Position numbers and translations under genes: made by a program. Below the pieces are notes generated by a model, which saw only the letters and a program-made list of their open reading frames with translations, made no database searches and was not told where the DNA came from. A stretch of DNA of 64,000 nucleotides from Candidatus Firestoneibacteriota bacterium. GTDB taxonomy: Bacteria; Oederibacteriota; D2-FULL-39-29; CAIOVX01. This document shows, piece after piece, positions 1 to 64,000 of this stretch; position 1 is the stretch's first letter; each line of letters opens with the position of its first letter. Where the stretch lies: assembly GCA_903861835.1 (NCBI GenBank), contig CAIOVX010000060.1:1-64000 (forward strand), in the 5' to 3' direction.

Positions 1-206
1 AATCACAAATCCCAAGCACCAAATCACTTAAGTGCAAATCTCAAATCACAAGCACCAAATCACAAATAAAAATAAAAAACACAAACCACAAACTGACATG
101 ATAATTACTTGTATTTTGAATTTTACTTTTTTGTTTTTTGGTATTTATTTGGTGCTTGGTGCTTGAGATTTGGTGCTTGCTCCTGTGGTGCTTGTGATTT
201 GATGCT
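1..206. repeat. Inverted-arm repeat element, copy 1 (AAGCACC/GGTGCTT family)
   Basis: This spacer runs up to the nrdR stop codon. The left arm repeats words such as CAAATCACAAGCACC. The right arm repeats their reverse complement (GGTGCTTGTGATTTG). An AT-rich centre with CTTGTATTTT separates them. The second copy near 19112-19397 shares TTTATTTGGTGCTTGGTGCT and GATTTGGTGCTTGCTCCT exactly. No gene is seen. A transcript leaving nrdR would enter the right arm first and could fold into a long imperfect hairpin. Confidence 0.8.
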
Positions 207-656
207 TTAATTTAATAACTTTTTTATTTCGCTCATGAACTCGCTTATATCCTTAAACTGCCTGTAGACCGAAGCAAACCTGACATAAGCGACATCGTCG
301 AGTTTCTTGAGACGTATCATTATCATATCGCCTATTATAGTGGCGGAGACTTCTTTTTCCAGTTTGGACTGCAGTTCCCGTTCGATATCCGAGACGACCG
401 CCTCCATAGCATCGATGCTTACCGGTCTCTTCTCGCAGGCTTTTTTAATGCCGTTAAGTATCTTGAACCTGTCGAAGGCCTCCCTCCTGCCGTCCTTCTT
501 GACGACAACCGGAAGCAGCTGCTCGACCTGTTCATAGGTGGTGAACCTTTTTGAACATTTCAGGCATTCCCGTCTTCTTCTGACGGACTGCCCGTCTTTG
601 CTTTCCCTGGAATCCAGGACTTTATCGTTCTTAAAACCGCAGAATGGGCATTTCAT
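207..656 (-). CDS. nrdR: Transcriptional repressor NrdR
   Basis: NrdR is the nucleotide-sensing repressor of ribonucleotide reductase genes. At 149 residues the protein has the usual family length. The N-terminal zinc ribbon uses C3, C6, C31 and C34, followed by the family signature RRRRECLKC and RFTTYE. An ATP-cone domain covers roughly residues 49-139. The start is the ATG directly before KCPFC, with AAAAGGA a few bases upstream. It has its own promoter although it follows the pdxA operon in the same direction. No ribonucleotide reductase gene is in the window, so its targets lie elsewhere. The stop codon abuts the repeat element at 1-206. Confidence 0.97.
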
Positions 657-695
657 CTTTTTCCTTTTGTGGCAAAAGATTTTTTACCGCTAAAC

Positions 696-724
696 ATTAT
701 AACTTGAATAACGGTTAAAGTCAA
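696..724 (-). promoter_or_regulatory. Sigma-70-type promoter for nrdR
   Basis: Read on the minus strand, TTGACT (719-724) and TATAAT (696-701) are separated by exactly 17 bases. The leader to the nrdR ATG is about 35 bases. The match is close to the bacterial housekeeping consensus. Confidence 0.75.
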
Positions 725-748
725 TTTCGCTTTCCCGGGCTGACGCCT

Positions 749-1693
749 TCAGAGAGAAAGCTTGGCCGCCATTTTCACGGCTTCAACAAAACTGCTCGTA
801 TCAGCCCTTCCCTTGCCGGCTATGTCAAATGCGGTCCCGTGGTCCGGGGAGGTGCGAATTATGGGAAGGCCCAGGGTAACATTCACGCCTTCCTCAAAAG
901 CTTCCATCTTAAGGGCTACCAGCCCCTGGTCATGGTACATGCAGACCACAGCATCATACTCGCCTCTTTTTGCCTTGTAGAAAAGCGAGTCCGGAGCTAC
1001 GGGCCCGGCAATAACCCCGCGCCTATACTTTGCGCGGGCCGCTTTTATCGCGGGAATTATGACTTTCCGTTCTTCCGTCCCGAAGATCCCGCCGTCTCCT
1101 GCATGAGGATTAAGGCCGGCAACCCCTATTCTCGGGCGACTTATTTTTATTCCGTTTTTCAGATAATCAAAAGTCAGACCTATTTTGGAAAGAACCTGTT
1201 TTTGGGTGATAAGAGCCGGCACCTCTTTAAGCGCGGCATGAGTGGTAACCAGCACTACCCTAAGCCCTCCGCCGCACAGCATCATGGCAAACTCGCGCGT
1301 GCCCGTAAGCGCCGCAAGAAGCTCCGTGTGTCCGGGAAAATTCACTCCCGCCCTGCTAAAGCTCTCCTTGTTGATGGGCGCTGTGACTACCGCTGAGACA
1401 TCCTCGACGAGCGCCTGCGAGACGGCTTCGACAATATATTCATAGGCCGCGCGCCCCGCAACAGCGCTTACTTTGCCGGACCTGACAGGCTTTTTAATAT
1501 TATTTAAATCAACTATGGCGGCGCCTGAGATATCAGCCCTGAATTTCTTCGCCTGGCTCTCCAGGAATGCGCCGTCGCAGATCAGCACGGGTTCGCAGAA
1601 CTGAGAAATAATCTTTACCGACTTAACTATTACTTCCGGACCGATGCCGGCCGCGTCGCCCATCGTTATTGCTATTCTTTTTTTCCCGGTCAT
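749..1693 (-). CDS. pdxA: 4-hydroxythreonine-4-phosphate dehydrogenase
   Basis: PdxA oxidises 4-phosphohydroxy-threonine in the DXP-independent (PdxA/PdxJ) route to pyridoxal phosphate, in the cytoplasm. Family motifs run in order: ITMGDAAGIGPE at the N-terminus, GHTELLA with a metal-binding His, LNPHAGDGG, YHDQGLVALK, and the C-terminal TSPDHGTAFDIAGKG. I place the start at the ATG at 1693 rather than the GTG six bases upstream, because GAGGA at 1701-1705 is well spaced for it. That gives 314 residues, near the usual length. It is the last gene of the gyrA-led operon; pdxJ is not in the window. Confidence 0.95.
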   Translation of the reverse strand: MTGKKRIAITMGDAAGIGPEVIVKSVKIISQFCEPVLICDGAFLESQAKKFRADISGAAIVDLNNIKKPVRSGKVSAVAGRAAYEYIVEAVSQALVEDVSAVVTAPINKESFSRAGVNFPGHTELLAALTGTREFAMMLCGGGLRVVLVTTHAALKEVPALITQKQVLSKIGLTFDYLKNGIKISRPRIGVAGLNPHAGDGGIFGTEERKVIIPAIKAARAKYRRGVIAGPVAPDSLFYKAKRGEYDAVVCMYHDQGLVALKMEAFEEGVNVTLGLPIIRTSPDHGTAFDIAGKGRADTSSFVEAVKMAAKLSL

Positions 1694-1703
1694 AAGCACT
1701 TCC

Positions 1704-2333
1704 TCAGAATTTATTCGCTCCGACGAGCCCGCCCAGAATGCTGTGGGCGTCCTTCAGGAAAGCGAGAAATTTGAACTGCGGCGAAACCGCCGCGAAAATA
1801 CCGGCTATCACAAGTATATTCACGAAAGAGACAAATGCATAGGAGAAAAGAGCGCCCGATTCGTTAAAATCGCTCTGTTTCTGCAGGATAGAATGAATTG
1901 TCAGGATGACGTGGAAAGAGAGCGTGAAACCGACAAAAAATACGGCGTAATCATAGAATTCCTTTTTTATGATAAGACATTGAAGGAGTATGACTACCGT
2001 ATAGAGCGGAAAAAAATAGGGCGCAAGGGTGATGAGGAAATTGGTGCGGCTGACTTTTACATTCCCGCCCTTCCCGGTAACGTGAAACTCAGAGACCTTG
2101 CCGCCGAAAATAAGAGTCCAAACCGCGTGAGTGAATTCGTGGGCCATTATGTGCATAAAGACAGGACGGTAAAGCAGTACATGAAGGAGCAGATAAGCGA
2201 CCACACCGGCAAGAAAAAAAATCTCTGTGCGCTGGGGAGCCTGCAACAGCACAAGCGAGTGTACGAAAGCCCCGGCCAGCAGGAGGCTTAGCGGGATAAG
2301 CAGAAGTCCCAGTATGAACTTGAAGAGCTTCAC
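1704..2333 (-). CDS. M50-like membrane protein with HEFTH motif
   Basis: The 209-residue protein is strongly hydrophobic with about five or six membrane segments. A zinc-protease-type motif, HEFTH, sits at residues 65-69 inside a hydrophobic stretch. This placement recalls the M50 (site-2 protease/SpoIVFB) metallopeptidases, where HExxH lies within the membrane. I do not see a clear second M50 motif (NxxPxxxxDG), so activity is uncertain and it may be a distant relative. It overlaps rsmI by four bases (ATGA) and ends 11 bases before the pdxA start, so it is in the same operon. The substrate is unknown. Confidence 0.6.
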   Translation of the reverse strand: MKLFKFILGLLLIPLSLLLAGAFVHSLVLLQAPQRTEIFFLAGVVAYLLLHVLLYRPVFMHIMAHEFTHAVWTLIFGGKVSEFHVTGKGGNVKVSRTNFLITLAPYFFPLYTVVILLQCLIIKKEFYDYAVFFVGFTLSFHVILTIHSILQKQSDFNESGALFSYAFVSFVNILVIAGIFAAVSPQFKFLAFLKDAHSILGGLVGANKF

Positions 2334-3028
2334 TCTTCCGCCTCCTTTTCCGGCTCGGACTGTTTTACGACAACGCAGAACTCGCCGAGAACTTTTTTGT
2401 CTTTGAAATGAGCCTTTACTTCATCCGGCGTGCCGCGCACAACCTCTTCGAATTTCTTGGTAATTTCCCTGCAAAGCGAAACAAAGCATTCGCCGTAAAC
2501 CTGCTTGATATCATCCAGCGTGTCCATTATGCGGTAGGGAGATTCAAAGAAAACAACGGGAAGCTTTGAACCCTTATAGTTCTCCAGCTCCTTCCTTTTC
2601 TTAGAGGGTTTCTTTTTGAGAAAACCGAGGAAAATAAACCTGTCCGTGTCAATTCCGGAGATGGAAAGCGCGGACACAACAGCCGACGGACCCGGGACGG
2701 CCACGGCCTTTATCCCCTGCTTTTCGGCCTCATCCACCAAAAGCCAGCCGGAATCCGAGATACAGGGCGTGCCGGCGTCTGAGACCACGGCAACGTTCTT
2801 TCCGGCCAGCAGAAGCTCCAGCAGGTAGTTGCCCTTGCCCGTTTTATTATATTCATGATAACTTGTGAGTTTTTTTTCTATGCCGAGATGCTTGAGGAGG
2901 TTGCCGGTAACGCGGGTGTCTTCAGCGGCCACTATATCGCATTCTTTGAGGACGCGTATGGCGCGAAGCGTAATGTCTTCAAGGTTGCCTATGGGAGTGG
3001 CTACGATATAGAGAGTGCCGGGAGTCAT
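2330..3028 (-). CDS. rsmI: 16S rRNA (cytidine1402-2'-O)-methyltransferase
   Basis: RsmI methylates the ribose 2'-OH of C1402 in the 16S rRNA decoding centre using S-adenosylmethionine. The N-terminus carries the family signature LYIVATPIGNLEDITLRA followed by AAEDTR. Further motifs are SDAGTPCISDSG, AVPGPSAVVSALSISG and FLGFL. The C-terminal half has FFESPYRI and LCREITKKFEE. At 232 residues it is shorter than E. coli RsmI and appears to lack the C-terminal extension. It overlaps both neighbours by ATGA, so it is translationally coupled within the operon. Confidence 0.96.
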   Translation of the reverse strand: MTPGTLYIVATPIGNLEDITLRAIRVLKECDIVAAEDTRVTGNLLKHLGIEKKLTSYHEYNKTGKGNYLLELLLAGKNVAVVSDAGTPCISDSGWLLVDEAEKQGIKAVAVPGPSAVVSALSISGIDTDRFIFLGFLKKKPSKKRKELENYKGSKLPVVFFESPYRIMDTLDDIKQVYGECFVSLCREITKKFEEVVRGTPDEVKAHFKDKKVLGEFCVVVKQSEPEKEAEE

Positions 3029-3501
3029 TTTTTCCCCTGAGCGGCGCTCTCCTCCTTCGCAAGGAGCATTTCCGCGCGCTCTTTGTTCAGCCTGTATTTC
3101 TCGAGATCGGGTTTCAAGGCAATCGCGCTGCCGTAGCAGGCGACAGCCTTCCTAAGAAGAGAAAGGTCCTTCTTTACGTAAAAGAGATTTTCGTAAACTA
3201 TTCCGAGATTATTTCGCGCGACATCAATGGTCCCGCATTCCTTCACGGACTTTTCCATGAAAGGAAACGCCTCTTCCCATTTATTCGCCCGAATGTAGAC
3301 GAATCCGATATTGTTGAAGGCCCACGCGCGCGGCACCGCTTCGTCGGCGCGAGAGAGCTCAAATGCCTTATTAAACCATCCTATCTTTTCCGCGTCCGAC
3401 TGCGCCTCATGCCCTTTGCGGAAAGCTTCACCCCTTTCCCAGCTCGGGGACGCCTGAAGCGCCAAGAACAAGAGCGCCGCGAGAAACAGAAGCCGTTTCA
3501 T
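3025..3501 (-). CDS. Small secreted TPR protein
   Basis: The 158-residue protein opens with a likely signal peptide (KRLLFLAALLFLALQAS). About three tetratricopeptide-like helix pairs follow, for example WAFNNIGFVYIRANKWEEAF and ARNNLGIVYENL. TPRs are protein-protein interaction scaffolds; no enzymatic motif is visible. Its start codon overlaps the gyrA stop by one base (TAATG) and its end overlaps rsmI by four. The role is unknown, and a periplasmic location is inferred from the signal sequence. Confidence 0.7.
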   Translation of the reverse strand: MKRLLFLAALLFLALQASPSWERGEAFRKGHEAQSDAEKIGWFNKAFELSRADEAVPRAWAFNNIGFVYIRANKWEEAFPFMEKSVKECGTIDVARNNLGIVYENLFYVKKDLSLLRKAVACYGSAIALKPDLEKYRLNKERAEMLLAKEESAAQGKK

Positions 3502-6068
3502 TATTCTTCCTCATCCTTTGAAGCAAGGCGCGCGACAGCCGTCGCCTTATCGCCTTCGGAAAGCCTTATTAGCCTGACTCCGGAGGTGGACCTGCCGGTC
3601 TGCCTGACGTCCGAAACTTTGCTCCGTATCACAACCCCTGTAGTCGTCATCACCATTATCTCATCGTCCTTCTCAACTGCCTTAATGCCCACGACAAGCC
3701 CGGTCTTTTCGCTGGTCTTAATGTTTATAAGGCCTTTTCCGCCGCGGCCTTGAACCCTGTAGGCGGAGAGGTCAGTTCTCTTGCCGAAGCCCTTTTCGGT
3801 AACCGTGAGGAGGCTGGATTTTTCTTCTACAACCTCCATGCCTATAATGAAATCACCCTTGCCGAGCTTCATGCCTTTCACGCCGATTCCGGAACGCCCT
3901 ATTTCCCGGATGTCGGCTTCTTTAGAACGCAGCGCGTAGCCATTTCTGGTTGCGGTCACAACATTCTGCTTCCCGGTCGTTATCTTAACGCCGATAAGCT
4001 CATCGCCGTCCCGCAGGCGGAGCGCAATAATCCCTGTGGAGCGCGGATTGTTGAACTCGGAGAGCCGGGTCCTCTTAATCATGCCTTGTTTGGTGGCCAT
4101 GACCACGAACATGCTGTCCTTGAATTCCTTAATGGAGAGCGCAGCCGTAATCTGCTCCTGCGTCTCAAGTTTTATCAGGTTAACGATGGGTCTCCCCTTT
4201 GAATACCTGCCCGCTTCCGGGATCTCGTATACTTTCAGCCAGTATACCTTACCCCTGTTCGTGAAAAGCATAAGGTAGTCTTTTGTCGTAGTGGCGAATA
4301 TGTCCTCGACAAAATCATCGTCCTTCGTCTCGGCGCCGGTTATTCCCTTCCCGCCGCGCTTTTGCGCCTTGTAAGAAGTAATCGGAAGCCTCTTCACGTA
4401 GCCCTGGTGGGACATCGTGACAACAACATCCTCTTCCTTTATCAGGTCCTCGATATTAATCTCTGCCTGCTTAGCTATAATTTGAGTCCTTCTCTCATCG
4501 CCGTAGCGGGTTCTTATATCAATAAGTTCTTCCTTGACCACCGCGAGCACATTCTTTGTGTCTGAGAGTATATCCTTCAGCTTTTCAATGAGCTTCAGAA
4601 GTTCTTTGTATTCCGCTTCAAGTTTCTGGATCTCAAGATTCTGCAGCTGCCTGAGCCGGTAATCAAGGATGGCCTGAACCTGCACCTGAGAGAGCTTGTA
4701 TCTCTTCATAAGCTCGGCCTCGGCATCCTTTGAAAACCTGATAATCTTAATCGCCCTTTCGAGGTCGTTTATAATAATGAGCAGGCCTTTAATTATGTGA
4801 ACCCTTCTCTCGGCCTTGTCGAGATCGAATTTTGTCCTTCTGATTATTACCTTGCGCCTGTGCTCGAGGTATTGACTGAGCATGCCCTTGAGATTCAGTA
4901 TCTGCGGCTGCTGGTCAACGAGCGCCAGCATAATTATGCCGAAGGAGGTCTTGAGCGAAGTGTGCTTGAACAGGTTGTTCAGTATTATCTGCGGGTTCTC
5001 GTCTTTCTTAAGCTCAATTACTATACGCATTCCGTCCTTATCCGATTCGTCCCGTATGTCGGAAAGGCCTTCAAGTTTCTTGTCGCGGACAAGCTCGGCG
5101 ATGCTTTCAATAAGCCTCGCTTTATTAACCTGAAAGGGTAACTCGTAAACGATAATTCTCTGCTTCCCGCCTTTCATCTCCTCTATACGGGTCTTTGCCT
5201 GGAGAGTGAGCGAGCCCCTTCCCGTGTTGTAAGCGTCCTTTATGCCGTCGCGACCCAGAATATAGCCGCCTGTCGGAAAATCAGGACCGGTAATTATACC
5301 CATCAATTTGTCTATTGTGATTTCAGGGTTCTCTATGAGCGCGATGATTCCGTTTATGACCTCAGTAAGGTTATGCGGGGGTATGTTGGTTGCCATTCCG
5401 ACCGCGATACCTTCCGCGCCGTTAACGAGCAAGTTAGGTATCTTAGTGGGAAGCACCTGAGGTTCTTCCCTGGATTGGTCGTAGTTTGGTATGAAATCAA
5501 CGGTATTCTTCTCAATATCTGCAAGCACTTCGTCGGAAATTTTCGCAAGCCTCGCTTCGGTGTACCTGTAGGCCGCGGCCGCGTCGCCGTCAATAGAACC
5601 GAAGTTTCCCTGGCCGTCTATGAGCGGATACCTGATTTTGAAATCCTGAGTCAGCCTGACCATCGTGTCGTAAACAGACAGGTCTCCGTGCGGGTGGTAT
5701 TTACCGAGCACTTCACCAACGACCATCGCGGATTTTCTGTAGGGTTTGCTGTGGGTAAGCCCCATCTCGTTCATAGCGTAGAGTATTCTTCGCTGCACCG
5801 GCTTCAACCCGTCGCGCACGTCAGGCAGGGCTCTGCCTACGATAACGCTCATGGCGTAGCTGAGATAGGACGCTTTTATTTCGTCTTCGACATAGATAGG
5901 CTTGACCTTTTCATTCGGGCCTATTCTGACCTCGACTTTGGGTTTTACGGATTTTGTTTCTGCAAGCTCTTCCTGTACCGGTACTGCCTTAACGGGCGCG
6001 CCGGCAGGCTGCTCCTTTTTATGCGAGGGTTTGGGTTCTTTACTATCTTTCTTTTTCTTTTTTGCCAA
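3501..6068 (-). CDS. gyrA: DNA gyrase subunit A
   Basis: GyrA is the DNA-breaking and rejoining subunit of the gyrase A2B2 tetramer that introduces negative supercoils. The 855-residue protein has a Lys-rich extension of about 55 residues before the canonical [20 protein letters not shown]. The catalytic tyrosine is Y169 in [11 protein letters not shown]. The C-terminal pinwheel carries a GyrA box (QKRGGKG), which argues against ParC. In the quinolone-resistance region the motif is [11 protein letters not shown], so L130 is at the position of E. coli Ser83. The start is TTG, chosen for GGAGG at 6075-6079 six bases upstream. It heads a tightly overlapping operon. gyrB is not in the window. Confidence 0.97.
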
Positions 6069-6112
6069 AACTGTCCTCCAAAATGCAATTTCCTGTCAAC
6101 TGCTAATGCACG

Positions 6113-6141
6113 ATTTTAGCAGGAAACGCTGATAATATCAA
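6113..6141 (-). promoter_or_regulatory. Sigma-70-type promoter for the gyrA operon
   Basis: On the minus strand TTGATA (6136-6141) and TAAAAT (6113-6118) are 17 bases apart, about 45 bases before the gyrA TTG start. This probably drives gyrA, the TPR gene, rsmI, the M50-like gene and pdxA. Confidence 0.65.
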
Positions 6142-6220
6142 GAATTTTACAATTTTACGGATGGTTTTTATTGTGGAGGTTGCCCTGCGGAAACACTATA
6201 TTTGGTGGGTTTTTTGCGAA

Positions 6221-6832
6221 CTACTCCGCCCCGGACTTCCCGGATTCCGCGGCTTTTTCTTCTTTTTCAATCTCATCTTGAGTATAGGCTCTGAAATACT
6301 GCACAAAGTAGGAAGCGTCCTTTTTTATTTCTACGGGGGAAAGAGACCAGATGGCAATCCTGTCCTTAAGGACCAGCGGCCCGCCGCCGTTGGTGCTGAC
6401 ACCCGTAAGGGCAATCTCAAGGTCATTCTTGCCCGGCTTTACCAGCAATTCTGCGTCATAACGGTCCTGGTATTTTATGGGGGTCGTAGGTTTAATAACA
6501 AAAATAAACTTGAGCGGTTTGCCCGAGGGGTTAAAAATGCCGAGTTTGATAACATCAAACCCGCCCCAGACTCCTTTCTTCGGAGGGCATTCCGCTATAC
6601 AGCCGCCCCCGTCCTCAGTTGCCGTAACCTTCAGAGTGATACCATTCTGCTTCAGCGCGTGTTCTTCGGAGAGGGAAATTTCCGACTTTATTCCGTCGTT
6701 CGAAGTTTCTCCCTTGTTAAAGTTCAGAATATCCATCTTTTTTGTCTGCGCTGCTGCCGGCCAGAGCATAAGAGATGTTGTTGCAAGCAAAAGAAGAAGC
6801 GCCTTGTTTATATTCTCCGTTAATATTCTCAT
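6221..6832 (-). CDS. Secreted beta-sandwich protein of a sigma/anti-sigma operon
   Basis: The 203-residue product has an N-terminal signal peptide (INKALLLLLATTSLMLWPAAA). The mature part looks all-beta. It includes LGIFNPSGKPLKFIF and LLVKPGKNDLEIAL, a pattern seen in carbohydrate-binding or CIA30-like jelly-roll folds. The end of the neighbouring anti-sigma factor carries the same layout (FDAYNPGKNVLIFDF, IGVKPGASRVAIDL). Its start overlaps that gene's stop by one base (TAATG), so the two are co-translated. No catalytic residues are recognised. A periplasmic or surface partner of the anti-sigma sensor is my inference. Confidence 0.6.
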   Translation of the reverse strand: MRILTENINKALLLLLATTSLMLWPAAAQTKKMDILNFNKGETSNDGIKSEISLSEEHALKQNGITLKVTATEDGGGCIAECPPKKGVWGGFDVIKLGIFNPSGKPLKFIFVIKPTTPIKYQDRYDAELLVKPGKNDLEIALTGVSTNGGGPLVLKDRIAIWSLSPVEIKKDASYFVQYFRAYTQDEIEKEEKAAESGKSGAE

Positions 6833-8505
6833 TACTTTCCCTGTGCTTCGGCCAGAAGGGCGGCCGGACGGGTTCTTTCCAGTCTGAAATTGCTCACATA
6901 AAATACCTCGGGAGTTTTTCCGAAGATATTCTGCTTAAGAACCCATTCGTGAACATTACAATTCCACCGGACCGGCTCGCCGTTGACGTAGGTAGCTTCC
7001 CGAAGATCAATCGCCACCCTGGAAGCGCCCGGTTTGACTCCTATTGAATACTTGAAGGTTCTTCCCTTAATGTCCCCCGTTTTTGCGCGCACTCGAAAAT
7101 CAAAGATCAGCACATTTTTCCCGGGATTATAGGCGTCGAAACAAAAAGTATCGTACTCTTTCCACAATTTCACTTCGGCAAAGGCCTCGCCTACCGACCA
7201 TTTTTCTCCGTGCGGCTGCACCCTTATCATTTCTTTCCCGTCCAATTGCACGCGCGCCGAAGCCGCATTAACAATGTTCGGAGGACGCGAACCCGGCTCC
7301 AGGACATACTTCACATAAATACCGTAAGAACTCAGGTTTACCGGCGAGGTCAGCCCGGAAGAGTTAAATTCATTGAAAGAGTTGGCGGCTACCGATCTGA
7401 CGCCGGCTTTCTCGGCGGCTACACCAAGATTCATCCTGACCGCGGCCGCGAACTTTTTATCCTGTTTCCCGTCACTCCCGTTCTCGCTCTCGTTCTTCAA
7501 CTCGTTAAAAACCAACGCTGACTTTAACCCATAGCCGGCTTTTGAGAGCGATACGCCGACAAGAAATTTCCCGTCGCGCGTTTTCGCCCCTTCTTTCTCG
7601 GCAGTTTTCACGACTTGAAGGTAATCGAGCGATTTAACAAGCGATTTAAGCTTCTGCTCGCCTTTAAGCTTCGTAGCTCTTTGATAGGCTAGCTTACTCT
7701 CGGCGGATCTTTCCGCGAGCATGGCCGTAAGGGAGCCGGTATAACCGTCTATGCCCGGCCTTTTACTGATATCCGAGTAAATCCTTATGGCATAGTCATA
7801 ATTCTGCGTCCTCTCGCTCTCAATAGCCAAAAGGATTTCATCTTGAACTCGCCTGGCATTCGGGCAGCAGGCTGCGGCTTCCACAACAACCCCCCCGCCA
7901 AAAACATCGTTGCATACCTTAGCCGCGCCGCCGGAAAAGCTCCCAGCGGCTTTATGCTTTACTATATCTTTAAGGATGGCTATCATTCTGACGTTATCGT
8001 GTTTGTCTATCGAGTAGAGTGCGTTTTCCAGAGAGGCAACCGCCATATAATCAACACTGCCTGCGGAAAGTTCACTTGCCTGCTGGTGCAGGAGCGCCGC
8101 CTTAACCACCGGTTCAGAACCCCCGGAGAAAGAATACTTAGCGAAATCCAGTATCTTGGTGTAATCTGAAACGCTAATAACGCTATAGACAGCGTCATAA
8201 CCGAATACCACAGCAAGAACTGCGGCTACGGCAAACAGCGACCTTAGAGCCAGCCTCGGGAAGAAACCCTGTCTGAACTTATTCTCTTCCCGCTCTATGC
8301 CGGCGAATACCTTTGAAACCATGCCGGCATCTTCCTGACAACCGCTGTCCTTGAGGAGAAGTGCTTTCGCTCCGGCAAGTTCCGAATATTCCTGACGGCA
8401 CGCGGCGCAATCCTTAAGGTGCAGTTCCAGAAACGCTTCCTCCGCGGAAGTTGCTTCCCCGGCAATTTTCCGGGTTATCAGTATTTCGCATTCTTTACAG
8501 TTCAT
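6832..8505 (-). CDS. Zinc-finger anti-sigma factor with large periplasmic sensor region
   Basis: Residues 1-40 form a ZAS-type zinc finger (C3, C6, then H29-x3-C33-x2-C36), the domain that sequesters ECF sigma factors. A membrane segment lies at about 86-104. The remaining ~450 residues should be periplasmic. First comes an Ala- and Lys-rich, probably TPR-like helical region (about 120-400). A C-terminal beta-sandwich (about 405-545) follows, resembling the adjacent secreted protein. It starts inside the sigma factor gene with an 11-base overlap, typical of a cognate pair. Ligand binding by the beta-sandwich may release the sigma factor, which is inference. Confidence 0.8.
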   Translation of the reverse strand: MNCKECEILITRKIAGEATSAEEAFLELHLKDCAACRQEYSELAGAKALLLKDSGCQEDAGMVSKVFAGIEREENKFRQGFFPRLALRSLFAVAAVLAVVFGYDAVYSVISVSDYTKILDFAKYSFSGGSEPVVKAALLHQQASELSAGSVDYMAVASLENALYSIDKHDNVRMIAILKDIVKHKAAGSFSGGAAKVCNDVFGGGVVVEAAACCPNARRVQDEILLAIESERTQNYDYAIRIYSDISKRPGIDGYTGSLTAMLAERSAESKLAYQRATKLKGEQKLKSLVKSLDYLQVVKTAEKEGAKTRDGKFLVGVSLSKAGYGLKSALVFNELKNESENGSDGKQDKKFAAAVRMNLGVAAEKAGVRSVAANSFNEFNSSGLTSPVNLSSYGIYVKYVLEPGSRPPNIVNAASARVQLDGKEMIRVQPHGEKWSVGEAFAEVKLWKEYDTFCFDAYNPGKNVLIFDFRVRAKTGDIKGRTFKYSIGVKPGASRVAIDLREATYVNGEPVRWNCNVHEWVLKQNIFGKTPEVFYVSNFRLERTRPAALLAEAQGK

Positions 8506-9064
8506 GTTCTCCCGTCACTTTTTCATATTCTTTCTTGAACAGTTTCAATCCGTAGTGCAGCCTTGACCAGACCGTGCCTTCCGGAATTTTTAGCAGTTTC
8601 GCTATCTCGGCGCATTTGAGGTCCTGGTAAACCTGAAGGACCAGGACCTCTTTGAATTCTGCCGGCAGCGCATCCAGCGACTTCCTGACAAAGTGCGCGG
8701 TATCTGTTCCCGTCACCGCATCCTCAACCATATTCCGCCGAGTTCCCTTATTCTCCGCGAACTCCAGCGGAGAAAACCTGACCTTCTGCCGCCTCGCAAT
8801 CTCATTTATATAGAGGTTCCGCGCCACCGTGTACATCCAGGTAGTGAACTTGCTCAGGCGCCGGTAGCGTTTCGCCGATTGAAAGATCTGCACAAATACC
8901 TGCTGCGCATAATCCTTCGAATCTTCGATGTTCCTAAAGTAACGGTAAAAGTAGTTTTGTAAAGGACGGGTGTGACGTTTGACCAGTTCTTCAAAGGCTT
9001 TTTTATTGCCTTTTCCGGTAAGGAGCATCAGGTCTTCGTCATTCTTGTCGGTAAGCTGGGACAT
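8495..9064 (-). CDS. ECF-family RNA polymerase sigma factor
   Basis: Region 2 is visible as EDSKDYAQQVFVQIFQSA and FTTWMYTVARNLYINEIAR. Region 4 is LDALPAEFKEVLVLQVYQD followed by the helix-turn-helix CAEIAKLLKIPEGTVWSRLH. There is no region 3, as in extracytoplasmic-function sigma factors. I place the start at the ATG at 9064 (189 residues) rather than an upstream TTG at 9088. No Shine-Dalgarno precedes it, and a good promoter ends eight bases before the ATG, so the message may be leaderless. The next gene is its anti-sigma factor. Confidence 0.93.
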   Translation of the reverse strand: MSQLTDKNDEDLMLLTGKGNKKAFEELVKRHTRPLQNYFYRYFRNIEDSKDYAQQVFVQIFQSAKRYRRLSKFTTWMYTVARNLYINEIARRQKVRFSPLEFAENKGTRRNMVEDAVTGTDTAHFVRKSLDALPAEFKEVLVLQVYQDLKCAEIAKLLKIPEGTVWSRLHYGLKLFKKEYEKVTGEHEL

Positions 9065-9072
9065 TGAAAGCC

Positions 9073-9101
9073 ATCTTAACACTATCAATAACCGTTGTCA
9101 A
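9073..9101 (-). promoter_or_regulatory. Promoter of the sigma/anti-sigma operon, possibly leaderless
   Basis: TTGACA (9096-9101) and TAAGAT (9073-9078) are 17 bases apart on the minus strand. The -10 box ends eight bases before the ATG at 9064, so transcription would begin at or next to the start codon. It resembles a housekeeping promoter rather than an ECF (GGAAC-type) one. Confidence 0.6.
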
Positions 9102-9210
9102 ATATACATAACCGACAAGCCGTTCTGATAGTTAAACAAAGCAGGCGGGGATTCCTTCAAAACATAGGGTCTGGCAGCCGGAAGTCCTCCTGTTTTTTCG
9201 CAGGCAGAAA

Positions 9211-9242
9211 AGGCAAACCCGGGCAGAATCACCCGGGCTTTG
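9211..9242 (-). terminator. Intrinsic terminator after the SGNH hydrolase gene
   Basis: Read on the minus strand, AAAGCCCGGG pairs with CCCGGGTTT across a seven-base loop, followed by GCCTTTT. It lies about 25 bases after the stop of the hydrolase gene. Confidence 0.75.
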
Positions 9243-9267
9243 TTGGACGTAACAAAGCAAGAGTTAT

Positions 9268-10521
9268 TTATTCGGCTTTTATCACAACGATGCGATACTT
9301 AAGCGGAACCACTTTCGCCTTTACGGATTCTGAATATTTCTTTTGAAACTTGAAGTTTTCTTCCCTATAAGCTTCCACTGCAGGATATATTTTTACCATT
9401 CTTGATTTTGCTTTAAGTTCGTCGGGGAGCATTTCCGTAAACCTCTTTATTATGTTTGTTTCATACGCCTGCTTACTTAACACCTCGTTCTCTACGTCGC
9501 TGAAAGCCTGAACGAACGGGTTCTCGGGAAATTCCGCAGCGAGGTTTATTCCCTGTGAGAGTTCCTGCTTTGAAAAGACCTTCTGATTGTCGCCCCAAGA
9601 AACCTTTGCCTTTTCCCAGATAAGATTATTCACTGTGAGCGTGAACCGGTTAAGTTCCTCGTTGAACGGAATGAAAGGGAGCATGCTTTTCGCGCTATTC
9701 CGCGATTTATCCGTGAAGCAGTATGGGTATTTGCTGCTTTCTATCTCTGCCGAGCCGTTGCCGGAGGAGATTACCTTCTGCCCTTCGGAGGCCGTCGCTC
9801 CCCCGTTCATATCAATAGCGATCGAACCGATGTTTCCGTCAAATCCGAGTCCTTTAAGAAAACCGTAAGCGATGACGAGGTGGCCGTTCTGGGCAGGATG
9901 AATGCCGTCCTTTCCGCAAACATCGTATTCCTGTCCGAGTTTTTCCTTTGCCTTTGCCATGGCGGTTTTAAGGTAAGAATGTATGTCCGTATACCCTGCC
10001 TTGTTCTTTTCAGCAGTGCTTTTACAAATATCCGAGAGCTTCCCGAGCGTCTCGTTATATACCTGCGGCTGGCAGCCACCGGTCTTAAAGTAAAAAGTGT
10101 CAACCGCGCCGGCGGAACCTATGAGCAGAGCCGCGTGATACTCGTTAACAATCTTTGAGGAGATGGCCTCCATAGCGTCCCCGTATCTTTTGCCGGTAGT
10201 TTCATTGTAAGGCGCGCACCCGCCGTCATTCATTCCGTAATAAAGAGTTACTATGGTCGGTTTGAACGGTTCAAGGTCGGTCCGCATTCTCCTGAAGAAT
10301 GAAGGGGCAACCTCGCCGGACCAGCCCAGCTGAAGTACTTCGGCCTTCAATTCCGGATAGCAGGCGGCCAGGTAAACCTCAATAAACTTGCAGTATAACT
10401 TTGCCTCGGTGATTGAATCTCCCACTATGCAAAGCCGGTCTCCGGGTTTTATTTTAATTTCTTCCGTCACGGCTGATAAACCCAGCAAAGCAAGAAGCGC
10501 AGTAATGATTATTGTACGCAT
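9268..10521 (-). CDS. Secreted SGNH/GDSL-family hydrolase
   Basis: SGNH hydrolases are serine esterases, often acting on acetylated glycans. The four blocks are present: GDSIT near residue 34 (nucleophile Ser), LGWSGE (Gly), YYGMNDGG (Asn) and DGIHPAQNGH (Asp and His). A signal peptide (IIITALLALLGLSAVTEE) predicts export. The 417-residue protein has roughly 180 extra residues after the His block, containing a Cys-poor, charged region of unknown function. It is flanked by its own terminator and a repeat-bearing spacer, so it is probably monocistronic. Polysaccharide deacetylation is a family-based guess; the substrate cannot be read. Confidence 0.85.
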   Translation of the reverse strand: MRTIIITALLALLGLSAVTEEIKIKPGDRLCIVGDSITEAKLYCKFIEVYLAACYPELKAEVLQLGWSGEVAPSFFRRMRTDLEPFKPTIVTLYYGMNDGGCAPYNETTGKRYGDAMEAISSKIVNEYHAALLIGSAGAVDTFYFKTGGCQPQVYNETLGKLSDICKSTAEKNKAGYTDIHSYLKTAMAKAKEKLGQEYDVCGKDGIHPAQNGHLVIAYGFLKGLGFDGNIGSIAIDMNGGATASEGQKVISSGNGSAEIESSKYPYCFTDKSRNSAKSMLPFIPFNEELNRFTLTVNNLIWEKAKVSWGDNQKVFSKQELSQGINLAAEFPENPFVQAFSDVENEVLSKQAYETNIIKRFTEMLPDELKAKSRMVKIYPAVEAYREENFKFQKKYSESVKAKVVPLKYRIVVIKAE

Positions 10522-10601
10522 AATTCACCCTTTATTTGTTCAATGTTTGTAATGTAAACTGGAGCATTACTTGCGCCTTACATTATGAACGTTATTCTGT
10601 T

Positions 10602-10622
10602 ATGCCAGACGGAGTCTGGCAT
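10602..10622. repeat. REP-like palindrome
   Basis: ATGCCAGAC and GTCTGGCAT are perfect reverse complements around a three-base loop (GGA). No T-run follows on either strand, so it is not a classical terminator. It sits in the spacer between the MtaA-like gene and the SGNH gene. Confidence 0.7.
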
Positions 10623-10671
10623 GAAAGATATCTTCCCCTACAGAACAAGACGCACGAAGTGCGGCTTACAA

Positions 10672-10698
10672 ACGTTAAGAACGTTAGTAGCGTTATAA
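10672..10698. repeat. 9-bp tandem array (ACGTTANRA family)
   Basis: Three consecutive 9-base units: ACGTTAAGA, ACGTTAGTA and GCGTTATAA. The array begins about eight bases after the stop codon of the MtaA-like gene. Further copies of the family occur at 30954, 57755, 58025, 58076 and 59783. Confidence 0.8.
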
Positions 10699-10706
10699 AC
10701 CATATT

Positions 10707-11702
10707 TTATTTTATTGTTTCGAAGTATTTCCCATACAGACAAAGGTTCTTTAACGGCGTATCCAGCGGGACCGCGCATTCCGGGCCGATTACTTCAACA
10801 CCTACACTGATCTTTTTTTCAATATCGGCAATTATTTCGGCCTCACTGCCTTTGCGCAGAAGTTCCGTGTTGTTAGTGCCTCCGGCAAGACAAATCCGGC
10901 TCGCGGCTTTTCTCATTTCTGCGTCATCGTTTTTTGAATCATAATGGAAGCAGGCAAGGCCTGTTTCGTTTATATATTGAATGCGATCAAGCGTGTAGCC
11001 GCAAATATGAAGTATAACAGGGACTTTGATAGTCTTTGCCATTTCTTTATGGATAGGCAGGATGTAATCCCTGTAGGCGTCCGGGCTGCAAAGGTCGCGG
11101 GTGCAATGGTCGGCAAGCGTTATGCAGTCGGCCCCGGCGGCTATCTGCGCTTCAGCGAACTTGAGGGTCAGAACTTTGAGTTTCTCAAGGAGTTTCTTCG
11201 TTTTATCGGGATCCGTAAAGGAACCCATCAGGAATTCTTCCATCCCGACGGTGTGATACGCAAGCGTCCACGGCCCGAAAACCTTCCCGTTTATCGCGGC
11301 CTCGCCGTTCAATTCCTTCTTCATGATTCGGATAGCGTCCGGAACAACTTTCGCGTATTTGTGTTCAAGAAATTTGCCGGAGACATCTATGTCTTCAGGT
11401 TCTTTCCAGATGGTATTCTTCGTAGAGGGCATATTGTCTTTGCGCCCCCAGTCAACTTCCACTCCGGAAGCCGCTGACTCGTAAACAACCGAGAAATACG
11501 GCATTACATTATCAAAGCCCATCACCGTGTGCCCGGCAAGCGCCAGGCCGGCCATTTTTGAGGCGTCCGTGTGAGCTTCCGGGAAAAAGAAGCCGGTCTT
11601 GTCCATAAGTTCCGTGCAGACTATTGAAACCGGATTCCCGATAGACGGCCGCGGAGTCTTTTTGCCCTGTATGGCGTTAAGGTATATCTCTTTTTGCGTC
11701 AA
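10707..11702 (-). CDS. MtaA/uroporphyrinogen decarboxylase-like methyltransferase
   Basis: The fold belongs to the URO-D superfamily, which includes true HemE and the cobamide methyltransferases MtaA and CmuA. The HICG motif within VPVILHICGYTLD, plus GPECAVPLDTP near the end, gives the His-x-Cys...Cys zinc ligands of the MtaA branch rather than HemE. The usual role is methyl transfer between a corrinoid protein and a thiol or tetrahydrofolate. I start at the TTG at 11702 (331 residues), because the longer reading frame to 11759 translates repeat DNA (QPSNPPTIQQGG). GGGGGG lies just upstream. No corrinoid protein is adjacent, so the substrate is unknown. Confidence 0.85.
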   Translation of the reverse strand: MTQKEIYLNAIQGKKTPRPSIGNPVSIVCTELMDKTGFFFPEAHTDASKMAGLALAGHTVMGFDNVMPYFSVVYESAASGVEVDWGRKDNMPSTKNTIWKEPEDIDVSGKFLEHKYAKVVPDAIRIMKKELNGEAAINGKVFGPWTLAYHTVGMEEFLMGSFTDPDKTKKLLEKLKVLTLKFAEAQIAAGADCITLADHCTRDLCSPDAYRDYILPIHKEMAKTIKVPVILHICGYTLDRIQYINETGLACFHYDSKNDDAEMRKAASRICLAGGTNNTELLRKGSEAEIIADIEKKISVGVEVIGPECAVPLDTPLKNLCLYGKYFETIK

Positions 11703-11884
11703 ACTCCCCCCTTGTTGGATGGTTGGAGGGTTGGATGGTTGGATGGTTAGACGTTTCAAGAAACAGAGGCTTGGATGTTCAGATGTTTGGATGCTCAGAA
11801 GGTTGTAGCCCCTATATCTTCAAACCTTCCGGCCTTCCAAACCTCCAAACCTCCCACCTTCCAAAACCCCAACCCTCTAACCCT
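11703..11884. repeat. GGTTGGA/TCCAACC short-period repeat spacer
   Basis: The left part repeats GGTTGGATGGTTGG-like words; the right part repeats their approximate complement (CCTTCCAAACCTCCAAACC, then AACCCTCTAACCCTCT). The element abuts the pyrE stop codon and runs into the start region of the MtaA-like gene. It could fold back on itself. No gene is seen. Confidence 0.8.
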
Positions 11885-12457
11885 CTACTTCCTGCTGCCT
11901 CTTTTCGTCAACGGGACACCCTTCTCGCACATCGGGCATTTCGACGGATCATAGGCCTTGATGTCCAACACGGCAAGAGCTTCCTTCCTTACTCCAAAAT
12001 CCGCTTTCCCATTGCTCCTGTCCACGAGCAAACCTACTCCGGCGAGAGAACCCTTGTGCTCTTTCACAACCTCAACTACTTCCATAACAGAACCACCGGT
12101 CGTAATAATATCCTCAACAATAAGTACCTTTTCCCCGTGGGCAATTGAAAACCCGCGACGGAGCGTCATCTTCCCCTCTTCGCGTTCAGTAAAAATCGCG
12201 CGAGTACCCAGTTCCTTGGCAACCTCGTGGGCAAGCAAAATTCCTCCTGTGACCGGACCAACGACAACCTGAATGTTATCGTTCTTGAACCTTTTTGCTA
12301 TTTCCCTGCAGAGTATCTCTGTATATTTCGGCCATTGCAGGACCTGGAATTTCTCCACATAATGCTGGCTGTGCAGACCCGAGGTGAGTTTGAAATGCCC
12401 CTCTAAAAGCGCGCCTGATTTCTTAAATATTTCCATTATTTCTTCTTGCTTAAGCAT
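11885..12457 (-). CDS. pyrE: Orotate phosphoribosyltransferase
   Basis: PyrE joins orotate to PRPP to make orotidine 5'-monophosphate in de novo pyrimidine synthesis. The PRPP-binding loop is VLIVEDIITTGGSV. Substrate contacts include FKLTSGLHSQHYV and VVGPVTGG. At 190 residues it matches the shorter bacterial form. The start ATG is preceded by GGGAGG at 12464-12469. pyrF, the next enzyme, lies about 10 kb away in the window and is not in the same operon. A C-terminal CPMCEKG Cys pair is present, as in some bacterial PyrE proteins. Confidence 0.95.
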   Translation of the reverse strand: MLKQEEIMEIFKKSGALLEGHFKLTSGLHSQHYVEKFQVLQWPKYTEILCREIAKRFKNDNIQVVVGPVTGGILLAHEVAKELGTRAIFTEREEGKMTLRRGFSIAHGEKVLIVEDIITTGGSVMEVVEVVKEHKGSLAGVGLLVDRSNGKADFGVRKEALAVLDIKAYDPSKCPMCEKGVPLTKRGSRK

Positions 12458-12520
12458 TTTTCGCCTCCCGTAAAATTCAGTATACTGACTTATATTGCTA
12501 TTATAACAGATTTACCGTGT

Positions 12521-12551
12521 AAAAAAAAGGCTGAGAGCAGCGCTCCCAGCC
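12521..12551 (-). terminator. Intrinsic terminator of the efflux operon
   Basis: On the minus strand GGCTGGGAG pairs with CTCTCAGCC (one G-T wobble) over a five-base loop, followed by eight T residues. It lies 22 bases after the tolC-like stop codon and just upstream of pyrE. Confidence 0.92.
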
Positions 12552-12573
12552 CGCAAGTCTCCTCAACATCTTC

Positions 12574-13872
12574 CTACTTCAATTCCTGCCAGATTTTTAC
12601 GCCCGCCGCTCTCTTAAGGGAAAATAGGCTCGTTACATAGGCATACTGGGCCTGGGAAAAGAAGAGCCTGGCTCTGGCAAGAGAGGTTTCGGAATTTATC
12701 AGGTCCAGGTTTGTGATAACACCGTTGTCGAACCTGACATTGGCCTGCGCCATTGCCTCTTCCGCAAGTTTCACATGCAGTTCCGCGGCCATAAGTTTCT
12801 CGTAACCCGTATTAACATCTGAGATTGCCTGGCGCACCTCGGTCTTCACGCTTTCTTCAACATCACGGCTCTTGAACTCCGCCGACGATAAGGACGCCTT
12901 TGCTTCGGCCTCGAGACCTGCCGTCCTGCCCCCGTCAAAAAGAGGTATCTTGACGCCTGCGGTCAGCACCCAGCTATTTTGAAGCAACGAAAGATCCGGG
13001 AGATAACCATTTTTGTAGCCAACCGTCCCCCCCACAAAAAGCGCCGGATTGTCGGAATTGTCCGCAACCGAAAGCTGAGCCCTCGCTATCGCTTCCCCCT
13101 TCTTCGCCATAACGCACTCCGATCTTAAAACAAGCGCTTTGGCAATGAGAGCGTTCTCGTCTGCACTCAGTTTATCCTGAAAGAACTTACCTTCAAGTTT
13201 CGGGTCAGAATCGGCTCCTATGTTCTTCTTGAGCTGCAGGAAAGCTTTCTTGCGCGAATTATCCAGGTCCGCTTTTGCGTTCTTTGATTCTTCAAGCTTA
13301 ACCTGGATGGTAAGCGCGTCAAAATCCGTGGCGCTGCCGAAAGCCACCTTCTTTCTGGTCTGGGACATATATTCCGTAAGCGAATCTATCTCTTTTTGCT
13401 GGACATCGGCTTGCTGAGTGAGAAAAAGCACGCCGTAAAAGAGTTGAATTGTCTGATAAGACAGTATGGTTTTTGAAAGCTCGATGGCGTTTTCAGCCTG
13501 AGCCAGCATTTCGTTTGAAAGGTTTATCTGCGAACCGGTCTTTCCCAGATCAAAAAGGGCGTACTTCAAGCCGGCATGGAAATCATAGTTATCTTCCGGA
13601 AAGAGCTGCATTGAACCAAACCCCGGAAAGGTCAGAGCCGGGTCGGGTTCCACCCTGGCATAAACGCCTTCAAGCTCGAGAGAAGGCCAGCAGGCCGCAA
13701 ACTTCTGGCTCAGCCTTGCAGCCGCAGCGTCCCTGTCAGAGAATGACTGTTTTATCGTCGGATAGTTCTTGAGCGCCAGTTCGACGGCCTTTCCCACCGT
13801 CAGAGTTTCCTCAGCCGCGCCAAATGCAAGAACTGCGAGCATTGCGGCAAGTGCCAGAATATTTCTTTTCAT
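12574..13872 (-). CDS. TolC-family outer membrane efflux protein
   Basis: The 432-residue protein has a signal peptide (ILALAAMLAVLAFGAAEE) and two outer-membrane-efflux-protein repeats typical of TolC. Markers include LALKNYPTIKQSF at the start, LIKxQ-like helices, and DGGRTAGLEAEAKASLSSAE in the second repeat. TolC proteins form trimeric channels spanning outer membrane and periplasm. It is the last gene of the operon with HlyD and MFS partners, so it most likely forms the exit duct of an EmrAB-type pump. A strong terminator follows. About 70 bases separate it from the pump gene. Confidence 0.92.
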   Translation of the reverse strand: MKRNILALAAMLAVLAFGAAEETLTVGKAVELALKNYPTIKQSFSDRDAAAARLSQKFAACWPSLELEGVYARVEPDPALTFPGFGSMQLFPEDNYDFHAGLKYALFDLGKTGSQINLSNEMLAQAENAIELSKTILSYQTIQLFYGVLFLTQQADVQQKEIDSLTEYMSQTRKKVAFGSATDFDALTIQVKLEESKNAKADLDNSRKKAFLQLKKNIGADSDPKLEGKFFQDKLSADENALIAKALVLRSECVMAKKGEAIARAQLSVADNSDNPALFVGGTVGYKNGYLPDLSLLQNSWVLTAGVKIPLFDGGRTAGLEAEAKASLSSAEFKSRDVEESVKTEVRQAISDVNTGYEKLMAAELHVKLAEEAMAQANVRFDNGVITNLDLINSETSLARARLFFSQAQYAYVTSLFSLKRAAGVKIWQELK

Positions 13873-13944
13873 TGTTTTCTCCTGATCTAATTAAACTACC
13901 GCTGACTTAAGAGCGACGGTATTTTATTTTTGTGTATATTACGC

Positions 13945-15567
13945 TCAATCCAGAGCCACAACTTCCTCGGCCGCGGAATCTTTTTTCTTTCCGGCCCTTA
14001 AAATAAAGACAGGCACAAGTATCGCAAGTGTCACTATGGCTGCGATTATGAAACAATCGCAGATTGCATGCACAAATGCCTGTTTCTGGATTTCGCTCAT
14101 TATCAAAGCTCCGGCCTGAGAACCGGCAATGCCGGGAGCACTGTTAAAATCTCTGACGAAATGGCCGGCTACCCTGGAATACGTGTTTTTAAATATTGGG
14201 CTTGACGGGTCCAGGCTCTGCCCATATATCGAAGCATGAAACACGGTGCGCCTGGTAAGGATGGCGCCAAAGATTGCTATTCCAAAACTGCCGCCAATCT
14301 GCCGAATGACATTTATCAGACCGGAAGCCTGCGCCATTTTGTCCCTGGGTATCTCAAGAAGCGACACGGTAGTCAGGGGGGTGAATATTAGCCCCATCGC
14401 CAGACCGCGTACACCCAGCAACATATACATGAACGGCTTCTCCGTCTGCAGAGTGAGTTTTGAGTTAAGGTAAAGGCTCACGACAAGCAATATTATGCCG
14501 ACTGCCGCCGGGAGTTTCGGGCTGACCCTGTCGGCAATTATGCCAGATAGGGGCGATGCAAAAGCCTGCAGTATTCCCACAGGAAGAAACATGCTCCCCG
14601 CCATTATCGCTGTATAGCCCAGCGCGTTCTGCCAGTAAAGCGGCATCAGGAAGGTGCTCCCAAACATGCCTATGCCGAAGATAAACATTATTGCATTGCT
14701 GGCCGTAAAATTGAAATTTTTGAAGAGTTTAATCTCTATGAAAGGATGCTCCTGGTGTAATTCAACTATCAGAAATGTTATCAGACTGACCAGCGCTATG
14801 GTGAAACACCCGACAATGAAGGGCGAGGTCCATCCCCCCGTATTCCAGGCAGCGTTGCCTTCCGAGAGCCCGAGCAGCATAGATGTAAGAAAAGCCGTTA
14901 TGGTAATGAATCCCAGAAAATCAAAATCCCTGGTGTTAGCTGTCTTGTATTCCCGCTGGATTATCAGGGTCACGAGCAGTCCGAATATGCCTATCGGAAC
15001 ATTCACAAAGAATATAGCCTGCCAGCTTATGTTGTCAACCAGGTAGCCGCCTATCAGCGGGCCGAAAGATACAGAGGCCGCTGCGGCAATACCCCAAAAC
15101 CCCATGGCCATGCCGCGCTGCTCCTTCGGAAACTCCCTCATAATAGTGGCAAGTCCGACCGGCATCAGCATACCGGCGCCGAGTCCCTGAAGAAGCCTAA
15201 AAGTGATTAGGGAACTCTCGTTCCAGGAGAGGCCGCAAAGTAAAGAACCAAGCGTGAAAACAGCGAGTGCCGTAAAATAGGTTTTTTTGTATCCGAGATG
15301 CTCGGCTATCCAGCCGGAGGCCGGGAGCATTACCCCGAGGGCCAGGTTGTAGCCGGTCATTATCCATTCTATTGAATCGAGGGTAGCCCCGAGCGAAGCC
15401 ATTATCTTTGAGAGCCCTACATTGACGATAGTGGAGTCCAGCACTGCTATAAAGGTGCCTATCATAACGTTAAGCAGCACCCACCATTTGTAGCTGGAAT
15501 GTTCGTGATGGATAGAAGGTACCCTGGCAATAATACCTCTCTTTATGGCATGATGAGGAGAGGCCAC
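13945..15567 (-). CDS. DHA2-family MFS drug efflux transporter (EmrB/QacA type)
   Basis: The 540-residue protein has about 14 membrane segments. It carries the MFS signatures DSTIVNVGLSKI, GYNLALGVMLPASGW, a motif A region around AEHLGYKKTYF, and motif C (MGFWGIAAAASVSFGPLIGG) marking antiporters of the DHA2 group. These pumps export hydrophobic toxicants using the proton gradient. The start is GTG at 15567, one base after the HlyD stop. The first ~25 residues are His-rich and polar. Partners HlyD upstream and TolC downstream make a tripartite pump. Confidence 0.92.
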   Translation of the reverse strand: MASPHHAIKRGIIARVPSIHHEHSSYKWWVLLNVMIGTFIAVLDSTIVNVGLSKIMASLGATLDSIEWIMTGYNLALGVMLPASGWIAEHLGYKKTYFTALAVFTLGSLLCGLSWNESSLITFRLLQGLGAGMLMPVGLATIMREFPKEQRGMAMGFWGIAAAASVSFGPLIGGYLVDNISWQAIFFVNVPIGIFGLLVTLIIQREYKTANTRDFDFLGFITITAFLTSMLLGLSEGNAAWNTGGWTSPFIVGCFTIALVSLITFLIVELHQEHPFIEIKLFKNFNFTASNAIMFIFGIGMFGSTFLMPLYWQNALGYTAIMAGSMFLPVGILQAFASPLSGIIADRVSPKLPAAVGIILLVVSLYLNSKLTLQTEKPFMYMLLGVRGLAMGLIFTPLTTVSLLEIPRDKMAQASGLINVIRQIGGSFGIAIFGAILTRRTVFHASIYGQSLDPSSPIFKNTYSRVAGHFVRDFNSAPGIAGSQAGALIMSEIQKQAFVHAICDCFIIAAIVTLAILVPVFILRAGKKKDSAAEEVVALD

Positions 15568-15568
15568 T

Positions 15569-16513
15569 CTATTTTGTCTTAACCAGCACTTCTACTGACA
15601 TTCCCGGCAACAGTTTTCCGGGATTTTTTTCGAGAAGGTCCCTATCGGGTGTTATTTTAATCGGGATTCTCTGGGTTACTTTGGTAAAGTTCCCTGAAGC
15701 GTTGCTGGATGGTATAAGCGAGAACTGGGAAGCCGTGTTGGAACCGAGCTGGCTGACCTTGCCGCGCAGTTTCATACCGCCGTACGCGTCAACGGTAATA
15801 TCCGCTGTCTGGCCAACAGAAAGCTGGGAGAACTTTGTCTCCTCAAGATTGGCCGCTATCCACACATTCTTTATGTCGTAAACGGTATATATGGCCTGCC
15901 CCGCGGTTACAACATCCCCGGAAAGCACCCATTTTTTTGCCACCACCCCGTCCATCGGAGCCTTAATCTCGGCATTCCCGAGCTGAGTTTCAATGACGCC
16001 CAGCTGCGCCTGTGAGGTCAATATCTGCGCCTGCGCTATAGAATCCTGGACTTTTGCGGATTGAAAAGCTTTCTTTGCGTGGTCATACTGTTCTTTCGCC
16101 ACTATTTTGTTTTTATACTGAGCCTCAACGCGCTGAAAATCTTCTTCCGCCTTGGAGAGGTTAACCTTCGCGAGCTTGCTGCTCTCCTGCGCAAAAGAAA
16201 CAGAGGCTTTTGCCTGTTCTTTCTGGGCCAGCAGGTCAGAAGTATCAAGAATAGCTATCACCTGGCCGCTTACAACATTTGCGCCTTCCGAAGCGGCAAG
16301 CGATGCTACTCGTCCGGAATATTTGGAGCTTATTGTCGCCTTATCGGCGTCAATGAACGCGTCATCGGTGTAGACTTCTCTGCCTGACTTCAGGTACCAC
16401 AGCACGTAAAGCACGGCGGCAACCGCTACCAGCCCCAGGACAATAACTATCATCCTTGTTTTTGAACTCGGCTCCTCGCCCCTTTCTTCTGTTTCCAGGA
16501 TCTGATCTGCCAT
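15569..16513 (-). CDS. HlyD/EmrA-family membrane fusion protein
   Basis: The protein links an inner-membrane pump to a TolC channel. A single N-terminal membrane segment (about 21-41: IVIVLGLVAVAAVLYVLWYL) is followed by VYTDDAFIDADKATISSKYSG, a typical EmrA beginning. An alpha-hairpin coiled coil with Ala, Lys and Gln follows, then the lipoyl-like and beta-barrel regions (IKAPMDGVVAKKWVLSGDVV; GKLLPGMSVEVLVK). Its start codon overlaps the regulator stop (TAATG), and the MFS gene follows after one base. At 314 residues it is slightly short for EmrA. Confidence 0.93.
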   Translation of the reverse strand: MADQILETEERGEEPSSKTRMIVIVLGLVAVAAVLYVLWYLKSGREVYTDDAFIDADKATISSKYSGRVASLAASEGANVVSGQVIAILDTSDLLAQKEQAKASVSFAQESSKLAKVNLSKAEEDFQRVEAQYKNKIVAKEQYDHAKKAFQSAKVQDSIAQAQILTSQAQLGVIETQLGNAEIKAPMDGVVAKKWVLSGDVVTAGQAIYTVYDIKNVWIAANLEETKFSQLSVGQTADITVDAYGGMKLRGKVSQLGSNTASQFSLIPSSNASGNFTKVTQRIPIKITPDRDLLEKNPGKLLPGMSVEVLVKTK

Positions 16514-16788
16514 TATGCCCCCTTTCTTCGCGAAGCCTTGCGGACTTTCGCTATCTTGTCTTTTATCTTATTTATCCGGCTGATATAATCAGAAATATAG
16601 TTATTGAATTGCGCGGTGCCTGCCAGGATTACCATACCGTTGTAGGAGATTACCAGCATCTTGTCATTCTGCTTCAACTTAAGCTTCTTTCTGACTTCTT
16701 GCGGCACAACCACCTGACCTCTCGCCCCGAGAATAGTGGTTCCGTGTATTTCGCCGCCGAGCGGCCCTTTCAGTTCAGGTCCTTTCAT
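16513..16788 (-). CDS. AbrB/SpoVT-type DNA-binding protein
   Basis: A swapped-hairpin AbrB domain is clear in GTTILGARGQVVVPQEVR followed by LKLKQNDKMLVI. The C-terminal ~30 residues are Lys- and Arg-rich. I start at the ATG at 16788 (91 residues), because GGAGG sits five bases upstream; an upstream in-frame ATG would add a run encoded by leader DNA. AbrB-fold proteins act as transition-state regulators or as antitoxins. No toxin gene is adjacent. As first gene of the efflux operon it probably regulates that operon, perhaps through the 9-base direct repeat in its own leader. Confidence 0.85.
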   Translation of the reverse strand: MKGPELKGPLGGEIHGTTILGARGQVVVPQEVRKKLKLKQNDKMLVISYNGMVILAGTAQFNNYISDYISRINKIKDKIAKVRKASRRKGA

Positions 16789-16805
16789 TTTTCCTCCGGG
16801 GATAG

Positions 16806-16823
16806 GTATGATTAGTATGATTA
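16806..16823. promoter_or_regulatory. Candidate operator: 9-bp direct repeat in efflux operon leader
   Basis: GTATGATTA occurs twice in tandem (16806-16814 and 16815-16823), between the -10 box and the ribosome binding site of the AbrB-like gene. Its position suits autoregulation, but no binding specificity is known. Confidence 0.4.
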
Positions 16824-16831
16824 GACATATA

Positions 16832-16860
16832 ATTGTAGCACTTCCGAAACGGTTAAGCAA
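16832..16860 (-). promoter_or_regulatory. Promoter of the efflux operon
   Basis: TTGCTT (16855-16860) and TACAAT (16832-16837) are 17 bases apart on the minus strand, about 45 bases before the AbrB-like start codon. Confidence 0.55.
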
Positions 16861-16874
16861 CGGAAAGGGGGTGT

Positions 16875-17750
16875 TTAGACGTTCACGTTTAGCAGGATTT
16901 TCACAAAATAGCCGATCACAAACGAGATCGCTGCAACAGAGAAGCAGATGAGGGTCATCTCCCAGAATCTCTTCTTGAAAGAGAGGTTCTTGGCTACTGA
17001 AATGTAGAAGTTGAAGAGCACTATTTCAACGAGCGCCAGGGCCATAGTGACTGCGAGTGAGAGGAAGTAATCCTTAAAGAGCAGGTAGGGCGCCACAAGC
17101 AAGATTACCGTAAATATGTAGGTAACCCCGGTGTAGACTGCGGATTTGTAGGCATTCCCGGATTTCTCGTGCTTTACCGCAAGATACTGCGAAGCAGCCA
17201 TGGAAAGAGCGGCTGCCACACCTGTAATAAGGCCGGCCAGAGCAATCAGTTTGGCATTCTGCATGGCTAGCGTAAGGCCCGCAAGCATGCCGGTCAACTC
17301 AACCAGAGCATCGCTTAACCCCAGCACTACGGAGCCAATATATTGAAGCTTCTCTTCGTTGATAAGGTCTATAAGGAGGTGCTCGTGCTTCTCTTCATCA
17401 CGGATTATCGCTGAGAGAGAGCCCAGCTCTTTCTGCAGCTCAGCGTAATTTTTCTGGGCGCTGCCTTCATCTTTCTCCATAAGGCGTATGCCGAAAGTAA
17501 GGCCGAATATTTTCGCGATCCAGAAAAACCGGAATATCTTACCCCTGTCAGGTGAAACTTCCGTTTCAGTCAGCTTGCGGTAAAAATCATAGTGACGCTT
17601 CTCGTCACGGGAAATGCCGGCAAATATTTTCGCTGCTGCCGTATCTTTCACTGAAACCGCAAGGCGAGCGTATACGACCGCTTCCGTCGCCTCGTTTTTC
17701 TGCGCCCTAAGCAGCCTGGCGAGCGTATATTTCCCGAATTTATCCGGCAT
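16875..17750 (-). CDS. Ferritin-like di-iron domain fused to VIT1/CCC1 transporter (MbfA-like)
   Basis: The N-terminal ~130 residues are a ferritin/rubrerythrin-like four-helix domain with iron ligands E20, E50-x2-H53, E92 and E119-x2-H122. The C-terminal half is a VIT1/CCC1 membrane domain of about five segments (VVLGLSDALVELTGMLAGL; MAASQYLAVK). This matches MbfA, a membrane-bound ferritin implicated in iron export and peroxide resistance. The start at 17750 (291 residues) is inside the TAATG junction with the ZIP gene. The longer frame to 17834 would run into that gene. Both genes are therefore co-translated. Confidence 0.88.
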   Translation of the reverse strand: MPDKFGKYTLARLLRAQKNEATEAVVYARLAVSVKDTAAAKIFAGISRDEKRHYDFYRKLTETEVSPDRGKIFRFFWIAKIFGLTFGIRLMEKDEGSAQKNYAELQKELGSLSAIIRDEEKHEHLLIDLINEEKLQYIGSVVLGLSDALVELTGMLAGLTLAMQNAKLIALAGLITGVAAALSMAASQYLAVKHEKSGNAYKSAVYTGVTYIFTVILLVAPYLLFKDYFLSLAVTMALALVEIVLFNFYISVAKNLSFKKRFWEMTLICFSVAAISFVIGYFVKILLNVNV

Positions 17751-18502
17751 TATTCTCCCACGTGCAAGTAGGACAGAAGAGCTATAAGCCCGAATCCCGC
17801 GACGATACAAATGAACTGTCCGAGTGATCTCCACACATTATGCTCAGTCTTCAATTCCGGAATCAGATCTGATCCGGCAAGATAGATGAACCCTCCGGCG
17901 GTTATAGGCAAAAGCGCCGTCCTGAAGCCCTCGTTCACATTGCCTATCAGAAGCGATATGACCGCTCCGAGCACAGAAAGCAGGGCTGTGGAAAAATTGT
18001 AAAAGAGCGCCCTCCTCGGGGAAAGGCCGCCGTGCACAAAAGCCGAAAAATCGCCTATCTCGTGCGGCGTCTCATGCATTATCACCGCGAGAGCGGTCGC
18101 GAAACCTACCCCCGCGTTCACGGTAAAAGACGCGCCAAGGATAATGCCGTCAATAAAGTTATGGAAAAGATCCCCGGCGAAGATTATCGGAACATAGGGT
18201 TTCACGGTGCTGTTCGTAGGCCCGTGAGTTACGGACCAGTTAATGAATTTTTCCAGAACAAAAAACGCCGCTATCCCCGCGAAAACAAGCCATGCGATGT
18301 GAATCGGGTTCGGTATGAGCTTATACGCTTCCGGCAGCAGCTCAAAAAATGTATCGCCAAAAAGTCCGCCTATCGCGAAACTAACCAGATAGATAAGAAT
18401 CTTTTTGAGCACTTCCTGATTGAGCGAGAGCGTGAATATCCCTACAATCGAAACTGAGCTGACTATAACGACGCTTCCTATTGAATATATCCACTGATGC
18501 AT
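17750..18502 (-). CDS. ZIP-family divalent metal transporter
   Basis: ZIP proteins bring zinc, iron or related metals into the cytoplasm. The 250-residue protein has about eight membrane segments. The metal-site helices are present: HNFIDGIILGASF in the fourth and HETPHEIGDFSAFVHGG in the fifth. An AAGGAG ribosome site precedes the ATG. It is coupled to the MbfA-like gene by a one-base overlap. Import paired with a storage/export protein suggests iron or zinc balance; which metal cannot be read from sequence. Confidence 0.92.
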   Translation of the reverse strand: MHQWIYSIGSVVIVSSVSIVGIFTLSLNQEVLKKILIYLVSFAIGGLFGDTFFELLPEAYKLIPNPIHIAWLVFAGIAAFFVLEKFINWSVTHGPTNSTVKPYVPIIFAGDLFHNFIDGIILGASFTVNAGVGFATALAVIMHETPHEIGDFSAFVHGGLSPRRALFYNFSTALLSVLGAVISLLIGNVNEGFRTALLPITAGGFIYLAGSDLIPELKTEHNVWRSLGQFICIVAGFGLIALLSYLHVGE

Positions 18503-18531
18503 GAAGGTGTTCTCCTTTGTATTACAATAAC

Positions 18532-18544
18532 AACCGCCGCGGTT
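18532..18544. promoter_or_regulatory. Short palindrome upstream of the ZIP operon
   Basis: AACCGC and GCGGTT are perfect reverse complements around one central base, about 30 bases upstream of the ZIP start. It could be a metalloregulator operator, but it matches no consensus I recognise. Confidence 0.3.
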
Positions 18545-18581
18545 TCTGATTAGTGATTAAAATCATCTTCCGGCGGGCCGC

Positions 18582-19094
18582 TCAGACAGCAAAAAATGCC
18601 TGCGGGTATATTACTTCGCCTTTTACACAATCCAGAGCGTCGGGCGAGAGTTCGGCAAGCATGAAAGCGCTCCCCGAGTTCAATTTTGATGTAAGCCCCT
18701 TATACCCCGCAAATGTAAAACCGAACTTGCTGTAGTATTCCGGGTGACCGGAAGCGACGACGATATTATAACCGTTAATCTTGGCAAGCTCCATGCCTTT
18801 ACCCATGAGAAACCCGCCTATCCCTTGCTTTTGCGCTTTCGGCAGGACCGCAAGGCTTACCAGCGCCAGCACCGGCACCTCTTCCTCTTTTGTCTTAATA
18901 TGTATTCGGGTTAGCAGTAAATGGCCCCTAAGCTTGCCGTCTTCCTCGGCCACCAGGGAAAGCTCCGGGATAAATCCGTCAGTCCCGCGAAGGGCATCAA
19001 CAAGATTTGCCTCGTCCTTTCTGCCAAACGCGCGCAGGTTTACTTCATAAACTGCTTTAAAATCAGCCGCCGACTCCTGTCTGATTGATACCAT
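18582..19094 (-). CDS. GNAT-family N-acetyltransferase (YhbS-like)
   Basis: The 170-residue protein has the acetyl-CoA-binding motif A of the GNAT fold (LAVLPKAQKQGIGGFLMGKG), preceded by VPVLALVSLAVLP. The C-terminal YNIVVASGHPEYYSKFGF is the hallmark of the YhbS subgroup. The acceptor substrate is unknown. The start ATG has GGAGG close upstream. It appears monocistronic; the 5' side is occupied by a repeat element. Confidence 0.88.
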   Translation of the reverse strand: MVSIRQESAADFKAVYEVNLRAFGRKDEANLVDALRGTDGFIPELSLVAEEDGKLRGHLLLTRIHIKTKEEEVPVLALVSLAVLPKAQKQGIGGFLMGKGMELAKINGYNIVVASGHPEYYSKFGFTFAGYKGLTSKLNSGSAFMLAELSPDALDCVKGEVIYPQAFFAV

Positions 19095-19111
19095 AAATCC
19101 TCCTGCAATTC

Positions 19112-19397
19112 TTGAGAACCAAATCGCTTAAGTTTAAATCACAAATCTCAAGCACCAAATCACTAAAGTTCAAATCTCAAATCTCAAGCACCAAATCCCA
19201 AATAAAACAACAAAAATAAAATTACAAAATAACTTTTGAAATTCTTTGTTCTCTTGTATTTTGGTGTTTATTTGGTGCTTGGTGCTTGTGATTTGGTGCT
19301 TGCTCCTCAGGTGCTTGGTGCTTGGAATTTGGTGCTTGATCTTCTTTTGTTTCGAATTTCGTTCTTCGAATTTCGAATTTTTTCTTTTAGTTCTTAT
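19112..19397. repeat. Inverted-arm repeat element, copy 2 (AAGCACC/GGTGCTT family)
   Basis: The 303-base gap between the DUF1854 stop and the GNAT start is filled by this element. The left arm repeats AATCTCAAGCACCAAATC-like words, the right arm GGTGCTTGTGATTTGG-like words. A TTCGAATTTCG tail sits next to the DUF1854 stop. It shares exact blocks with the copy at 1-206. No gene is seen in the gap. Confidence 0.82.
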
Positions 19398-19892
19398 CTA
19401 CATTAATATTCTTTCCAACTCCGCCCTGCTTTTTGCCGGAAGTTTTTCAAATTTTGTTATCTTGTATCTGCATTTTTCCATATCGGTGAGAACCATACTG
19501 CTGTCCGCTTTGAACCTGATGCTTTCCCTTGTTGAGCCAAGGAAGAACTTCTTCCTTCCCCTGTCTGTAAGCGCATGCACTTCAAAAAACCAGTACTTAT
19601 CGAGTATCTTGTCAATGGACTTTATCTCGGGTATAAAATACCTTTTATTCAGGTCTTCTCTTACCGAGCGCTCCGCGGAAGAGGGCAGATCCCTTAGCCG
19701 GCTGATAATCCCAATTTGTTCCTGGTCAGTTCCCTTCTTTACCACCGCAGAAATAAAGTTCTCAAGATCGGTGAAGGGAAAGAGCAGCAGGAAATGGACA
19801 TTCCTGAACGCCTTCCCGTCTTCACGGGTAAGCGTTATGCTCCCATCCGCCTTCTTCTCTATCCTTATTTTTTTCGGATTAAGTAAATTCAT
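19398..19892 (-). CDS. DUF1854-family protein
   Basis: The 164-residue cytoplasmic protein matches the DUF1854 pattern: LNKRYFIPEIKSI, a Trp/Phe-containing stretch (YWFFEVHALTDRGRKKFFLG), and the C-terminal SMVLTDMEKCRYKITKFEKL ending in AKSRAELERIL. In proteobacteria this family is found beside an ABC exporter near cyanophycin genes. Here the ABC exporter lies directly upstream, at 20083-22362. The biochemical role is not known to me. GGAGAG precedes the ATG. No cyanophycin synthetase is in the window. Confidence 0.8.
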   Translation of the reverse strand: MNLLNPKKIRIEKKADGSITLTREDGKAFRNVHFLLLFPFTDLENFISAVVKKGTDQEQIGIISRLRDLPSSAERSVREDLNKRYFIPEIKSIDKILDKYWFFEVHALTDRGRKKFFLGSTRESIRFKADSSMVLTDMEKCRYKITKFEKLPAKSRAELERILM

Positions 19893-20082
19893 CAGTTCTC
19901 TCCGTTCACTCCGTCATCCTGGCATCCGCCTTCTGACTTCTGTCCTCAGTCTTCTGTCCTTTTCACTTGCGCGTCCGCTCATCCGCGCCTCTGCGCATCA
20001 ACCTTGCTGGCCTTTAAGCATCCAACCTTCTGACCCTGTACCACTCACGTGCGTTCGGGTACAGGGCACGCCCTCCAACCAT
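19893..20082. repeat. CTTCTG/TCCGC short-period repeat spacer
   Basis: The spacer between the ABC gene stop and the DUF1854 start is built of recurring words such as CTTCTGTCCT, CATCCGC and TCCAACC. Similar text fills 57843-58015. GATGGTTGGAGGG on the minus strand directly follows the ABC stop. No gene is seen. Confidence 0.65.
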
Positions 20083-22362
20083 CTATACCGCCTTCGCTTT
20101 CGACGCCTGTTTACTAAACTCTGCCTGCATCGTTATGAGCTTATGAAACAGGCCCTTCTTATCCATCAGTTCTTTGTGCGTCCCGACCTCCACAATCTTG
20201 CCGTCCTTGATGACAATTACTCTGTTGCAATTTCTAAGAGTGGAAAGCCGGTGGGCTATGGCTATGGTAGTTCTGCTCTTTGTGAGTTTTTCAAGAGCAT
20301 CCTGGATTTTTTTCTCAGTCTGGACATCGACGGACGAAGTGGCCTCGTCAAGTATCAGGATGCGCGGGTTCCGAAGAATTGCCCGCGCTATTGAGACCAT
20401 CTGTTTTTCCCCGCCTGAAAGATTATTGCCCCTTTCTCCTACATCGGTATCGTAGCCGTCAGGTTTTTTCAGAATAAATTCGTGGGCGTTCGCCGCGACC
20501 GAGGCGGCAATAACCTCTTCCTTGGTCGCGCCCGGTTTCGCATAGGCAATATTGTCGTAGATGGTCCCGTTAAACAGGAAGGTCTCTTGAAGAACTATGC
20601 CGATCTGGCTCCGCAGCTCAGAAACTTTTATGTCCTTTATATTCCTGCCGTCAATGAGTAATTCGCCATTGTTGACATCGTAGAGCCGGCAAACCAGGTT
20701 CACGAAGGTGCTTTTCCCGGCGCCGCTCCTGCCAACAAGACCAATCATTTCGTTGGGTTCTATTTTGACGGAGAGTTTCTTTATTACCGGTTTGAATTTG
20801 CTGTAGCCGAAACTGGCGTTTCTGAACTCAATTGCGCCTTTTATCTCGACGCTTCCGCCTCCGCCCTCAGGATCCTTAATCTCGGGTTCCGTATCAATGA
20901 CGTCAAAGACCCTTTCCGCGGCCGAGAGCGAATTGCCGACATTCTCTACCATCCTGGTAAGTATGAAGACAGGCCTGTAAAACATCGCAAGGTATCCTAT
21001 GTAGGCCATCAGCTGGCCTATGGTCATCTTCCCGCCGGAGACATAGGGACCGCCGATAACATAAGCAAGAATCGTCCCGAGAGTTATGAATGCGTGCAGT
21101 ATAGGGTGATAAATTCCCCACTGGTTAGAAACCTGAATGCCTGCGTCCCGGAATTCTGCGCTCCTTTTCTTGAACTTCGCGACCTCAACCTTTTCCTGCC
21201 CGAAAGCCTTAATGACCCTCATGCCGGAAACAGAATCATTAACGAGCGCGGAGAGCATCGAGCGCTTGTGGTAGAACCGAATGAAGTAATACCAGACGCG
21301 GGGAAATACCAACCCGAGAAAAATCACGGTAAATACCATGGGCAGGAACATATAGAGCGTCAGTTGCCAGTTAAGCTTGAAAAGACAGTAGCCGATGCCG
21401 AAGAAATAGAGTATCGCCTCAACGGTGAGAGGGAAAAAATCGACCAGGAATCTCTGCACTTCTCCCGTGTCTTGATTGACCCTGGAAAGAATAGCTCCGG
21501 TCTGATGCTTGTCAAAATACGAGAGGGAGAGTTCCTGCAGTTTCTCGTAGATGGCTGACCTCACATCAAAAGCCGTGCTGTAACCAAGCTTGCCGGAAAA
21601 ACGCTCCGAAAGACCCTGAAAAAATAGCTGGGCCATGCTTGAAAGAAAGAGCACCGCCGTAACTATATAGAACCAGTCCCAGTAGGGAAATTTGGAATCT
21701 GACGGCCCCGGAGAGATCCAAGGGATTAGCCTGGCAAAAGGCATCGGACCGTGATCCCTCCCTGTGTAGAAAACAAAGTCCAGAAAAAGCCTCGAGAGAT
21801 AAGGCGTGACGAGTCCTGAAAGCATAAGGAAGAGCGTGCAGGAAATAACTACCAGTATTGTTCCGGTGTGCGGTTTCGCGAACCTCATCACCCTCATCAG
21901 GGTCTTGGATTTATCAGTGCATTGAGGGCATTTATTCATGTACTCAGGGATCGGTTCGTGGCAACTCTCGCAAATAACCTTCTTAACCGAACTTTCTTTG
22001 GCTGCCACCTTACGTCCGCGGGCAAGTTCGTTTATATCATCGGCTGCCTGATAGAAGTCCGGAGTCTTGGCGTTGGAAAACATTATAACCCTGGAAACGG
22101 AGGAGCCAATCGTAAGTTCAATCACACCGCTTCCAACCAGGTCTATCGCTTCGGATTTTTTCACGGAAGCAAGGCTTATATCGTGGATGCTCCTGCCAGA
22201 CCCGGAAAGGACAATAACGCGCTTTTCCGTAACAAAGAGCCACTCCTCCCCGTATTTAGCCTCGCCGACAATATCGGAGCGGAGCGCAATAAGGAGTTTC
22301 TCTTTTGGATGGGCCTTGCGGAGTTTTTCCTGCAGATTTTCGGGTAATTTTTCTCTGTCCAT
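20083..22362 (-). CDS. ABC exporter half-transporter with PH-like and zinc-ribbon N-terminus
   Basis: The 759-residue protein has three parts. Residues 1-120 look like a bacterial PH-like beta domain (EEWLFVTEKRVIVLSGS). A zinc ribbon follows with C131, C134, C145 and C148. Then come a six-segment exporter membrane domain (about 162-480) and a nucleotide-binding domain. The latter has Walker A GRSGAGKST, Q-loop VLQETFLFNGT, signature LSGGEKQM, Walker B ILILDEATSS and AIAHRLSTL. It should work as a homodimer. The substrate is unknown; the DUF1854 gene downstream suggests a joint function. No ribosome site is seen, and a TATAAT box ends seven bases before the ATG. Confidence 0.9.
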   Translation of the reverse strand: MDREKLPENLQEKLRKAHPKEKLLIALRSDIVGEAKYGEEWLFVTEKRVIVLSGSGRSIHDISLASVKKSEAIDLVGSGVIELTIGSSVSRVIMFSNAKTPDFYQAADDINELARGRKVAAKESSVKKVICESCHEPIPEYMNKCPQCTDKSKTLMRVMRFAKPHTGTILVVISCTLFLMLSGLVTPYLSRLFLDFVFYTGRDHGPMPFARLIPWISPGPSDSKFPYWDWFYIVTAVLFLSSMAQLFFQGLSERFSGKLGYSTAFDVRSAIYEKLQELSLSYFDKHQTGAILSRVNQDTGEVQRFLVDFFPLTVEAILYFFGIGYCLFKLNWQLTLYMFLPMVFTVIFLGLVFPRVWYYFIRFYHKRSMLSALVNDSVSGMRVIKAFGQEKVEVAKFKKRSAEFRDAGIQVSNQWGIYHPILHAFITLGTILAYVIGGPYVSGGKMTIGQLMAYIGYLAMFYRPVFILTRMVENVGNSLSAAERVFDVIDTEPEIKDPEGGGGSVEIKGAIEFRNASFGYSKFKPVIKKLSVKIEPNEMIGLVGRSGAGKSTFVNLVCRLYDVNNGELLIDGRNIKDIKVSELRSQIGIVLQETFLFNGTIYDNIAYAKPGATKEEVIAASVAANAHEFILKKPDGYDTDVGERGNNLSGGEKQMVSIARAILRNPRILILDEATSSVDVQTEKKIQDALEKLTKSRTTIAIAHRLSTLRNCNRVIVIKDGKIVEVGTHKELMDKKGLFHKLITMQAEFSKQASKAKAV

Positions 22363-22369
22363 TAATGCG

Positions 22370-22398
22370 ATTATAAGTCATAAATCGACTCTATGCAA
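22370..22398 (-). promoter_or_regulatory. Promoter of the ABC exporter gene, possibly leaderless
   Basis: TTGCAT (22393-22398) and TATAAT (22370-22375) are 17 bases apart on the minus strand. Only seven bases separate the -10 box from the ATG at 22362, so the transcript would begin at about the start codon. Confidence 0.55.
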
Positions 22399-22439
22399 CC
22401 TGAAAAAACCGGACCGGCAGTCCGGGTGAGAGATAAATC

Positions 22440-23141
22440 CTACTGCAGTTCCTCTAACACGCGTTTTGCGGCGGTTTTCGGATCGTTGGCTTTCGTAATT
22501 GGACGGCCTATCACTATGTAATCGGCTCCGGCAGCAATCGCTTCGCGGGGAGTAATGATTCTTTTCTGGTCATCACCTGCAGCCCACGCGGGACGCACGC
22601 CCGGAACCACCAGTTTAAAGTCTTTCCCGCAGGCTTCCTTTATCGCCTTTATCTCCTGCCCGGAGCAGACCACCCCGTCAAGCCCGGCCTCTTTAGCCAG
22701 TTTTGCCAGTTTCAGCGCCTGCGCGTTCGCGCCAAGCGGAAGGCCCAGCTCTTCCTTCAAAACCCTGTCGTTCATGCTGGTGAGCACCGTAACACCAAGA
22801 ACAAGCGGGCTATCCTTTCCGCCCTTTGCGGCTTCGTCCGCAGCCTTCTTCATCATATCAATGCCGCCGGAAGCGTGCACATTAAACATCAGTACTCCCA
22901 GAGCCGCGGCCGCCCCGGACGCCTGGGCTACTGTGTTTGGGATATCGTGGAATTTGAGGTCAAGAAAGACTTTCCCTCCGAGAGCGGTCAGTTTTTTAAC
23001 TATGCCGGGACCCGCCGAGACAAAAAGTTCAAACCCTACTTTATAGACGCCGGCGTATTCCCTTGTCAGCGAGACCAGCTCGAGGGCCTTTGCCTCATCC
23101 GAATAATCCAGCGCTATTATTAGCCTGTCTTTTAATTCCAT
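22440..23141 (-). CDS. pyrF: Orotidine 5'-phosphate decarboxylase
   Basis: PyrF removes CO2 from OMP to give UMP, the last step of de novo UMP synthesis. The TIM-barrel motifs are IIALDYSDE, YKVGFELFVSAGP, FLDLKFHDIPNTV (with the catalytic Asp-Lys-x-x-Asp), VVPGVRP and YIVIGRPIT. I start at the ATG at 23141 (233 residues) because GGCGGGGG lies just upstream. The longer frame adds 26 unconserved residues. It belongs to the group I (bacterial, ~230-residue) form. Confidence 0.95.
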   Translation of the reverse strand: MELKDRLIIALDYSDEAKALELVSLTREYAGVYKVGFELFVSAGPGIVKKLTALGGKVFLDLKFHDIPNTVAQASGAAAALGVLMFNVHASGGIDMMKKAADEAAKGGKDSPLVLGVTVLTSMNDRVLKEELGLPLGANAQALKLAKLAKEAGLDGVVCSGQEIKAIKEACGKDFKLVVPGVRPAWAAGDDQKRIITPREAIAAGADYIVIGRPITKANDPKTAAKRVLEELQ

Positions 23142-23230
23142 TATACCCCCGCCGGCCATACGCCAAGCCGTACACATTTTAATTGCTTGCTCAAATAACT
23201 GCAAGGACAAAATATTCAACCTTTGCCCGG

Positions 23231-26200
23231 CTATTTAGCGTATTTGCTCTTATTTATCAACTCCGCGATAGCTGCGGCAAATTCATACTGGGCCCTCGGC
23301 AGGGTAAAGCCTGAAAGCATTTTCCTGGAGGCCAGAGCCTTTTTCTCTATCTCCAGGAAATGCCAACCCTCCAGGTAGGTAACCCAGAAAAGCGTTCGCT
23401 GGAAATCCTTCTTGCATTCCACAAGCAATTTCTTCAATAGCAGTTCCGCCCGGCGCCGTTTTCCCGTGAGACTGAGCGCAAGCGTGTAGTACATGAATTT
23501 TTCCGAGGCGAAATAATAGGCCGTAAAATTCCCTGAGGACCACCACTTCTCAACCTCATCCTTGCCCCTGATCTTGGCAAGAGCCTCTTTTGCGGCCCGG
23601 CTGTCGCCTCTTTTACCGGCTAAAACATATTTAAGAAACCAGCTCCTGCATTCCGTGCGCCAGTCCATTTTCTGCACGCCGATTGTCTCAGGATACAGCA
23701 TTGCCTTTTCCACGCAACGGGAAGCTTCGTCAAGGTCTTTCCCTTTAATAAGGTTCTCCGCCTTGCCGTTCCAGGCGTCCTCATAAATCTGCCGCGAGAG
23801 AAACTCCCCTTCCCAGGGATAGAACTGTTTAGACGAAAAATACTCTATTGCTTCATCGTAGCGGCCTGAGTCTACAATATATTTTGCCTTGCGTTCCATT
23901 CCTTTGGGATGTTCCAGAGCCTTTTCAGAAACTATCTTTGCGAGTCTGCTTCTTACCGGTTTGTAGCCGTAGACCGCAAGAAACCTATCCGCTTCGGCAT
24001 AAATCTCCCAGTCATCCGGATTACACTTTAGCGCCTGCTCGTAGGCGCGGGCCACTGCATCGAAGTCTTTTCTCAAACGCACAAGTCCGAGGGCGATGTT
24101 CCTGTAGACCACCTGGCTCTTTGAACCGAGTTCCTTCGCTTTATGGAAATACTTCAGGCCTTCCTCGTAGCGCAGACAGCTGAAAAGGTAATTGCCCAGA
24201 TACTCGTAGGTATTCGGCAGTCCCGGGTGCGCCTCTGCCGCACGCTCAAGTATTTCCACCGCCTCGGCCTGCCAGGGGAAAGAGCGTTTGCCTTTCGCCA
24301 GGGCTCCGATTCGGTAAGACTCCTTCGCTTCTTTGAGACAACCTAGTTTCTCAAGCGCAAATCCTTTGTAATAGTGATAGAGCGGGTAGTCAGGATATTT
24401 CCTCTTAGCTATGTTGATTATGCCGATGGTTTCCGTAAAAAGGCCTGCCTGCAGGTAGTCGGCGGCAATTTCAAGAGCTGTCTCTCTGCACCTGTGCAGA
24501 ACAGAAAGCAAGGCTGCTGTATTCCGGGGACCGTTCCTCAGCAGGTTAATCTCGTTTAGAAGCAGGGCGTCGAGCGGTTCCCGGGCCAAACAGTCAGACA
24601 CAAGATGCGCGGCTTCTTTTGTTTTTCCAAGGTGACGCAGAGCCGCCGAATAAAGACCCGCAACCTTAGGGTTATTGGCGCTTTTTGACCAGGCCTTCCC
24701 CAGCGTTTCAGCGGCTTCTTCAAAACGACCTGAAGCGAGCGAAAGTTTCCCGAGCTCCAGAAGCGCCGGCGCGCTTATATAACTGTCGTCAAGCCGGAGC
24801 TCCCTGAAGGATTCTCTTGCCTCTTCCTTCCTGCCGAGACGGCAGAGTGCCAGCCCGTGAAAGTAGTACGCCTCTCTGTTTGCGGCGTCCACTTCCTTTA
24901 TGCCCGCAAGCAGCTCGCCGGCGCGCCGGTAAAGCCCCTTCTCAAGGGAAATAACTGCAAGCCGGAGCATTGCGGGGACATATTTTGGTTTTTTTTCCAG
25001 CACATCCGCGTATTTTTTTGAAGCTTCCGTGAAGAACCTTCTCTTTTCAAGCGTAAGGCCTTCATCGTAAAGGGTTTCGACAAGACCGCGTCTTTTTTTC
25101 ACCGGCAGGGTCGGAAGCGATTCATAGCTCCCAAGTTTTGAGGCGAGGCTTTCGTACTTGAGTATTTCCAGACCGCCTTTCGAGACGGAGAGCGTAATTT
25201 TTTTGCCGCCGAGATTTGACGGGAAAGGCAAAGACTCCTTAAAAACAGCAAGCGGGGTGAGGGTTATTTTCGTTGAGTATAGCGCCCTGCCCTGCGCGGA
25301 CACTATTATGACTGCTCCCCTGATAATCCGGTTAGCTGAAATCGTCAGGTCCAGAGAAGAGGCACTGTGCCTTTGCACCATGTTCACCGCGGCTTCTTTG
25401 TTGGCGTAAACATACCCGCCGGTTCTTCTCACCGGCATAAAATACTGTTTAAACTCAGAAGTCCCGCAAGGGTTCAGGAATTCCCAGTGGAGCTGCGTAT
25501 CAAAAGGGCCGGACTGAAATTCGGCGTAAGGAGGATTGTCATCCGTTAAAAATTTTCTCCAGCGCAGGCCGTTTACGGAACCCCAGGAGAAGAACTTCTT
25601 GCCGGAAACCTCGTACCGGTCGGCCCAGTGGACCATTCCGAAATCGTAATCTTCATTGTAATAACCGAAGAAGTTTTCCGGGGAATTATGCGCAAATCCT
25701 TCAGAGGTGCTCTTCGTGTTCCTGTAATAACTTAAATCAACTCCGTTGTGCACGGGAAAATTAATTTTATTGCCTTCCCCGCCCTTCAACTTGCTTGCAG
25801 GGAAAATCAGGCGCAGGCCTTCGGTGGCGTCCACCGCGGCGTTGGCCCAGTAGTAATATCTTTCCGGCAGAACTCCGCGATTGTTTAATTTTACCGAGAG
25901 TTCCAGCGCCGAATACCCGGGATAAAGCTTCACATGTACGGTCCAGCGCATTCTCGTTACAAGGTCTATATTGCCTACCACAACTCCTGCCGAGCCGTCA
26001 GCGCTTTTTATTACCGTGCTGTCTATTGTTTCGTAGGAGGTTATGGAGTGCCCCATGGGGAAGTTAAGTTCCAGACCGCAGGCAATCCAGGTTCCCTTGG
26101 TCTGTATGAGGGCAGGCTTTATAACGCCGTTTTTGTAAAAGATATCCCTTCCGGTAACCTTATCGCTGCAGGAATACACCCTGCCGCCAAGTTCAGGCAA

Positions 26201-26401
26201 TACTATAACTTTAAGAAATTCGTTCTCGATGAAGACAGCGCGGTAAGTCCTGTCTTTCTTTGTTCCTTTCAGGTGGAGGCGCCTGGTGTAGGGATACATC
26301 CGGAGATTGCCTTCTACGGCAAGATCAGGGTTTTCGTTCTCTTCTCCGGTCTCATAGGTAGGAATTACAAGAGGACCTTCCCAGACTTTAACAGCCTTCA
26401 T
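23231..26401 (-). CDS. DUF5107 domain protein with long TPR region
   Basis: The 1056-residue protein lacks a signal peptide. Residues 1-350 match DUF5107, a galactose-mutarotase-like beta-sandwich: YPYTRRLHLKGTKKDRTY, VLPELGGRVYSCSDKVTGRD, and YYYWANAAVDATEGLRLIFP. From about residue 430 to the end, tetratricopeptide repeats of roughly 34 residues dominate (LLELGKLSLASGRFEEAAET; YYFHGLALCRLGRKEEARES). Such proteins appear in sugar-utilisation loci, and the N-terminal fold suggests binding or processing of a carbohydrate; this is family knowledge, not shown here. AAGGAG precedes the ATG. It looks monocistronic. Confidence 0.85.
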   Translation of the reverse strand: MKAVKVWEGPLVIPTYETGEENENPDLAVEGNLRMYPYTRRLHLKGTKKDRTYRAVFIENEFLKVIVLPELGGRVYSCSDKVTGRDIFYKNGVIKPALIQTKGTWIACGLELNFPMGHSITSYETIDSTVIKSADGSAGVVVGNIDLVTRMRWTVHVKLYPGYSALELSVKLNNRGVLPERYYYWANAAVDATEGLRLIFPASKLKGGEGNKINFPVHNGVDLSYYRNTKSTSEGFAHNSPENFFGYYNEDYDFGMVHWADRYEVSGKKFFSWGSVNGLRWRKFLTDDNPPYAEFQSGPFDTQLHWEFLNPCGTSEFKQYFMPVRRTGGYVYANKEAAVNMVQRHSASSLDLTISANRIIRGAVIIVSAQGRALYSTKITLTPLAVFKESLPFPSNLGGKKITLSVSKGGLEILKYESLASKLGSYESLPTLPVKKRRGLVETLYDEGLTLEKRRFFTEASKKYADVLEKKPKYVPAMLRLAVISLEKGLYRRAGELLAGIKEVDAANREAYYFHGLALCRLGRKEEARESFRELRLDDSYISAPALLELGKLSLASGRFEEAAETLGKAWSKSANNPKVAGLYSAALRHLGKTKEAAHLVSDCLAREPLDALLLNEINLLRNGPRNTAALLSVLHRCRETALEIAADYLQAGLFTETIGIINIAKRKYPDYPLYHYYKGFALEKLGCLKEAKESYRIGALAKGKRSFPWQAEAVEILERAAEAHPGLPNTYEYLGNYLFSCLRYEEGLKYFHKAKELGSKSQVVYRNIALGLVRLRKDFDAVARAYEQALKCNPDDWEIYAEADRFLAVYGYKPVRSRLAKIVSEKALEHPKGMERKAKYIVDSGRYDEAIEYFSSKQFYPWEGEFLSRQIYEDAWNGKAENLIKGKDLDEASRCVEKAMLYPETIGVQKMDWRTECRSWFLKYVLAGKRGDSRAAKEALAKIRGKDEVEKWWSSGNFTAYYFASEKFMYYTLALSLTGKRRRAELLLKKLLVECKKDFQRTLFWVTYLEGWHFLEIEKKALASRKMLSGFTLPRAQYEFAAAIAELINKSKYAK

Positions 26402-26545
26402 AAGAACTCCTTGAGGAAATTAGAAATCTGAAATTAGAAAAAAACAAACGCAGAGGGGAATAATGATGATGGCTGTTTGCTTTATCCTCTGCCGTTCGTT
26501 ATCCAGTACTTTTCTAATTTCAATATTCGAATTTCTAATTTGGAT
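26402..26545. repeat. AAATTAGAAAT inverted short repeats
   Basis: The left part has AAATTAGAAATCTGAAATTAG and the right part TTTCTAATTTC and TTTCTAATTTGG, so the ends of the spacer are complementary. The right part lies directly after the coiled-coil gene stop. A terminator-like hairpin occupies the middle. Confidence 0.7.
26437..26492 (-). terminator. Probable terminator of the coiled-coil gene
   Basis: On the minus strand GCAGAGGATAA pairs imperfectly with TTATTCCCCTCTGC across a loop of about 18 bases. GTTTGTTTTTTT follows. The long loop lowers confidence. Confidence 0.5.
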
Positions 26546-29500
26546 TTAATTCCTCGGTTCGTTCGGGTACCAGAACCAGAGCAATAATTTAAACCTTCTG
26601 CGCAGGGTCGCAAGCGCTATTTCCGTTTCATCTATTCTGTTCGCGATAGCCACCTTTTCGGCTTCCAGGTCATTCCTTTCCTTGGCTAACTCGCCAATCT
26701 TGGCGTTAAGCCCCCATTCCTTTGCCGCAAACATGCCTTCCTTCGCCGAAAGCTCGCCCAAGTGCGCCGCCTGCAGTTCTTCCCGCGCGGCAACCTCTTC
26801 CTGAAGCTTTACCTTAGCGGTTCTGCTCTCTTCTTCCCTTATATGCAGGTAATTTTCGGTCTCAGCCAGGCGCCTGTTTTGGTGTTCTATGACCGCCTGC
26901 AATTCTTTCACAGAGTTTGAAGACTCCTCGCGGAGCCTTGCTATTTCGGCCTCAAAGAGCGCTATACGCGCGCGGTCCTTCTCGCTGGAATCCTTCTGCT
27001 GCTGCCACTGGACCTCTCGGAGCGCGTACTCAGTCTGCATTGACTTCATTTTCTGTTCTTTCTCGTTCAGTTCAGCTTCCGTCTTTCCGGTAACATTCTT
27101 CAGTTGAAGCTGCAGCCGGTTGATAGCCAATTTAAGTTCTTCTTCTTTGAACTCAAAATCGGCCCTTGCTTTTTGCTCCATCTCGGAAAGCATAGAACGT
27201 ATACCCTGCAGTTCCTTCTCTTTTATCTCTATGTGTCCCGAGAGCTCCTTTATCTGCGTGCTTAACTTTGTCTTGACTCCGAGCAGTTCCAGATCCTTCT
27301 CTTTTGAAGATCTTTCGGCTTCGGCAACCCTCGAGAGAGCTTCCTCGCGGGTCTTCAGCGCTTCGGCTGACCTTGCCGCCGCCTCCTCAAGTTTAAACTT
27401 GTATTCCTGCTTGAGCGTCTCAAGCTCCGCCTCTTTAAGCTTAGATTGCGCCGGAAAACCGAAACCGGAGGCAAGCTCCGCTTTAAGCTGCTCGTTTAAG
27501 CCAAGAACATCGACCAGTTTTTTCTGTTCGGTTAATATCCGTTCGGCGAAATCCCTGGCCTGTGAATCGGAAGCCTCGAGTTTTGCCGAGAGATCCTTGA
27601 TGGCCTCAGCTTTTTCCTTATTCACAACGATGAGCTGTTCATCCTTGCCCTTTATCTCGTTCCTCAAGAAAAGAAGTTCTGAGGTGAGCTGTTCTACCCG
27701 ATAAAGCTGACGCCCGGCTTCAAATCTTAACTTCTCCGCCTCGCTCCCGGCGGCTCCGGGCTCCGTTGAAGCAGAAGCTTTCAAACCTGAGAGGCGTGAT
27801 TCGACATTACCCGCGAGCAAAAGGTATTCCTTCTCCCTGCGCTCGTATTCTTCCTTGAGCTGTTTTACCCTTGTATCGAACTCGGCGCGCAGGCCGTTCA
27901 TCTCGGATTCTTTTTTTAGCACGAGAGCGTTAAGATCTGTAAGGAGCCGCTCTTTCTCTCTGAGCCGGAGCGTTTCTGCGTAGAGCTTGTCTTCAAACCC
28001 GCGCTCGGCGGTTCGTAGAGCTGCTTTCGCGGTTTCTGCATCATGCTCTGCCTGCTCGGCTGCAGCCGCAAGCCGCGCTCTCTCGGAAGCCGACCTCGCA
28101 AGATCTTTCTTCAAAGCTGTTTTTTCCGCTTCGTAACCTGAGATGCCCTCCCGAAGTTCTTCAAGCTCCCGGGCGGAGGGCGACTCGCTTTCTCCTGACA
28201 AACGCTCATACTCTGCGTATAGTTCCGCGTATTGTTCTTCCGAAACAAGCCTGGCTTCTTCCGCCTCTTTCCTCGCGCGTTCCAGCGTGTTATGCCTTTC
28301 GGTAAGTTCGGCCAGTCTGGCTTCAGCCGCTTCTTTCTTTATCGCAGCGGAGGACAGATCTCTTTCCAGCCTGCCATACTCCGCCGAATACTGTTTCAAC
28401 TGCAACTCAGTAGAGTCCTTCTGCCTTAGCGCGGAGCGCAACTCATCTTCCGACTGTTTCTTTCCCGCGGAGGAGACTAACGCCTCGGCTTTTGACGCCG
28501 CAAGATCCCGGCCGGCGCGTTCAAGCTCTTCTTTAACCTTCTTAGTTTCAAGTTCAGACCTGAACTTCTCCTGCTCCAGACGCCCTACATTGTCATAGAA
28601 CGCGATCAGTTTCTTCTGCCTTTCGTCGCTGAGTTCCCTGGCGGCCCTTAGTTGTTCATCCCTTTCCGCGGGCAGCGGGCTTCGTTTCTTTAACTCGGCT
28701 TCAAGAGCAAGCACGCGCTCATTGGAATGGCTCAGTTTAAGGTCGCGGTCAAGTTCAAGCTTTCTCACTTCGGCCCGAAGGGACACGAGCTCAAGTTCGC
28801 TCGAAGCGGATTCTCTGACAAGTTTTTTGAGGCGATCTTCCCTTTCGGAAAGTCTCGCCGAGTATTCGTCTTCTATTATTCGCTTTTCCGTTTTTATGGA
28901 GCGCAGTTCCGCTTCGAACTTTCCTGCCGCTTCCCTTGCCGTCTTTACTTCAGCTTCCGCTATCGCAAGCCGTTCCACTGCCTGTTCGTGGCGGCTGACA
29001 GCGGCCGCGGCCCTTCCTTCTTCGCGTTTTAAGGCGAATTCCGCCGCCGTCAAGCGGCCAAAGAGGTCCTGTCTTTCGGCTTCGAGCTTGGTTCGCCATT
29101 CCCGGTCGATACCGTCAAGTTTTATCTGCAGAGTAGTTATCTCGCCGTTTTTGGTTCCGAGCTCGCGAGTAATCTCAGTTTCCCTGCGGTTGAGGTTGTC
29201 CAACAGACGGTTCTTTTCGGAAGTGAGGTTAGCCCTTACTTCTTCAAGCTCTCTGGCTTTCTGCAGAACTTCCGATTTCGCGCCAAGAGCCTCTGAGGAC
29301 TTGAGCTCAAGTTTCTCCTTCCAGACGCTTTCCTGCCCGGAAAACCTGGCCTTAAGTTCCGCCACAGACTTTTCCGAAGCCTCTATTTCCCTGCGGAGGC
29401 GTTCCTCTTTGAGCGCTCCTTCCTTCAGCGCCGCCGTTTTTTCAGTTTCCTGCCGGCTCAGCCGGTCCCCGAGAGATTTTATCTCAGTCCTAAAAGCCGC

Positions 29501-30634
29501 TGTCAGTGTCAGCACCTGGTCTTCCTTTTTCTTTATCAGGGTTTCAAGTTCAGTCCTGAGCCTTTCTATCTCGGTATCTTTCTTTTCCAGTTCTTTCATC
29601 AGCCCGGCCATTCTTGCTTTGTGTTCCGCTTCGGCCTTGGCTGCGCTCTCCTTCTCGCGGGCGAGGAAGGCGTTGAAATCCTTTTCCTTTTTGTCAAATT
29701 GCGCCTTAACGGCCGAAAGCCAGCTTTCGCGCTCCGACCAGACTGTCCTCTCGCGTTCCTTAAGCTCCTGCTCGGCGCGCGCGGAAGCGAGCCGTTTCTC
29801 GAGCTCCTGCGCTTCTATCGCCTTAAGGTATTCCTGCTCTTTTTCCTTAAAGTCCTTGCGCATCTCCTCGGCTTCATTCTCTTTGAGAGAGATCATGCCG
29901 AGCAAACGCTCCTTCTCCCCTGAAACCTTCCGGGTTCTTTCCTCTACCAATTTTTCGGACTGTTCCCTGATGCCGGCAAGCTCCGCTTCTTTCTTTTCGG
30001 CAAGCGCGCGGATTTTCGACTCCTGCAGGGCAAGTTCAACCTTAAGGATGCCCGCCTCGTCTTCTTTTGATTTCAGCTTTCCGAGCCAGGTTCTTTCTCG
30101 CTCGGCAAGCAATTTTTCTTCCGCGGCCTTTAGTTCTTTCAGAGCCTTATCCTGCATGTGCTTTATTTCGCGCTCGCGTTTCGCCCATATTTCCTGGGCC
30201 TCAAGAGTTTCGGCGGCGGCTCCGCTCTTGCCGCGTTTAAACTCCCGGAGCAGCCTTGCTTTTTCTCCCGCGTATTCCTTGCGCAAAGCGACAATTTTCT
30301 TTTCGAGAGAACCCTGTTTTTTTACCAGCGCTGCCTTGATAGCCCTGACTTCCCCGTCTTTCTTGCGGAAGAGGCGGCTGAGTGCTTCCTTTTCCAATGC
30401 GAGTTTCTTAATAGACTCAGAAGCCGTAACACGCGCGCTTTTTTTCAATTCACGGAGGCCGGTCTTTCCGGCGTTGGTATTTTTCTTTAGGGAAGCAGCT
30501 GTATTAGCGGAAGAAACGGAAGAAGCGCCCTTAAACAAAGGAGATATTATCGGAATAGGAGCATTCCCGGAAACAAGTCCCGCGACCGTTCTATTGCTTT
30601 TTGTGGGCTGTGTAGAGTTCTTATCGTCTGCCAC
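26546..30634 (-). CDS. Giant coiled-coil protein
   Basis: At 1362 residues this is the longest gene in the window. After a polar N-terminus (about 60 residues, Ser/Thr/Asn-rich) nearly the whole chain is Glu/Lys/Arg/Ala/Leu heptad sequence (KKEAELAGIREQSEKLVEER is typical). There are few Gly or Pro breaks and no visible enzymatic motif. It ends with an aromatic tail, RRFKLLLWFWYPNEPRN, that could attach to the membrane. There is no signal peptide, so it is probably cytoplasmic. GTG start with CGGAG upstream, and its own promoter. A structural or polar-scaffold role is a guess. The opposite strand holds a long Ser-rich open frame that is only its shadow. Confidence 0.85.
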   Translation of the reverse strand: MADDKNSTQPTKSNRTVAGLVSGNAPIPIISPLFKGASSVSSANTAASLKKNTNAGKTGLRELKKSARVTASESIKKLALEKEALSRLFRKKDGEVRAIKAALVKKQGSLEKKIVALRKEYAGEKARLLREFKRGKSGAAAETLEAQEIWAKREREIKHMQDKALKELKAAEEKLLAERERTWLGKLKSKEDEAGILKVELALQESKIRALAEKKEAELAGIREQSEKLVEERTRKVSGEKERLLGMISLKENEAEEMRKDFKEKEQEYLKAIEAQELEKRLASARAEQELKERERTVWSERESWLSAVKAQFDKKEKDFNAFLAREKESAAKAEAEHKARMAGLMKELEKKDTEIERLRTELETLIKKKEDQVLTLTAAFRTEIKSLGDRLSRQETEKTAALKEGALKEERLRREIEASEKSVAELKARFSGQESVWKEKLELKSSEALGAKSEVLQKARELEEVRANLTSEKNRLLDNLNRRETEITRELGTKNGEITTLQIKLDGIDREWRTKLEAERQDLFGRLTAAEFALKREEGRAAAAVSRHEQAVERLAIAEAEVKTAREAAGKFEAELRSIKTEKRIIEDEYSARLSEREDRLKKLVRESASSELELVSLRAEVRKLELDRDLKLSHSNERVLALEAELKKRSPLPAERDEQLRAARELSDERQKKLIAFYDNVGRLEQEKFRSELETKKVKEELERAGRDLAASKAEALVSSAGKKQSEDELRSALRQKDSTELQLKQYSAEYGRLERDLSSAAIKKEAAEARLAELTERHNTLERARKEAEEARLVSEEQYAELYAEYERLSGESESPSARELEELREGISGYEAEKTALKKDLARSASERARLAAAAEQAEHDAETAKAALRTAERGFEDKLYAETLRLREKERLLTDLNALVLKKESEMNGLRAEFDTRVKQLKEEYERREKEYLLLAGNVESRLSGLKASASTEPGAAGSEAEKLRFEAGRQLYRVEQLTSELLFLRNEIKGKDEQLIVVNKEKAEAIKDLSAKLEASDSQARDFAERILTEQKKLVDVLGLNEQLKAELASGFGFPAQSKLKEAELETLKQEYKFKLEEAAARSAEALKTREEALSRVAEAERSSKEKDLELLGVKTKLSTQIKELSGHIEIKEKELQGIRSMLSEMEQKARADFEFKEEELKLAINRLQLQLKNVTGKTEAELNEKEQKMKSMQTEYALREVQWQQQKDSSEKDRARIALFEAEIARLREESSNSVKELQAVIEHQNRRLAETENYLHIREEESRTAKVKLQEEVAAREELQAAHLGELSAKEGMFAAKEWGLNAKIGELAKERNDLEAEKVAIANRIDETEIALATLRRRFKLLLWFWYPNEPRN

Positions 30635-30698
30635 TTTTTCTCCGTTTTACCAATTGACCAATAGAGTATGCCAAACCGGTCATACTTCTCATGGTAAA

Positions 30699-30727
30699 AT
30701 TATATAAGAGGAAAGGGTATTTGTCAA
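30699..30727 (-). promoter_or_regulatory. Strong sigma-70-type promoter for the coiled-coil gene
   Basis: TTGACA (30722-30727) and TATAAT (30699-30704), both perfect matches to consensus, are 17 bases apart on the minus strand, about 65 bases before the GTG start. Confidence 0.8.
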
Positions 30728-30953
30728 TGACTAACGGGCCAACCAAGCGAGCACTTTTATTCCTGATAAATAAGGAGAAAGAGCACATACGCCTACTCTT
30801 TTTTCAATTAGTTTACCCAATATCAAGCACATTAGGGGTTTTTTACCTGGCGAAGCCGGTTGCCTGTTTGGCAAGGAAACAGAGTCGGTGAATGATAGCC
30901 GGTATGGAGTAAAGCGTCTATTTTTTGTTCTTTGGCTGCATCCCGGTTTGTTT
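30728..30953. other. Non-coding part of the 349-base gap 30635-30983
   Basis: Between the coiled-coil promoter and the 9-bp array I see no convincing gene, RNA or terminator. A short inverted pair (GGCGAAGCCGG, TGCCTGTTTGGCA) occurs near 30850-30875. The open frames here include array sequence and have no ribosome site. Confidence 0.5.
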
Positions 30954-30989
30954 ACGTTAAGAACGTTACAAACGTTATGAACGTTATAA
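30954..30989. repeat. 9-bp tandem array overlapping a stop codon
   Basis: Four perfect-period units: ACGTTAAGA, ACGTTACAA, ACGTTATGA and ACGTTATAA. On the minus strand the last unit supplies the TAA stop of the PQQ-propeller gene, and further TAA triplets recur in frame every nine bases. Confidence 0.88.
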
Positions 30990-32288
30990 ACCTTTTTCGC
31001 TTTTAACATCATACACATACAACACCTTATCATGCCTTACATATAATCTTCCGTCAAGGACCACAGGGTGCGCCCAGCAGGGAGTGTTCGAATCCGGAGG
31101 AAGTTTAAATTTGCTGATTATTTTGCAATCTCCGTTTATCAGATACAACATCCCGTCATTCCTCAGGTAGTAAAGCATGCCGTCGGCATAGGTAATAGAT
31201 CCGATGCGGCGGGCCGTTTCAAACTGGGTGGTTAAATACGCCGCCGTTGCCGGTTCCTCCCCGGTCTTGGCGTCAAGGCAGGTAAAACCCCTTAGACTGC
31301 TGTAATTGTCGCCGCCGTAATATTTCCCGTTCACAAGCACAACTGCCCCGAGCACGCTGTCGAGCAGCCCGCTCGACCAGGCCTCTTTCACCGCGATACC
31401 GCCGCCGTCGGCGGAAAGCTCAAGGCATTTTGTCCCGCATTTATAGGAACTGGAGACATAGACGCGGTTGTCCGCCATTACCGGCGTGGCAACATTCATC
31501 CCGAGAGATTCCTGTTTTGCCGACCAGAGCATTTTCCCGCTTTCAATATCAAACGAGACGACATATCTCGCGCTCATCGTGACGAGCTGCCTTATTCCGT
31601 TAAATTCTATTATCGAGGGCGAGCAATAAGCGAGAGCGTCCGTAAATCCGCTTGTGCTCCAGATTTTCTTCCCGGTATCCTTATCATAAGCGTAAATAAA
31701 TTCTTTTTTTGCGACGGAGACAAAAAGCCTGTTTCCGTCTATGAGAAATGATTCAGAGAATCTCCAGCCCGGGGTTCTTGCCCCAACCTTGGAATCGGCA
31801 AGGTCCTTCTCCCAGAGTTTCGCGCCGTCTTTTGCGTTGAAGCATCCGAGCACGCCCAGAGGGCTAAGCGCATATGCCTTTCCGTCTTTTATAGTGGGAG
31901 TGCCGCGGGTGCCGGGAATAAGTTTAGGTTCTGTGAGCGGGTCGCCGAGTTCAGACTGCCAGAGGAGCTTGCCTGAAGAGTCCAGCGCGTAAACCATCGT
32001 GTTCTTGTCGGTGCAGCCGGCGGTATAGATAACGCCGTCAACAACTGAGACAGTGGAGAAGCCGCTCCCAATACCCTCATATTTCCAGAGCAGCTCCGGA
32101 CCCTTCTGCGGCCAGCTTTTCAGCAATCCTTTATCCGGCGAGATATTATCGCCCTTTGGGCCGTGAAAGTTAGGCCAGTTTTCCGCGGACACCTGCAAGG
32201 AAAACATCAGCGCGCAAAGTCCGAGAACAATCTTTTCCGCAGAACGTATAATAATAGTTTCTCCCTGGAATAGCGCCCTGGCGCTCAA
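30984..32288 (-). CDS. Secreted PQQ-like beta-propeller protein
   Basis: The 434-residue product contains the ENWPNFHGPKGDN motif that opens many secreted PQQ-like/WD40-type propellers. Repeated blades include LLWQSELGDP, KLWEKDLADS and KIWSTSGFTD, each with the typical aspartate-x-Asp/Gly turns. A signal-like hydrophobic stretch precedes it (IVLGLCALMFSLQVSA). The called start is TTG, overlapping the upstream stop as TTGA. Twelve residues before the hydrophobic stretch are unusual, so the real start may be slightly downstream. Enzymatic use of PQQ is unlikely to be inferable. Its stop codon lies inside a 9-bp repeat. Confidence 0.82.
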   Translation of the reverse strand: MSARALFQGETIIIRSAEKIVLGLCALMFSLQVSAENWPNFHGPKGDNISPDKGLLKSWPQKGPELLWKYEGIGSGFSTVSVVDGVIYTAGCTDKNTMVYALDSSGKLLWQSELGDPLTEPKLIPGTRGTPTIKDGKAYALSPLGVLGCFNAKDGAKLWEKDLADSKVGARTPGWRFSESFLIDGNRLFVSVAKKEFIYAYDKDTGKKIWSTSGFTDALAYCSPSIIEFNGIRQLVTMSARYVVSFDIESGKMLWSAKQESLGMNVATPVMADNRVYVSSSYKCGTKCLELSADGGGIAVKEAWSSGLLDSVLGAVVLVNGKYYGGDNYSSLRGFTCLDAKTGEEPATAAYLTTQFETARRIGSITYADGMLYYLRNDGMLYLINGDCKIISKFKLPPDSNTPCWAHPVVLDGRLYVRHDKVLYVYDVKSEKGL

Positions 32289-33010
32289 TAGGAGGCGTAT
32301 TCTTTGCCGGCCAGATCTTTCCCTTTTACATTGAGTCCGATTACCCCGGTTTTAGAGTCATAGAACCAGCCGCCGGTGCCGTCAAAACCCGGGGAGACTT
32401 TATTGCTTCCGGTTATCAATTCAACCGGCAGCGGAGACATGTATTCCTTAAAATCAGAATCCAGATTCTTTGGGTACTCTCCTTCGCTTTTGGAATAGTA
32501 GAATGAAAGCGAAGATTGGATGCGCAAAAGCGCCGCGCTTGTTCTCATCTCTTTGAGCTTTATTAATTCTTTTCCCATAGCCGAGTTCGGATCGGCCTTC
32601 ATTTTAGAGACCGGAGTGTTCTCTTCGTCTTTTAAAAGACCGGAGGTTTTTTCGGCGAGCGCCTTTGAAGCCGTCATAATTTCTTTCGTGATCAGCGGCT
32701 GAACTCTTTTGAATTTCTTCCAGGCAGGGCCGTCGAAAAGAGCGATCAAATCCCTGACATCGGCATCACTGAGATATTTGTCATAGGCGAAGATCATCAG
32801 TTCGTGCGTCTTATCCATTTGCTCTTTCCGTAGGTCTTTAAGCAGGGGGTTGGAGCCCTTGGTATCCGGGGCATAGCCCATCATTCCCTGGAGCTCCATC
32901 AGTTTCACGATGTTTGCTCTTTTTTCCTTATCAACCGGCTTTTGGTCTTCCGCATTGAGGATACAGCAAAGGAACACCGCAGAAAAACAAAACAAGAAAA
33001 GTTTCCGCAT
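32285..33010 (-). CDS. Secreted DUF2059-like protein with pseudopilin-like C-terminus
   Basis: A signal peptide (LFLFCFSAVFLCCILNA) leads a 241-residue protein. Residues ~75-125 resemble DUF2059: LSDADVRDLIALFDGPAWKK followed by PLITKEIMTASKAL. Residues ~155-241 resemble the globular end of type II secretion pseudopilins: LLRIQSSLSFYYSKSEGEYP, then GFDGTGGWFYDSKTGVIGLN and a C-terminal GKEY. The pilin N-terminal hydrophobic helix is not where a pilin would have it. The function is unknown. GGAGG precedes the ATG and it overlaps the propeller gene by four bases. Confidence 0.65.
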   Translation of the reverse strand: MRKLFLFCFSAVFLCCILNAEDQKPVDKEKRANIVKLMELQGMMGYAPDTKGSNPLLKDLRKEQMDKTHELMIFAYDKYLSDADVRDLIALFDGPAWKKFKRVQPLITKEIMTASKALAEKTSGLLKDEENTPVSKMKADPNSAMGKELIKLKEMRTSAALLRIQSSLSFYYSKSEGEYPKNLDSDFKEYMSPLPVELITGSNKVSPGFDGTGGWFYDSKTGVIGLNVKGKDLAGKEYASY

Positions 33011-33040
33011 AGCACCTCCACTCGCAGAGCATGAGCCTAA

Positions 33041-34063
33041 CTACCTTGGGCTCGTCCCCTTGGGAGCATCTTCCGGCGGCTCGTAGTATTTCGTCCATTC
33101 TTCGCCTTTCAACGGATTGGGTATTCTTTTTTCGGATACCTTGATAAATTTGCCGTCCTCATACTTCACGGTATCCAGCCGCATCTCCGCCGGGCCGCTC
33201 TCCCCGTCTTTTTCGGCAGAGATACCTGCGCCAACCTCGAATATGTTTCCTTTAACCCTTCTGGCGATTCCTTCACGCCCGCCTTCAAGCCTGCCCGCGA
33301 GTTTCAGCGTATCACCGGCTGCCTTATATATGAAGAGGAACTGCGTAAAGCCATTATGGCCGGCTGCGTTACACCTTATCAATATCTCGTTCTCACCGTC
33401 GCCGTCAAGATCATAAAAATCAACCGGCCACAGATGCATAAGGGCCATACCTTTAAGGTCGAGCAGCAACCTTTCACATTTTCCAGAAGGCTTACCGTCT
33501 TTCAATTTCGTGTAGGCGATAAAGGGCGGCTCCTCGGTTGAACATTCCGGAAGATCCGCAAAGAACTTTTTACCCTCGCCTCCGTACACCCCCCACCGCT
33601 CCAGCATCGGCGTGGCCACAATATTAAGCGCGCTCTTACCGTCGCTTATTAGGGTAATACACATGCGCTTCCCTGCTTCGTCCACTCCGGCCGGAGGGCA
33701 GCCCCAGAGGGTCGCCGGCGTTTCAAGGAGGTATTCTGTGAAACTCTTCGAGAAAGCGTAAGGGGCCTGAACGCTCATGGCAAGCCCCGCCTTTTTTAAC
33801 AGTTTATTCGTTTCTTTCCAGTTTTCGCCCAGATCGGAACTGTTGGAGATGAGCCCCATAATCCGCGACAGGTAAAAATCAATATTTCTCTCATCCTTCT
33901 TCTCAACAGCCTTCTCCGCTTTTAAGAGCGTGTTTTTGAGCTCTTCAAGCACGGCCGGATCTGACTTTTTCGCAAAAGAAATAACCGGAATAAGCAAGAG
34001 AAGCAGGATAAACAAGCGGCATTTTGTTCTTACTCGCAAGCATAGGGAAAAATTAAAAAGCAT
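33041..34063 (-). CDS. Secreted protein of unknown function with FG-GAP-like region
   Basis: The 340-residue protein has an N-terminal hydrophobic signal (LFILLLLLIPVISFA). A central segment, PVDFYDLDGDGENEILIRCN, has the D-x-D-x-D-G-x-x-E/D pattern of FG-GAP/EF-like calcium loops, next to GFTQFLFIYKAAGDTLKLAG. No enzymatic motif is recognised. No clear ribosome site precedes the ATG at 34063. It lies 30 bases upstream of the DUF2059-like gene in the same direction, so the three secreted proteins probably form one operon. Confidence 0.65.
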   Translation of the reverse strand: MLFNFSLCLRVRTKCRLFILLLLLIPVISFAKKSDPAVLEELKNTLLKAEKAVEKKDERNIDFYLSRIMGLISNSSDLGENWKETNKLLKKAGLAMSVQAPYAFSKSFTEYLLETPATLWGCPPAGVDEAGKRMCITLISDGKSALNIVATPMLERWGVYGGEGKKFFADLPECSTEEPPFIAYTKLKDGKPSGKCERLLLDLKGMALMHLWPVDFYDLDGDGENEILIRCNAAGHNGFTQFLFIYKAAGDTLKLAGRLEGGREGIARRVKGNIFEVGAGISAEKDGESGPAEMRLDTVKYEDGKFIKVSEKRIPNPLKGEEWTKYYEPPEDAPKGTSPR

Positions 34064-34172
34064 TTTTTATGGAGACCGATGAGAGTATTTTTTTCATTTC
34101 ACAGACCCGCCTTTTCATATCCAAGTACCTTATGACATCCGAGTTTATCACAGCCCTTGGAAGGTGTAAACG

Positions 34173-35033
34173 CTATTTTTCCAGCGACGGCTCCCGCGCT
34201 TTCGCGTTCAGCGTCAATTTCCCTTCAAAATAATAACTCTCGTTTATACCCGCGTACCCCTTAGCTCCGGCCCTGCCGCTATAGTTCAAGTTGTGCGTGT
34301 AGCAGCCCTTAAAACGGGCCGAATAATCCGCTAAATCCCAGGCACATTCATAATTTCTGTAATTATTGCTCATTCCGCCGAGTTCTCCGGAAATATTTTC
34401 TGAGGTTTCTTTGAGATAGGGCGCAGGCGGCTCGCCGAAAAGACTTTTTATTAATATTAGGATGGGCAGGTCAGAGTCCCTGTCTTTGCGTTCTATTCTC
34501 AACTCGAGCACCGCAATGGAACCGTCCGGAGCGCCTTTCAAAGAAAATTCAGCGGGAGCGCCAAGAAAGAACGCTTCTCCCTTACCGAAGCGCAGGCCGC
34601 CCGAGAAACCCGTTATGAATCGAGCATTTACCGCCTTCTCGAATATTTCCGGCATACCGGTCCCGGGCTTAAATGCTGCAAGGATTTTTTGCGCGTCCGT
34701 CCGGTCCAAGGCGCCTGTCAGCGGGCTGCGGGCGGACAACTTCTGCGCGAAAATAACAACACCCGTCCTACGCAAGTCCCCGCCGAAATAATCCCTGACG
34801 ACCCTGCCGGCAAAGGTTCTCCGTCTGCAATACGGAGCAAGTTTTCTGAAATCATCGCGTGAAGCCGCGTCTATAAGCAGGGACGGCTCGGATTCTTCGG
34901 GGAGACAATCGGGGTTTGTGGAAAAAGCCGCTTGGATTCCGGCTCCGGGCCTGTCAAGCAGGTATTCGGCGAGGGAAAATCCGGCGAAGAGCAGCACTAT
35001 CATAGCGGTAACCGAATAAATGAGTTTTTTCAT
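34173..35033 (-). CDS. Secreted or anchored protein of unknown function
   Basis: I do not recognise this 286-residue protein. It begins with KKLIYSVTAMIVLLFAGFSLA, a signal peptide or membrane anchor. The rest is soluble with four Cys (residues ~43, 68, 231 and 250), which might form disulfides. The sequence FITGFSGGLRFGKGEAFFLG suggests beta strands. It starts 21 bases after murJ without a good ribosome site, so it is probably the second gene of a murJ operon. Confidence 0.6.
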   Translation of the reverse strand: MKKLIYSVTAMIVLLFAGFSLAEYLLDRPGAGIQAAFSTNPDCLPEESEPSLLIDAASRDDFRKLAPYCRRRTFAGRVVRDYFGGDLRRTGVVIFAQKLSARSPLTGALDRTDAQKILAAFKPGTGMPEIFEKAVNARFITGFSGGLRFGKGEAFFLGAPAEFSLKGAPDGSIAVLELRIERKDRDSDLPILILIKSLFGEPPAPYLKETSENISGELGGMSNNYRNYECAWDLADYSARFKGCYTHNLNYSGRAGAKGYAGINESYYFEGKLTLNAKAREPSLEK

Positions 35034-35054
35034 AGGGGTGGCTTGAGAGCTCTC

Positions 35055-36656
35055 CTATTTTGCAGGGACGGCAGGGATATCTTTTTTCTGCGCGCCCCTC
35101 ATTATCGCTTCAATATATGTCTTTATCTCGGCAATGCCAAGAAGATGCGCAAGAGAGGCAAACACCCCTATACCGGCGAGAATACAAACAAGGACCTGGA
35201 CCAACCGCAGCCACAGTTTCTGCGGTTCTCCGAAGAGGGAAGAAATGCCCCAGCAGGCCAGTCCCATTAGCAGCGCGGCAAAACCTATTTTTAGAAAAGA
35301 AAGGAATATATCCTTTTCTTCCAGAGGCCCCAGCTTCCTCCGCAGCATAATAAAAAGCAGGACAAAATTATATACCGAGGCGACAGTATTGGCCGCGGCC
35401 AGACCGATAAAACCGTACGGTCCCATAAGGATCATGGAAAGCAATATGTTTATTATTATTGCGGAGACGCTGATGATAACCGGCGTCCTTGAATCTTTCA
35501 GCGCAAAAAAAGTAGGAGTAAGGAGCTTTATCAGCGAAGCAAAGAGAAGCCCCGCCGTATACCAGGAAGCCGCCCGGGAAGCCATAAGGGTATCATGCGC
35601 CCCGAACATGCCGTGACGGAAGAGCAGCGCATTTATCGGATAGGAAAGAACTATGAGTCCGGCGGTAGCGGGCAGGGCTATCAGCATATTCATTTTTATC
35701 CCGGCAGAAACAGCGTGTTTTAATTCAGCCGGCTCGTTTTTCGCCGCGTGCGCCGCGATGAGAGGGAAAATAGCCGTGGCGATGGAGACCCCAAATATTC
35801 CCATAGGCAACTGCATCAGCCGGTAGCCGTAATACAGGTAAGTCACGGCCGCAGCTCCGAGCATGGAAGCCATAATTGTATTTGCGAGCACCTGCACCTG
35901 CCCGACGGAATTGGAAAACACGGCAGGCGCCATGAGTTTCGCCATTTGTATTATTCCGGGTTCCTTCCATTTCAGTGAAGCTTTAAAACGAAAACCCTGT
36001 TTAAGGGCTTCCGGGATCTGCACCGAAAGTTGGACCAGCCCGGAAATAACCGCCCCCAGCGCCCAGACGACTATCCATTTATCGTAACTGCCGTCCTGCT
36101 TGCCGAACGCCATTATCAACCCGCCGGTTCCTATCATCACGAGGTTCCCGACGGCAGGCGCAAGCGCGGACATTGTAAATTTCTTCATGGAGTTCAGCAT
36201 ACCCATGAAAACAGCGGCAAGACCCATAAAAGCAATGAACGGAAAGAGTATCTTTGTGAGCTTAACGGTAAGAACCTGGGCGGAAGGCGCGAAACCGGGA
36301 GCCATAAATGAAACAATCGGACCTGCAAAAGCAAATCCGAACAAAATCACTGCTGAGAAGATTACCGTGAGGAGCGTTAGGACTATGGAAGCGAGGCGAA
36401 ACGCCTCCGCTTTCCCCTTTTTCTCGAAGTATTCCACAAAAGAAGGAATAAAGGCAGAACTAAGCGCTCCTTCCGCCAGCAAGTCCCTTAGCATATTCGG
36501 TATTCTGTAGGCGACAAAGAAGGCGTCCGAGACCATTCCTGCCCCGAAAAGCGCCGCGTTTATAGCATCTCTTACGTAGCCGAGCACACGGCTCAGCGCC
36601 GTAAGCGTGCTCAATACCCCAACCGAACGGGTTATGTGCCTTGTCTTTTGGTCCAT
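35055..36656 (-). CDS. murJ: Lipid II flippase MurJ (MviN)
   Basis: MurJ moves lipid-linked peptidoglycan precursor across the inner membrane. The 533-residue protein has about 14 membrane segments and opens with the family signature ALSRVLGYVRDAINAALFGA, then SDAFFVAYRIPNMLRDLLAE and GALSSAFIPSF. The central cavity arginines are in these motifs. The start ATG has GGGG just upstream. It diverges from rpsT, with about 55 bases between the murJ ATG and the -35 box of that gene. Confidence 0.96.
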   Translation of the reverse strand: MDQKTRHITRSVGVLSTLTALSRVLGYVRDAINAALFGAGMVSDAFFVAYRIPNMLRDLLAEGALSSAFIPSFVEYFEKKGKAEAFRLASIVLTLLTVIFSAVILFGFAFAGPIVSFMAPGFAPSAQVLTVKLTKILFPFIAFMGLAAVFMGMLNSMKKFTMSALAPAVGNLVMIGTGGLIMAFGKQDGSYDKWIVVWALGAVISGLVQLSVQIPEALKQGFRFKASLKWKEPGIIQMAKLMAPAVFSNSVGQVQVLANTIMASMLGAAAVTYLYYGYRLMQLPMGIFGVSIATAIFPLIAAHAAKNEPAELKHAVSAGIKMNMLIALPATAGLIVLSYPINALLFRHGMFGAHDTLMASRAASWYTAGLLFASLIKLLTPTFFALKDSRTPVIISVSAIIINILLSMILMGPYGFIGLAAANTVASVYNFVLLFIMLRRKLGPLEEKDIFLSFLKIGFAALLMGLACWGISSLFGEPQKLWLRLVQVLVCILAGIGVFASLAHLLGIAEIKTYIEAIMRGAQKKDIPAVPAK

Positions 36657-36711
36657 TTTCCCCTTTATCAGCCTTCTTAAACCCGCCCAACCCTCGAATA
36701 ATGCTGTTTTG

Positions 36712-36740
36712 TTGACTTTGACACGCTCTTTTGCTATACT
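36712..36740 (+). promoter_or_regulatory. Promoter of rpsT
   Basis: TTGACT (36712-36717) and TATACT (36735-36740) are 17 bases apart, about 36 bases before the rpsT start. Confidence 0.75.
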
Positions 36741-36776
36741 ACACCTGCTGTTTTTTAAAATCTCAGGAGGTGTATT

Positions 36777-37037
36777 TTGCCGGTAACGAAATCAGCAACA
36801 AAAGAAGCAAGAAAAACAAAGAAAAAACACTTGAGGATGGTCTCATTCAAGACCCGTTTGAAGACCCTCAATAAAAAGATACTTTCCTCAAAGAAAGCGG
36901 ATGAGGCCAAGAAACTTCTTGATTCCTTCCTCCCGGAGATTCAGAGATACGCCCTGAAGAATGTAATCCACAAAAACAAAGCAAGCAGGATGATCTCAAA
37001 GCTCCAGAAGTACGTCAACTCTCTTTCTAAAAAATAG
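36777..37037 (+). CDS. rpsT: 30S ribosomal protein S20
   Basis: S20 is a helical 16S rRNA-binding protein of the small subunit. The 86-residue, Lys-rich sequence shows the family pattern: SATKEARKTKKKHLRMVSFK at the N-terminus and the helix VIHKNKASRMISKLQKYVNS near the C-terminus. It starts with TTG; AGGAGG at 36765-36770 six bases upstream fixes this choice, and E. coli rpsT also starts with a non-ATG codon. It is the only plus-strand gene in the left 49 kb and its last 11 bases overlap the end of holA tail-to-tail. Confidence 0.97.
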   Translation: MPVTKSATKEARKTKKKHLRMVSFKTRLKTLNKKILSSKKADEAKKLLDSFLPEIQRYALKNVIHKNKASRMISKLQKYVNSLSKK

Positions 37038-38046
37038 TAAGATTATAGATAATACGTTCAATGGAAGGCTGCGGAAGCAGCCTTCCTGTTTTATAGGAAG
37101 TATCGGCCTTCGCGAGAGTCGTGAAGGCCCTTTTTATGTCGTTTTCGGTAAGGTGCTTGGCGCTTTCACAGGTCCTGTTCCACATCCAGGCATTCAGCCC
37201 AAGTTGTTTAAACGCCGCGTCTCTGCTCATTCCGGATTTTTCCAAACGCCTGATATTCCAGAGATTAATATAGTTAAAGTTGAGCGCGCCCATTACCGCG
37301 AGACAAGCGGTTTCCGGCCGGTTGTGGTCGAAAATATTGTAGAAGATTTTCATGGCTTCGGAGAAGTTTTTTGCTATGATGGCTGTTGAAAGGTCCCAGA
37401 ACTCATTTATGTCCGTATCGCTTACCAGATATTTCACGTCCTGCAATTCCAGTTTCTCCTTCTTGCCGGCAAATATTATGAGTTTTTCTGCTTCGGACTC
37501 CAGTTCCCTGACATCACCGTTTGCCCGGTCCATCACGACCGAAGCTGCCTCGGCAGAGATTGACTTGCCGGCGGCTTTCAGGCGGGCCGAGAGGCGCTCT
37601 CTTAGGCTGCTCTCGTCAGAAGGATTAAAACACAGGATTATCTCGCAGAACCGGCTGAACTCGGAGTACTGCTTCTTGCTCAGGTCCTTCCCGCCGGAGA
37701 CCGTATCCTTGGTGATAAGCAGGAGACAGGCGTCAAACTTTGACGGAGTTTTATAAACTTCCTGCAGATACTCGGTGAGCCTGTTGCTGTTCTCGATATA
37801 GAGTTCCTCATAGTTCTTAAGCACGAGGACTCTTTTTTCCGCGAGGAACGGAGCCGTCTTCAGTTTCTCGTCAAGATTGAGAAAATAATCCGCCGTGAGG
37901 TCAGAACAATTGATGGCTTCAAAGTTAAGGTCTCTCGCGCTCCTGTCGGGGAGAATTCCATCTATGATTTCCGCGGCTTTTGCCTCTTTCGTGAAGCTGT
38001 CGTCGCCGGCTATGAAATACGCGGGCTTAGTAGTTTTCCCAGCCAT
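37027..38046 (-). CDS. holA: DNA polymerase III delta subunit
   Basis: HolA (delta) opens the sliding clamp within the clamp loader. The 339-residue protein carries YFIAGDDSFTKEAKAAEI at the N-terminus (position of the degenerate ATPase loop). A clamp-contact region with LFxxxRVLVL-like sequence follows (FLAEKRVLVLKNYEEL). The late helical domain includes LLPQPSIERIIYNL. It overlaps lptE by 20 bases. The order leuS-lptE-holA also occurs in E. coli. Its 3' end is overlapped by rpsT and by the rpsT terminator. Confidence 0.92.
   Translation of the reverse strand: MAGKTTKPAYFIAGDDSFTKEAKAAEIIDGILPDRSARDLNFEAINCSDLTADYFLNLDEKLKTAPFLAEKRVLVLKNYEELYIENSNRLTEYLQEVYKTPSKFDACLLLITKDTVSGGKDLSKKQYSEFSRFCEIILCFNPSDESSLRERLSARLKAAGKSISAEAASVVMDRANGDVRELESEAEKLIIFAGKKEKLELQDVKYLVSDTDINEFWDLSTAIIAKNFSEAMKIFYNIFDHNRPETACLAVMGALNFNYINLWNIRRLEKSGMSRDAAFKQLGLNAWMWNRTCESAKHLTENDIKRAFTTLAKADTSYKTGRLLPQPSIERIIYNLTIF
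37063..37092 (+). terminator. rpsT terminator embedded in the holA coding region
   Basis: GGAAGGCTGC and GCAGCCTTCC are perfect complements around a GGAA loop, followed by TGTTTT. It lies 26 bases after the rpsT stop and inside the last codons of holA on the other strand, where it encodes LLPQPS. Confidence 0.88.
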
Positions 38047-38557
38047 AAATAACCCTGTTTAGGCAGGCTACTGCCATGTTATTGAAAATCCTCTGTCTCG
38101 CTTCGTTCTCTGTTTCTATGCGTGTCGTCGCAATGTTCGCGTTGCTGCCGGAAACATTGTAAGTTGTCGTGCCGCCGGTTATTCCCCCAAGCTCCTTCTG
38201 TTCCCAGCTCACTTTCCCGGTAGACAGTTCTGTTAATTTCAAGTCCAGCACAAGCTTGAGCTTGTACTGAATTATAACGTTGTTGACGTCATAGAGCATC
38301 GGCTGAAGCGTGTACTGCCTTATGCTCCCCTCGAGCATTATGTCCGCCTTTTCCCGGGAGACGACTTCAAGCCTGCCGTCAACCATGAATTGCTTTATGA
38401 CGGCGTTGGTAAACCCCGTTTGCAGGTCATACTGCGTTGTTCTGTTGGCGAAGGTAGGTATGAATATCTTTTTTACCTGCTCCGGCAACACCGGTTTCAT
38501 GGAAGCGCAACCACAAAGTAGCGCGGCTACTGCCGCCCAAATAGCTATCTTTTTCAT
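38027..38557 (-). CDS. lptE: LPS-assembly lipoprotein LptE-like
   Basis: LptE plugs the LptD outer-membrane channel that inserts LPS. The 176-residue protein has a lipoprotein signal with LLCGC and the acylated Cys at 17. The body matches the broad LptE family: KIFIPTFANRTTQYDLQTGF, ADIMLEGSIRQYTLQP, and a C-terminal NNMAVACLNRVIYGW. Position between leuS and holA supports the call. GGAGG lies five bases before the ATG. Confidence 0.85.
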   Translation of the reverse strand: MKKIAIWAAVAALLCGCASMKPVLPEQVKKIFIPTFANRTTQYDLQTGFTNAVIKQFMVDGRLEVVSREKADIMLEGSIRQYTLQPMLYDVNNVIIQYKLKLVLDLKLTELSTGKVSWEQKELGGITGGTTTYNVSGSNANIATTRIETENEARQRIFNNMAVACLNRVIYGWENY

Positions 38558-38584
38558 TAGGCCCTCCGTATGATTTTCTCAAGC

Positions 38585-41059
38585 TCAGACAACAATATTG
38601 ACGAGCTTGTTTTTGACGACAATAATATTCTTTGGCATTTTCCCGCCAAGCGCTTCCGTAACCTTCCCGTCCTTCAAGGCAAGTTCTTTTACCTGCCCGT
38701 CGGACAATCCGGCCGGAACCGTTATCTTGCTCTTAACCTTGCCGTTCACCTGCAGAACTATTACAGCGCTTTCGTCGGCAATGAAAGCCGCGTCGTGGAC
38801 CGGGAAACTCTGAAGGAAAATACTTTCTTTTCCGCCGGCTTTCTCCCAGTACTCCTCTGCGTTATGCGGCATAAAAGGAGCCAGGCAAAGCAGTATGTCC
38901 TTCATAACCAGGCCCATAACCCTGTCAAAATCCTGCTTCGCTTTACCAGCCTCAGGTTCTTTTAGCGAGTACAGATAATTTACGAACTCCATCAAGGCCG
39001 CAATAGCGGTATTAAAGTGAAAGCTATTCTCAATATCGTCCCTGACTTTTTTAACGGTCTTGTTCAACGCCACATAAAGGTTTTTCGGTTCTTTTTCGAG
39101 TTTCGCGCCGTCGATTGCAGCCGGGGCGCTCTTTAAGAGCTCCATCCTCGGATCAATGAATCTCTGGACGCGCCCCAAAAACCTATGGATGCCCTCTATC
39201 CCCTGGTCGCTCCATTCAAGTTCTTTCTCCGGCGGCGCGGCAAAGAGAATCAGGCCCCGCACCGTATCGGCCCCGTATTTTTCTATAAGCGGGTCAGCCA
39301 GCACAACATTACCTTTTGACTTGGACATTACGGCGCCGTCTTTGAGCACCATGCCCTGCGTAAAAAGATTTGTAAAGGGTTCGTTAAAAGCGATATACCC
39401 GAGGTCAAAGAGCACTTTTGTAAAGAACCTGGAGTAGAGCAGGTGCAGTATGGCGTGTTCAATACCGCCAACGTACTGGTCAACAGGGAGCCAGTAATTA
39501 GCCTTCTCTTTTGAGAAGGCCTCATTAGCATTCTTCGCGTCGGCATAACGCAGGAAGTACCACGAGGAACAGATGAAAGTGTTCATGGTATCGGTTTCCC
39601 TGCGCGCCTCACCGCCGCATTTAGGGCAGGTGGTTTCGACAAACTCTTTTATCGCGGCCAGCGGAGACGCGGCGCCGGTCGGTTTAAAATTAACGGTGTG
39701 CGGAAGTTTTACCGGCAGGTCTTTTTCCGGAACGGGAACTATCCCGCACTTGTCGCAGTAAATAACCGGAATCGGGGCTCCCCAGTAACGCTGGCGGGAA
39801 ATGAGCCAGTCACGGAGCTTAAACTTCACGGTCTTTGTCCCCCAGCCTTTTTCCGCAATCCAGTCAGCAATAGCAGGAAGGCCTTTCGCGCTCGGCAGGC
39901 CGTCAAATTGGCCGGAATTCACCTGCGCTCCCTGCGCCACAAAGGCCTCTTCCATTTCCTTAGCGTCGAGTCCGCTCTCTTTTGGTTCAATAACTACTTT
40001 GACCGGCAGCCCGTATTCCTTCGCAAACAGGAAGTCCCTCTGGTCGTGCGCGGGAACTGCCATCACAGCGCCGGTTCCGTACTCCAGCAGGACATAATTA
40101 GCGACAAAGATGGGGACCGCTTCGCCGTTAACCGGATTGACCGCGTGCTTCCCGATGAAGAAACCTTCTTTCTTTGAAGTCTCGGAGGTCCTGTCCATTT
40201 CGGTCGCCATTTTCAATTTTCCGGCGAACTCGTTAACTTTCGCTTCGAATTCCGTTCCTTTGACAAGTTTTTTTACGAGCGGGTGTTCCGGAGCAATAAC
40301 CAGGTAGGTAACCCCGAAAATGGTGTCTATCCTGGTGGTATAAACCGGAAGTTCATCGCCGGTTTCTTTGACCTTAAACTTTATCTCAACGCCGAAGGAC
40401 TTGCCTATCCAGTTCTCCTGCATAACTTTGACTTTCTCAGGCCAGCCGGAAAGCCCCTTCAAGTCTTCCAGCAGCCGGTCGGCGTAATCTGTTATTTTGA
40501 AAAACCACTGCTCAAGTTCCTTCTTCGTCACCGGCGTCTTGCATCTCCAGCAGGCTCCGTCGATAACTTCTTCATTGGCCGTTACCGTCATGCATTTCGG
40601 GCACCAGTTGGCCTCTTTCTTTTTCTTATAAGCCAGCCCTTTCTCAAGAAACTTAAGGAAGAGCCACTGAGTCCACCGGTAGTAGTCGGGCTCGCAGGTC
40701 GTTACCTCTCTGGACCAGTCATAGCAGATGCCTATGTTCTTAAGCTGCTGCGTCATCACGGCTATGTTATTCTTGGTCCATTCAGCAGGGTGAACATTGA
40801 ATTTTATGGCCGCGTTCTCGGCCGGAAGCCCGAAAGCGTCCCAACCCATAGGGTGCATAACATTAAAACCCTGCATCTTCTTGTAGCGGGCAATAACATC
40901 GCCTATGACGTAGTTCTTGCAGTGCCCCATATGGAGCTTGCTGCCCGAAGGATACGGAAACATCATAAGCACATAGTATTTTTTTGTGTTTGAAAGGTCT
41001 TCTGCTTTAAAAAGCCCGGTCTCTTCCCAGTATTTTTGCCACTTCTGTTCCAACGTCAT
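38585..41059 (-). CDS. leuS: Leucyl-tRNA synthetase
   Basis: LeuS charges tRNA-Leu and edits mischarged products. The class I signatures are present: the HIGH box as [14 protein letters not shown] near residue 40 and the KMSKS box as [13 protein letters not shown]1 editing domain lies between them ([20 protein letters not shown]), and zinc-knuckle Cys pairs occur ([12 protein letters not shown]...[12 protein letters not shown]). The 824-residue length is usual. GGGGTCAGC precedes the ATG. The leader contains a palindromic repeat element rather than a recognisable T-box. Confidence 0.98.
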
Positions 41060-41082
41060 GCTGACCCCTTTTATTTCGTTTA

Positions 41083-41158
41083 TGCCGAAGAACCCCCGCC
41101 ATTCATGGCGGACGGGATGTCCGCCAAAGGCGGATCCGCCTACGGCGGAAATTCGGCA
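41083..41158. repeat. Palindromic element with TGCCGAA ends, copy 1
   Basis: On the minus strand it runs from TGCCGAATTTCCGCC to GGGGGTTCTTCGGCA. Terminal TGCCGAA/TTCGGCA and several internal GGCGGA/TCCGCC palindromes can pair. The copy at 57668-57712 has the same ends. It lies in the leuS leader, about 25 bases upstream of the ATG. Confidence 0.75.
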
Positions 41159-41176
41159 CTAATAATTTCATCCTTA

Positions 41177-41210
41177 TAACAGAGACACCCCGCACTTCAG
41201 GCCGGGGAGG
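41177..41210. repeat. GC-rich hairpin between fmdB-like gene and leuS
   Basis: CCCCGCACTTCAGGCCGGGG can form a CCCC/GGGG-closed hairpin on either strand. No T-run follows, so it is not a standard terminator. Confidence 0.45.
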
Positions 41211-41244
41211 CTACTTATTGCTTCTGCTGACAGCCGACGCGGAA

Positions 41245-41565
41245 TTATTTCTTTGCGGCAGAATCTTTTTTAGGTTTCGTAGCCGGCTTGCTTTCAGTTT
41301 TCTTTTCAGATTTGCCTTCGGCGGGCTTTGCGTCCTTTTCCGCGGCCGGCTTGCTTTCCGGCTTCTGGGTTGAAGAACTCTCTGAGGATTTATTCTTGTA
41401 GTCGTTCACATAAAAACCGGAACCCTTAAAAACAAAGCCGGCGGCACTCATCTTCTTGGACGCGGTACCCCTGCATTTAGGGCATTTCATAGTCTTCACA
41501 TTGCTGTTTTGCAGTTCTTCAAACTCGTTGCCGCATTTTTTGCAGCGGTACTCATAAATTGGCAT
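41245..41565 (-). CDS. FmdB-family zinc ribbon protein
   Basis: The N-terminus, MPIYEYRCKKCGNEFEEL followed by KCPKC, is the standard FmdB/CxxC_CxxC_SSSS zinc ribbon, with AAGFVFKGSGFYVNDYK closing the domain. The remaining ~45 residues are a Lys/Ala/Pro/Glu/Ser-rich disordered tail. The family function is poorly defined (small regulatory or chaperone-like zinc protein). It starts 19 bases after the Cache/coiled-coil gene and may share its transcript. Confidence 0.88.
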   Translation of the reverse strand: MPIYEYRCKKCGNEFEELQNSNVKTMKCPKCRGTASKKMSAAGFVFKGSGFYVNDYKNKSSESSSTQKPESKPAAEKDAKPAEGKSEKKTESKPATKPKKDSAAKK

Positions 41566-41583
41566 ATTGTTTGTGTCCTTGTC

Positions 41584-44500
41584 TCAGGATAGAAGTGATA
41601 TTATTTCCTGTTCACCGGCCGAAGCGCGGAGAACTTTCTTGTCCTTGAAGAACGGGTCGCCGGCTGAAGTTCCCAGCCCGCAGAAGATCAGGCGTTTCTC
41701 AAAATTCTTGTCCGCCTTGACGATATTGGCGTAAAGTTCCCGCGGATCCATATCCGGCAGGGCGCTGCCGAGGAAAACATAATTGTAATTTCCGAGCGCG
41801 AGCTTCTGCGTGGCGGACTTGCCGGTTCTTGCGATGTAAAGGGTAAATCCCATACCGTAGAGCATATCACCGAAGGCCTTGATCACGCTGCCCTCGTCAT
41901 CGACTATAAGAATATTGCTCTCTTTCGGAGCAACCTTGAAAGTCTTTTTTTCCGCTGCCTCAAGAGGCTTGAAAGCCGGGGCCGCGCCGGCGCGATCAAA
42001 GTTCTTTACAAGATCGCGATTCTCCCCTCGGGCAAGCGCTTCGAGCGCGATGTTCTTCTTAAGCGCGCTTTCCAGGTCACCGCCAAGACTTTCACTACGC
42101 GCTTTCAGCCCGCTGTTCTCTTTTTCCAGAACGGCAAGTTTCTCGCGCAGCGCGTCAACTTCCGCAGACGACTTCTTCGCAATCTCAGAATACTTCACGG
42201 TACTCTTATTCTTTTCCGCTTCTGCTTCGGCTTTCTTAAGTGCTTCCCTGAGCCCGAGGGCTTCCGCCGCCGCAACCTCAAGGTCCTTGATCTTAGCTTC
42301 GTAGGCTTTCTTTGCATCTTTGTCCGCCAGGCCGCGCTTCACTTCTTCCTCAAGAACGGAAACAGCTTTTTTGAGCGACGCATTTTGGTCGAATAGGGAG
42401 CGCGCTTCCGAAGCTTCAGCCTCATGCCCCTTAATCCTGATTTCAAGGGCTTTTAACGCGTTGTCCGCAGCCGCGCCGGCAATGCGCTCACGGGCTGCAG
42501 AATCTCGCAGAGAAGAGAGCTCTTTTTTTAAAGAAAGACTTTCTTCGGAAAGCGCCTGCGCCTCTTTCGCTTTCGTGTCAAGTTCCTGCGCCTTCTTCTC
42601 CAGCGCCTTTCTTTCTTCTTCGGAACCGGCCGCAACTGAGCGTTCCCGCTTTACGGCTTCCTGCAGTTCAAGGAGCGATTTTTTCAGCGAAATGTTCATT
42701 TCAGAAAGCGTTCTGCCTTCTTTTGTTCTAGCCTCAAGCTCCAGCGTTTTCTCTTCCAGCAACTTTTTCGCTTCTTCATAGCCGGTGACCGCTGCGCGGT
42801 CCTGCCGCATCACATCCTGCAGTTCAAAAAGCGATTTTCTCAATGAGGTGTTAGTGACGGTAAGAGACCGCGCCTCTTCGGCCCTCGCCTCAAGCGCCTT
42901 TATTTTCTCTTCGTAGGCCCGCCTTGAAAGTTCAAAATCAGGAGAGGAAGCAACTCCTTGTTTTAGCCGGTCCTGCAAATCTGTCACGGTTCTTTTGAGG
43001 GAAAGATTCGCCTCTTCCAGAAAGCGCGCTTTATCCTGCAACTGCCTTTTTTCGTTCTCAAACCCGGCAACACCGGGGTCTTTTTCGTTAAGTTTCAGCC
43101 TAAATTCGTCGGCTGTCCTTGAAAGTTCCCTATTCCTGCTCTCCAAGTCATTGAGCGATTTGCGCAGGAGCTCTTTTTCTCTTTCTGCATTTTTAGAAGT
43201 TTCCTCCAGCGAAGAAAGACGGTAAGAGAGGTCTCTCTTTTCTTCCCTTAGCCTGAAAAGTTCGTCCATATTCAGACCGGAGGCCGGACCCTGTGCAACC
43301 TTGCGGTTAAGCTCCATTATCTCAAGTTTCAGTTTTGATTTCTCCGACTCAAACCTGTCCAAAAGTTTGAAAGTTATATCCTTCGCCTCATTCTCAAGGG
43401 AAGCTATCCTGTTTTGTAGTTCCGCTTTTTCCCGCGCGCCCCCCCGCAGTTCCTCGGACATCCTGAGCTTCGCGTCCTCTATTTCCTTGACCTTCGAGAA
43501 CATCCCCTGTTTTTCAAGGTTCATCCTTGAGGTCAAAGTTCTCTCAAGCTCGCCGCGCTTTTCTTCAAGGTCGCGCATCTTTTCAGCCAGCAGCCAGCTT
43601 TCGTCGAGAGCGGCCTTAAGCCTCGTCTCCGCTTCCGTCCTTGCTTCCCGCTCCTGCTCGAGTTTTGCGGAGTAGGTCTGGCGGTCTTTCTCCGCTTCTT
43701 CCCTGTTCAGCATGCCGCCGGAAAAAGATACCGGGCGTTTTCTGTTACTCTCCAGTTCCGCCTGTAGTTTCCTGAGCGTGCTTTGGAGATTGGCGTTTGT
43801 GTTCTCAAGCGAGAATATCTTGTCCTTCAGGTCCTTGCGGTCCTTGTCAAAAACAGGGTCCTGCTCATGGCCAAAAGCCGGCGGTTCCGGTTTTTCCTCA
43901 GAAGTAAACATTAGCAACATAACCGAGAGCAATGCAATCACGCACGCGGTAAAGATGGCCGGCTGAACCCAGGCCGCCTGCCGGAAATCCCCGGGAACAT
44001 CAAGCGTGAGATTCCCTGCCGCCTGGCTCTCAAATTCAGCGGAATTTACAAAGAGACAGAAGGACATATTTGCGGTCTCCACTGGGAAGCTGAAGGCCCT
44101 GTAGGATACGCCGTCAATATCCACTTTCGAAATTCCGGCTTCTTTTGTAAGATAGTTTGATTTGACCAGCCCTGCAAGTGTTCCGGAGGAAAGGAGCGAG
44201 AGGTCAAGCTTTCTTTCGTTCTTCTCCTCGGGAGAACATTTGAGAGTCTTGTAACCTAACGGCGAAGTTGAAAGAAGTTTTCCTTCGAGACTTATAAATA
44301 CCGGAAAGGAATTTGAATACTTAAATTTCTTGTAGAGTATACTCTCGAATAGGTCGTTCAGGGAAACTTCCGCGCCAATTACGCCTTTATAGGCTCCCCT
44401 GGCGTATACCGGCACATAGAAAGTCAGCGCCCAGGACTTTGCTGCCGCGCTCCAATAGGGCGCGCTCCAGGACTCCAGTTTCTTCTGGTTGTACTTCGGG

Positions 44501-45102
44501 CCCAAGAGGTTGTAAGCGGAATCTTCGTCATTTTTGAAGACGGAGTTCGGCTTAAAGAGGTTTGCCTTTGCCAAATCGTCCAAGTTAGCCCAGGGATATT
44601 CTCTGAGGGACTCGCCCGTCATAAAATAAATCTGCTGTATTTCTGAGGAATTTTTTCTCGCCCGCTTCATCACAAAATCAAGATGCTCGCTGAGCGTGAA
44701 CTCTTTCCTGTTGGCCGCTGTTACCGGAATTCTCGCAGGAACGAAGAGGACCGAATCCCCGTCATTTTTGGGATTCCAGTAGAAACCGAACTGCGGGTTA
44801 ACTGAATATTTTCTATAATTTGGCTCCGCAAACAACCCGGGATTGCCGTAGATGTTCTCTGCGAAGTCGCGGACGGCGCGAGTCTCGTTCTCTATCTTGC
44901 GCAACAATACCGTGACATATCTGGCGTTCTTGGTGGATTCTTCGCCCCCGAGGCGCTCCTCGCTTTTAATTAAGACCCTTGCGATGTCGGCGGCCTTGCT
45001 GTCCTTTGCCGGGGTGGAATTCAAGTAAGCAAAATAAAAAAGAATGAACGCAGGCACAAAACCGGCGACCAGCAGGAATAGAAATAGTTTTCCTTTCTTC
45101 AT
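41584..45102 (-). CDS. Membrane Cache-sensor protein with long coiled coil and degenerate receiver domain
   Basis: The 1172-residue protein has four parts. A membrane segment lies at ~6-27. A periplasmic double-Cache-like sensor follows (~30-370; FYVPVYARGAYKGVIGAEVS is characteristic), then a second membrane segment at ~376-398. A cytoplasmic coiled coil runs from ~415 to 1040, including 52-residue tandem repeats at 698-953. Last comes a response-regulator-like domain (1061-1172). The receiver keeps the acidic pocket (ILIVDDE) but has Gly1112 where the phospho-accepting Asp should be (VFLGSALPDMD). There is no kinase or methyl-accepting domain. It probably transmits an external signal by protein contacts; partners are unknown. 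Confidence 0.8.
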   Translation of the reverse strand: MKKGKLFLFLLVAGFVPAFILFYFAYLNSTPAKDSKAADIARVLIKSEERLGGEESTKNARYVTVLLRKIENETRAVRDFAENIYGNPGLFAEPNYRKYSVNPQFGFYWNPKNDGDSVLFVPARIPVTAANRKEFTLSEHLDFVMKRARKNSSEIQQIYFMTGESLREYPWANLDDLAKANLFKPNSVFKNDEDSAYNLLGPKYNQKKLESWSAPYWSAAAKSWALTFYVPVYARGAYKGVIGAEVSLNDLFESILYKKFKYSNSFPVFISLEGKLLSTSPLGYKTLKCSPEEKNERKLDLSLLSSGTLAGLVKSNYLTKEAGISKVDIDGVSYRAFSFPVETANMSFCLFVNSAEFESQAAGNLTLDVPGDFRQAAWVQPAIFTACVIALLSVMLLMFTSEEKPEPPAFGHEQDPVFDKDRKDLKDKIFSLENTNANLQSTLRKLQAELESNRKRPVSFSGGMLNREEAEKDRQTYSAKLEQEREARTEAETRLKAALDESWLLAEKMRDLEEKRGELERTLTSRMNLEKQGMFSKVKEIEDAKLRMSEELRGGAREKAELQNRIASLENEAKDITFKLLDRFESEKSKLKLEIMELNRKVAQGPASGLNMDELFRLREEKRDLSYRLSSLEETSKNAEREKELLRKSLNDLESRNRELSRTADEFRLKLNEKDPGVAGFENEKRQLQDKARFLEEANLSLKRTVTDLQDRLKQGVASSPDFELSRRAYEEKIKALEARAEEARSLTVTNTSLRKSLFELQDVMRQDRAAVTGYEEAKKLLEEKTLELEARTKEGRTLSEMNISLKKSLLELQEAVKRERSVAAGSEEERKALEKKAQELDTKAKEAQALSEESLSLKKELSSLRDSAARERIAGAAADNALKALEIRIKGHEAEASEARSLFDQNASLKKAVSVLEEEVKRGLADKDAKKAYEAKIKDLEVAAAEALGLREALKKAEAEAEKNKSTVKYSEIAKKSSAEVDALREKLAVLEKENSGLKARSESLGGDLESALKKNIALEALARGENRDLVKNFDRAGAAPAFKPLEAAEKKTFKVAPKESNILIVDDEGSVIKAFGDMLYGMGFTLYIARTGKSATQKLALGNYNYVFLGSALPDMDPRELYANIVKADKNFEKRLIFCGLGTSAGDPFFKDKKVLRASAGEQEIISLLS
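42244..43011 (-). repeat. In-gene tandem repeat of 156 bp (52 residues)
   Basis: Residues 698-749, 750-801, 802-853 and 854-905 align without gaps; a fifth unit (906-953) is four residues shorter. Each starts with N-x-SLKKSL-like sequence and ends with E-A-x-SLxE-like sequence. The units have diverged, so duplication is old. Confidence 0.8.
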
Positions 45103-45145
45103 AACGCGCCCCGTCAGTTCCTTTTAATTTTACGGCAAAAACCTG

Positions 45146-45625
45146 CTAAAAACCCTTAAGTATCTTTTTTATTACGTTAGTGGTGGAACGGCCTTTAACA
45201 TAGGGAAGAGACCTTACTTTGCCCCCGTTAGCCAGAACCACATCGCTGCCGATTATCTTTTCCGGCGCCCAATCGCCGCCCTTTACCAGCACATCGGGAA
45301 GCACTGTCTTGATTACTCTATACGGCGTCTCTTCGCCGAACACGACTATGTAATCTATAAAAGGGAACTCGGCAAGCAGTTCCGCCCTTTCGGCTTGTGA
45401 CACCACCGGCCTGTTCTTTCCCTTGAGTTTTCTCACCGACAAATCGCTATTCAGCCCCAAAACCAATTTATCCCCGAGTTTTCCGGCAGATTTCAGGTAT
45501 CTGACATGGCCGACATGCAGTATGTCAAAGCAACCGTTTGTGAAAACAATTTTCCTTCCGGCCCGCTTATCCTTCTTTATAGCCGAGGCAAGAGCTTTAA
45601 GGCCTAGTATTTTTCTGCTCACCAT
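45146..45625 (-). CDS. rfaE2: D-beta-D-heptose 1-phosphate adenylyltransferase
   Basis: This enzyme activates heptose 1-phosphate with ATP, the adenylyltransferase step on the way to ADP-heptose for LPS. The 159-residue nucleotidyltransferase has VFTNGCFDILHVGHVRYLKS (the HxGH box) and the C-terminal KGRSTTNVIKKIL. It corresponds to the C-terminal half of E. coli HldE; the kinase half is the separate rfaE1 gene just upstream. Confidence 0.95.
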   Translation of the reverse strand: MVSRKILGLKALASAIKKDKRAGRKIVFTNGCFDILHVGHVRYLKSAGKLGDKLVLGLNSDLSVRKLKGKNRPVVSQAERAELLAEFPFIDYIVVFGEETPYRVIKTVLPDVLVKGGDWAPEKIIGSDVVLANGGKVRSLPYVKGRSTTNVIKKILKGF

Positions 45626-45639
45626 TCAAGCACCCTTTG

Positions 45640-45723
45640 AGGCAAAATTCAAATTCTAATCCCTAAATCCTAAACCCTTTTTGCTTTTTTCCTCTTTTTT
45701 AGAATTTAGTGCTTAGTGCTTGC
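45640..45723. repeat. AAGCACTAAAT short repeats entering the rfaE1 3' end
   Basis: The left part has CAAATTCTAATCCCTAAATCC and the right part AGAATTTAGTGCTTAGTGCTT, which are roughly complementary. The right part covers the rfaE1 stop and its last few codons. Confidence 0.65.
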
Positions 45724-46695
45724 CTTTAACATTTTCTTTATTTCATCAATGCTTACAGACGCCGCACCCAGCTTGCCAACAACCACCCCGGCCGCAACAT
45801 TGGCCAGGTAAGAAGCTTCTGCGAGGTTAGCCCCGGCTGCGAGCGAAAGAGCCAGCACGCTTATCACAGTATCTCCGGCGCCGGTAACGTCAAATACTTC
45901 CTGCGCGAAAGTTGGTATGTGAAGCGGGGTCTTGTCTTTTCTGAAAAGAGACATGCCGTGCTCGCCTCTCGTAATAAGAACCGATTCGCAACCCACGCGC
46001 CTAAGCAGGGCTTTCCCCGCCTTGAGCAACGAATCTTCGTCTTTGATCTCAATGCGGACCGATTCCGAAGCTTCTTTTGTATTCGGCGTTATTACCGTAA
46101 CCCCTTTATACATAAGACAGTGGGTCGGTTTAGGATCCACCGCTACCGGAATCTTTCTCTTTCTTGCCATCGCTATGACTTGCCTGAAAATGGAAGGAAT
46201 GACAACTCCTTTCCCGTAATCGGAAATTATCAGCGAATCAATGCCGTCTATCACGCTCTCAACAAAAGAAATTATTGCGCGCGCCGTTTCCGCATCGACA
46301 GCCGCCCTTTTTTCGCTGTCAATCCTTACCATCTGCTGCCTCTGGGCAATTATGCGGGTCTTAAGTATCGTCTGCCGGTCACCTGCTTCCACAATGCCGC
46401 GGAGTTCAATTCCCCTTCCGGCAAGATTTTTTTTAAGGATCTTCCCGTGCTCATCCCGGCCTATGACGCCGGAGAGCAAAGCCGTGCCGCCAAGATTGGC
46501 AATATGGGCCGAGACATACGCGGCGCCGCCGGGTATCACCTCTCTCGATTCAACCTCAACTATCGGCACCGGCGCTTCGGGAGAAAGTCTGGAAACTTTC
46601 CCAAAGATATATTCGTCAAGAATTATGTCGCCGAGAACCAGAACCCTCTTGCCTTCAAAATTTTCAAGAATCTTCTTTAGTCTATTTTTGTTCAT
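45706..46695 (-). CDS. rfaE1: D-glycero-beta-D-manno-heptose-7-phosphate kinase
   Basis: The kinase phosphorylates heptose 7-phosphate at C1 for ADP-heptose synthesis. The 329-residue PfkB-fold protein has VLVLGDIILDEYIFGKVSRL and EAPVPIVEVES at the N-terminus, SDYGKGV, and the catalytic FDVTGAGDTVISVLAL. It starts within gmhA (14-base overlap). The final residues (STKH) are encoded by repeat words AGCACTA, suggesting the repeat reset the C-terminus. Confidence 0.95.
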   Translation of the reverse strand: MNKNRLKKILENFEGKRVLVLGDIILDEYIFGKVSRLSPEAPVPIVEVESREVIPGGAAYVSAHIANLGGTALLSGVIGRDEHGKILKKNLAGRGIELRGIVEAGDRQTILKTRIIAQRQQMVRIDSEKRAAVDAETARAIISFVESVIDGIDSLIISDYGKGVVIPSIFRQVIAMARKRKIPVAVDPKPTHCLMYKGVTVITPNTKEASESVRIEIKDEDSLLKAGKALLRRVGCESVLITRGEHGMSLFRKDKTPLHIPTFAQEVFDVTGAGDTVISVLALSLAAGANLAEASYLANVAAGVVVGKLGAASVSIDEIKKMLKASTKH

Positions 46696-47254
46696 GGAGT
46701 ATGCCTTCCGTCAGTTTGCAGATGGTATGGAGTATGACAATATGCGCTTCCTGCACATGCCAGGTATCAGCGCTGTTAACGTTAAGGAGAATATCACAAA
46801 GTTTTGCCATCTTGCCGCCGTTTTTCCCCGTGAAGCCTATCACTTTCGCGCCGCGCTTCTTCGCTTCCACTATACCGTTCAGAACATTAACCGAGTTGCC
46901 GCTGGTGCTGATGGCGATTATTATATCTTTTTCGCTCACCAGAGCTTCCACTTGGCGTGAGAAGATCTTATCAAAACCGTAATCATTCGCGATAGAGGTC
47001 AAAATTGAGGTGTCCACCGTGAGCGCGATTGCGGGGAATCCCCTGCGTTCCACATTGAACCTGCCGACGAATTCGGCTGCTGCATGCTGCGCGTCCGCGG
47101 CGGAACCTCCGTTGCCGAAGAGCACCAGTTTTCCCCCAAGAAGCATCCTTCCCGCGATAAGGTTTACCGAGGAATTTATCTGCTCCTTGAGTTTTACAAC
47201 GCTGCTTACCGCTTTCACGGCATTACTTATTTCTTTTTCTATGTTTTTCAGCAT
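46682..47254 (-). CDS. gmhA: Phosphoheptose isomerase
   Basis: GmhA turns sedoheptulose 7-phosphate into heptose 7-phosphate, the first step of ADP-heptose synthesis. The SIS-domain motifs are FGNGGSAADAQHAAAEFVGR and IAISTSGNSVNVLNG, with AEFVGRF and the late His in LHTICKLTEG. I choose the ATG at 47254 (190 residues) because AAAGG lies upstream; the frame extends 13 codons further. It leads the rfaE1-rfaE2 group. gmhB is not seen in the window. Confidence 0.95.
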   Translation of the reverse strand: MLKNIEKEISNAVKAVSSVVKLKEQINSSVNLIAGRMLLGGKLVLFGNGGSAADAQHAAAEFVGRFNVERRGFPAIALTVDTSILTSIANDYGFDKIFSRQVEALVSEKDIIIAISTSGNSVNVLNGIVEAKKRGAKVIGFTGKNGGKMAKLCDILLNVNSADTWHVQEAHIVILHTICKLTEGILHEQK

Positions 47255-47291
47255 AAGTGTTGTACCTTTAGAAGAATTTAGCATTATGATC

Positions 47292-47320
47292 ATTATATCA
47301 ATTTTTTAATGATAATTTAA
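47292..47320 (-). promoter_or_regulatory. Possible promoter of gmhA
   Basis: TATAAT (47292-47297) is perfect; the -35 candidate TTAAAT (47315-47320), 17 bases away, is weak. The region is AT-rich, and the spacing to the gmhA ATG is about 38 bases. Confidence 0.4.
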
Positions 47321-47369
47321 GTGAAAATGCTCAAAAAAACTGCAAAAGCAATACTATTACACGCGGGCT

Positions 47370-48332
47370 TTATTCCGGTATCACAGCGTCAATTAGCTTT
47401 GCGCTGACAGAGGAAACAAAGACTTTGCTCTTCATCATCAAGGGGATATGCCTTTCATCATCGGAGAGCCAGATAGTGACCTCGCCTTCCTGCTTGAAAA
47501 TACTCTCAAAATCAAGCAGAGGCGCGACAACAACGGCATTGTAGGTTCCGAGCGGTATCCGCACCTTCTCTTTCCGGAGTATTTTGACCCTGAGATTATT
47601 GACTTTTCCCTCGGCGTATACCGGAAGCACCATATCTTTGCCGGGCTCCAGCTCTTGCGTCCTGAAAAAAAAGAACGCCGAAAGGATGTCGTGGCAGAAA
47701 TCAGGCAGCCCCTTGAAGTTTCTCTCCCCGCTCTTTTCTATCTCTTTTACGCTTCGGCTCGCGTGATTAAATTCAAGTATCACATCGTTCTCGTAGTTGC
47801 CTTCCCTGAGGGATTTTATCATACGCCTGGAGTACAGGCCGCCTGCGTCAAAAAATGATTCAACAATATCATCGACCCGAACAAGTGCGGATACAAGCGG
47901 CACCACTTTCGCCTTAGTGATAACGTGGTAGCACTTCTTGCCCTTCAGGCTTACAAAATCTCCGACCTGCACCTCTGCGGTAGCCGCCGTAAGCCCCAGG
48001 TAGGATATCGCGAAGGTAAGTTTCTCCCCAGGCTTGAACGCTTTATTCTTAACAACCCGCGTGCTTTCCGCGGGCAGGAGCCCCGCCTCCTGCTTTTCGC
48101 CCCACGGCGCGCGCTCCGCTGTTACTCCGTCCGCCGGGTTTAACTGAACAGTCTCTTTTGTAATAACCGGCTCCCAATCTCTGACAGCGAACTTAGCGCC
48201 GTCTTTTATCTCAATTATTTTTTCAGCGCGGTCCTCAACGGTCACTACTTTGCCTTTTGTAGCGCAACCCTGCACAAGAACCGAGAACAGAAATATGAAT
48301 AGCGCGGCGGGAAAGACCGAAATTCTCTTCAT
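47370..48332 (-). CDS. DUF3108 lipoprotein
   Basis: The 320-residue protein begins with a lipoprotein signal (lipobox LVQGC, Cys at 23). From about residue 95, the sequence KPGEKLTFAISYLGLTAATA and later VLPVYAEGKVNNLRVKILRK match DUF3108, a family of envelope proteins in diderm bacteria. The end region, PLMMKSKVFVSSVSAKLI, is typical. Function is unknown, with a periplasmic lipid- or polymer-binding barrel sometimes proposed. It overlaps the upstream glycosyltransferase stop (ATGA), tying it to LPS biosynthesis. Confidence 0.85.
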   Translation of the reverse strand: MKRISVFPAALFIFLFSVLVQGCATKGKVVTVEDRAEKIIEIKDGAKFAVRDWEPVITKETVQLNPADGVTAERAPWGEKQEAGLLPAESTRVVKNKAFKPGEKLTFAISYLGLTAATAEVQVGDFVSLKGKKCYHVITKAKVVPLVSALVRVDDIVESFFDAGGLYSRRMIKSLREGNYENDVILEFNHASRSVKEIEKSGERNFKGLPDFCHDILSAFFFFRTQELEPGKDMVLPVYAEGKVNNLRVKILRKEKVRIPLGTYNAVVVAPLLDFESIFKQEGEVTIWLSDDERHIPLMMKSKVFVSSVSAKLIDAVIPE

Positions 48333-49375
48333 GAAGATTTCCGTTCCGTCTCAAGGAGAGCGTCTATTTTAAGCAGAACCTCTTCTGCGGAGATCTTATC
48401 CATGCAGTTGAAATCAGGACAATCCGGCCGGCAGTCCGCGCAGTTTCCCGCCCTTGGCATAAGTGCAACGCCGCTGTTCCCCCGGGCGCCCCAGCGCGCA
48501 GGACTTACCGCTTTAGTCGGATTGAAAAAGGATAATGTCTTTGTGCCTACAGCCGCGGCAAGATGCATCGTGCCGGTATTGCTGCTGATATGAAGGTCAA
48601 CTCCCGCGAGCACGGCAGCAACCTGTCTGATATCCGCGCTGCCGCGAAGCACCAGGGGCTTTTCATTAAGCCCCGCGAGGACTTCTCCGGTAAGGTCTTC
48701 TTCGCCCTTCCCTTCCACAAGCAAGACTGAATATTTTTTGTTTTCCATAAGTTTTGCGATAAGTTCACGGTACTTTACCAGCGGCCAGTTCAGGACCGAG
48801 ACTGCCGCCCCCGGATGAATACTGATTATCTGCCTGCCTTTTATTTCATTTTCCTTAAGAAAGGCCAGCCCTTCACCCTTTTCCGCGTCCGTGAGAAAAA
48901 GCCTCAGCTCCCTGGAGGTTGTGTCCGCGGAAAACGGAACCAGCAGATCAAGATTATATTCAAGTTCGTGTTTGAGCGAGTTTTTCCTGTGGAGTTTGAT
49001 TCTCTTGTTAAAAAGAAAGGAATACCAGCGGTAAGCTGTGCCTATCCTGACACTTATTCCCGCAAGAAAGAGAGCCAGAGCTATGCCGGGACGGGGATAA
49101 AGCATAACAGCTGCGTCATAATCCTTTGCCTTGAGCAGGCGGGATAGTTTCAGAACTCCGCCCGCCCCCCTGTGCGACGCGGGATCAAAGATTACCAGTT
49201 CGTTTAGCCCGGGGTTTCCTTCAAGCACTTTTCTTGTATATTCCCGGCAAAGATATCCTATGCGGGCTTGCGGGAAAGTTTTTCTGAGAGCAGTAATGAC
49301 CGGAAACGTAAGTATCACATCCCCGATCTTATCTGTCCTGCAAATGAGTATTTTTTGAGGTTTTAGTTCAGACAT
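48329..49375 (-). CDS. Family 9 glycosyltransferase (heptosyltransferase-like)
   Basis: GT9 enzymes add heptose to the LPS core from ADP-heptose. The 348-residue protein shows ILICRTDKIGDVILTFPVIT at the N-terminus, then IISIHPGAAVSVLNWPLVKY, and the donor-site region ISSNTGTMHLAAAVGTKTLSFF. A four-Cys cluster (CADCRPDCPDFNC) near the end is common in the family. I start at the ATG at 49375; an upstream ATG at 49432 would add 19 unconserved residues. No clear ribosome site exists and a TATAAT box ends seven bases before it. Confidence 0.88.
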   Translation of the reverse strand: MSELKPQKILICRTDKIGDVILTFPVITALRKTFPQARIGYLCREYTRKVLEGNPGLNELVIFDPASHRGAGGVLKLSRLLKAKDYDAAVMLYPRPGIALALFLAGISVRIGTAYRWYSFLFNKRIKLHRKNSLKHELEYNLDLLVPFSADTTSRELRLFLTDAEKGEGLAFLKENEIKGRQIISIHPGAAVSVLNWPLVKYRELIAKLMENKKYSVLLVEGKGEEDLTGEVLAGLNEKPLVLRGSADIRQVAAVLAGVDLHISSNTGTMHLAAAVGTKTLSFFNPTKAVSPARWGARGNSGVALMPRAGNCADCRPDCPDFNCMDKISAEEVLLKIDALLETERKSS

Positions 49376-49382
49376 TTCCAAT

Positions 49383-49388
49383 ATTATA
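49383..49388 (-). promoter_or_regulatory. -10 box before the glycosyltransferase gene
   Basis: TATAAT on the minus strand, seven bases before the ATG at 49375. The hexamer at the expected -35 position (AGGCAA) is weak. It could give a leaderless message. Confidence 0.35.
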
Positions 49389-49433
49389 GCAGTATTTTTA
49401 GTTTTTTGCCTTCTAAAAACACCCAATTTCATA

Positions 49434-49462
49434 TTGCTTTTTGAGGACTTATGTAGTAAACT
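49434..49462 (+). promoter_or_regulatory. Possible tRNA promoter
   Basis: TTGCTT (49434-49439) and TAAACT (49457-49462) are 17 bases apart, about 34 bases upstream of the tRNA. The match is moderate. Confidence 0.4.
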
Positions 49463-49495
49463 TTAACCTCTATCGAGGGTTTTTAGCGCTTAAGT

Positions 49496-49571
49496 GCCGG
49501 TGTAGCTCAGTCGGTAGAGCACGGGAATCATAATCCCTAGGTCGGGGGTTCAAGTCCCTCCGCCGGCACCA
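49496..49571 (+). tRNA. tRNA with CAU anticodon (Met or Ile2)
   Basis: A 76-base cloverleaf with CCA encoded. The acceptor GCCGGTG pairs with CGCCGGC, including one G-U. The D arm is GCTC/GAGC, the T arm GGGGG/CCCTC with loop TTCAAGT. The seven-base anticodon loop is ATCATAA, giving CAU. Pair 1-72 is G-C, so it is not an initiator tRNA. The position 27-43 pair (C/T) is mismatched. Whether it is elongator Met or lysidine-type Ile2 cannot be settled by eye. Confidence 0.93.
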
Positions 49572-49620
49572 TTAAGAACAATTGCTGATTACTAATTACT
49601 AATTGCTAATTACAATTAAC
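49572..49620. repeat. CTAATTAC short repeats after the tRNA
   Basis: The words TGATTACTAATTACTAATTGCTAATTAC repeat an 8-base unit three or four times immediately after the tRNA CCA end. Confidence 0.6.
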
Positions 49621-49683
49621 CTTAAAAATTGGCAAACAAGAAATCCCGTGAAAGCGTTTTAGCGCCACCACTACTCCAACTCT

Positions 49684-50604
49684 ATGATACTAACCGTAAG
49701 CTTAAATAGCGCCTTCCAAAAAGTCCTTGTCTTTGACGAATACACCGAAGGACAAGTCCTGCGCGCGCGCGAATTCCATCAATGCGCCAGCGGAAAGGGA
49801 ATCAACGCCGCGAGAGCCGTGAAAATCCTCGGCGGAGAGGTCGCCTGTTGCGGTTTTTCAGGCGGGATGAATGGCGCGCTGATGAAAGACCTGCTGAAAC
49901 AGGAGACCTTGAGGGAAGAACTCTCCTCAACGGCAACAAACACCAGAGTCTGCCTGACAGTCGTAAACCTCAAGACAAACCTAAACACCGAGCTGATAGA
50001 ACCAAGCGGCAAAGTAAGCGGAGCTGAAGTGAAAAAGTTCCGTTCCACCTTCACTAAACTGCTCAAGAAAACAAAACTTGTCGCGCTCGCGGGCACGCTC
50101 CCCCCTGGATGCCCGGAAGACATTTACGCGGAACTAACGGCAGAAGCGGCAAAAGCCGGAATTACAGTCTGCGCCGATCTCTGCGGCCCTGCCCTGCTCA
50201 GGACTTTCAAGGGCAAGCAAAAACCCTTCCTCGTTAAGATGAATAATCATGAATTCAAGGAAACCTTCGGAGAGCGCAACATTAAAGACGTAATAACCGA
50301 GCTCCTGGCTTGTGGAGTTAAAATATTCGCTGTAACCTTCGGAAAGGACGGCCTTGTCGCGGCTTCAGAAGAAGGGCTCTTTCTTGCGATACCGCCTAAG
50401 CTGACTCCGGCAAACACCATCGGCGCGGGAGATTCCATGCTCGGCGGCTTCTGCAGGGCTATCACAAGCGGCTGCGGGCTGGAGGGAATTTTGCGGGCCG
50501 GAACCGGCGCCGCGGCAGCAAGCGCCTTGACAATGCTTCCGGCTCATTTCACGCGCGAAAAAGCCGCGGAGTATTCCGGGAAGACAGGAGTAAAAAAAAT
50601 ATGA
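49684..50604 (+). CDS. PfkB-family sugar kinase (1-phosphofructokinase-like)
   Basis: The 306-residue protein has the hexose-kinase subgroup features of FruK/LacC: ILTVSLNSAFQKVLVFDEY at the start, ASGKGINAARAVKILGGEV, and the catalytic TIGAGDSMLGGF. Members phosphorylate fructose 1-phosphate or tagatose 6-phosphate; the exact substrate cannot be told. No ribosome site is visible before the ATG. It overlaps the UbiA-family gene by four bases, so a supply role for phosphorylated sugars to that pathway is possible. Confidence 0.82.
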   Translation: MILTVSLNSAFQKVLVFDEYTEGQVLRAREFHQCASGKGINAARAVKILGGEVACCGFSGGMNGALMKDLLKQETLREELSSTATNTRVCLTVVNLKTNLNTELIEPSGKVSGAEVKKFRSTFTKLLKKTKLVALAGTLPPGCPEDIYAELTAEAAKAGITVCADLCGPALLRTFKGKQKPFLVKMNNHEFKETFGERNIKDVITELLACGVKIFAVTFGKDGLVAASEEGLFLAIPPKLTPANTIGAGDSMLGGFCRAITSGCGLEGILRAGTGAAAASALTMLPAHFTREKAAEYSGKTGVKKI

Positions 50605-51476
50605 AAATTCTTACCTCGGTAATTGAGAGTTTGAGGCCGAAGCAGTGGACGAAGAACCTGCTCCTGCTTGCCGCTCTTATATTCTCTTCCAAACTTTTCA
50701 ACTTAAAATTTACGGTGCCCGCTTTTGAGGGCTTCCTTATCTTCTGCCTTTCTTCCGGAAGCGTATACATATTGAATGATCTCATAGACAGAAAACAGGA
50801 CCGCCTGCACCCCGTCAAGAAATTCCGCCCCGTAGCTTCGGGAAGGCTCCCTTCCGGAGCTGCCGCTGCCGCTTGGATTTTCTTTGCGGGCGTCTCCCTG
50901 CTCTGGGCTTTTGCCGTTAACGCTTCCTTCGGCGCGATAGTACTCGCTTATGTTGTCATACAGGCGCTTTACTCTCTCCTTCTTAAGAAACTGGCCATCG
51001 TTGACATCTTTATCATCGCCCTGGGCTTTGTCCTGCGCGTTATAGCCGGCGCCGTGATAATAGACGTTCCTATGTCTCTGTGGTTCATTGTCTGCACGAT
51101 GTTCCTTTCTCTCTTCCTTGCTCTCGGCAAGAGGAGGTTTGAGCTTGTTTCAATAACACCCGGAGCGCGCAGGATCAGCCTGAAAGGTTACAGCGTGGAA
51201 CTGCTTGACCGGATGATTACAATTGTCACGGCCTGCACGGTTATGACCTACGCCCTCTATACAATGGCGCCCGAGACCATCAGCAAATTCAACACAACAA
51301 ACCTCATCTACACACTCCCCTTCGTTCTGTTCGGAATCTTCCGGTATCTCTTTCTCATTTACGGTGAAGGTAAAGGCGGCAGCCCTGAGGACATCCTGCT
51401 CTCGGATATTCCGTTAATAGCCGACATACTCATTTATGGAGCCGCAGTTTGGTTCATAATATACAAACATTTATAG
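50601..51476 (+). CDS. Decaprenyl-phosphate phosphoribosyltransferase-like UbiA protein
   Basis: UbiA-superfamily membrane prenyl transferase of 291 residues with about nine membrane segments. The signature NDLIDRKQDRLHPVKKFRP is that of DPPR synthase (mycobacterial Rv3806c type), which transfers 5-phosphoribose from PRPP to decaprenyl phosphate. LRPKQWTKNLLLLAALIF at the N-terminus and DVPMSLWFIVCTMFLSLFLA are also typical. The product is a lipid-linked pentose donor for envelope glycans. Neighbouring sugar kinase and the M28/AAC(3) fusion suggest a surface-glycan operon. Confidence 0.87.
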   Translation: MKILTSVIESLRPKQWTKNLLLLAALIFSSKLFNLKFTVPAFEGFLIFCLSSGSVYILNDLIDRKQDRLHPVKKFRPVASGRLPSGAAAAAWIFFAGVSLLWAFAVNASFGAIVLAYVVIQALYSLLLKKLAIVDIFIIALGFVLRVIAGAVIIDVPMSLWFIVCTMFLSLFLALGKRRFELVSITPGARRISLKGYSVELLDRMITIVTACTVMTYALYTMAPETISKFNTTNLIYTLPFVLFGIFRYLFLIYGEGKGGSPEDILLSDIPLIADILIYGAAVWFIIYKHL

Positions 51477-51494
51477 TTCAGGGAGGCCTAACAG

Positions 51495-54194
51495 GTGCGT
51501 CTTAGCGATGTTGAAAATATCTCCAAACTTGCCGTAAGCCGACTTTCAATCAGGGAAATAAAAGAACTTTCCATGCAATTCTTTCAATTCGAGAAAGAAT
51601 ACTCCTCTTTTCAGCAGGAAAATTCCGCGCAGCTGGCGTTTGAGCTTTTCAAAGAAGCGGGCGCAAAGACCGAAATGCGCAAGATGAAAGCCGACGGAAA
51701 AACAGCGAGTATGGATTACATCATGCCTCAGTCCTGGGATCCGCGCGACGCGAAGCTTGAGATGCTCTCCCCTTTCAAGGAAACTATCTCCGATTACAAG
51801 ACTGACCGTTTTATGCTCCCTATGAGATGCACCGCGACCCGCGCCGGAGGGCTCACCGGAGAACTTATCCTTGAAAAGGATATTAACAAGAAAGGCGTCC
51901 GCGGAAAATTCATTTTAAGTTCCACCTATAAAATGTTCGGGTGGGATAAAATGAAACTGATAAAAGAAGGCGCAGCCGGAATAATTTCTTCCTGGGCGGA
52001 AAGCGGCGACAAGCTCCCGGATTCAGTTTTTTGGACAAACGGCTGGACAATGGGCTCCGGCTGGTACCACACGGCCGAGGAAAAGCGCATTCTTATGCTG
52101 AACATCTCCTGCAATAAAGGGAAAAGGCTTGAACGCTTTCTGCGGCGCGGGAAAAAAGTAGTGCTGAAAGCCTTTACAGACACCAAAACCTACGCTGGAA
52201 CTCAGCACACGGCTACGGCAGTTATAAGGGGGGGGAACAAAAAAGAAATAGCTATACTCGGACACCTCTACGAACCGATGCCTTCGGATAACTGCATCTG
52301 CGCCGCTTCCATGACGCGTTTTGTCGCTGTAATCAACCGGTTAATTGAAGAAAACAAACTCCCCAAACCTTATTACTCTCTCAGGTTCCTGCTCGGCGCG
52401 GAAAGATACGGCTTTGCCGAATTCTACAAGAACACGAAGAGGGCAAGAAATATTATAGCCAATATTAACTTTGACGCGCTCTGCGTAGACTATAGGAAGG
52501 CCAAGGTACCCTCGGAAATCCGTTACACCCCCGTAAGCAACACAAGTTTCACGGATATTCTGCTGGACAAACTAGTTAAAAAACACAATACAGCTCCGCT
52601 GCGACACGCGCGGGGTAATTTCTCTGATGACACCTTTATGTCGGACCCGCTCGTCAGCGCACCCTGCGTCTGGTTCTGGCAGCCTGAAGGAATCTATCAC
52701 CATAACAGCGAGAATACTTTCGAAGTTGTTGACTGGAAAAGGGTTCTGGAAAAATCCGCGGTAGCCCTTGAATACCTCCTCACCCTCGCTTACCTTGACC
52801 CTCAGGCAGCGGAAGGCTTCCTTCCCGAAGTCGAGAAAGGTTTGGCAGGGCACCTTGAACTTGAATTCTCAAAACTTTTGAAACGCGCCGGAAGTTTTAC
52901 CGAGAAGGAGCTGCTCTCAAACTTGCATTTCGTGAGCAGCTGGCAGGTCAACAGACTGGAATCCCTCTCAACCTTTGGGGTATCCCGTTCCTCGCTTAAA
53001 AAAGCGCAGGACCGGCTCGGACGGCGCATTGAGAAAGCCCTCGAAATCTTCGCAAAAGCCAAAACACTCCCGGAAAAATCTGAGAGTTTTATTTCTCCGG
53101 AAGAACGCAAAGCGTCAAACCTCATTCCCGTCAGGCTTGCAAAATACCCTCCTTCTGACATGGCCAAGGAAAAAGATATCCTGAAAAGACCTCGCAACCC
53201 TTTCTGCGCAGAGAACTTTGTCGCCTGGATGGACGGGAAACGGACCCTCTGGGATGTCATCAAACTTCTTGAGATGGACCTGGAGAAAACATTTACAAGC
53301 GGGCAGCAAAACACTTACATCCATTACGCGCGCGACCTGGAAAGGCTGGGCTACATAAAGTTCAAGTACAGGACAGTTATCGGCAGGAAAGAAATAATAA
53401 GCGGCCTGAAACTGCTCGGCATTAAAAAGGGCGACCGCATTATGGTTCACTCCTCCCTCGCTTCTCTAGGCAAAGTGAAGGGCGGGCCGGAGGCTGTTAT
53501 TGACGCGCTCAAAGCGGCTGTCGGGAAAAGCGGGCTTCTGATGATGCCGTCCTTCAACCACGGAGACGCGGCAAGAAATCCTCCGTACTATTTTGACATG
53601 AAAAAGACGTCTTCAAAGAACGGCGTTATAGCGGATACTTTCTGGCGCCTGCCGGGAGTGAAACGCTCGGTTGACCCTTCCCACGCCTTTGCCGCCTGGG
53701 GCAAGAACGCGGAGCAGTACCTCGCCGGGCACCTCTTCACAAGCACAATGGGAACCGGCTCGCCGCTTGAACTGCTGGAAAGGGGCGGCGGCAAAGTGGT
53801 ATTGCTCGGCACAGGATATGCTCCCAACACCTTCAGGCATGTCGTTGAGATGACGAATAATGTAAAATGCCTCGGCCAAAGAACCGAGGAGTATCCGGTT
53901 AAACTTCCTTCCGGAAAAATGATAAAGGCCAGGACCTGGTCCTGGAGGAACGGCGGCTGCCCTCTCCTTGATGATGTCTCGCATTCGGAACGGCTTATGA
54001 AGGAACGCGGGTTGGACAAGCTGGTGAAGATCGGGAACGCGGAAACCATCATATTTAACACGGCAGACTTTCGGCGCGTTGCCGAAGAACTTTTGGCGAA
54101 AGGAGTTCCGGGAAAGCCCAACTGCAAGGATTGTAAAATGAAGATTGCCTTTACGGGAACGAAGGAAGGGAAGCTACCGACCCAAAAAGTTTAA
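51495..54194 (+). CDS. M28-type peptidase domain fused to an AAC(3)-like acyltransferase
   Basis: The 899-residue protein starts at GTG with GGGAGG eight bases upstream. Residues ~100-430 carry a putative two-zinc M28/DUF4910-like site: H257 (LGHLYEP), D265 (PSDNCICA), E303 (GAERYGF), D327 (INFDALC) and H403 (YHHNSENT). A winged-helix-like segment follows around 570-640. Residues ~645-885 match aminoglycoside 3-N-acetyltransferase/YokD proteins: MVHSSLASLGKVKGGPEAVI, LLMMPSFN, DPSHAFAAWG and LLGTGYAPNTFRHVVE. No signal peptide is seen. The combination suggests removal and addition of acyl or aminoacyl groups on one substrate, probably a surface amino sugar. This is inference. Confidence 0.78.
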   Translation: MRLSDVENISKLAVSRLSIREIKELSMQFFQFEKEYSSFQQENSAQLAFELFKEAGAKTEMRKMKADGKTASMDYIMPQSWDPRDAKLEMLSPFKETISDYKTDRFMLPMRCTATRAGGLTGELILEKDINKKGVRGKFILSSTYKMFGWDKMKLIKEGAAGIISSWAESGDKLPDSVFWTNGWTMGSGWYHTAEEKRILMLNISCNKGKRLERFLRRGKKVVLKAFTDTKTYAGTQHTATAVIRGGNKKEIAILGHLYEPMPSDNCICAASMTRFVAVINRLIEENKLPKPYYSLRFLLGAERYGFAEFYKNTKRARNIIANINFDALCVDYRKAKVPSEIRYTPVSNTSFTDILLDKLVKKHNTAPLRHARGNFSDDTFMSDPLVSAPCVWFWQPEGIYHHNSENTFEVVDWKRVLEKSAVALEYLLTLAYLDPQAAEGFLPEVEKGLAGHLELEFSKLLKRAGSFTEKELLSNLHFVSSWQVNRLESLSTFGVSRSSLKKAQDRLGRRIEKALEIFAKAKTLPEKSESFISPEERKASNLIPVRLAKYPPSDMAKEKDILKRPRNPFCAENFVAWMDGKRTLWDVIKLLEMDLEKTFTSGQQNTYIHYARDLERLGYIKFKYRTVIGRKEIISGLKLLGIKKGDRIMVHSSLASLGKVKGGPEAVIDALKAAVGKSGLLMMPSFNHGDAARNPPYYFDMKKTSSKNGVIADTFWRLPGVKRSVDPSHAFAAWGKNAEQYLAGHLFTSTMGTGSPLELLERGGGKVVLLGTGYAPNTFRHVVEMTNNVKCLGQRTEEYPVKLPSGKMIKARTWSWRNGGCPLLDDVSHSERLMKERGLDKLVKIGNAETIIFNTADFRRVAEELLAKGVPGKPNCKDCKMKIAFTGTKEGKLPTQKV

Positions 54195-54264
54195 AGTCTA
54201 TAACATGCGTGTCATTCTGCCTTTATTACCCGATTTTTACTCAAATTAAGCATATTGCAAACGG

Positions 54265-54594
54265 TTACTTCTTTTTCCTTTGCAACTTATCCTGGTTCTG
54301 CCTTTTATTTATTGCCAGACCAATCAAACAAGCGAAACCTATAGCTATTAGAAGGCTAATTATAAAACAATTGACTAAGGAAAACTTCGCAAAATCTCTA
54401 AAATAGCCAAAAGAAACAGTATTTAATACAACAGTTCCACCGGCAAGCAAAGGAGTAATCATTATTTTACTGTTGCATTTATTTTTGATCAAAAATAGGA
54501 TTATTACAACAGCAATGAACCCAAGCATCAATAGAGACTTTTCAGAAGCAAGATCATAATTAATTACATTTTCAAATATGCTCTTTAAAGTCAT
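54265..54594 (-). CDS. Small three-segment membrane protein
   Basis: The 109-residue protein has three hydrophobic segments (LLMLGFIAVVIILFLI; ITPLLAGGTVVLNTVSFGYF; FIISLLIAIGFACLIGLAI) and a Lys-rich C-terminus. I recognise no family. AAGGAG lies eight bases before the ATG, which supports translation. The gene is visibly more AT-rich than the flanking M28 and uvrB genes, like the adjacent toxin-antitoxin pair, and may have been acquired with it. Confidence 0.55.
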   Translation of the reverse strand: MTLKSIFENVINYDLASEKSLLMLGFIAVVIILFLIKNKCNSKIMITPLLAGGTVVLNTVSFGYFRDFAKFSLVNCFIISLLIAIGFACLIGLAINKRQNQDKLQRKKK

Positions 54595-54735
54595 TTCGAT
54601 GCGCTCCTTTGAACTTTAGTGTTTGCACAATCCCTGTATATGTATTTTACAGCATTTATACAGCCTGCAACACAGTGCATTTTTTCAACTTCTCCAAATA
54701 ATTCCACCCGACACCTGCCGCATTTGAAAAACATA

Positions 54736-55023
54736 CTATTTCACCCGCTTTTCCGCCTTAAGGTAAACCTCATCGTTCCTGCGCAGGCCGACAGCGACAA
54801 CAAATACCGTAACAAGTCCTTTCTCGACCCGGTATATTACCCTGTAATCCATCACCTTTAACTTCATATAACCTTTTAGTTTTTTTCGGAGGGGCTTACC
54901 GTACTTTTCCGGCTCGAAAGAAAGTTTTTTTTCGATTACCACGATGATTGCTTTCCTTATTTCCGGAGAGAGCTTAAGCATATCGTCTATAGCCGAGTCA
55001 GAAAAGACGATGTGCCAGATCAT
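54736..55023 (-). CDS. RelE/ParE-family toxin
   Basis: The 95-residue protein has the RelE fold pattern: WHIVFSDSAIDDMLKLSPEI at the N-terminus, KYGKPLRKKLKGYMKLKVMD, then YRVIYRVEKGLVTVFVVAVG and the terminal LRRNDEVY. RelE toxins cleave mRNA on the ribosome; ParE relatives poison gyrase. It overlaps the antitoxin gene by four bases (ATGA), as expected for a co-translated pair. Confidence 0.9.
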   Translation of the reverse strand: MIWHIVFSDSAIDDMLKLSPEIRKAIIVVIEKKLSFEPEKYGKPLRKKLKGYMKLKVMDYRVIYRVEKGLVTVFVVAVGLRRNDEVYLKAEKRVK

Positions 55024-55298
55024 TCAATCCCCAGTTTCTTCTTTGTTTCATCCATCGTCAAATATTTGACCGGTTTCTTCATCCTCTCTTTCACGATATC
55101 CGAGAAATACTGATCTTCCGCCTCTTCCATTAAATTCTCATATTTCTTGAATTCCTCAATAGACATTATCACAGCGACAGGCTTATACCTTTTTTCAATA
55201 ATAACCCGCCTTGTCATTGCCTCAGCCAGAATCTTATCAAAACTCATTCTAAGTTCAGACGCGCCATAATAGGTCGCCGGTTCTTCTACCCTTCTCAT
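55020..55298 (-). CDS. PHD/YefM-family antitoxin
   Basis: Antitoxin partner of the RelE-like protein. The 92-residue sequence holds the PHD/YefM DNA-binding fold (SELRMSFDKILAEAMTRRVI followed by KRYKPVAVIMSIEEFKKYE) and a C-terminal segment that should wrap the toxin. I start at the ATG at 55298 because GGAGG lies six bases upstream; the ORF can be extended eight codons. Binding sites in the promoter suggest autoregulation. Confidence 0.9.
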   Translation of the reverse strand: MRRVEEPATYYGASELRMSFDKILAEAMTRRVIIEKRYKPVAVIMSIEEFKKYENLMEEAEDQYFSDIVKERMKKPVKYLTMDETKKKLGIE

Positions 55299-55324
55299 AC
55301 TCCGCCTCCGCTGGATCATCATAA

Positions 55325-55401
55325 TGTCAAATTCGTTTCAACCTAAAACATCATACAACTTGTCATTTGATTTGTCAATTATGTTGTCAATTGATATGAC
55401 A
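55325..55401 (-). promoter_or_regulatory. Promoter and operator region of the toxin-antitoxin operon
   Basis: On the minus strand TTGACA (55373-55378) and TATGAT (55350-55355) are 17 bases apart. AxTTGACA-like words occur at 55325-55332, 55361-55368, 55373-55380 and 55385-55392. An inverted repeat TGTCA-N7-TGACA spans 55385-55401. The copies flank and cover the -35 box, fitting autorepression by the antitoxin complex. Confidence 0.7.
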
Positions 55402-55480
55402 TATACATTTGGGCGCTAACTAAAATATGCAAAACGGTATCGGCTCTCCCATTGCCATAAGTGACCCGGGTATATGGCTT

Positions 55481-55504
55481 GAAAGGAGCGCATAAATGGA
55501 TTAA
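55481..55504 (+). promoter_or_regulatory. Ribosome site and two-codon upstream ORF before uvrB
   Basis: GAAAGGAG (55481-55488) is ideally placed for the ATG at 55496, but that ATG reads ATG GAT TAA and stops at once. The uvrB ATG at 55514 is in the same frame, 28 bases from the ribosome site. Either uvrB is reached by reinitiation after a minimal upstream ORF, or a former N-terminal extension has been broken. Confidence 0.55.
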
Positions 55505-55513
55505 AATGAACAA

Positions 55514-57610
55514 ATGGACTTCAAACTCGTATCCGAATACAGCCCCACAGGAGACCAGCCTCAGGCGATAGAGAAACTCGTCAAGGGCATCAGGGCAAAC
55601 GAAAGGAACCAGACTCTCCTCGGCGTGACCGGCTCCGGCAAAACCTTTACCGTGGCAAATGTCATTGCCGCAACGCAGAAACCGACGCTGATAATATCCC
55701 ATAATAAAACGCTAGCCGCCCAGCTCTACGGCGAGTTTAAATCCTTCTTCCCGGAAAACGCGGTAGAATACTTTGTCAGCTACTACGATTATTACCAACC
55801 CGAGGCTTATCTTCCCTCCACCGACACTTATATAGAGAAAGACGCTTCCATAAATGACGAAATAGACAAACTCCGCCATTCCGCGACAGCTTCCATTCTA
55901 ACTCGGCGCGACTGCATCATTGTCGCGAGCGTCTCCTGTATTTACGGAATCGGCTCGCCCGAGACCTATCAGAACATGCACCTTGCGCTTGAAGAAGGGC
56001 AGAACCTGCATATGGACCAACTGCTCTCAAAACTCGTCGAGATACAATACATCCGGAACGACATGGACCTCTACCGCGGGACCTTCCGCGTGAAAGGCGA
56101 CACCGTTGACATCTTCCCGTCGGCGGCGGATACGGTCATACGCTTGCAATATGACGGCAACACCATAGAAAAAATCACGGAGATAGACGGGTTCTCCGCG
56201 GAAGTCAAGAAGCGGATGAAGAGCGCCATAATTTTTCCCGCGGCCCACTGGGTCACCCCTCCCGACCAGCTTAAGGCAGCGGTCAAGCATATTGAAACAG
56301 AACTTGACCTAAGGTTGATTGACCTTAGAAAAATGAACAAGCTTGTCGAGGCGCAAAGACTGGAACAGCGCACCCGCTTTGACATGGAGATGATGCTGGA
56401 AGTCGGGACCTGCAAGGGCATTGAAAACTACTCGCGCCACCTGGACGGAAGAAAGCCCGGGGAGCCGCCCTTCACGCTGGTGGATTACCTGCCGAAAGAC
56501 GGGCTGATAGTCGTTGACGAAAGCCACATTACCCTCCCGCAGATACGGGGCATGCACGAAGGAGACCGCGCGAGAAAGACAAATCTGGTGGAGTACGGAT
56601 TCCGGCTTCCTTCGGCGATAGACAACAGGCCTTTGAAGTTCCCTGAATTTGAGAAAAGAATCCCCCAGATACTTTATGTCTCCGCTACACCTGCCGATTA
56701 CGAACTGAAGGCCTCGGGCAAGCCGATTGAGCAGATAATCCGGCCCACGGGCCTTATGGATCCGGAAGTTTGCATAAAGAAGGCCACGGGGCAGATCGAT
56801 GACCTCATCGGAGAGATAAAAACCGTGGTTGACAGGGGCGAGCGCGTGCTGGCTACCACTCTCACGAAGAAAATGGCGGAGGAACTTACCGACTATCTAA
56901 AAGATATCGGAATCCGGGCCAAGTACCTGCACTCCGACATTGAAACCCTTGAAAGGATAAAGATATTGCAATCTCTCCGCGCCGGGGATTTTGATGTACT
57001 CGTCGGCATAAACCTGCTCCGCGAAGGACTGGATCTTCCCGAAGTATCTCTCGTGGCCATTCTTGACGCGGATAAGGAAGGATTCCTTAGGTCAGAGACC
57101 TCTCTCGTCCAGACTATCGGGCGCGCGGCGAGGAATGTGGCCGGCCGCGTCATTCTTTACGCGGATAAAATGACCGGTTCCATCAATCGGGCAGTCTCTG
57201 AAACAAACCGCAGGCGCGAAGTACAAAGGGCCTACAACATAAAACACGGCATCACCCCGACGACCATAAAGAAACAGATCAGGGAAATAATGAACAGCGT
57301 TTACGAACAGGATTACTTCACCGTGCCGCTTGCCGCGGAAAAAGGCGGCGAGTACCTGACCGCGGACGAAATCCCGAAACTCCTCTCCGAGCTTGAGGCG
57401 GAGATGCAGGGCTACGCCAAGAAACTCCAGTTTGAGAAGGCCGCGGCCGTCCGGGACAGGATACGCCATTTTAAATCGCAGATAGGCAAGATGAACGAGA
57501 GCGGCTTTATTCCCTCAAAGTTGCTGAAGGATGAACCGCTGTCGTATGCGGAAAAAAAGGGTCTGGCGAGAAGGATAGGGGCGGTAAAAGCGAAAAGGTA
57601 TAAGAGATGA
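55514..57610 (+). CDS. uvrB: Excinuclease ABC subunit B
   Basis: UvrB verifies DNA damage and recruits UvrC in nucleotide excision repair. The 698-residue protein has Walker [15 protein letters not shown], the beta-hairpin [17 protein letters not shown], the DEAD-type box [15 protein letters not shown], motif VI region [11 protein letters not shown], and the C-terminal UVR domain ([15 protein letters not shown]). The first residues [18 protein letters not shown] align with the usual UvrB start, so the ATG at 55514 is right even though its ribosome site is displaced. uvrA and uvrC are not in the window. Confidence 0.98.
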
Positions 57611-57638
57611 AACTCCCCGAGCTTACGCTCGGAGTTTC
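57609..57638 (+). terminator. Hairpin at the end of uvrB
   Basis: GAAACTCCCCGAGC pairs with GCTCGGAGTTTC (two-base bulge) over a TTAC loop, directly at the uvrB stop codon. There is no T-run, so it may act as a 3' stabiliser rather than an intrinsic terminator. Confidence 0.45.
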
Positions 57639-57667
57639 TGATGAGTTGTGATATTTATTATCATTCA

Positions 57668-57712
57668 TGCCGAATTCATCCCGCGGGCTCACGCCCGGGG
57701 TTTTCTTCGGCA
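57668..57712. repeat. Palindromic element with TGCCGAA ends, copy 2
   Basis: It begins TGCCGAATTCATCCCGCG and ends GGGGTTTTCTTCGGCA, with a CCCGCGGGC/GCCCGGGG core hairpin. The ends match the copy at 41083-41158 read on the minus strand; the cores differ. Confidence 0.75.
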
Positions 57713-57754
57713 TTTGCATCATAAAAGTTTGTAAAGTAAACAGGAAAAATCGGT

Positions 57755-57790
57755 TTATAACGTTCTTAACGCTTACAACGTTTGTAACGT
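57755..57790. repeat. 9-bp tandem array (ACGTTANRA family)
   Basis: Read as plus strand: TTATAACGT, TCTTAACGC, TTACAACGT, TTGTAACGT, four units with exact 9-base period. Confidence 0.82.
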
Positions 57791-57842
57791 AAACATGAAG
57801 GATTGGCAAAGCCTGAATATTGAAATTGTGCATCGGGCTCTT

Positions 57843-58015
57843 CCCTCTAGCGTCCGACCGTCTGAGCCTCTGAGCCTCTGAGCATCTGACCTTCTGGTCT
57901 TCCGTCCTCTGCTCTACTGCGCATCCGCTCTTCCGCGCATCGGTCCACTGTCCTCCGACTTCCGCCTTACTGCGCGTCCAGTCTTCCGAGCATCGGTCCA
58001 CCGTCTTCGTCGTTC
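57843..58015. repeat. CTCTGAGC/TCCGTC short-period repeat spacer
   Basis: Words such as GCCTCTGAGCCTCTGAGCAT, CTTCTGGTCTTCCGTCCTCT and CGCATCCGCTCTTCCGCGCAT recur at about 9-11 base spacing. The style matches 19893-20082. Together with the arrays on either side it accounts for the 505-base gap between uvrB and xerD. No gene is credible here. Confidence 0.7.
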
Positions 58016-58024
58016 TTGATGTTT

Positions 58025-58060
58025 ACGTTATAAACGTTACGAACGTTACAAACGCTACAA
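58025..58060. repeat. 9-bp tandem array (ACGTTANRA family)
   Basis: ACGTTATAA, ACGTTACGA, ACGTTACAA and ACGCTACAA in exact tandem. Confidence 0.85.
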
Positions 58061-58075
58061 ACCGCCCTTGATTTT

Positions 58076-58111
58076 ACCTTACGAACTTTACAAACCTTAA
58101 GAACCTTACAA
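58076..58111. repeat. 9-bp tandem array, ACCTTANRA variant
   Basis: ACCTTACGA, ACTTTACAA, ACCTTAAGA and ACCTTACAA: same period and layout but with ACCTT replacing ACGTT. It ends five bases from the xerD stop codon. Confidence 0.82.
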
Positions 58112-58115
58112 ACTT

Positions 58116-59006
58116 TTACCCTCGAGGATGATATTTCTTATGTACCTCTTTTAACCTCGACCTATCCACATGCGTATAAATCTGCGTGGTTGAGATGCTT
58201 GAATGTCCGAGCATTTCCTGGACGGCTCTAAGATCGGCGCCCCGGGCCAGAAGATGCGTCGCGAATGAGTGCCTTATGGTATGCGGGGTCACATCTTTCT
58301 TGATACCCGCCGCCTTCACACAGCCGGTTATTATTTTCCACATCCAGACACGGGAGAGTTTCTTGCCCCGCCTTCCGAGAAAAATAGTCTCATCTTTGGA
58401 CTTTGTTTTTTCTATGATCTGCCGGCGCGCGCCCTCTATATACTTTTCCAGGAATTCCGCAGCCATATTCCCGACAGGAATAATTCTCTCCTTGCTCCCT
58501 TTTCCAGTCACCCTCAGGTACTGGCCATTCGGGTCGTAATTTTGCATGCGCAAATTCACGAGTTCGGAGATGCGGAGACCAGATGCGTAAAGCAGCTCCA
58601 TTACGGCACGGTCCCGCGCGCCTTCGGCGCTGTCAGAGCGGATTCCGTCAAGCAGCGCTTTGACTTCTTTTTCATTAAGGATGTCGGGAAGTTTCCTTGA
58701 AAGACGCGGCGTCTCGATATCCGCCACCGGGCTTTCTATTATTTCAACCTCGTTTGAAGCATACTTAAAAAAAGTCTTAAGCGAAGAGAGGCATCTGGCA
58801 ACCGACCTGGGATCGTGATCGCTCTTTAAGAAGAGCATATAATCCATCACCGAGGACTTGTCCACCCTTTTCACTTCGGTGATACCTGCCTTTTCCATAT
58901 AGCCGGCAAACTTGAAAAGGTCCATCTTGTAGGCGTCCACCGTATTCGGGGAATATTTTCTCTCCAGCACGAGGTATGTAAGAAACCCTTCCACCAGCTC
59001 ACGCAT
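58116..59006 (-). CDS. xerD: Tyrosine recombinase XerD-like
   Basis: Xer recombinases resolve chromosome dimers at dif. The 296-residue protein has an N-terminal SAM-like core-binding domain (LVEGFLTYLVLERKYSPNTV) and a catalytic domain. The catalytic Arg is in YASGLRISELVNLR, the H-x-x-R box in THTIRHSFATHLLARGADLR and the nucleophile Tyr in ISTTQIYTHVDRSRL. RGADLRAVQ and HKKYHPRG favour XerD over XerC. I choose the ATG at 59006 since AGGCGG lies seven bases upstream; it overlaps the NUDIX gene by eight bases. No dif site is identified. Confidence 0.9.
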   Translation of the reverse strand: MRELVEGFLTYLVLERKYSPNTVDAYKMDLFKFAGYMEKAGITEVKRVDKSSVMDYMLFLKSDHDPRSVARCLSSLKTFFKYASNEVEIIESPVADIETPRLSRKLPDILNEKEVKALLDGIRSDSAEGARDRAVMELLYASGLRISELVNLRMQNYDPNGQYLRVTGKGSKERIIPVGNMAAEFLEKYIEGARRQIIEKTKSKDETIFLGRRGKKLSRVWMWKIITGCVKAAGIKKDVTPHTIRHSFATHLLARGADLRAVQEMLGHSSISTTQIYTHVDRSRLKEVHKKYHPRG

Positions 59007-59763
59007 GTTTTTTCCGCCTAAAGTAATCAAGGAGCACTTTTTTGTGGTCAGAAGCAAATTTCATCTTCCTTACATCCTTTACAGTGATGATTCTTACGCT
59101 TTTTGCATCGTCTCCTGCAATGGGAGTTCCTAAAGAATCAGCCGTGAACACAACGGTCGCAACATGAAAACGCGGATCCCGCGCCGGAGCTGAATACGCG
59201 TGAAATTGCTTAAGGTTCTTAAGCTTGAGCCCCGTCTCTTCCTTCATTTCACGCCGTACGGCGGCTTCAACGCTCTCCCCGTAATCAACAAACCCGCCGG
59301 GAAGCGCGAAACCGAGCGGCGGATTTGAGCGCTCTATCACAACCACCCCGCCTTTTACCCTGATGATGCAGTCAGTAGTGAGGAACGGGGACTTCTGTTC
59401 ATTCCCGAAATAGTTCAAGTAACCAATCAGTCCTTTCCTGAAAGGCTCTTTTTCAATATTGTCTGCCAAACTCACCCAAAACTGTCTTACCGGATGTTCT
59501 CTGTACTCATAAATATACCTATACATTTCCTGGGCGATTATCTTACCTGCCTGGTTGAAAGAAAACGGCTCCTTTCCGGACAGAACGGAAAAAATAACAC
59601 GCTTTCCGCCGGCGCGCGCGGCGGTTTTTACCGCTGTCGCAACTGCTTTTCTGAGTTTAGTCTCGGTATTCCCGCCCAACCGGAAAGTGAAGGTTCTTCC
59701 CCCCGCTCTCGCCTTCCCCTCAACGAGTTCTATTTTTATGCCCTTGATTGTAATATTGTTCAT
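58999..59763 (-). CDS. NUDIX hydrolase with a half-macro-like N-terminus
   Basis: The C-terminal ~130 residues are a NUDIX domain with the box GGFVDYGESVEAAVRREM followed by KEETGL, preceded by PPLGFALPGG. The N-terminal ~100 residues include KRVIFSVLSGKEPFSFNQAG and KIIAQEMYRYIYEY, which resemble the last strand and helix of a macro (ADP-ribose-binding) domain. The first half of a macro domain, with its ligand-binding Asn, is not evident. NUDIX enzymes of the ADP-ribose type would fit such a fusion. The ATG has GGGG upstream, and it overlaps xerD by eight bases. Confidence 0.82.
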   Translation of the reverse strand: MNNITIKGIKIELVEGKARAGGRTFTFRLGGNTETKLRKAVATAVKTAARAGGKRVIFSVLSGKEPFSFNQAGKIIAQEMYRYIYEYREHPVRQFWVSLADNIEKEPFRKGLIGYLNYFGNEQKSPFLTTDCIIRVKGGVVVIERSNPPLGFALPGGFVDYGESVEAAVRREMKEETGLKLKNLKQFHAYSAPARDPRFHVATVVFTADSLGTPIAGDDAKSVRIITVKDVRKMKFASDHKKVLLDYFRRKKHA

Positions 59764-59782
59764 TTCCCCCGCTATGAGACTT

Positions 59783-59830
59783 ACGTTACAAACGTTATAA
59801 ACGTTAAGAACGTTAAGAACGTTATAAACG
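59783..59830. repeat. 9-bp tandem array (ACGTTANRA family), five units
   Basis: ACGTTACAA, ACGTTATAA, ACGTTAAGA, ACGTTAAGA, ACGTTATAA, then ACG. The best-preserved array, in the 75-base spacer between the radical SAM stop and the NUDIX start. Confidence 0.9.
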
Positions 59831-59838
59831 CATTTGTC

Positions 59839-60834
59839 TTATTTATAACATTGCGTATCTTCCCCTAAATAATCCCCGCACATATGATACGCCAGCGCCG
59901 GACATCCCCTGCAGTCAATTACTTCGCAGCCGCGGCATTTGCCTTTCTTCGGTCCGTTCATTATTTCCCTTAGCGTCTTTGATTCCATTATTTCGTAAAG
60001 CGGAGTTTCGAGAATGTTTCCTATTTTTAGCCCAAACCGCCGGCAGGGATAAACGCTTCCGTCCGGCATCACGCAGAAGTTCCGCTTGCTTATGTTGCAG
60101 TTAGCTCCATATATCTTTACTTTCCCGCCGCGGGGAATGCGGATCCAGAAAGCTCTCCAGTCATAGATTTCGTCCAGGGCAATCTTTTCACGGGATAAGG
60201 AGAGCACCGAGGAAACAAGCTCGCGCCAATCCTGCTTTGCCAGAACTTCTTTCTTCAGCGCTGCGCCGTTACCCATCGGAATCAACCTCTCCACTATTAT
60301 TCCGTCTGCATCCAGCTCTTTCGCAAGGACTGCGAGCTGAGGAAGTTCCCTGAAGTTAGATTTCATCGCCGTAAACATTATTGTCGGGATGAATCCGTGA
60401 GCTGCTATCATTTTCAGGCCCTTCACGGCTTGTGCGAAGGAACCCGCACCGCGGACCGCGTCGTTCACGGCCGGGGAAGCCCCCTCGAGGGAAACCTTTA
60501 TTTCATAAAGCTTCTTAAACCTCTCAAGGGCAAAGAGTTTTTGATCGGTAAGCGGTATACCGTTGCTGATTATGATTAACTCCTTTACCTCCTGCAATGA
60601 ATTTAAATATTCGCAAAGCGGAATCAGCTCCTTCTTCAGGAAAGGCTCTCCTCCGGTAAGATTTATCACTGCTTTTGTCCTGAGCTTTTTAGCGGCGGCC
60701 GCGATCGCATCCGCCGTTTTCTTCAGCCCCTCAAGACCAAAACCAGTCTTAATACCGTAGCCTTCCTGATAGCAATGAGTGCAGCGCAGGTTACAGGCGT
60801 CCGTTATGTGCCACTGAATATAAAGTCCCGGCAT
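59839..60834 (-). CDS. Radical SAM/SPASM protein
   Basis: The 331-residue protein has the radical SAM cluster motif in TDACNLRCTHCYQEG (C14, C18, C21) that binds 4Fe-4S and S-adenosylmethionine. GGEPFLKKELIPL is the SAM-contact GGEP motif. The C-terminus contains many Cys (CNISKRNFC, CRRFG, CRGCEVIDCRGC, TQC), a SPASM-like auxiliary cluster region. Such enzymes often modify peptides or mature other enzymes; no precursor peptide is seen nearby. GAGGAG precedes the ATG. The role is not known. Confidence 0.9.
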   Translation of the reverse strand: MPGLYIQWHITDACNLRCTHCYQEGYGIKTGFGLEGLKKTADAIAAAAKKLRTKAVINLTGGEPFLKKELIPLCEYLNSLQEVKELIIISNGIPLTDQKLFALERFKKLYEIKVSLEGASPAVNDAVRGAGSFAQAVKGLKMIAAHGFIPTIMFTAMKSNFRELPQLAVLAKELDADGIIVERLIPMGNGAALKKEVLAKQDWRELVSSVLSLSREKIALDEIYDWRAFWIRIPRGGKVKIYGANCNISKRNFCVMPDGSVYPCRRFGLKIGNILETPLYEIMESKTLREIMNGPKKGKCRGCEVIDCRGCPALAYHMCGDYLGEDTQCYK

Positions 60835-60866
60835 TACATTTTCTCCTCAAAGAAAACACTTTTATT

Positions 60867-60948
60867 GATTACGCAGATTCATTAAACAGCTTTAGCAGGT
60901 TAGATCAATCAATAATCCGAGTAATCGCACTTCGTAATCTGCGTAATC
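60867..60948. repeat. 13-bp inverted repeat GATTACGCAGATT
   Basis: GATTACGCAGATT (60867-60879) and AATCTGCGTAATC (60936-60948) are perfect reverse complements 56 bases apart, between the MBL hydrolase stop and the radical SAM start. Confidence 0.8.
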
Positions 60949-60963
60949 CAAATTAGCTTTATT

Positions 60964-61572
60964 TTAGTAGAGGATCCTCTCATTACCGATAGTTGATTCG
61001 TAACCATGCCCCGGGTAGATGCGCGTGTCATCCGGATATTTGAACAATTTATCCTTAATGGAATGCATTATGTCCTCATAAGACGCGGACGGGAGGTCAG
61101 TTCTTCCAACCCCGCCGCAAAAGAGCGTGTCACCGGTAAAAATTGCCTTCTCCGTCACAAAGCAGATACTGCCTTTTGTGTGCCCGGGAGTGTGAATGAC
61201 CGTAAGTTCAAGGTTTCCGGCTTTGACAATCTCCCCTTCCGAAAGAAAACCGTCCGCCTTCACGCTTATTTTTTCGCCACGAAAAAGGAGGGAACCATTA
61301 GCTTCAGGATCCTCTATCATCAGCGCGTCAGCTTTGTGCACGAATATCTTCGCGCCTGTCTTTGCCTTGAGCTCGTTCGCGGCGCCTATATGGTCAAAGT
61401 GACCGTGTGTAAGCAGGATAGCGGCCACCTTGAATCCGTGCTTCTCCAAAGCTTTTGTTATCTTCTGGCATTCGTCCCCGGGGTCAATAACCACGCCTTC
61501 TTTCGCCGCTTCATCAAAGAAGAAACCACAGTTCTCAAGAATATTTCCCAACACCAGTTGCCTTATCGCCAT
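60964..61572 (-). CDS. Metallo-beta-lactamase-fold hydrolase (glyoxalase II-like)
   Basis: The 202-residue protein has the two-metal site: LLTHGHFDHIGAANELK (HxHxDH), HTPGHTKGSICF, FTGDTLFCGG and a final PGHGYESTIGNE. This subgroup (YcbL/GloB-like) hydrolyses thioesters or related compounds, and the true substrate is unknown. It overlaps the upstream DUF2723 gene by 10 bases, so the two share a transcript. Confidence 0.9.
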   Translation of the reverse strand: MAIRQLVLGNILENCGFFFDEAAKEGVVIDPGDECQKITKALEKHGFKVAAILLTHGHFDHIGAANELKAKTGAKIFVHKADALMIEDPEANGSLLFRGEKISVKADGFLSEGEIVKAGNLELTVIHTPGHTKGSICFVTEKAIFTGDTLFCGGVGRTDLPSASYEDIMHSIKDKLFKYPDDTRIYPGHGYESTIGNERILY

Positions 61573-63452
61573 TTTATGAGCCTTTCCCTTTTCGTGTTGT
61601 AATAAGAAGCCAAATCCTCAGCTCCGCGCGCCGCCCGAACCCGCGCCGTTTCTTCCAGCAGCCCAGCCAGTCCCGCTTTTGCAGCGGCAATATCAGCCGC
61701 AGGAGGAAGTTTTTCCGCGACTCCGGCCGCCAAAAGCGCGTGGTTGTAATATTTCAGAGAAAGAGGTTTTTTTCCCGCCTTTTCTGCCAATTCACCAAGA
61801 CTTATCCAGGCAAAAACATAATTTGGCAGGAGCTTCAGGCATTCATCATACTGCTCCTCTGCTTCAGAGAAATAACCGTGTTCCAGGAAGAACTCGCCCT
61901 GCTCAAACCGCGCCTGCGCGTAAAGTTTTGTTATTATCGCGTCCGGCTCCGCTCTTTTTTCCCCGCCGCAGCTTTTCCAAAGCGCCTTTATGGCGGAAAC
62001 ATCCACCGAAACCTCTTTTACTTCCTTTGAATAAACCTTGAAAACAGGGCCGGCAGGAAGCAACCCGTATTTTTTGAAACCGGCCGCGCCATACGGATAA
62101 TAGTTCAGATAGACATTCTGCCGCGGAAAATTTTTCTCTATGGTCTTCTCCATGTCTATGTTCAGCGAGGGTATAACGTAAACCGCTTTGTTCCTCCCAT
62201 TCACATACTGCTGATACCAGACGGAAAAGAGCGGCACATCGCCGTTCGCGAGCAGAACTGAGCCCTTATCAACCGACTTAAGAAGATTTGCGCCGTAATC
62301 AGAGAGCTGCCGGTCATTGCTTCTGTCAGCCTTGTTGAAATTGCCCGCGAGAAGCCAGTAGAAAACCACGAAGAGCAGGGCGACAACAGTCAAACCCTTC
62401 AGCCAGGGGTGCACAGTCTTGCCCTGCTCATGCAACTCAGTTACGGCTATACCGGCCCAAACTGCCAATATGATAAAAGACGCGAAATAGTAAGTGACGA
62501 TGTTCTGCGGGTCAAGAATATTATAATTGACAAATATAAGCACATTCGAAAGAAAGGCCAGCAGCAGAAATAGCGCGAACTGCCGGTCCCGGCGGAAAAG
62601 CAAAAGAGCCCCGCAAGCCGAAAGAAAGAGTCCTACGGGAGTCAACTCAGACGCGAAGGTTACGATAACCTGCCGGTAAAACCTCAGCGGCAGGTCAAGA
62701 AGGCTTCCGGAAAACATGGCATACCGGTATTCTTTAGCGGTTATATGCGCTAGAAACCTTTGAAGATCCATCGGCCCGCCCCAGGTAAGCGGACCTCCCG
62801 CACCTGCCCTAAGCGGCAAATAGGCGTAGAGCAGCAGCGGCAGGAACCCGGCAAGCGCCGCGAGAAAATAATCTTTCGCAGTAAAATAATTTTTACCGGC
62901 ACGGAAATATAAGAGCGCCAGGCAAGGAAGAAAGAAAACGACAAGAGCAAGATGATGGGTCAGACCCAGCCCGAAGAAAAAAGCGATAAGATAGAGTCCT
63001 TTTTTCCCTCTCACCGTTGCCGTAAACACAAGGAGCGCCGAGAAAAAAGCATAAAGCGGATACTTTTCAGACATCGAAGAATAAGTCCAGAACGAAAGGG
63101 CGAACGCAAGCAAGAGCGCGGAAAATAGCGCGCCCTGCGGAACACCTGTAAGTCTCAGAACAACAAGGAAAACGAAAAGAACCGAAAGAGCCCCGGAAAG
63201 CAGCGAAAACAGGGAATATCTTGCGCCTATCTCCCCTAGGGGTATGGCGGAAAATGCCTTTCCCGTAAGCATATACAGCGGGAATCCTGACGGGTGAGAA
63301 ACACCGAGCGTATAGGAAGCAGAGACCATATCACCGCTGTCGCGGAAGGAAACAGAAGGCGCGAGCGTAAGCAGGTAAACAGAAATAGCCAAAAGCAAGA
63401 GCAGGGCACCCACCGCCAGTTCAGATCTGCTGCTTTTTAAAACCTTAGTCAT
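61563..63452 (-). CDS. DUF2723 membrane protein with TPR C-terminus
   Basis: The 629-residue protein has about ten to twelve membrane segments in residues 1-400. The DUF2723 signature is LAPSVSFRDSGDMVSASYTL and GVSHPSGFPLYMLTGKAF, a GT-C-fold family related to protein O-mannosyltransferases and other lipid-sugar-dependent transferases. The C-terminal ~150 residues include TPR-like helices (LEHGYFSEAEEQYDECLKLL). I start at the ATG at 63452 since AAGGGG lies upstream; an earlier in-frame ATG exists at 63470. It overlaps the glycosyltransferase at 63445, suggesting envelope glycan or glycoprotein assembly. Confidence 0.87.
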   Translation of the reverse strand: MTKVLKSSRSELAVGALLLLLAISVYLLTLAPSVSFRDSGDMVSASYTLGVSHPSGFPLYMLTGKAFSAIPLGEIGARYSLFSLLSGALSVLFVFLVVLRLTGVPQGALFSALLLAFALSFWTYSSMSEKYPLYAFFSALLVFTATVRGKKGLYLIAFFFGLGLTHHLALVVFFLPCLALLYFRAGKNYFTAKDYFLAALAGFLPLLLYAYLPLRAGAGGPLTWGGPMDLQRFLAHITAKEYRYAMFSGSLLDLPLRFYRQVIVTFASELTPVGLFLSACGALLLFRRDRQFALFLLLAFLSNVLIFVNYNILDPQNIVTYYFASFIILAVWAGIAVTELHEQGKTVHPWLKGLTVVALLFVVFYWLLAGNFNKADRSNDRQLSDYGANLLKSVDKGSVLLANGDVPLFSVWYQQYVNGRNKAVYVIPSLNIDMEKTIEKNFPRQNVYLNYYPYGAAGFKKYGLLPAGPVFKVYSKEVKEVSVDVSAIKALWKSCGGEKRAEPDAIITKLYAQARFEQGEFFLEHGYFSEAEEQYDECLKLLPNYVFAWISLGELAEKAGKKPLSLKYYNHALLAAGVAEKLPPAADIAAAKAGLAGLLEETARVRAARGAEDLASYYNTKRERLIKWR

Positions 63453-64000
63453 TACGAGACCCCTTAGCATATTTATCGGTTACGACTTCCAGGATAGACT
63501 GAACCGTTAACTTTTCAGCGCATTTGAACCCGCCGGTCCAGCATAACTTTTGTCCGTGAATGCCGCACGGCTTGCAGTAAGCCTCCGCGCTCAGAACCGT
63601 GTTCCTTCCGTAAGCCGGCGCGAAGCCGAATTGCGGGGAAGTCCCGCAGAAAAGCGCGATGACCGGAGTTCCGGACGCTGCGGCTATATGCATTGGCGCG
63701 GAGTCATTGGCTATAACAAAAGCACAGCGCGACATTTCGGAAGCTAACTCAAGGATTCCGGTCTCTCCTGCAAGATTTCTAACGCTCACGCCTGACAGCG
63801 CCGCAATCCGCTCCGCCGCGGGCACATCTTCTTTTCCGCCAAAGAGAGTAACGCCAAATCCCTGAACGGAAAGCTCTTTGATAAGCCGGGCGTAGTTTTC
63901 TTCAGGCCATCTTTTGGTAAAGTATCTGGCGCCGCAGGCTATTCCCGCGATACGCTCCTTTGCAACGGGCTTTTTTACATAAATGACAGGCCCATCACTC
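63445..64000 (-). CDS. Family 9 glycosyltransferase, C-terminal part (cut by the window edge)
   Basis: The reading frame is open to the end of the window, so the N-terminus lies outside. Visible sequence begins with IACGARYFTKRWPEENYARL, the GT9 acceptor-side motif, and continues with the donor-site block ANDSAPMHIAAASGTPVIALFC. A Cys pair near the end (CKPCGIHGQKLC) recalls the cluster in the GT9 at 48329. It is probably a heptosyltransferase for the LPS core. The 3' end overlaps DUF2723 by eight bases. Confidence 0.85.
   Translation of the reverse strand, partial: SDGPVIYVKKPVAKERIAGIACGARYFTKRWPEENYARLIKELSVQGFGVTLFGGKEDVPAAERIAALSGVSVRNLAGETGILELASEMSRCAFVIANDSAPMHIAAASGTPVIALFCGTSPQFGFAPAYGRNTVLSAEAYCKPCGIHGQKLCWTGGFKCAEKLTVQSILEVVTDKYAKGSRND

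Follow-up and report, generated by a model that had tools for sequence, protein, structure and literature searches.

An operon in the window (here the whole stretch of 64,000 nucleotides analysed, from the contig of an uncultured lake bacterium) may encode an autoregulated switch, in which an ECF sigma factor is held by a zf-HC2 anti-sigma factor whose sensor domain comes from a lineage-expanded family of secreted CBM11-like proteins. Such a switch would couple type II secretion and exoproteins to a periplasmic signal; we put the probability of this reading at about one half. Three overlapping open reading frames on the minus strand encode the sigma factor, the anti-sigma factor and the secreted protein. 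A sigma/anti-sigma pair followed by a secreted-protein gene at 6221-9064 had been proposed in a preliminary description, and the ORFs, Pfam and TIGR02937 bore this out. The features are as follows.

8495..9064, minus strand: ECF sigma factor gene (189 aa); Sigma70_r2, Sigma70_r4_2 and TIGR02937 above cut-off
6832..8505, minus strand: membrane anti-sigma gene (557 aa); zf-HC2 above cut-off; overlaps the sigma gene
6221..6832, minus strand: secreted CBM11-like protein gene (203 aa); mature protein from about residue 30 to 203; AF2 model with pLDDT 92.2, matched to CtCBM11 by Foldseek and VIA; signal peptide by eye
8395..8499, minus strand: zf-HC2 domain, anti-sigma residues 3-37; PF13490, 24.9 bits (cut-off 22.2)
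8185..8253, minus strand: putative transmembrane segment, anti-sigma residues about 85-107; by eye from the translation; model helix 84-101 of low confidence
7276..8184, minus strand: helical middle region, anti-sigma residues 108-410; no Pfam match at E<=10 (residues 96-394); pLDDT mostly <50
6874..7275, minus strand: CBM11-like sensor domain, anti-sigma residues 411-544; hhalign to the secreted family; family HMM envelope from residue 411; VIA Z 10.2
9133..9159, minus strand: candidate ECF promoter TGAAGGAA-N12-TTGTTTA; exact match; block kept in G001; genus-wide enrichment
9073..9101, minus strand: sigma-70-like promoter TTGACA-N17-TAAGAT; 10/12 letters; one found versus 0.3 expected; kept in G001 and G003

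The sigma factor matched PF04542 with 49.9 bits (cut-off 24), PF08281 with 36.7 bits (cut-off 25.7) and TIGR02937 with 75.7 bits (cut-off 42.9). With regions 2 and 4 matched and region 3 without a Pfam match, it was assigned to the ECF class. The product of the overlapping gene was classed as a zf-HC2 ECF anti-sigma factor on its N-terminal zf-HC2 domain and the gene overlap; it is a putative membrane-spanning protein, with a segment spotted by eye, that would bind and inhibit its sigma. Its middle region had been called TPR-like, a label that was not confirmed: residues 96-394 showed no Pfam match, TPR included, at E<=10, and appeared as low-confidence helices in the predicted model. TPR matches were found in two other zf-HC2-type proteins, L081 (over the cut-off) and L035 (just under). 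By hhalign, L081 aligned with the L035/L114/L115 scaffold over 317 columns (97%, E 8e-11). Alignment of the window anti-sigma factor was limited to its N-terminal part, residues 2-159 with the same scaffold (72%, E 3.4e-5) and residues 24-145 with L081 (60%).

The tail of the anti-sigma factor and the secreted protein are homologous in sequence. hhalign placed the tail with the secreted family at 97.2% (E 4.3e-11; 0.06% for a control with an unrelated profile), BLASTP matched the domain to the secreted protein (E 3e-5), and a search with the tail recovered secreted paralogs from other loci of the genome (best E 2.2e-6). The patterns on which the kinship had been proposed, YNPGK...KPG in the anti-sigma factor and FNPSGK...KPGK in the secreted protein, were both present. 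The latter protein begins with a signal-peptide-like stretch, judged by eye.

In its AF2 model, the secreted protein is a CBM11-like beta-sandwich. Its best solved relative by fold was CtCBM11 of Clostridium thermocellum Lic26A-Cel5E (Foldseek 1.6e-6; VIA Z 14.2 over 149 residues at 3.0 A, with about 14% identity); the assignment to the CBM11-type fold was followed closely by other CBM families. The sensor domain superposed on CtCBM11 over 125 residues at 3.5 A (Z as listed), from a model that was not independent because its alignment contained rows of the secreted family. CtCBM11 was the first Foldseek match of both models, and the unrelated folds that were to speak against the kinship did not appear. 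Unlike CtCBM11, the window protein is a stand-alone secreted domain, and it showed no Pfam match at E<=1, CBM_11 included. Run against the sequences of solved structures, the family profile gave no significant match, the best E values being 0.057 (a CBM27 mannanase) and 0.075 (CtCBM11). Of the sugar-binding-like sensor proposed earlier, the beta-sandwich was recovered in the models; it is the fold that suggests sugar binding by the two domains, and binding of beta-glucan by the CBM11-like protein is putative.

The leading fold matches were mostly CBMs or CBM-like domains carried by enzymes, and also included FlaA1, a complex I assembly factor and a viral turret. These last three, together with family members found on CsgG-type proteins, would suit a protein-interaction or surface-structure module that binds no carbohydrate, with the tail sensing envelope assembly or stress. 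We consider this improbable, because CBMs and enzyme-borne domains predominate among the matches, 4 of 21 family members matched Pfam CBM_11 (best E 2.5e-4) and one is fused to a GH141-type enzyme. A role of the family as a flagellar sheath, raised by the FlaA1 match, is disfavoured only by a figure legend in the available part of PMC7031533, according to which the Firestonebacteria compared have no flagellar genes.

In all four genomes of the genus, the secreted-protein gene lies after the anti-sigma gene. The order of the three genes is the same in G001 and G003, and G002 has the anti-sigma and secreted-protein genes, with the contig ending there. This position would agree with the earlier proposal of a secreted copy competing with the sensor for its ligand or bringing the ligand to it, as a dedicated decoy or carrier. 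However, 22 matches to the family of this secreted protein were found in the genome (Candidatus Firestonebacteria relatives), so that it is not a private partner, and the fold is common to many paralogs. In a tree of 80 rows, built from domain matches covering at least 90 profile positions, the four anti-sigma tails formed one clade and the four operon-encoded secreted proteins another in a different part, the latter grouping with other secreted paralogs; one joint clade was not rejected by the AU test (p-AU 0.305). Kinship of tail and secreted protein stood, whereas the dedicated role gained no specific support and is very unlikely. Recent duplication of the neighbouring gene as the origin of the sensor domain was likewise made less likely by the separate clades, though not firmly so, as long branches were flagged on the tree and the joint clade was not rejected.

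A second anti-sigma-like protein ending in the same domain, L081, is encoded in G008, a genome from another family of the order, and its domain shares 65% identity with a secreted paralog. The closest sigma factor gene in G008 is followed, at a distance of 31 bases, by a secreted-family gene; the reciprocal test covered 13 of 14 sigma places in G008 and 8 of 9 in the window's own genome, the 583- and 594-aa open frames of primary-sigma size being omitted.

A motif, identified post hoc in upstream regions of the family, consists of two blocks. TGAAGGAA-N12-TTGTT occurred at 17 exact sites in the four genus genomes, versus 0 for the reversed control and 0.25-0.39 predicted from composition; the other 41 genomes had 6 sites versus 7 for the reversed control. 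All 17 sites were upstream of a gene: 10 of the secreted family, four gspE (one per genome), two sigma operons (in G002 and G003 the contigs end at the sigma operon) and one TPR/YbgF-type. In the window's own genome, gspE is the first gene before gspF, gspG and four pseudopilin-type genes, and seven of eight sites of the 15-letter form at 0-1 mismatch were intergenic and upstream. The motif was also present at two GH123-like genes. At two mismatches it was at noise level (22 versus 18), and G008, with the domain and a related sigma, had no exact match. Most of the secreted family falls outside the predicted regulon, since only 8 of 39 family upstreams scored at least 12 of 15 (not counting open ORFs, upstreams <120 bases and further copies of an identical 60-base stretch). 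From its position upstream of the sigma operon, we infer that the motif is the promoter of this sigma. Because they share this putative promoter, the gspE operon and some genes of the secreted family are likely targets, suggesting that the switch activates its own genes along with some of its secreted relatives and a protein-export machine.

The motif could instead belong to a transcription factor or another sigma, with the sigma operon merely one of its targets. This is unlikely but not far-fetched: position is what assigns the motif to this sigma, the genome has nine sigma-region-2 places, and a separate sigma-70-like promoter lies closer to the sigma gene. However, the exact match was found upstream of only one of the nine, the present sigma; two fixed-spacing blocks with variable spacers fit -35/-10 elements; and ECF sigmas usually drive their own operons, according to the available part of PMC6056542. 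The family genes as sigma-70 targets were also considered. Among 20 own-genome upstreams, that of the sigma operon included, a fraction of 0.35 had a best score of at least 9 of 12, versus 0.14 of shuffled ones; among 28 G008 upstreams the fraction was 0.32 versus 0.31. Upstreams <100 bases were excluded, and this explanation was rejected.

In the autoregulated switch, the membrane-bound anti-sigma factor would hold the sigma through its zinc finger until its periplasmic tail engages a ligand. This ligand would most likely be a fragment of a glycan, soluble and of a type recognised by secreted paralogs as well. Engagement would inactivate the anti-sigma factor, by conformational change or regulated proteolysis, and the freed sigma would transcribe from TGAAGGAA-N12-TTGTTTA promoters. 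Its targets would be the operon of the switch itself, which includes one secreted copy, several further members of the secreted family, the gspE-headed type II secretion operon and probably the two GH123-like enzyme genes. Both the glycan as ligand and the route of the signal across the membrane are conjectural steps. The switch is supported by the homology of sensor and secreted protein, the CBM11-like fold, the operon order kept in the genus and the motif enrichment; by the recurrence in G008 of the domain (L081) and of a sigma adjoining a secreted-family gene; and by the precedent of RsgI6, whose module shares 57% identity with the SigI6 target Xyn10D (available part of PMC4711584). It is weakened by the post hoc motif, the noise at two mismatches, the few scoring upstreams and the lack of an exact match in G008. 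The glycan step is weakened by the occurrence of the fold in FlaA1 and the complex I assembly factor and by the missing Pfam CBM match of the window protein.

The same regulon may be read in terms of secretion cargo. The sensor domain would mimic exported members of the secreted family, whose periplasmic backlog it would detect through the shared fold, by homotypic contact or competition for the secretion machine; one sigma would then raise the type II secretion operon and its CBM-like exoproteins, and the ligand would be a protein family, not a sugar. That the motif precedes 10 secreted-family genes and, in each of the four genus genomes, gspE fits this, as does membership of the sensor in the same family (that in G008 being so close to a secreted paralog); a periplasmic sensor would presumably meet exported proteins directly. 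PorA and PorXY-SigP signalling of type IX secretion (available part of PMC7712824) is a possible parallel. However, export of the family by type II secretion and mutual binding of its members are suppositions, and the CBM-like fold and the two motif-bearing GH123-like genes fit a sugar signal equally; we regard the cargo reading as possible but unlikely. If true, it would imply capture of a cargo domain by anti-sigma factors at least two times in the order, on different scaffolds.

The proposed switch resembles SigI/RsgI of C. thermocellum, as described in the available parts of PMC4711584 and PMC6056542, in that a sigma and a membrane anti-sigma with a CBM-type or enzyme-like ectodomain share one operon and the sensor resembles one of the secreted target products (here with homology established and control suggested by the motif). 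Unlike SigI, which lacks region 4 (PMC6056542), the present sigma has that region and falls outside the SigI type; the inhibitory domain here is zf-HC2, and predicted targets include the type II secretion operon. In PUMA3 of Pseudomonas aeruginosa, an ECF sigma, VreI, with a transmembrane anti-sigma, VreR, similarly raises Hxc type II secretion genes (available part of PMC2729926), but that system has the receptor-like VreA, whereas the present operon has no TonB-type receptor and its anti-sigma factor carries the CBM-like tail. ZAS-type anti-sigma factors share the N-terminal zf-HC2, membrane segment and gene overlap with an ECF sigma gene, but differ from the present protein, which has a CBM11-like C-terminal ectodomain. 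Among the literature matches listed, no title or abstract beginning described a CBM-type tail on a zf-HC2 anti-sigma factor, and of the listed papers that name Firestonebacteria, none does so in its title or abstract. In Goldbacteria, a sibling clade, CBM11 copy number is similarly high (24), but there CBM11 is reported alongside cellulases, and the Firestonebacteria included in that comparison lack cellulose-degrading genes; sigma factors are not mentioned by that term in the available part of the paper (PMC7031533).

New here are the size of the family in the genome, the recurrence of the domain on an anti-sigma-like protein in G008 and the motif upstream of the sigma gene. If the autoregulated switch is right, the SigI/RsgI strategy of a sensor resembling a secreted product would be used by an ECF/zf-HC2 system too, and type II secretion would be a co-target. 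Whether such sensors read substrate or cargo becomes a testable question, and the sensor, its sigma, the promoter and the listed targets give an uncultured candidate phylum a set of parts open to testing in laboratory E. coli or B. subtilis without culturing of the organism.

The genome carrying the window (2.18 Mb in 103 contigs, 98% complete) encodes an ECF sigma factor, its anti-sigma factor and a secreted protein in an overlapping arrangement on the minus strand:

8495-9064, minus strand: sigma factor gene, regions 2 and 4 over the Pfam cut-off
6832-8505, minus strand: anti-sigma factor gene, zf-HC2 domain at residues 3-37 over the Pfam cut-off
6221-6832, minus strand: secreted protein gene, signal-peptide-like N-terminus (by eye)

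The anti-sigma factor has a hydrophobic segment at about residues 85-107 (by eye). In its structural model, which is poor (mean pLDDT of the whole, 48.3), the middle portion forms low-confidence helices and the tail forms strands. Close relatives of the anti-sigma factor were present in three named records, all from Candidatus Firestonebacteria. The secreted protein gave no Pfam match at E<=1.

Employing BLASTP, we found that the anti-sigma tail matches the secreted protein (E 3e-5). Profile-profile comparison of the tail with the family of secreted paralogs gave 97.2% (E 4.3e-11), versus 0.06% for the tail against an unrelated anti-sigma scaffold profile. These comparisons show that the tail and the secreted protein are homologous. 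The preliminary description of a sigma/anti-sigma pair with a related secreted look-alike was borne out, except for the TPR label that it gave to the periplasmic region of the anti-sigma factor.

The secreted protein was modelled with a pLDDT of 92.2, and its top Foldseek match was CtCBM11 (1.6e-6). With VIA-align, CtCBM11 (Z 14.2 over 149 residues, 3.0 A) tied with GH50 agarases (Z 14.3), and most of the leading matches were CBMs or CBM-like domains within enzymes. Such a fold points to sugar binding but is no proof of it, because FlaA1 and a complex I assembly factor also match. The anti-sigma model had CBM11 among its own structural matches; these are not independent, because the model is poor and its alignment held rows of the secreted family.

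A search of the own genome with the secreted protein found 16 further places at E<=1. A family profile (E<=1e-5) gave 22 matches, a count that includes the anti-sigma tail, a 57-aa fragment and the secreted protein itself. Open frames of 168-243 aa contain 17 of these matches. The other three genomes of the genus (G001 to G003) showed 20, 19 and 13 matches, and G008, from another family of the order, showed 30. These counts are lower bounds because some contigs stop within family genes (L025, L136). At least one match was found in 14 of 45 phylum genomes, nine of which had just one or two. A few copies reside in larger proteins, a GH141-type enzyme and CsgG-type proteins among them: the own-genome GH141-type protein (L034:1892-4135) carries the domain at its C-terminus, and CsgG-type proteins of G008 (L087:1297-3704) include one with two copies. 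Short direct repeats of the AACGTTTGT/AACGTTCGT type are located just upstream of the secreted-family gene at L031:2208-2846.

Long matches to the anti-sigma factor occurred in 4 of 59 genomes, all within the genus. The order sigma, anti-sigma, secreted protein is kept in G001 and G003, and anti-sigma followed by secreted protein in G002, as far as contigs allow. In G008, L081 encodes a 590-aa protein, truncated by the contig end, with a sub-threshold zinc-finger match (17.0 bits vs a cut-off of 22.2), TPRs over the cut-off and the family domain of the anti-sigma tail. This domain shares 65% identity over 173 aa with a G008 secreted paralog, whereas the scaffold aligns with that of another zf-HC2/TPR lineage (97%, E 8e-11); no sigma gene was found directly upstream. 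By these domain assignments, a CBM-like sensor on anti-sigma-type scaffolds is a recurrent fusion. In a tree, anti-sigma tails and operon-secreted proteins fell in different parts, and a single joint clade was not rejected.

The zf-HC2 anti-sigma lineage with a TPR-type periplasmic part and without the CBM-like tail (L035:1938-3281, L114:382-1755, L115:685-2073) is present in both families of the order; L081 is this scaffold with the tail added. The G008 sigma factor best matching that of the window is L079 (97.1 bits, next 94.0; 13 of 14 places compared), and in the reverse search the window's sigma was best (97.1 bits, next 74.7; 8 of 9 places compared). At L079:302-1613, a secreted-family gene lies 31 bases downstream of the ECF sigma gene, and no anti-sigma gene intervenes.

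A spaced word-pair scan found TGAA...TTGT in 8 of 20 own-genome upstream regions (expected, 0.5); the top count of any word pair across 20 shuffles was 4 to 7. The motif read from these regions, TGAAGGAA-N12-TTGTT, precedes the sigma gene inside a stretch that G001 shares, and its spacer varies from promoter to promoter. Since the motif was found post hoc, we tested it on whole genomes. The four genus genomes together contained 17 exact matches (own genome, 6; the other three, 5, 3 and 3), versus 0 for the reversed pattern and a composition-based expectation of 0.25-0.39 for four such genomes. G008 had none. The other 41 phylum genomes had 6 (five inside ORFs or at an ORF start) versus 7 for the reversed control.

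All 17 exact motifs lie upstream of a gene: ten secreted-family genes, four gspE genes (one per genus genome), the sigma operons of the own genome and G001, and a TPR/YbgF-type gene of G001. The 17 include non-independent orthologues and represent seven distinct promoters, two of them (C13, C17) duplicate-like. Two of the ten family genes, L136 and L157, are truncated at contig ends and were assigned by eye on the basis of their initial codons; L157 also overlaps an opposite-strand ORF of 93 aa. The 15-letter form occurred in the own genome at 8 sites with 0-1 mismatch, one within a gene and seven intergenic and upstream of the sigma operon, three family genes, gspE and two GH123-like genes (C73, over the cut-off; C27, truncated at a contig end and assigned by eye). 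With two mismatches allowed, noise dominates: the total rises to 22 sites, versus 18 with the control pattern, and ORFs contain 11 of the 14 sites that have two mismatches. Among the genus upstream regions in hand, scores of at least 12/15 were found for 8 of 39 family genes versus 2 of 99 other genes, a set from which the G001 sigma gene was excluded (Fisher p 6e-4, post hoc). Because only 8 of 39 score high, most of the family is placed outside the predicted regulon.

The own-genome GspE passes the equivalog cut-off (642.9 vs 630.25). Its gene is followed by those for a GspF-type protein (T2SSF) and GspG, both over cut-off, and four smaller genes with GspH, I, J and K matches, all below cut-off. 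This operon was read in the own genome only; in the other three, gspE alone was seen.

zf-HC2 domains bind and hold sigma factors, which are released when the anti-sigma factor is inactivated. Here, the zf-HC2 domain of the membrane anti-sigma factor would retain sigma until such inactivation, for which a site-2-type protease encoded in the own genome is a candidate. Released sigma would then transcribe from TGAAGGAA-N12-TTGTT promoters, its own operon included. We infer that this motif is the promoter of the window's sigma factor, because ECF sigma factors usually transcribe their own operon (PMC6056542) and because, among nine sigma-region-2 places in the own genome, only this one has the exact motif upstream. 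This promoter prediction is directly testable. Our best guess for the sensor ligand is a glycan fragment, or else the cargo itself. The earlier proposal that the secreted copy competes for or delivers the ligand was half correct: the sensor is a relative of the secreted protein, but the latter is more plausibly one among many products of the switch than the sensor's private competitor.

The closest known system, SigI/RsgI of C. thermocellum, has anti-sigma factors carrying CBM-type modules; that of RsgI6 shares 57% identity with Xyn10D, and SigI6 activates the Xyn10D promoter in B. subtilis (PMC4711584). The window's system is not a member, because its sigma factor has region 4 and its inhibitory domain is zf-HC2. 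Also known are VreI, an ECF sigma factor that raises a type II secretion system (PMC2729926), and a high CBM11 copy number reported for the sibling clade Goldbacteria (PMC7031533). No zf-HC2 anti-sigma factor with a CBM-type tail came up in the titles and abstract openings of the literature searched.

A sigma-70-like promoter (9073-9101) lies closer to the sigma start codon than the candidate ECF motif and could provide basal expression. Its transcript would be almost leaderless, because the -10 box ends 8 bases ahead of the ATG. This promoter and the start codon are flanked by the arms of a perfect 9-bp inverted repeat, CTTGTCGGT (9044-9052) and ACCGACAAG (9111-9119), spaced by 58 nt and present in G001 and G003 too (by eye); the repeat may be an operator pair or form an RNA hairpin. 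Directly upstream of sigma, in the own genome (9268-10521) and G001 (L038:114-1370), is a GDSL-type esterase gene, separated from the sigma gene by a terminator-like site. Farther along (12574-16513, minus strand), three genes form, by eye, a tripartite efflux set (TolC-like, 14-TM transporter and HlyD/EmrA-like).

Follow-up and report, generated by a model that had tools for sequence, protein, structure and literature searches.

A gene joining an M28-like metallopeptidase fold and an AAC(3)-type acyltransferase in a Candidatus Firestoneibacteriota bacterium

The Campylobacter protein Cj1295, which contains the domain DUF2172 and is a putative M28 family member (PMC6321876), is required for 5-(2,3-di-O-methylglyceroyl)amino pseudaminic acid and was proposed to cleave the 5-acetamido group of pseudaminic acid for replacement (PMC3068675). 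Its gene adjoins Cj1296/7, an AAC(3)-like gene annotated as aminoglycoside N3'-acetyltransferase (PMC3025981). Related DUF4910 genes are found in sugar-modification clusters together with aminosugar N-acetyltransferases, and unspecified gene fusions of DUF4910 were mentioned by Das et al. (PMC4000134). For DUF4910/DUF2172 proteins, including the phase-variable Cj1295, the literature searched provides structure and phenotype and gives no reaction; many members of the AAC(3) family are likewise non-resistance enzymes without an assigned substrate. The removal and replacement of an N-acyl group has already been published for separate genes. A fusion of an M28-like and an AAC(3) domain in one chain, of which no description was found in the literature searched (supplements were outside its scope), is the new point of the present work. 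The fusion was noticed in a stretch of 64,000 nucleotides, here called the window (contig CAIOVX010000060.1 of assembly GCA_903861835.1); coordinates in the window refer to the plus strand unless stated otherwise.

Architecture and conservation of the fusion gene

The fusion gene (51495..54194) reads without interruption from a GTG start through 899 codons to the stop; 8 nt before the start lies a strong ribosome-binding site, AGGGAGG (51480..51486). It is present as a single copy in its own genome. From the N- to the C-terminus the protein would consist of an M28-like metallopeptidase fold (residues 1–435; 51495..52799) with a PA-type insert (residues about 81–232), a helical bundle following the M28 core, as judged from the AF2 secondary structure (residues 436–534; 52800..53096), a winged-helix-like segment with the motif WMDGKRTLWDV (residues 535–625; 53097..53369) and an AAC(3)/Antibiotic_NAT acyltransferase domain (residues 630–868; 53382..54098). 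The initial, sequence-only reading of this DNA thus named both halves correctly, in the right order and with a winged-helix-like segment between them. Inspection by eye recognised no signal peptide. A CxxC motif at the C-terminus (C877, C880; 54123..54134) is kept in fused relatives and in some stand-alone AAC(3) proteins; in the fused and some of the stand-alone AAC(3) proteins of Firestonebacteria it often takes the form C-x4-C-x2-C, possibly for metal binding.

Assignment of the winged-helix-like segment is based on helices predicted for it, on conservation of the motif W-x-DG-K-R-T-L and on a fold alignment with 3k9t which is long enough to include it. It also aligns significantly with homologous segments at the C-terminus of the separate M28 protein of a relative without the fusion (G010, see below) and at the N-terminus of stand-alone AAC(3) proteins. 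With E values up to 10 admitted, the profile HTH_47 (PF16221) had no match to this segment among 10 relatives, and the model of the helical and winged-helix stretch folded on its own was of poor quality (pLDDT 54).

Two of the three other genomes of the genus (G003 and G004) contain the full-length fusion in the same frame and with the same length, without indels and with 82% identity; in the third (G005) the gene is cut by the end of a contig after residue 684. Between species, dN/dS is about 0.1 in every domain, i.e., every part of the fusion is under purifying selection. More diverged fusions of about 920 amino acids with the same domain order and 25–30% identity occur in G006–G009, four of the five genomes of the sister family. 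That an assembly or frame artefact joined two genes, a concern raised when the fusion was first noticed, is therefore excluded: the frame and length recur in independent genomes of the genus, selection extends across the joint, and diverged relatives are fused as well, which leaves this explanation virtually impossible. The second concern, absence of the fusion from close relatives, is likewise removed by the intact genes of G003 and G004, the contig-cut gene of G005 and the diverged fusions of G006–G009.

Comparison of positions 53100–56100 with G003–G005 showed a rise of nucleotide identity from about 73% to 88–91% near residue 540 of the fusion, with high values continuing into the UvrB gene; identity at fourfold sites rose from about 40% to about 75% in the same stretch, and the G005 gene is 99–100% identical over fusion residues 601–684. 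The jump in both measures points to homologous recombination that had a breakpoint within the fusion gene.

The two halves and their active sites

When used alone, the M28 half had no match in Pfam, neither to Peptidase M28 (PF04389) nor to DUF4910 (PF16254). A profile of its family, however, matched the M28 aminopeptidase 2ek8 (1.3e-11) and the DUF4910 protein 3k9t (5e-10), and relatives in the sister family matched both Pfam models; L008 and L018 scored above threshold with each (PF04389, 37.7 and 62.7 bits vs 21.3; PF16254, 31.0 and 39.4 bits vs 26.6). The AF2 model of this half (mean pLDDT 73) matched 2ek8 at 7.9e-19 in Foldseek. The best Foldseek matches were PA-containing M28 aminopeptidases; 3k9t was matched at 8e-16 over 626 columns, compared to a target of 422 residues, a length sufficient to include its C-terminal winged helix. 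Model and profiles together thus predict an M28 fold in the N-terminal half, and also the 3k9t type of fold with its insert and C-terminal winged helix.

Likely metal ligands are H257 and D265 in the stretch GHLYEPMPSDN (residues 256–266; 52260..52292), D327 (52473..52475) and H403 (52701..52703), according to alignments and a table of relatives; E303 (52401..52403), the Glu that is left of the M28 EE pair, would by sequence fit a ligand or a base. E303 and H403 are invariant in 10 relatives, and all five residues are kept in nine of these over large divergence, the exception being L009. Position 259, which is the Asp of HxD in M28 peptidases, is Tyr in all 10, and the residue after E303 varies (R, C, I, V or M), so that a single Glu of the EE pair remains. 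The ligands of a two-zinc site, which had been noted at the outset, are therefore present as far as the five residues are concerned, but the catalytic Asp is replaced by Y259 and the second position of the EE pair is variable. In L009, a fused protein from G009 (1402-4161), H257 is changed to R and D327 to N, with the acyltransferase residues intact, as would result from the decay of one metal site; L009 would appear to be a natural half-dead variant. According to the M28 scheme, H257 and D327 probably belong to one metal site, and their joint loss supports their assignment as metal ligands. With respect to active-site losses the M28 half resembles the DUF4910 proteins 3k9t and Cj1295 more than the classical peptidases; for DUF4910, in which similar active-site erosion is found, Das et al. 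concluded that it is probably not a peptidase (PMC4000134).

By its sequence, the C-terminal half is unambiguously classified as an AAC(3)/Antibiotic_NAT acyltransferase. Pfam Antibiotic_NAT (PF02522) matched residues 650–867 with E=1.2e-48 and 166.2 bits (gathering threshold 25 bits), and FrbF and AAC(3)-IVa were matched in the PDB. The active-site blocks HSS (residues 652–654) and DPSHA (residues 727–731) are retained, as had been stated from the sequence. Of the catalytic motif TxPhiHPhiAE, which was defined for the Antibiotic_NAT family (PMC8956665), T779, H782 and E785 are kept (T779-x-x-H782-x-x-E785; 53829..53849), and R781 and V784 deviate by replacing a hydrophobic residue and A, respectively.

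Separate-gene relatives and gene neighbourhood

Genome G010 is without the fusion. It possesses an M28 and winged-helix gene for 624 amino acids (L005), with UbiA upstream and UvrB downstream, the same neighbours as those of the fusion gene in the window; a winged-helix and AAC(3) gene (L016) is located on another contig. A second gene of the latter type (L017) is carried by G008, besides its fusion. In the tree of M28 parts L005 grouped with the genus proteins, and in the tree of AAC(3) parts L016 and L017 did so, with support of 100/100 in both cases. A single clade comprising every AAC(3) domain that is fused or linked to a winged helix was not rejected (p-AU 0.476). The trees would be compatible with one fusion followed by fission, or with two independent fusions; on either history the two halves are evolutionary partners. 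Since the nearest sisters of both halves exist in G010 as two genes, each with a winged-helix segment, the halves probably behave as functional partners, which is evidence of the Rosetta-stone type.

Other arrangements of these domains were also encountered. A stand-alone M28 and winged-helix gene, L049 (8286-10089 of G006:C85), has a frame break near residue 72, due to pseudogene formation or a sequencing error. Another AAC(3) fusion, with the domain behind HEAT-like repeats in a protein of 581 amino acids, is encoded by L025 (G009:C20, 520-2262). Matches from Rhizobium, considered as members of the M28 subfamily of the fusion, were rejected, since they are plain M28 peptidases with a PA domain. 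Among the plasmid matches listed, coverage was at most 28%, with none at 80% or above and no fusion; searches of phages with the M28 part gave one weak partial match and none covering most of this part, and viral contigs yielded no relative. A scan of genome contigs, which is insensitive to distant relatives, returned the genus members alone. In the annotated cases, no AAC(3) gene adjoined a plasmid-borne M28 homolog. On haloarchaeal plasmids (L064, L065) stand-alone AAC(3) genes were found close to those for PIG-L family deacetylases, at a distance of a few genes, perhaps another pairing of deacylation and re-acylation.

The fusion gene is preceded by genes for a PfkB hexose kinase (49684..50604; TIGR03168 above cut-off) and a UbiA-family decaprenyl-phosphate phosphoribosyltransferase (50601..51476; NF008977 above cut-off), an order which is common to the window and the genus. 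The nature of these partners, the overlap of 4 nt between them and the gap of 18 nt between UbiA and the fusion gene suggest a putative operon for sugar phosphates and lipid-linked sugars, with PfkB as its first gene. Heptose genes (GmhA, the HldE kinase domain and GT9) are located upstream of the fusion on the opposite strand. A pair of a ParE-like toxin and a Phd/YefM antitoxin (54736-55322, minus strand) separates the fusion gene from UvrB; G010 has no such pair at this place, and its M28 gene and UvrB are 38 nt apart. In none of the genomes examined is the fusion gene part of a sugar-modification cluster. In the genome to which the window belongs (G000:C38, 5088-8029; L075) a DegT aminotransferase gene adjoins that of a long NeuB synthase with a C-terminal cupin, and amino-deoxy sugars are thus plausible substrates. 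Strong matches to long NeuB were present in all eight fusion-bearing genomes of the order and missing from G010; no more than a hint is to be taken from this co-occurrence, which tracks phylogeny. A haloarchaeal homolog of 674 amino acids with M28 and winged-helix parts (P0002) is encoded among genes for a peptide-type ABC transporter, M20 and M32 peptidases, a membrane dipeptidase and an acetamidase, and a homolog from Pantoea is found two genes from an amidase.

Possible function and comparison with known systems

AAC(3) enzymes draw on cytosolic acyl-CoA. The explanation which is favoured here, tentatively, is that of a cytoplasmic bifunctional enzyme which could remodel the N-acylation of an amino sugar or a similar amine, bound for a surface glycan or a lipid-linked sugar. 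The M28-like half of DUF4910 type would hydrolyse or accept an amide at a zinc site, e.g., by removal of an N-acetyl or aminoacyl group; the AAC(3) half would then use acyl-CoA to acylate the freed amine again, and the winged-helix segment could position the two halves or a substrate carrier. Hydrolysis, the order of the steps, the substrate and the acyl donor are those which we infer. An exchange of N-acyl groups at the amine of a glycan, by removal and replacement, as had been considered in the sequence-only reading, is plausible by analogy; it is compatible with all findings and matches both the hypothesis for Cj1295 and Cj1296/7 and the role of DUF4910 in sugar modification. The alternative target named in that reading, an antibiotic, has nothing in its favour except the family name. 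Counted in support of the favoured explanation were the domains, the split genes of G010, the literature on Campylobacter and DUF4910, the UbiA partner, the NeuB and DegT genes, and L009; counted against it were the missing M28 catalytic Asp and one Glu, the position of the gene outside sugar-modification clusters in the genomes examined, and the phylogenetic pattern of NeuB. Since the acyltransferase of L009 is intact without the metal site, the two activities need probably not be obligately coupled. A more far-reaching generalisation, namely that M28-like domains of the DUF4910 type act as non-canonical deacylases of N-acyl amino sugars, in obligate pairing with AAC(3)-type acyltransferases, and that the fusion is a single-chain N-acyl exchange enzyme with a shared winged-helix segment docking both steps, appears rather doubtful.

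A different possibility, somewhat less probable than the favoured one, is that the M28-like half is a dead scaffold which binds substrate or a partner protein, as the transferrin receptor is a non-peptidase M28 homolog, and that the AAC(3) half is the sole enzyme, which would N-acetylate an amino sugar of the cell surface. Replacement of the catalytic Asp by Y259, the lost Glu, the further ligand losses of L009 with its acyltransferase residues kept, and the doubts of Das et al. about a peptidase activity of DUF4910 (PMC4000134) would all fit; yet H257, D265, E303, D327 and H403 are kept in nine of 10 diverged relatives, beyond the needs of a scaffold, and the M28 half has a low dN/dS. The surroundings of P0002 and of the Pantoea homolog, as well as the fold matches to aminopeptidases, could point to the catabolism of peptides or amides by an aminopeptidase or amidohydrolase, with acetylation of the released amine for scavenging or detoxification instead of glycan biosynthesis. 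This is improbable in view of the non-canonical active site and of PfkB and UbiA as partners in the window, where transporters or peptidases are not the neighbours. Glutaminyl cyclase is a non-hydrolytic M28 enzyme, and the M28-like half might similarly transfer an aminoacyl or glutaminyl group onto an amine, which the AAC(3) half would cap. Such a transacylation was proposed as an alternative for DUF4910 (PMC4000134), but positive sequence evidence for it was not found in the fusion, and its probability is considered small. An aminoglycoside resistance enzyme with an accessory peptidase domain, finally, is highly improbable, despite the membership in the AAC(3) family: the scores are far below all NCBIfam cut-offs for AAC(3) resistance proteins (AAC_3_IV, 124 vs 420 bits; AAC_3, 111 vs 270 bits), FrbF, YokD and BA2930 of the same family do not act on aminoglycosides (PMC8956665), and the operon context is that of sugar and lipid metabolism. 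A resistance gene as the leading idea was dropped on account of these scores and the gene context.

The natural fusion, together with the split genes in a relative, ties both families to one pathway, and the fusion represents one expressible protein in which a deacylate-then-reacylate chemistry is directly testable. The DUF4910/DUF2172/HTH_47 proteins (CA_C2195, which is 3k9t, and Campylobacter Cj1295) share with it an M28-like fold with a PA-type insert, a C-terminal winged helix and an incomplete M28 catalytic site, and they are tied to modified-sugar biosynthesis and N-acyltransferases. They differ by their size of about 435 amino acids, usually without an acyltransferase, whereas the fusion adds the helical bundle and the AAC(3) domain; the spacing of zinc ligands is also different, and the DUF4910 score is reached by relatives of the fusion, not by the window protein itself. 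The aminopeptidases 2ek8, BSAP (6hc6) and 3iib, as well as GCPII and the transferrin receptor, share with it the fold and the arrangement of domains, PA insert included; PA-containing M28 aminopeptidases possess HxD, EE and two zinc ions, whereas the fusion has Tyr for Asp and lacks one Glu. The AAC(3) half has the whole fold, the HSS block and T-x-x-H-x-x-E in common with FrbF (3sma), AAC(3)-IVa (6mn3) and YokD. AAC(3)/Antibiotic_NAT enzymes are normally stand-alone proteins of about 270 amino acids, whereas here the domain forms the C-terminal part of a fusion and scores below all resistance cut-offs.
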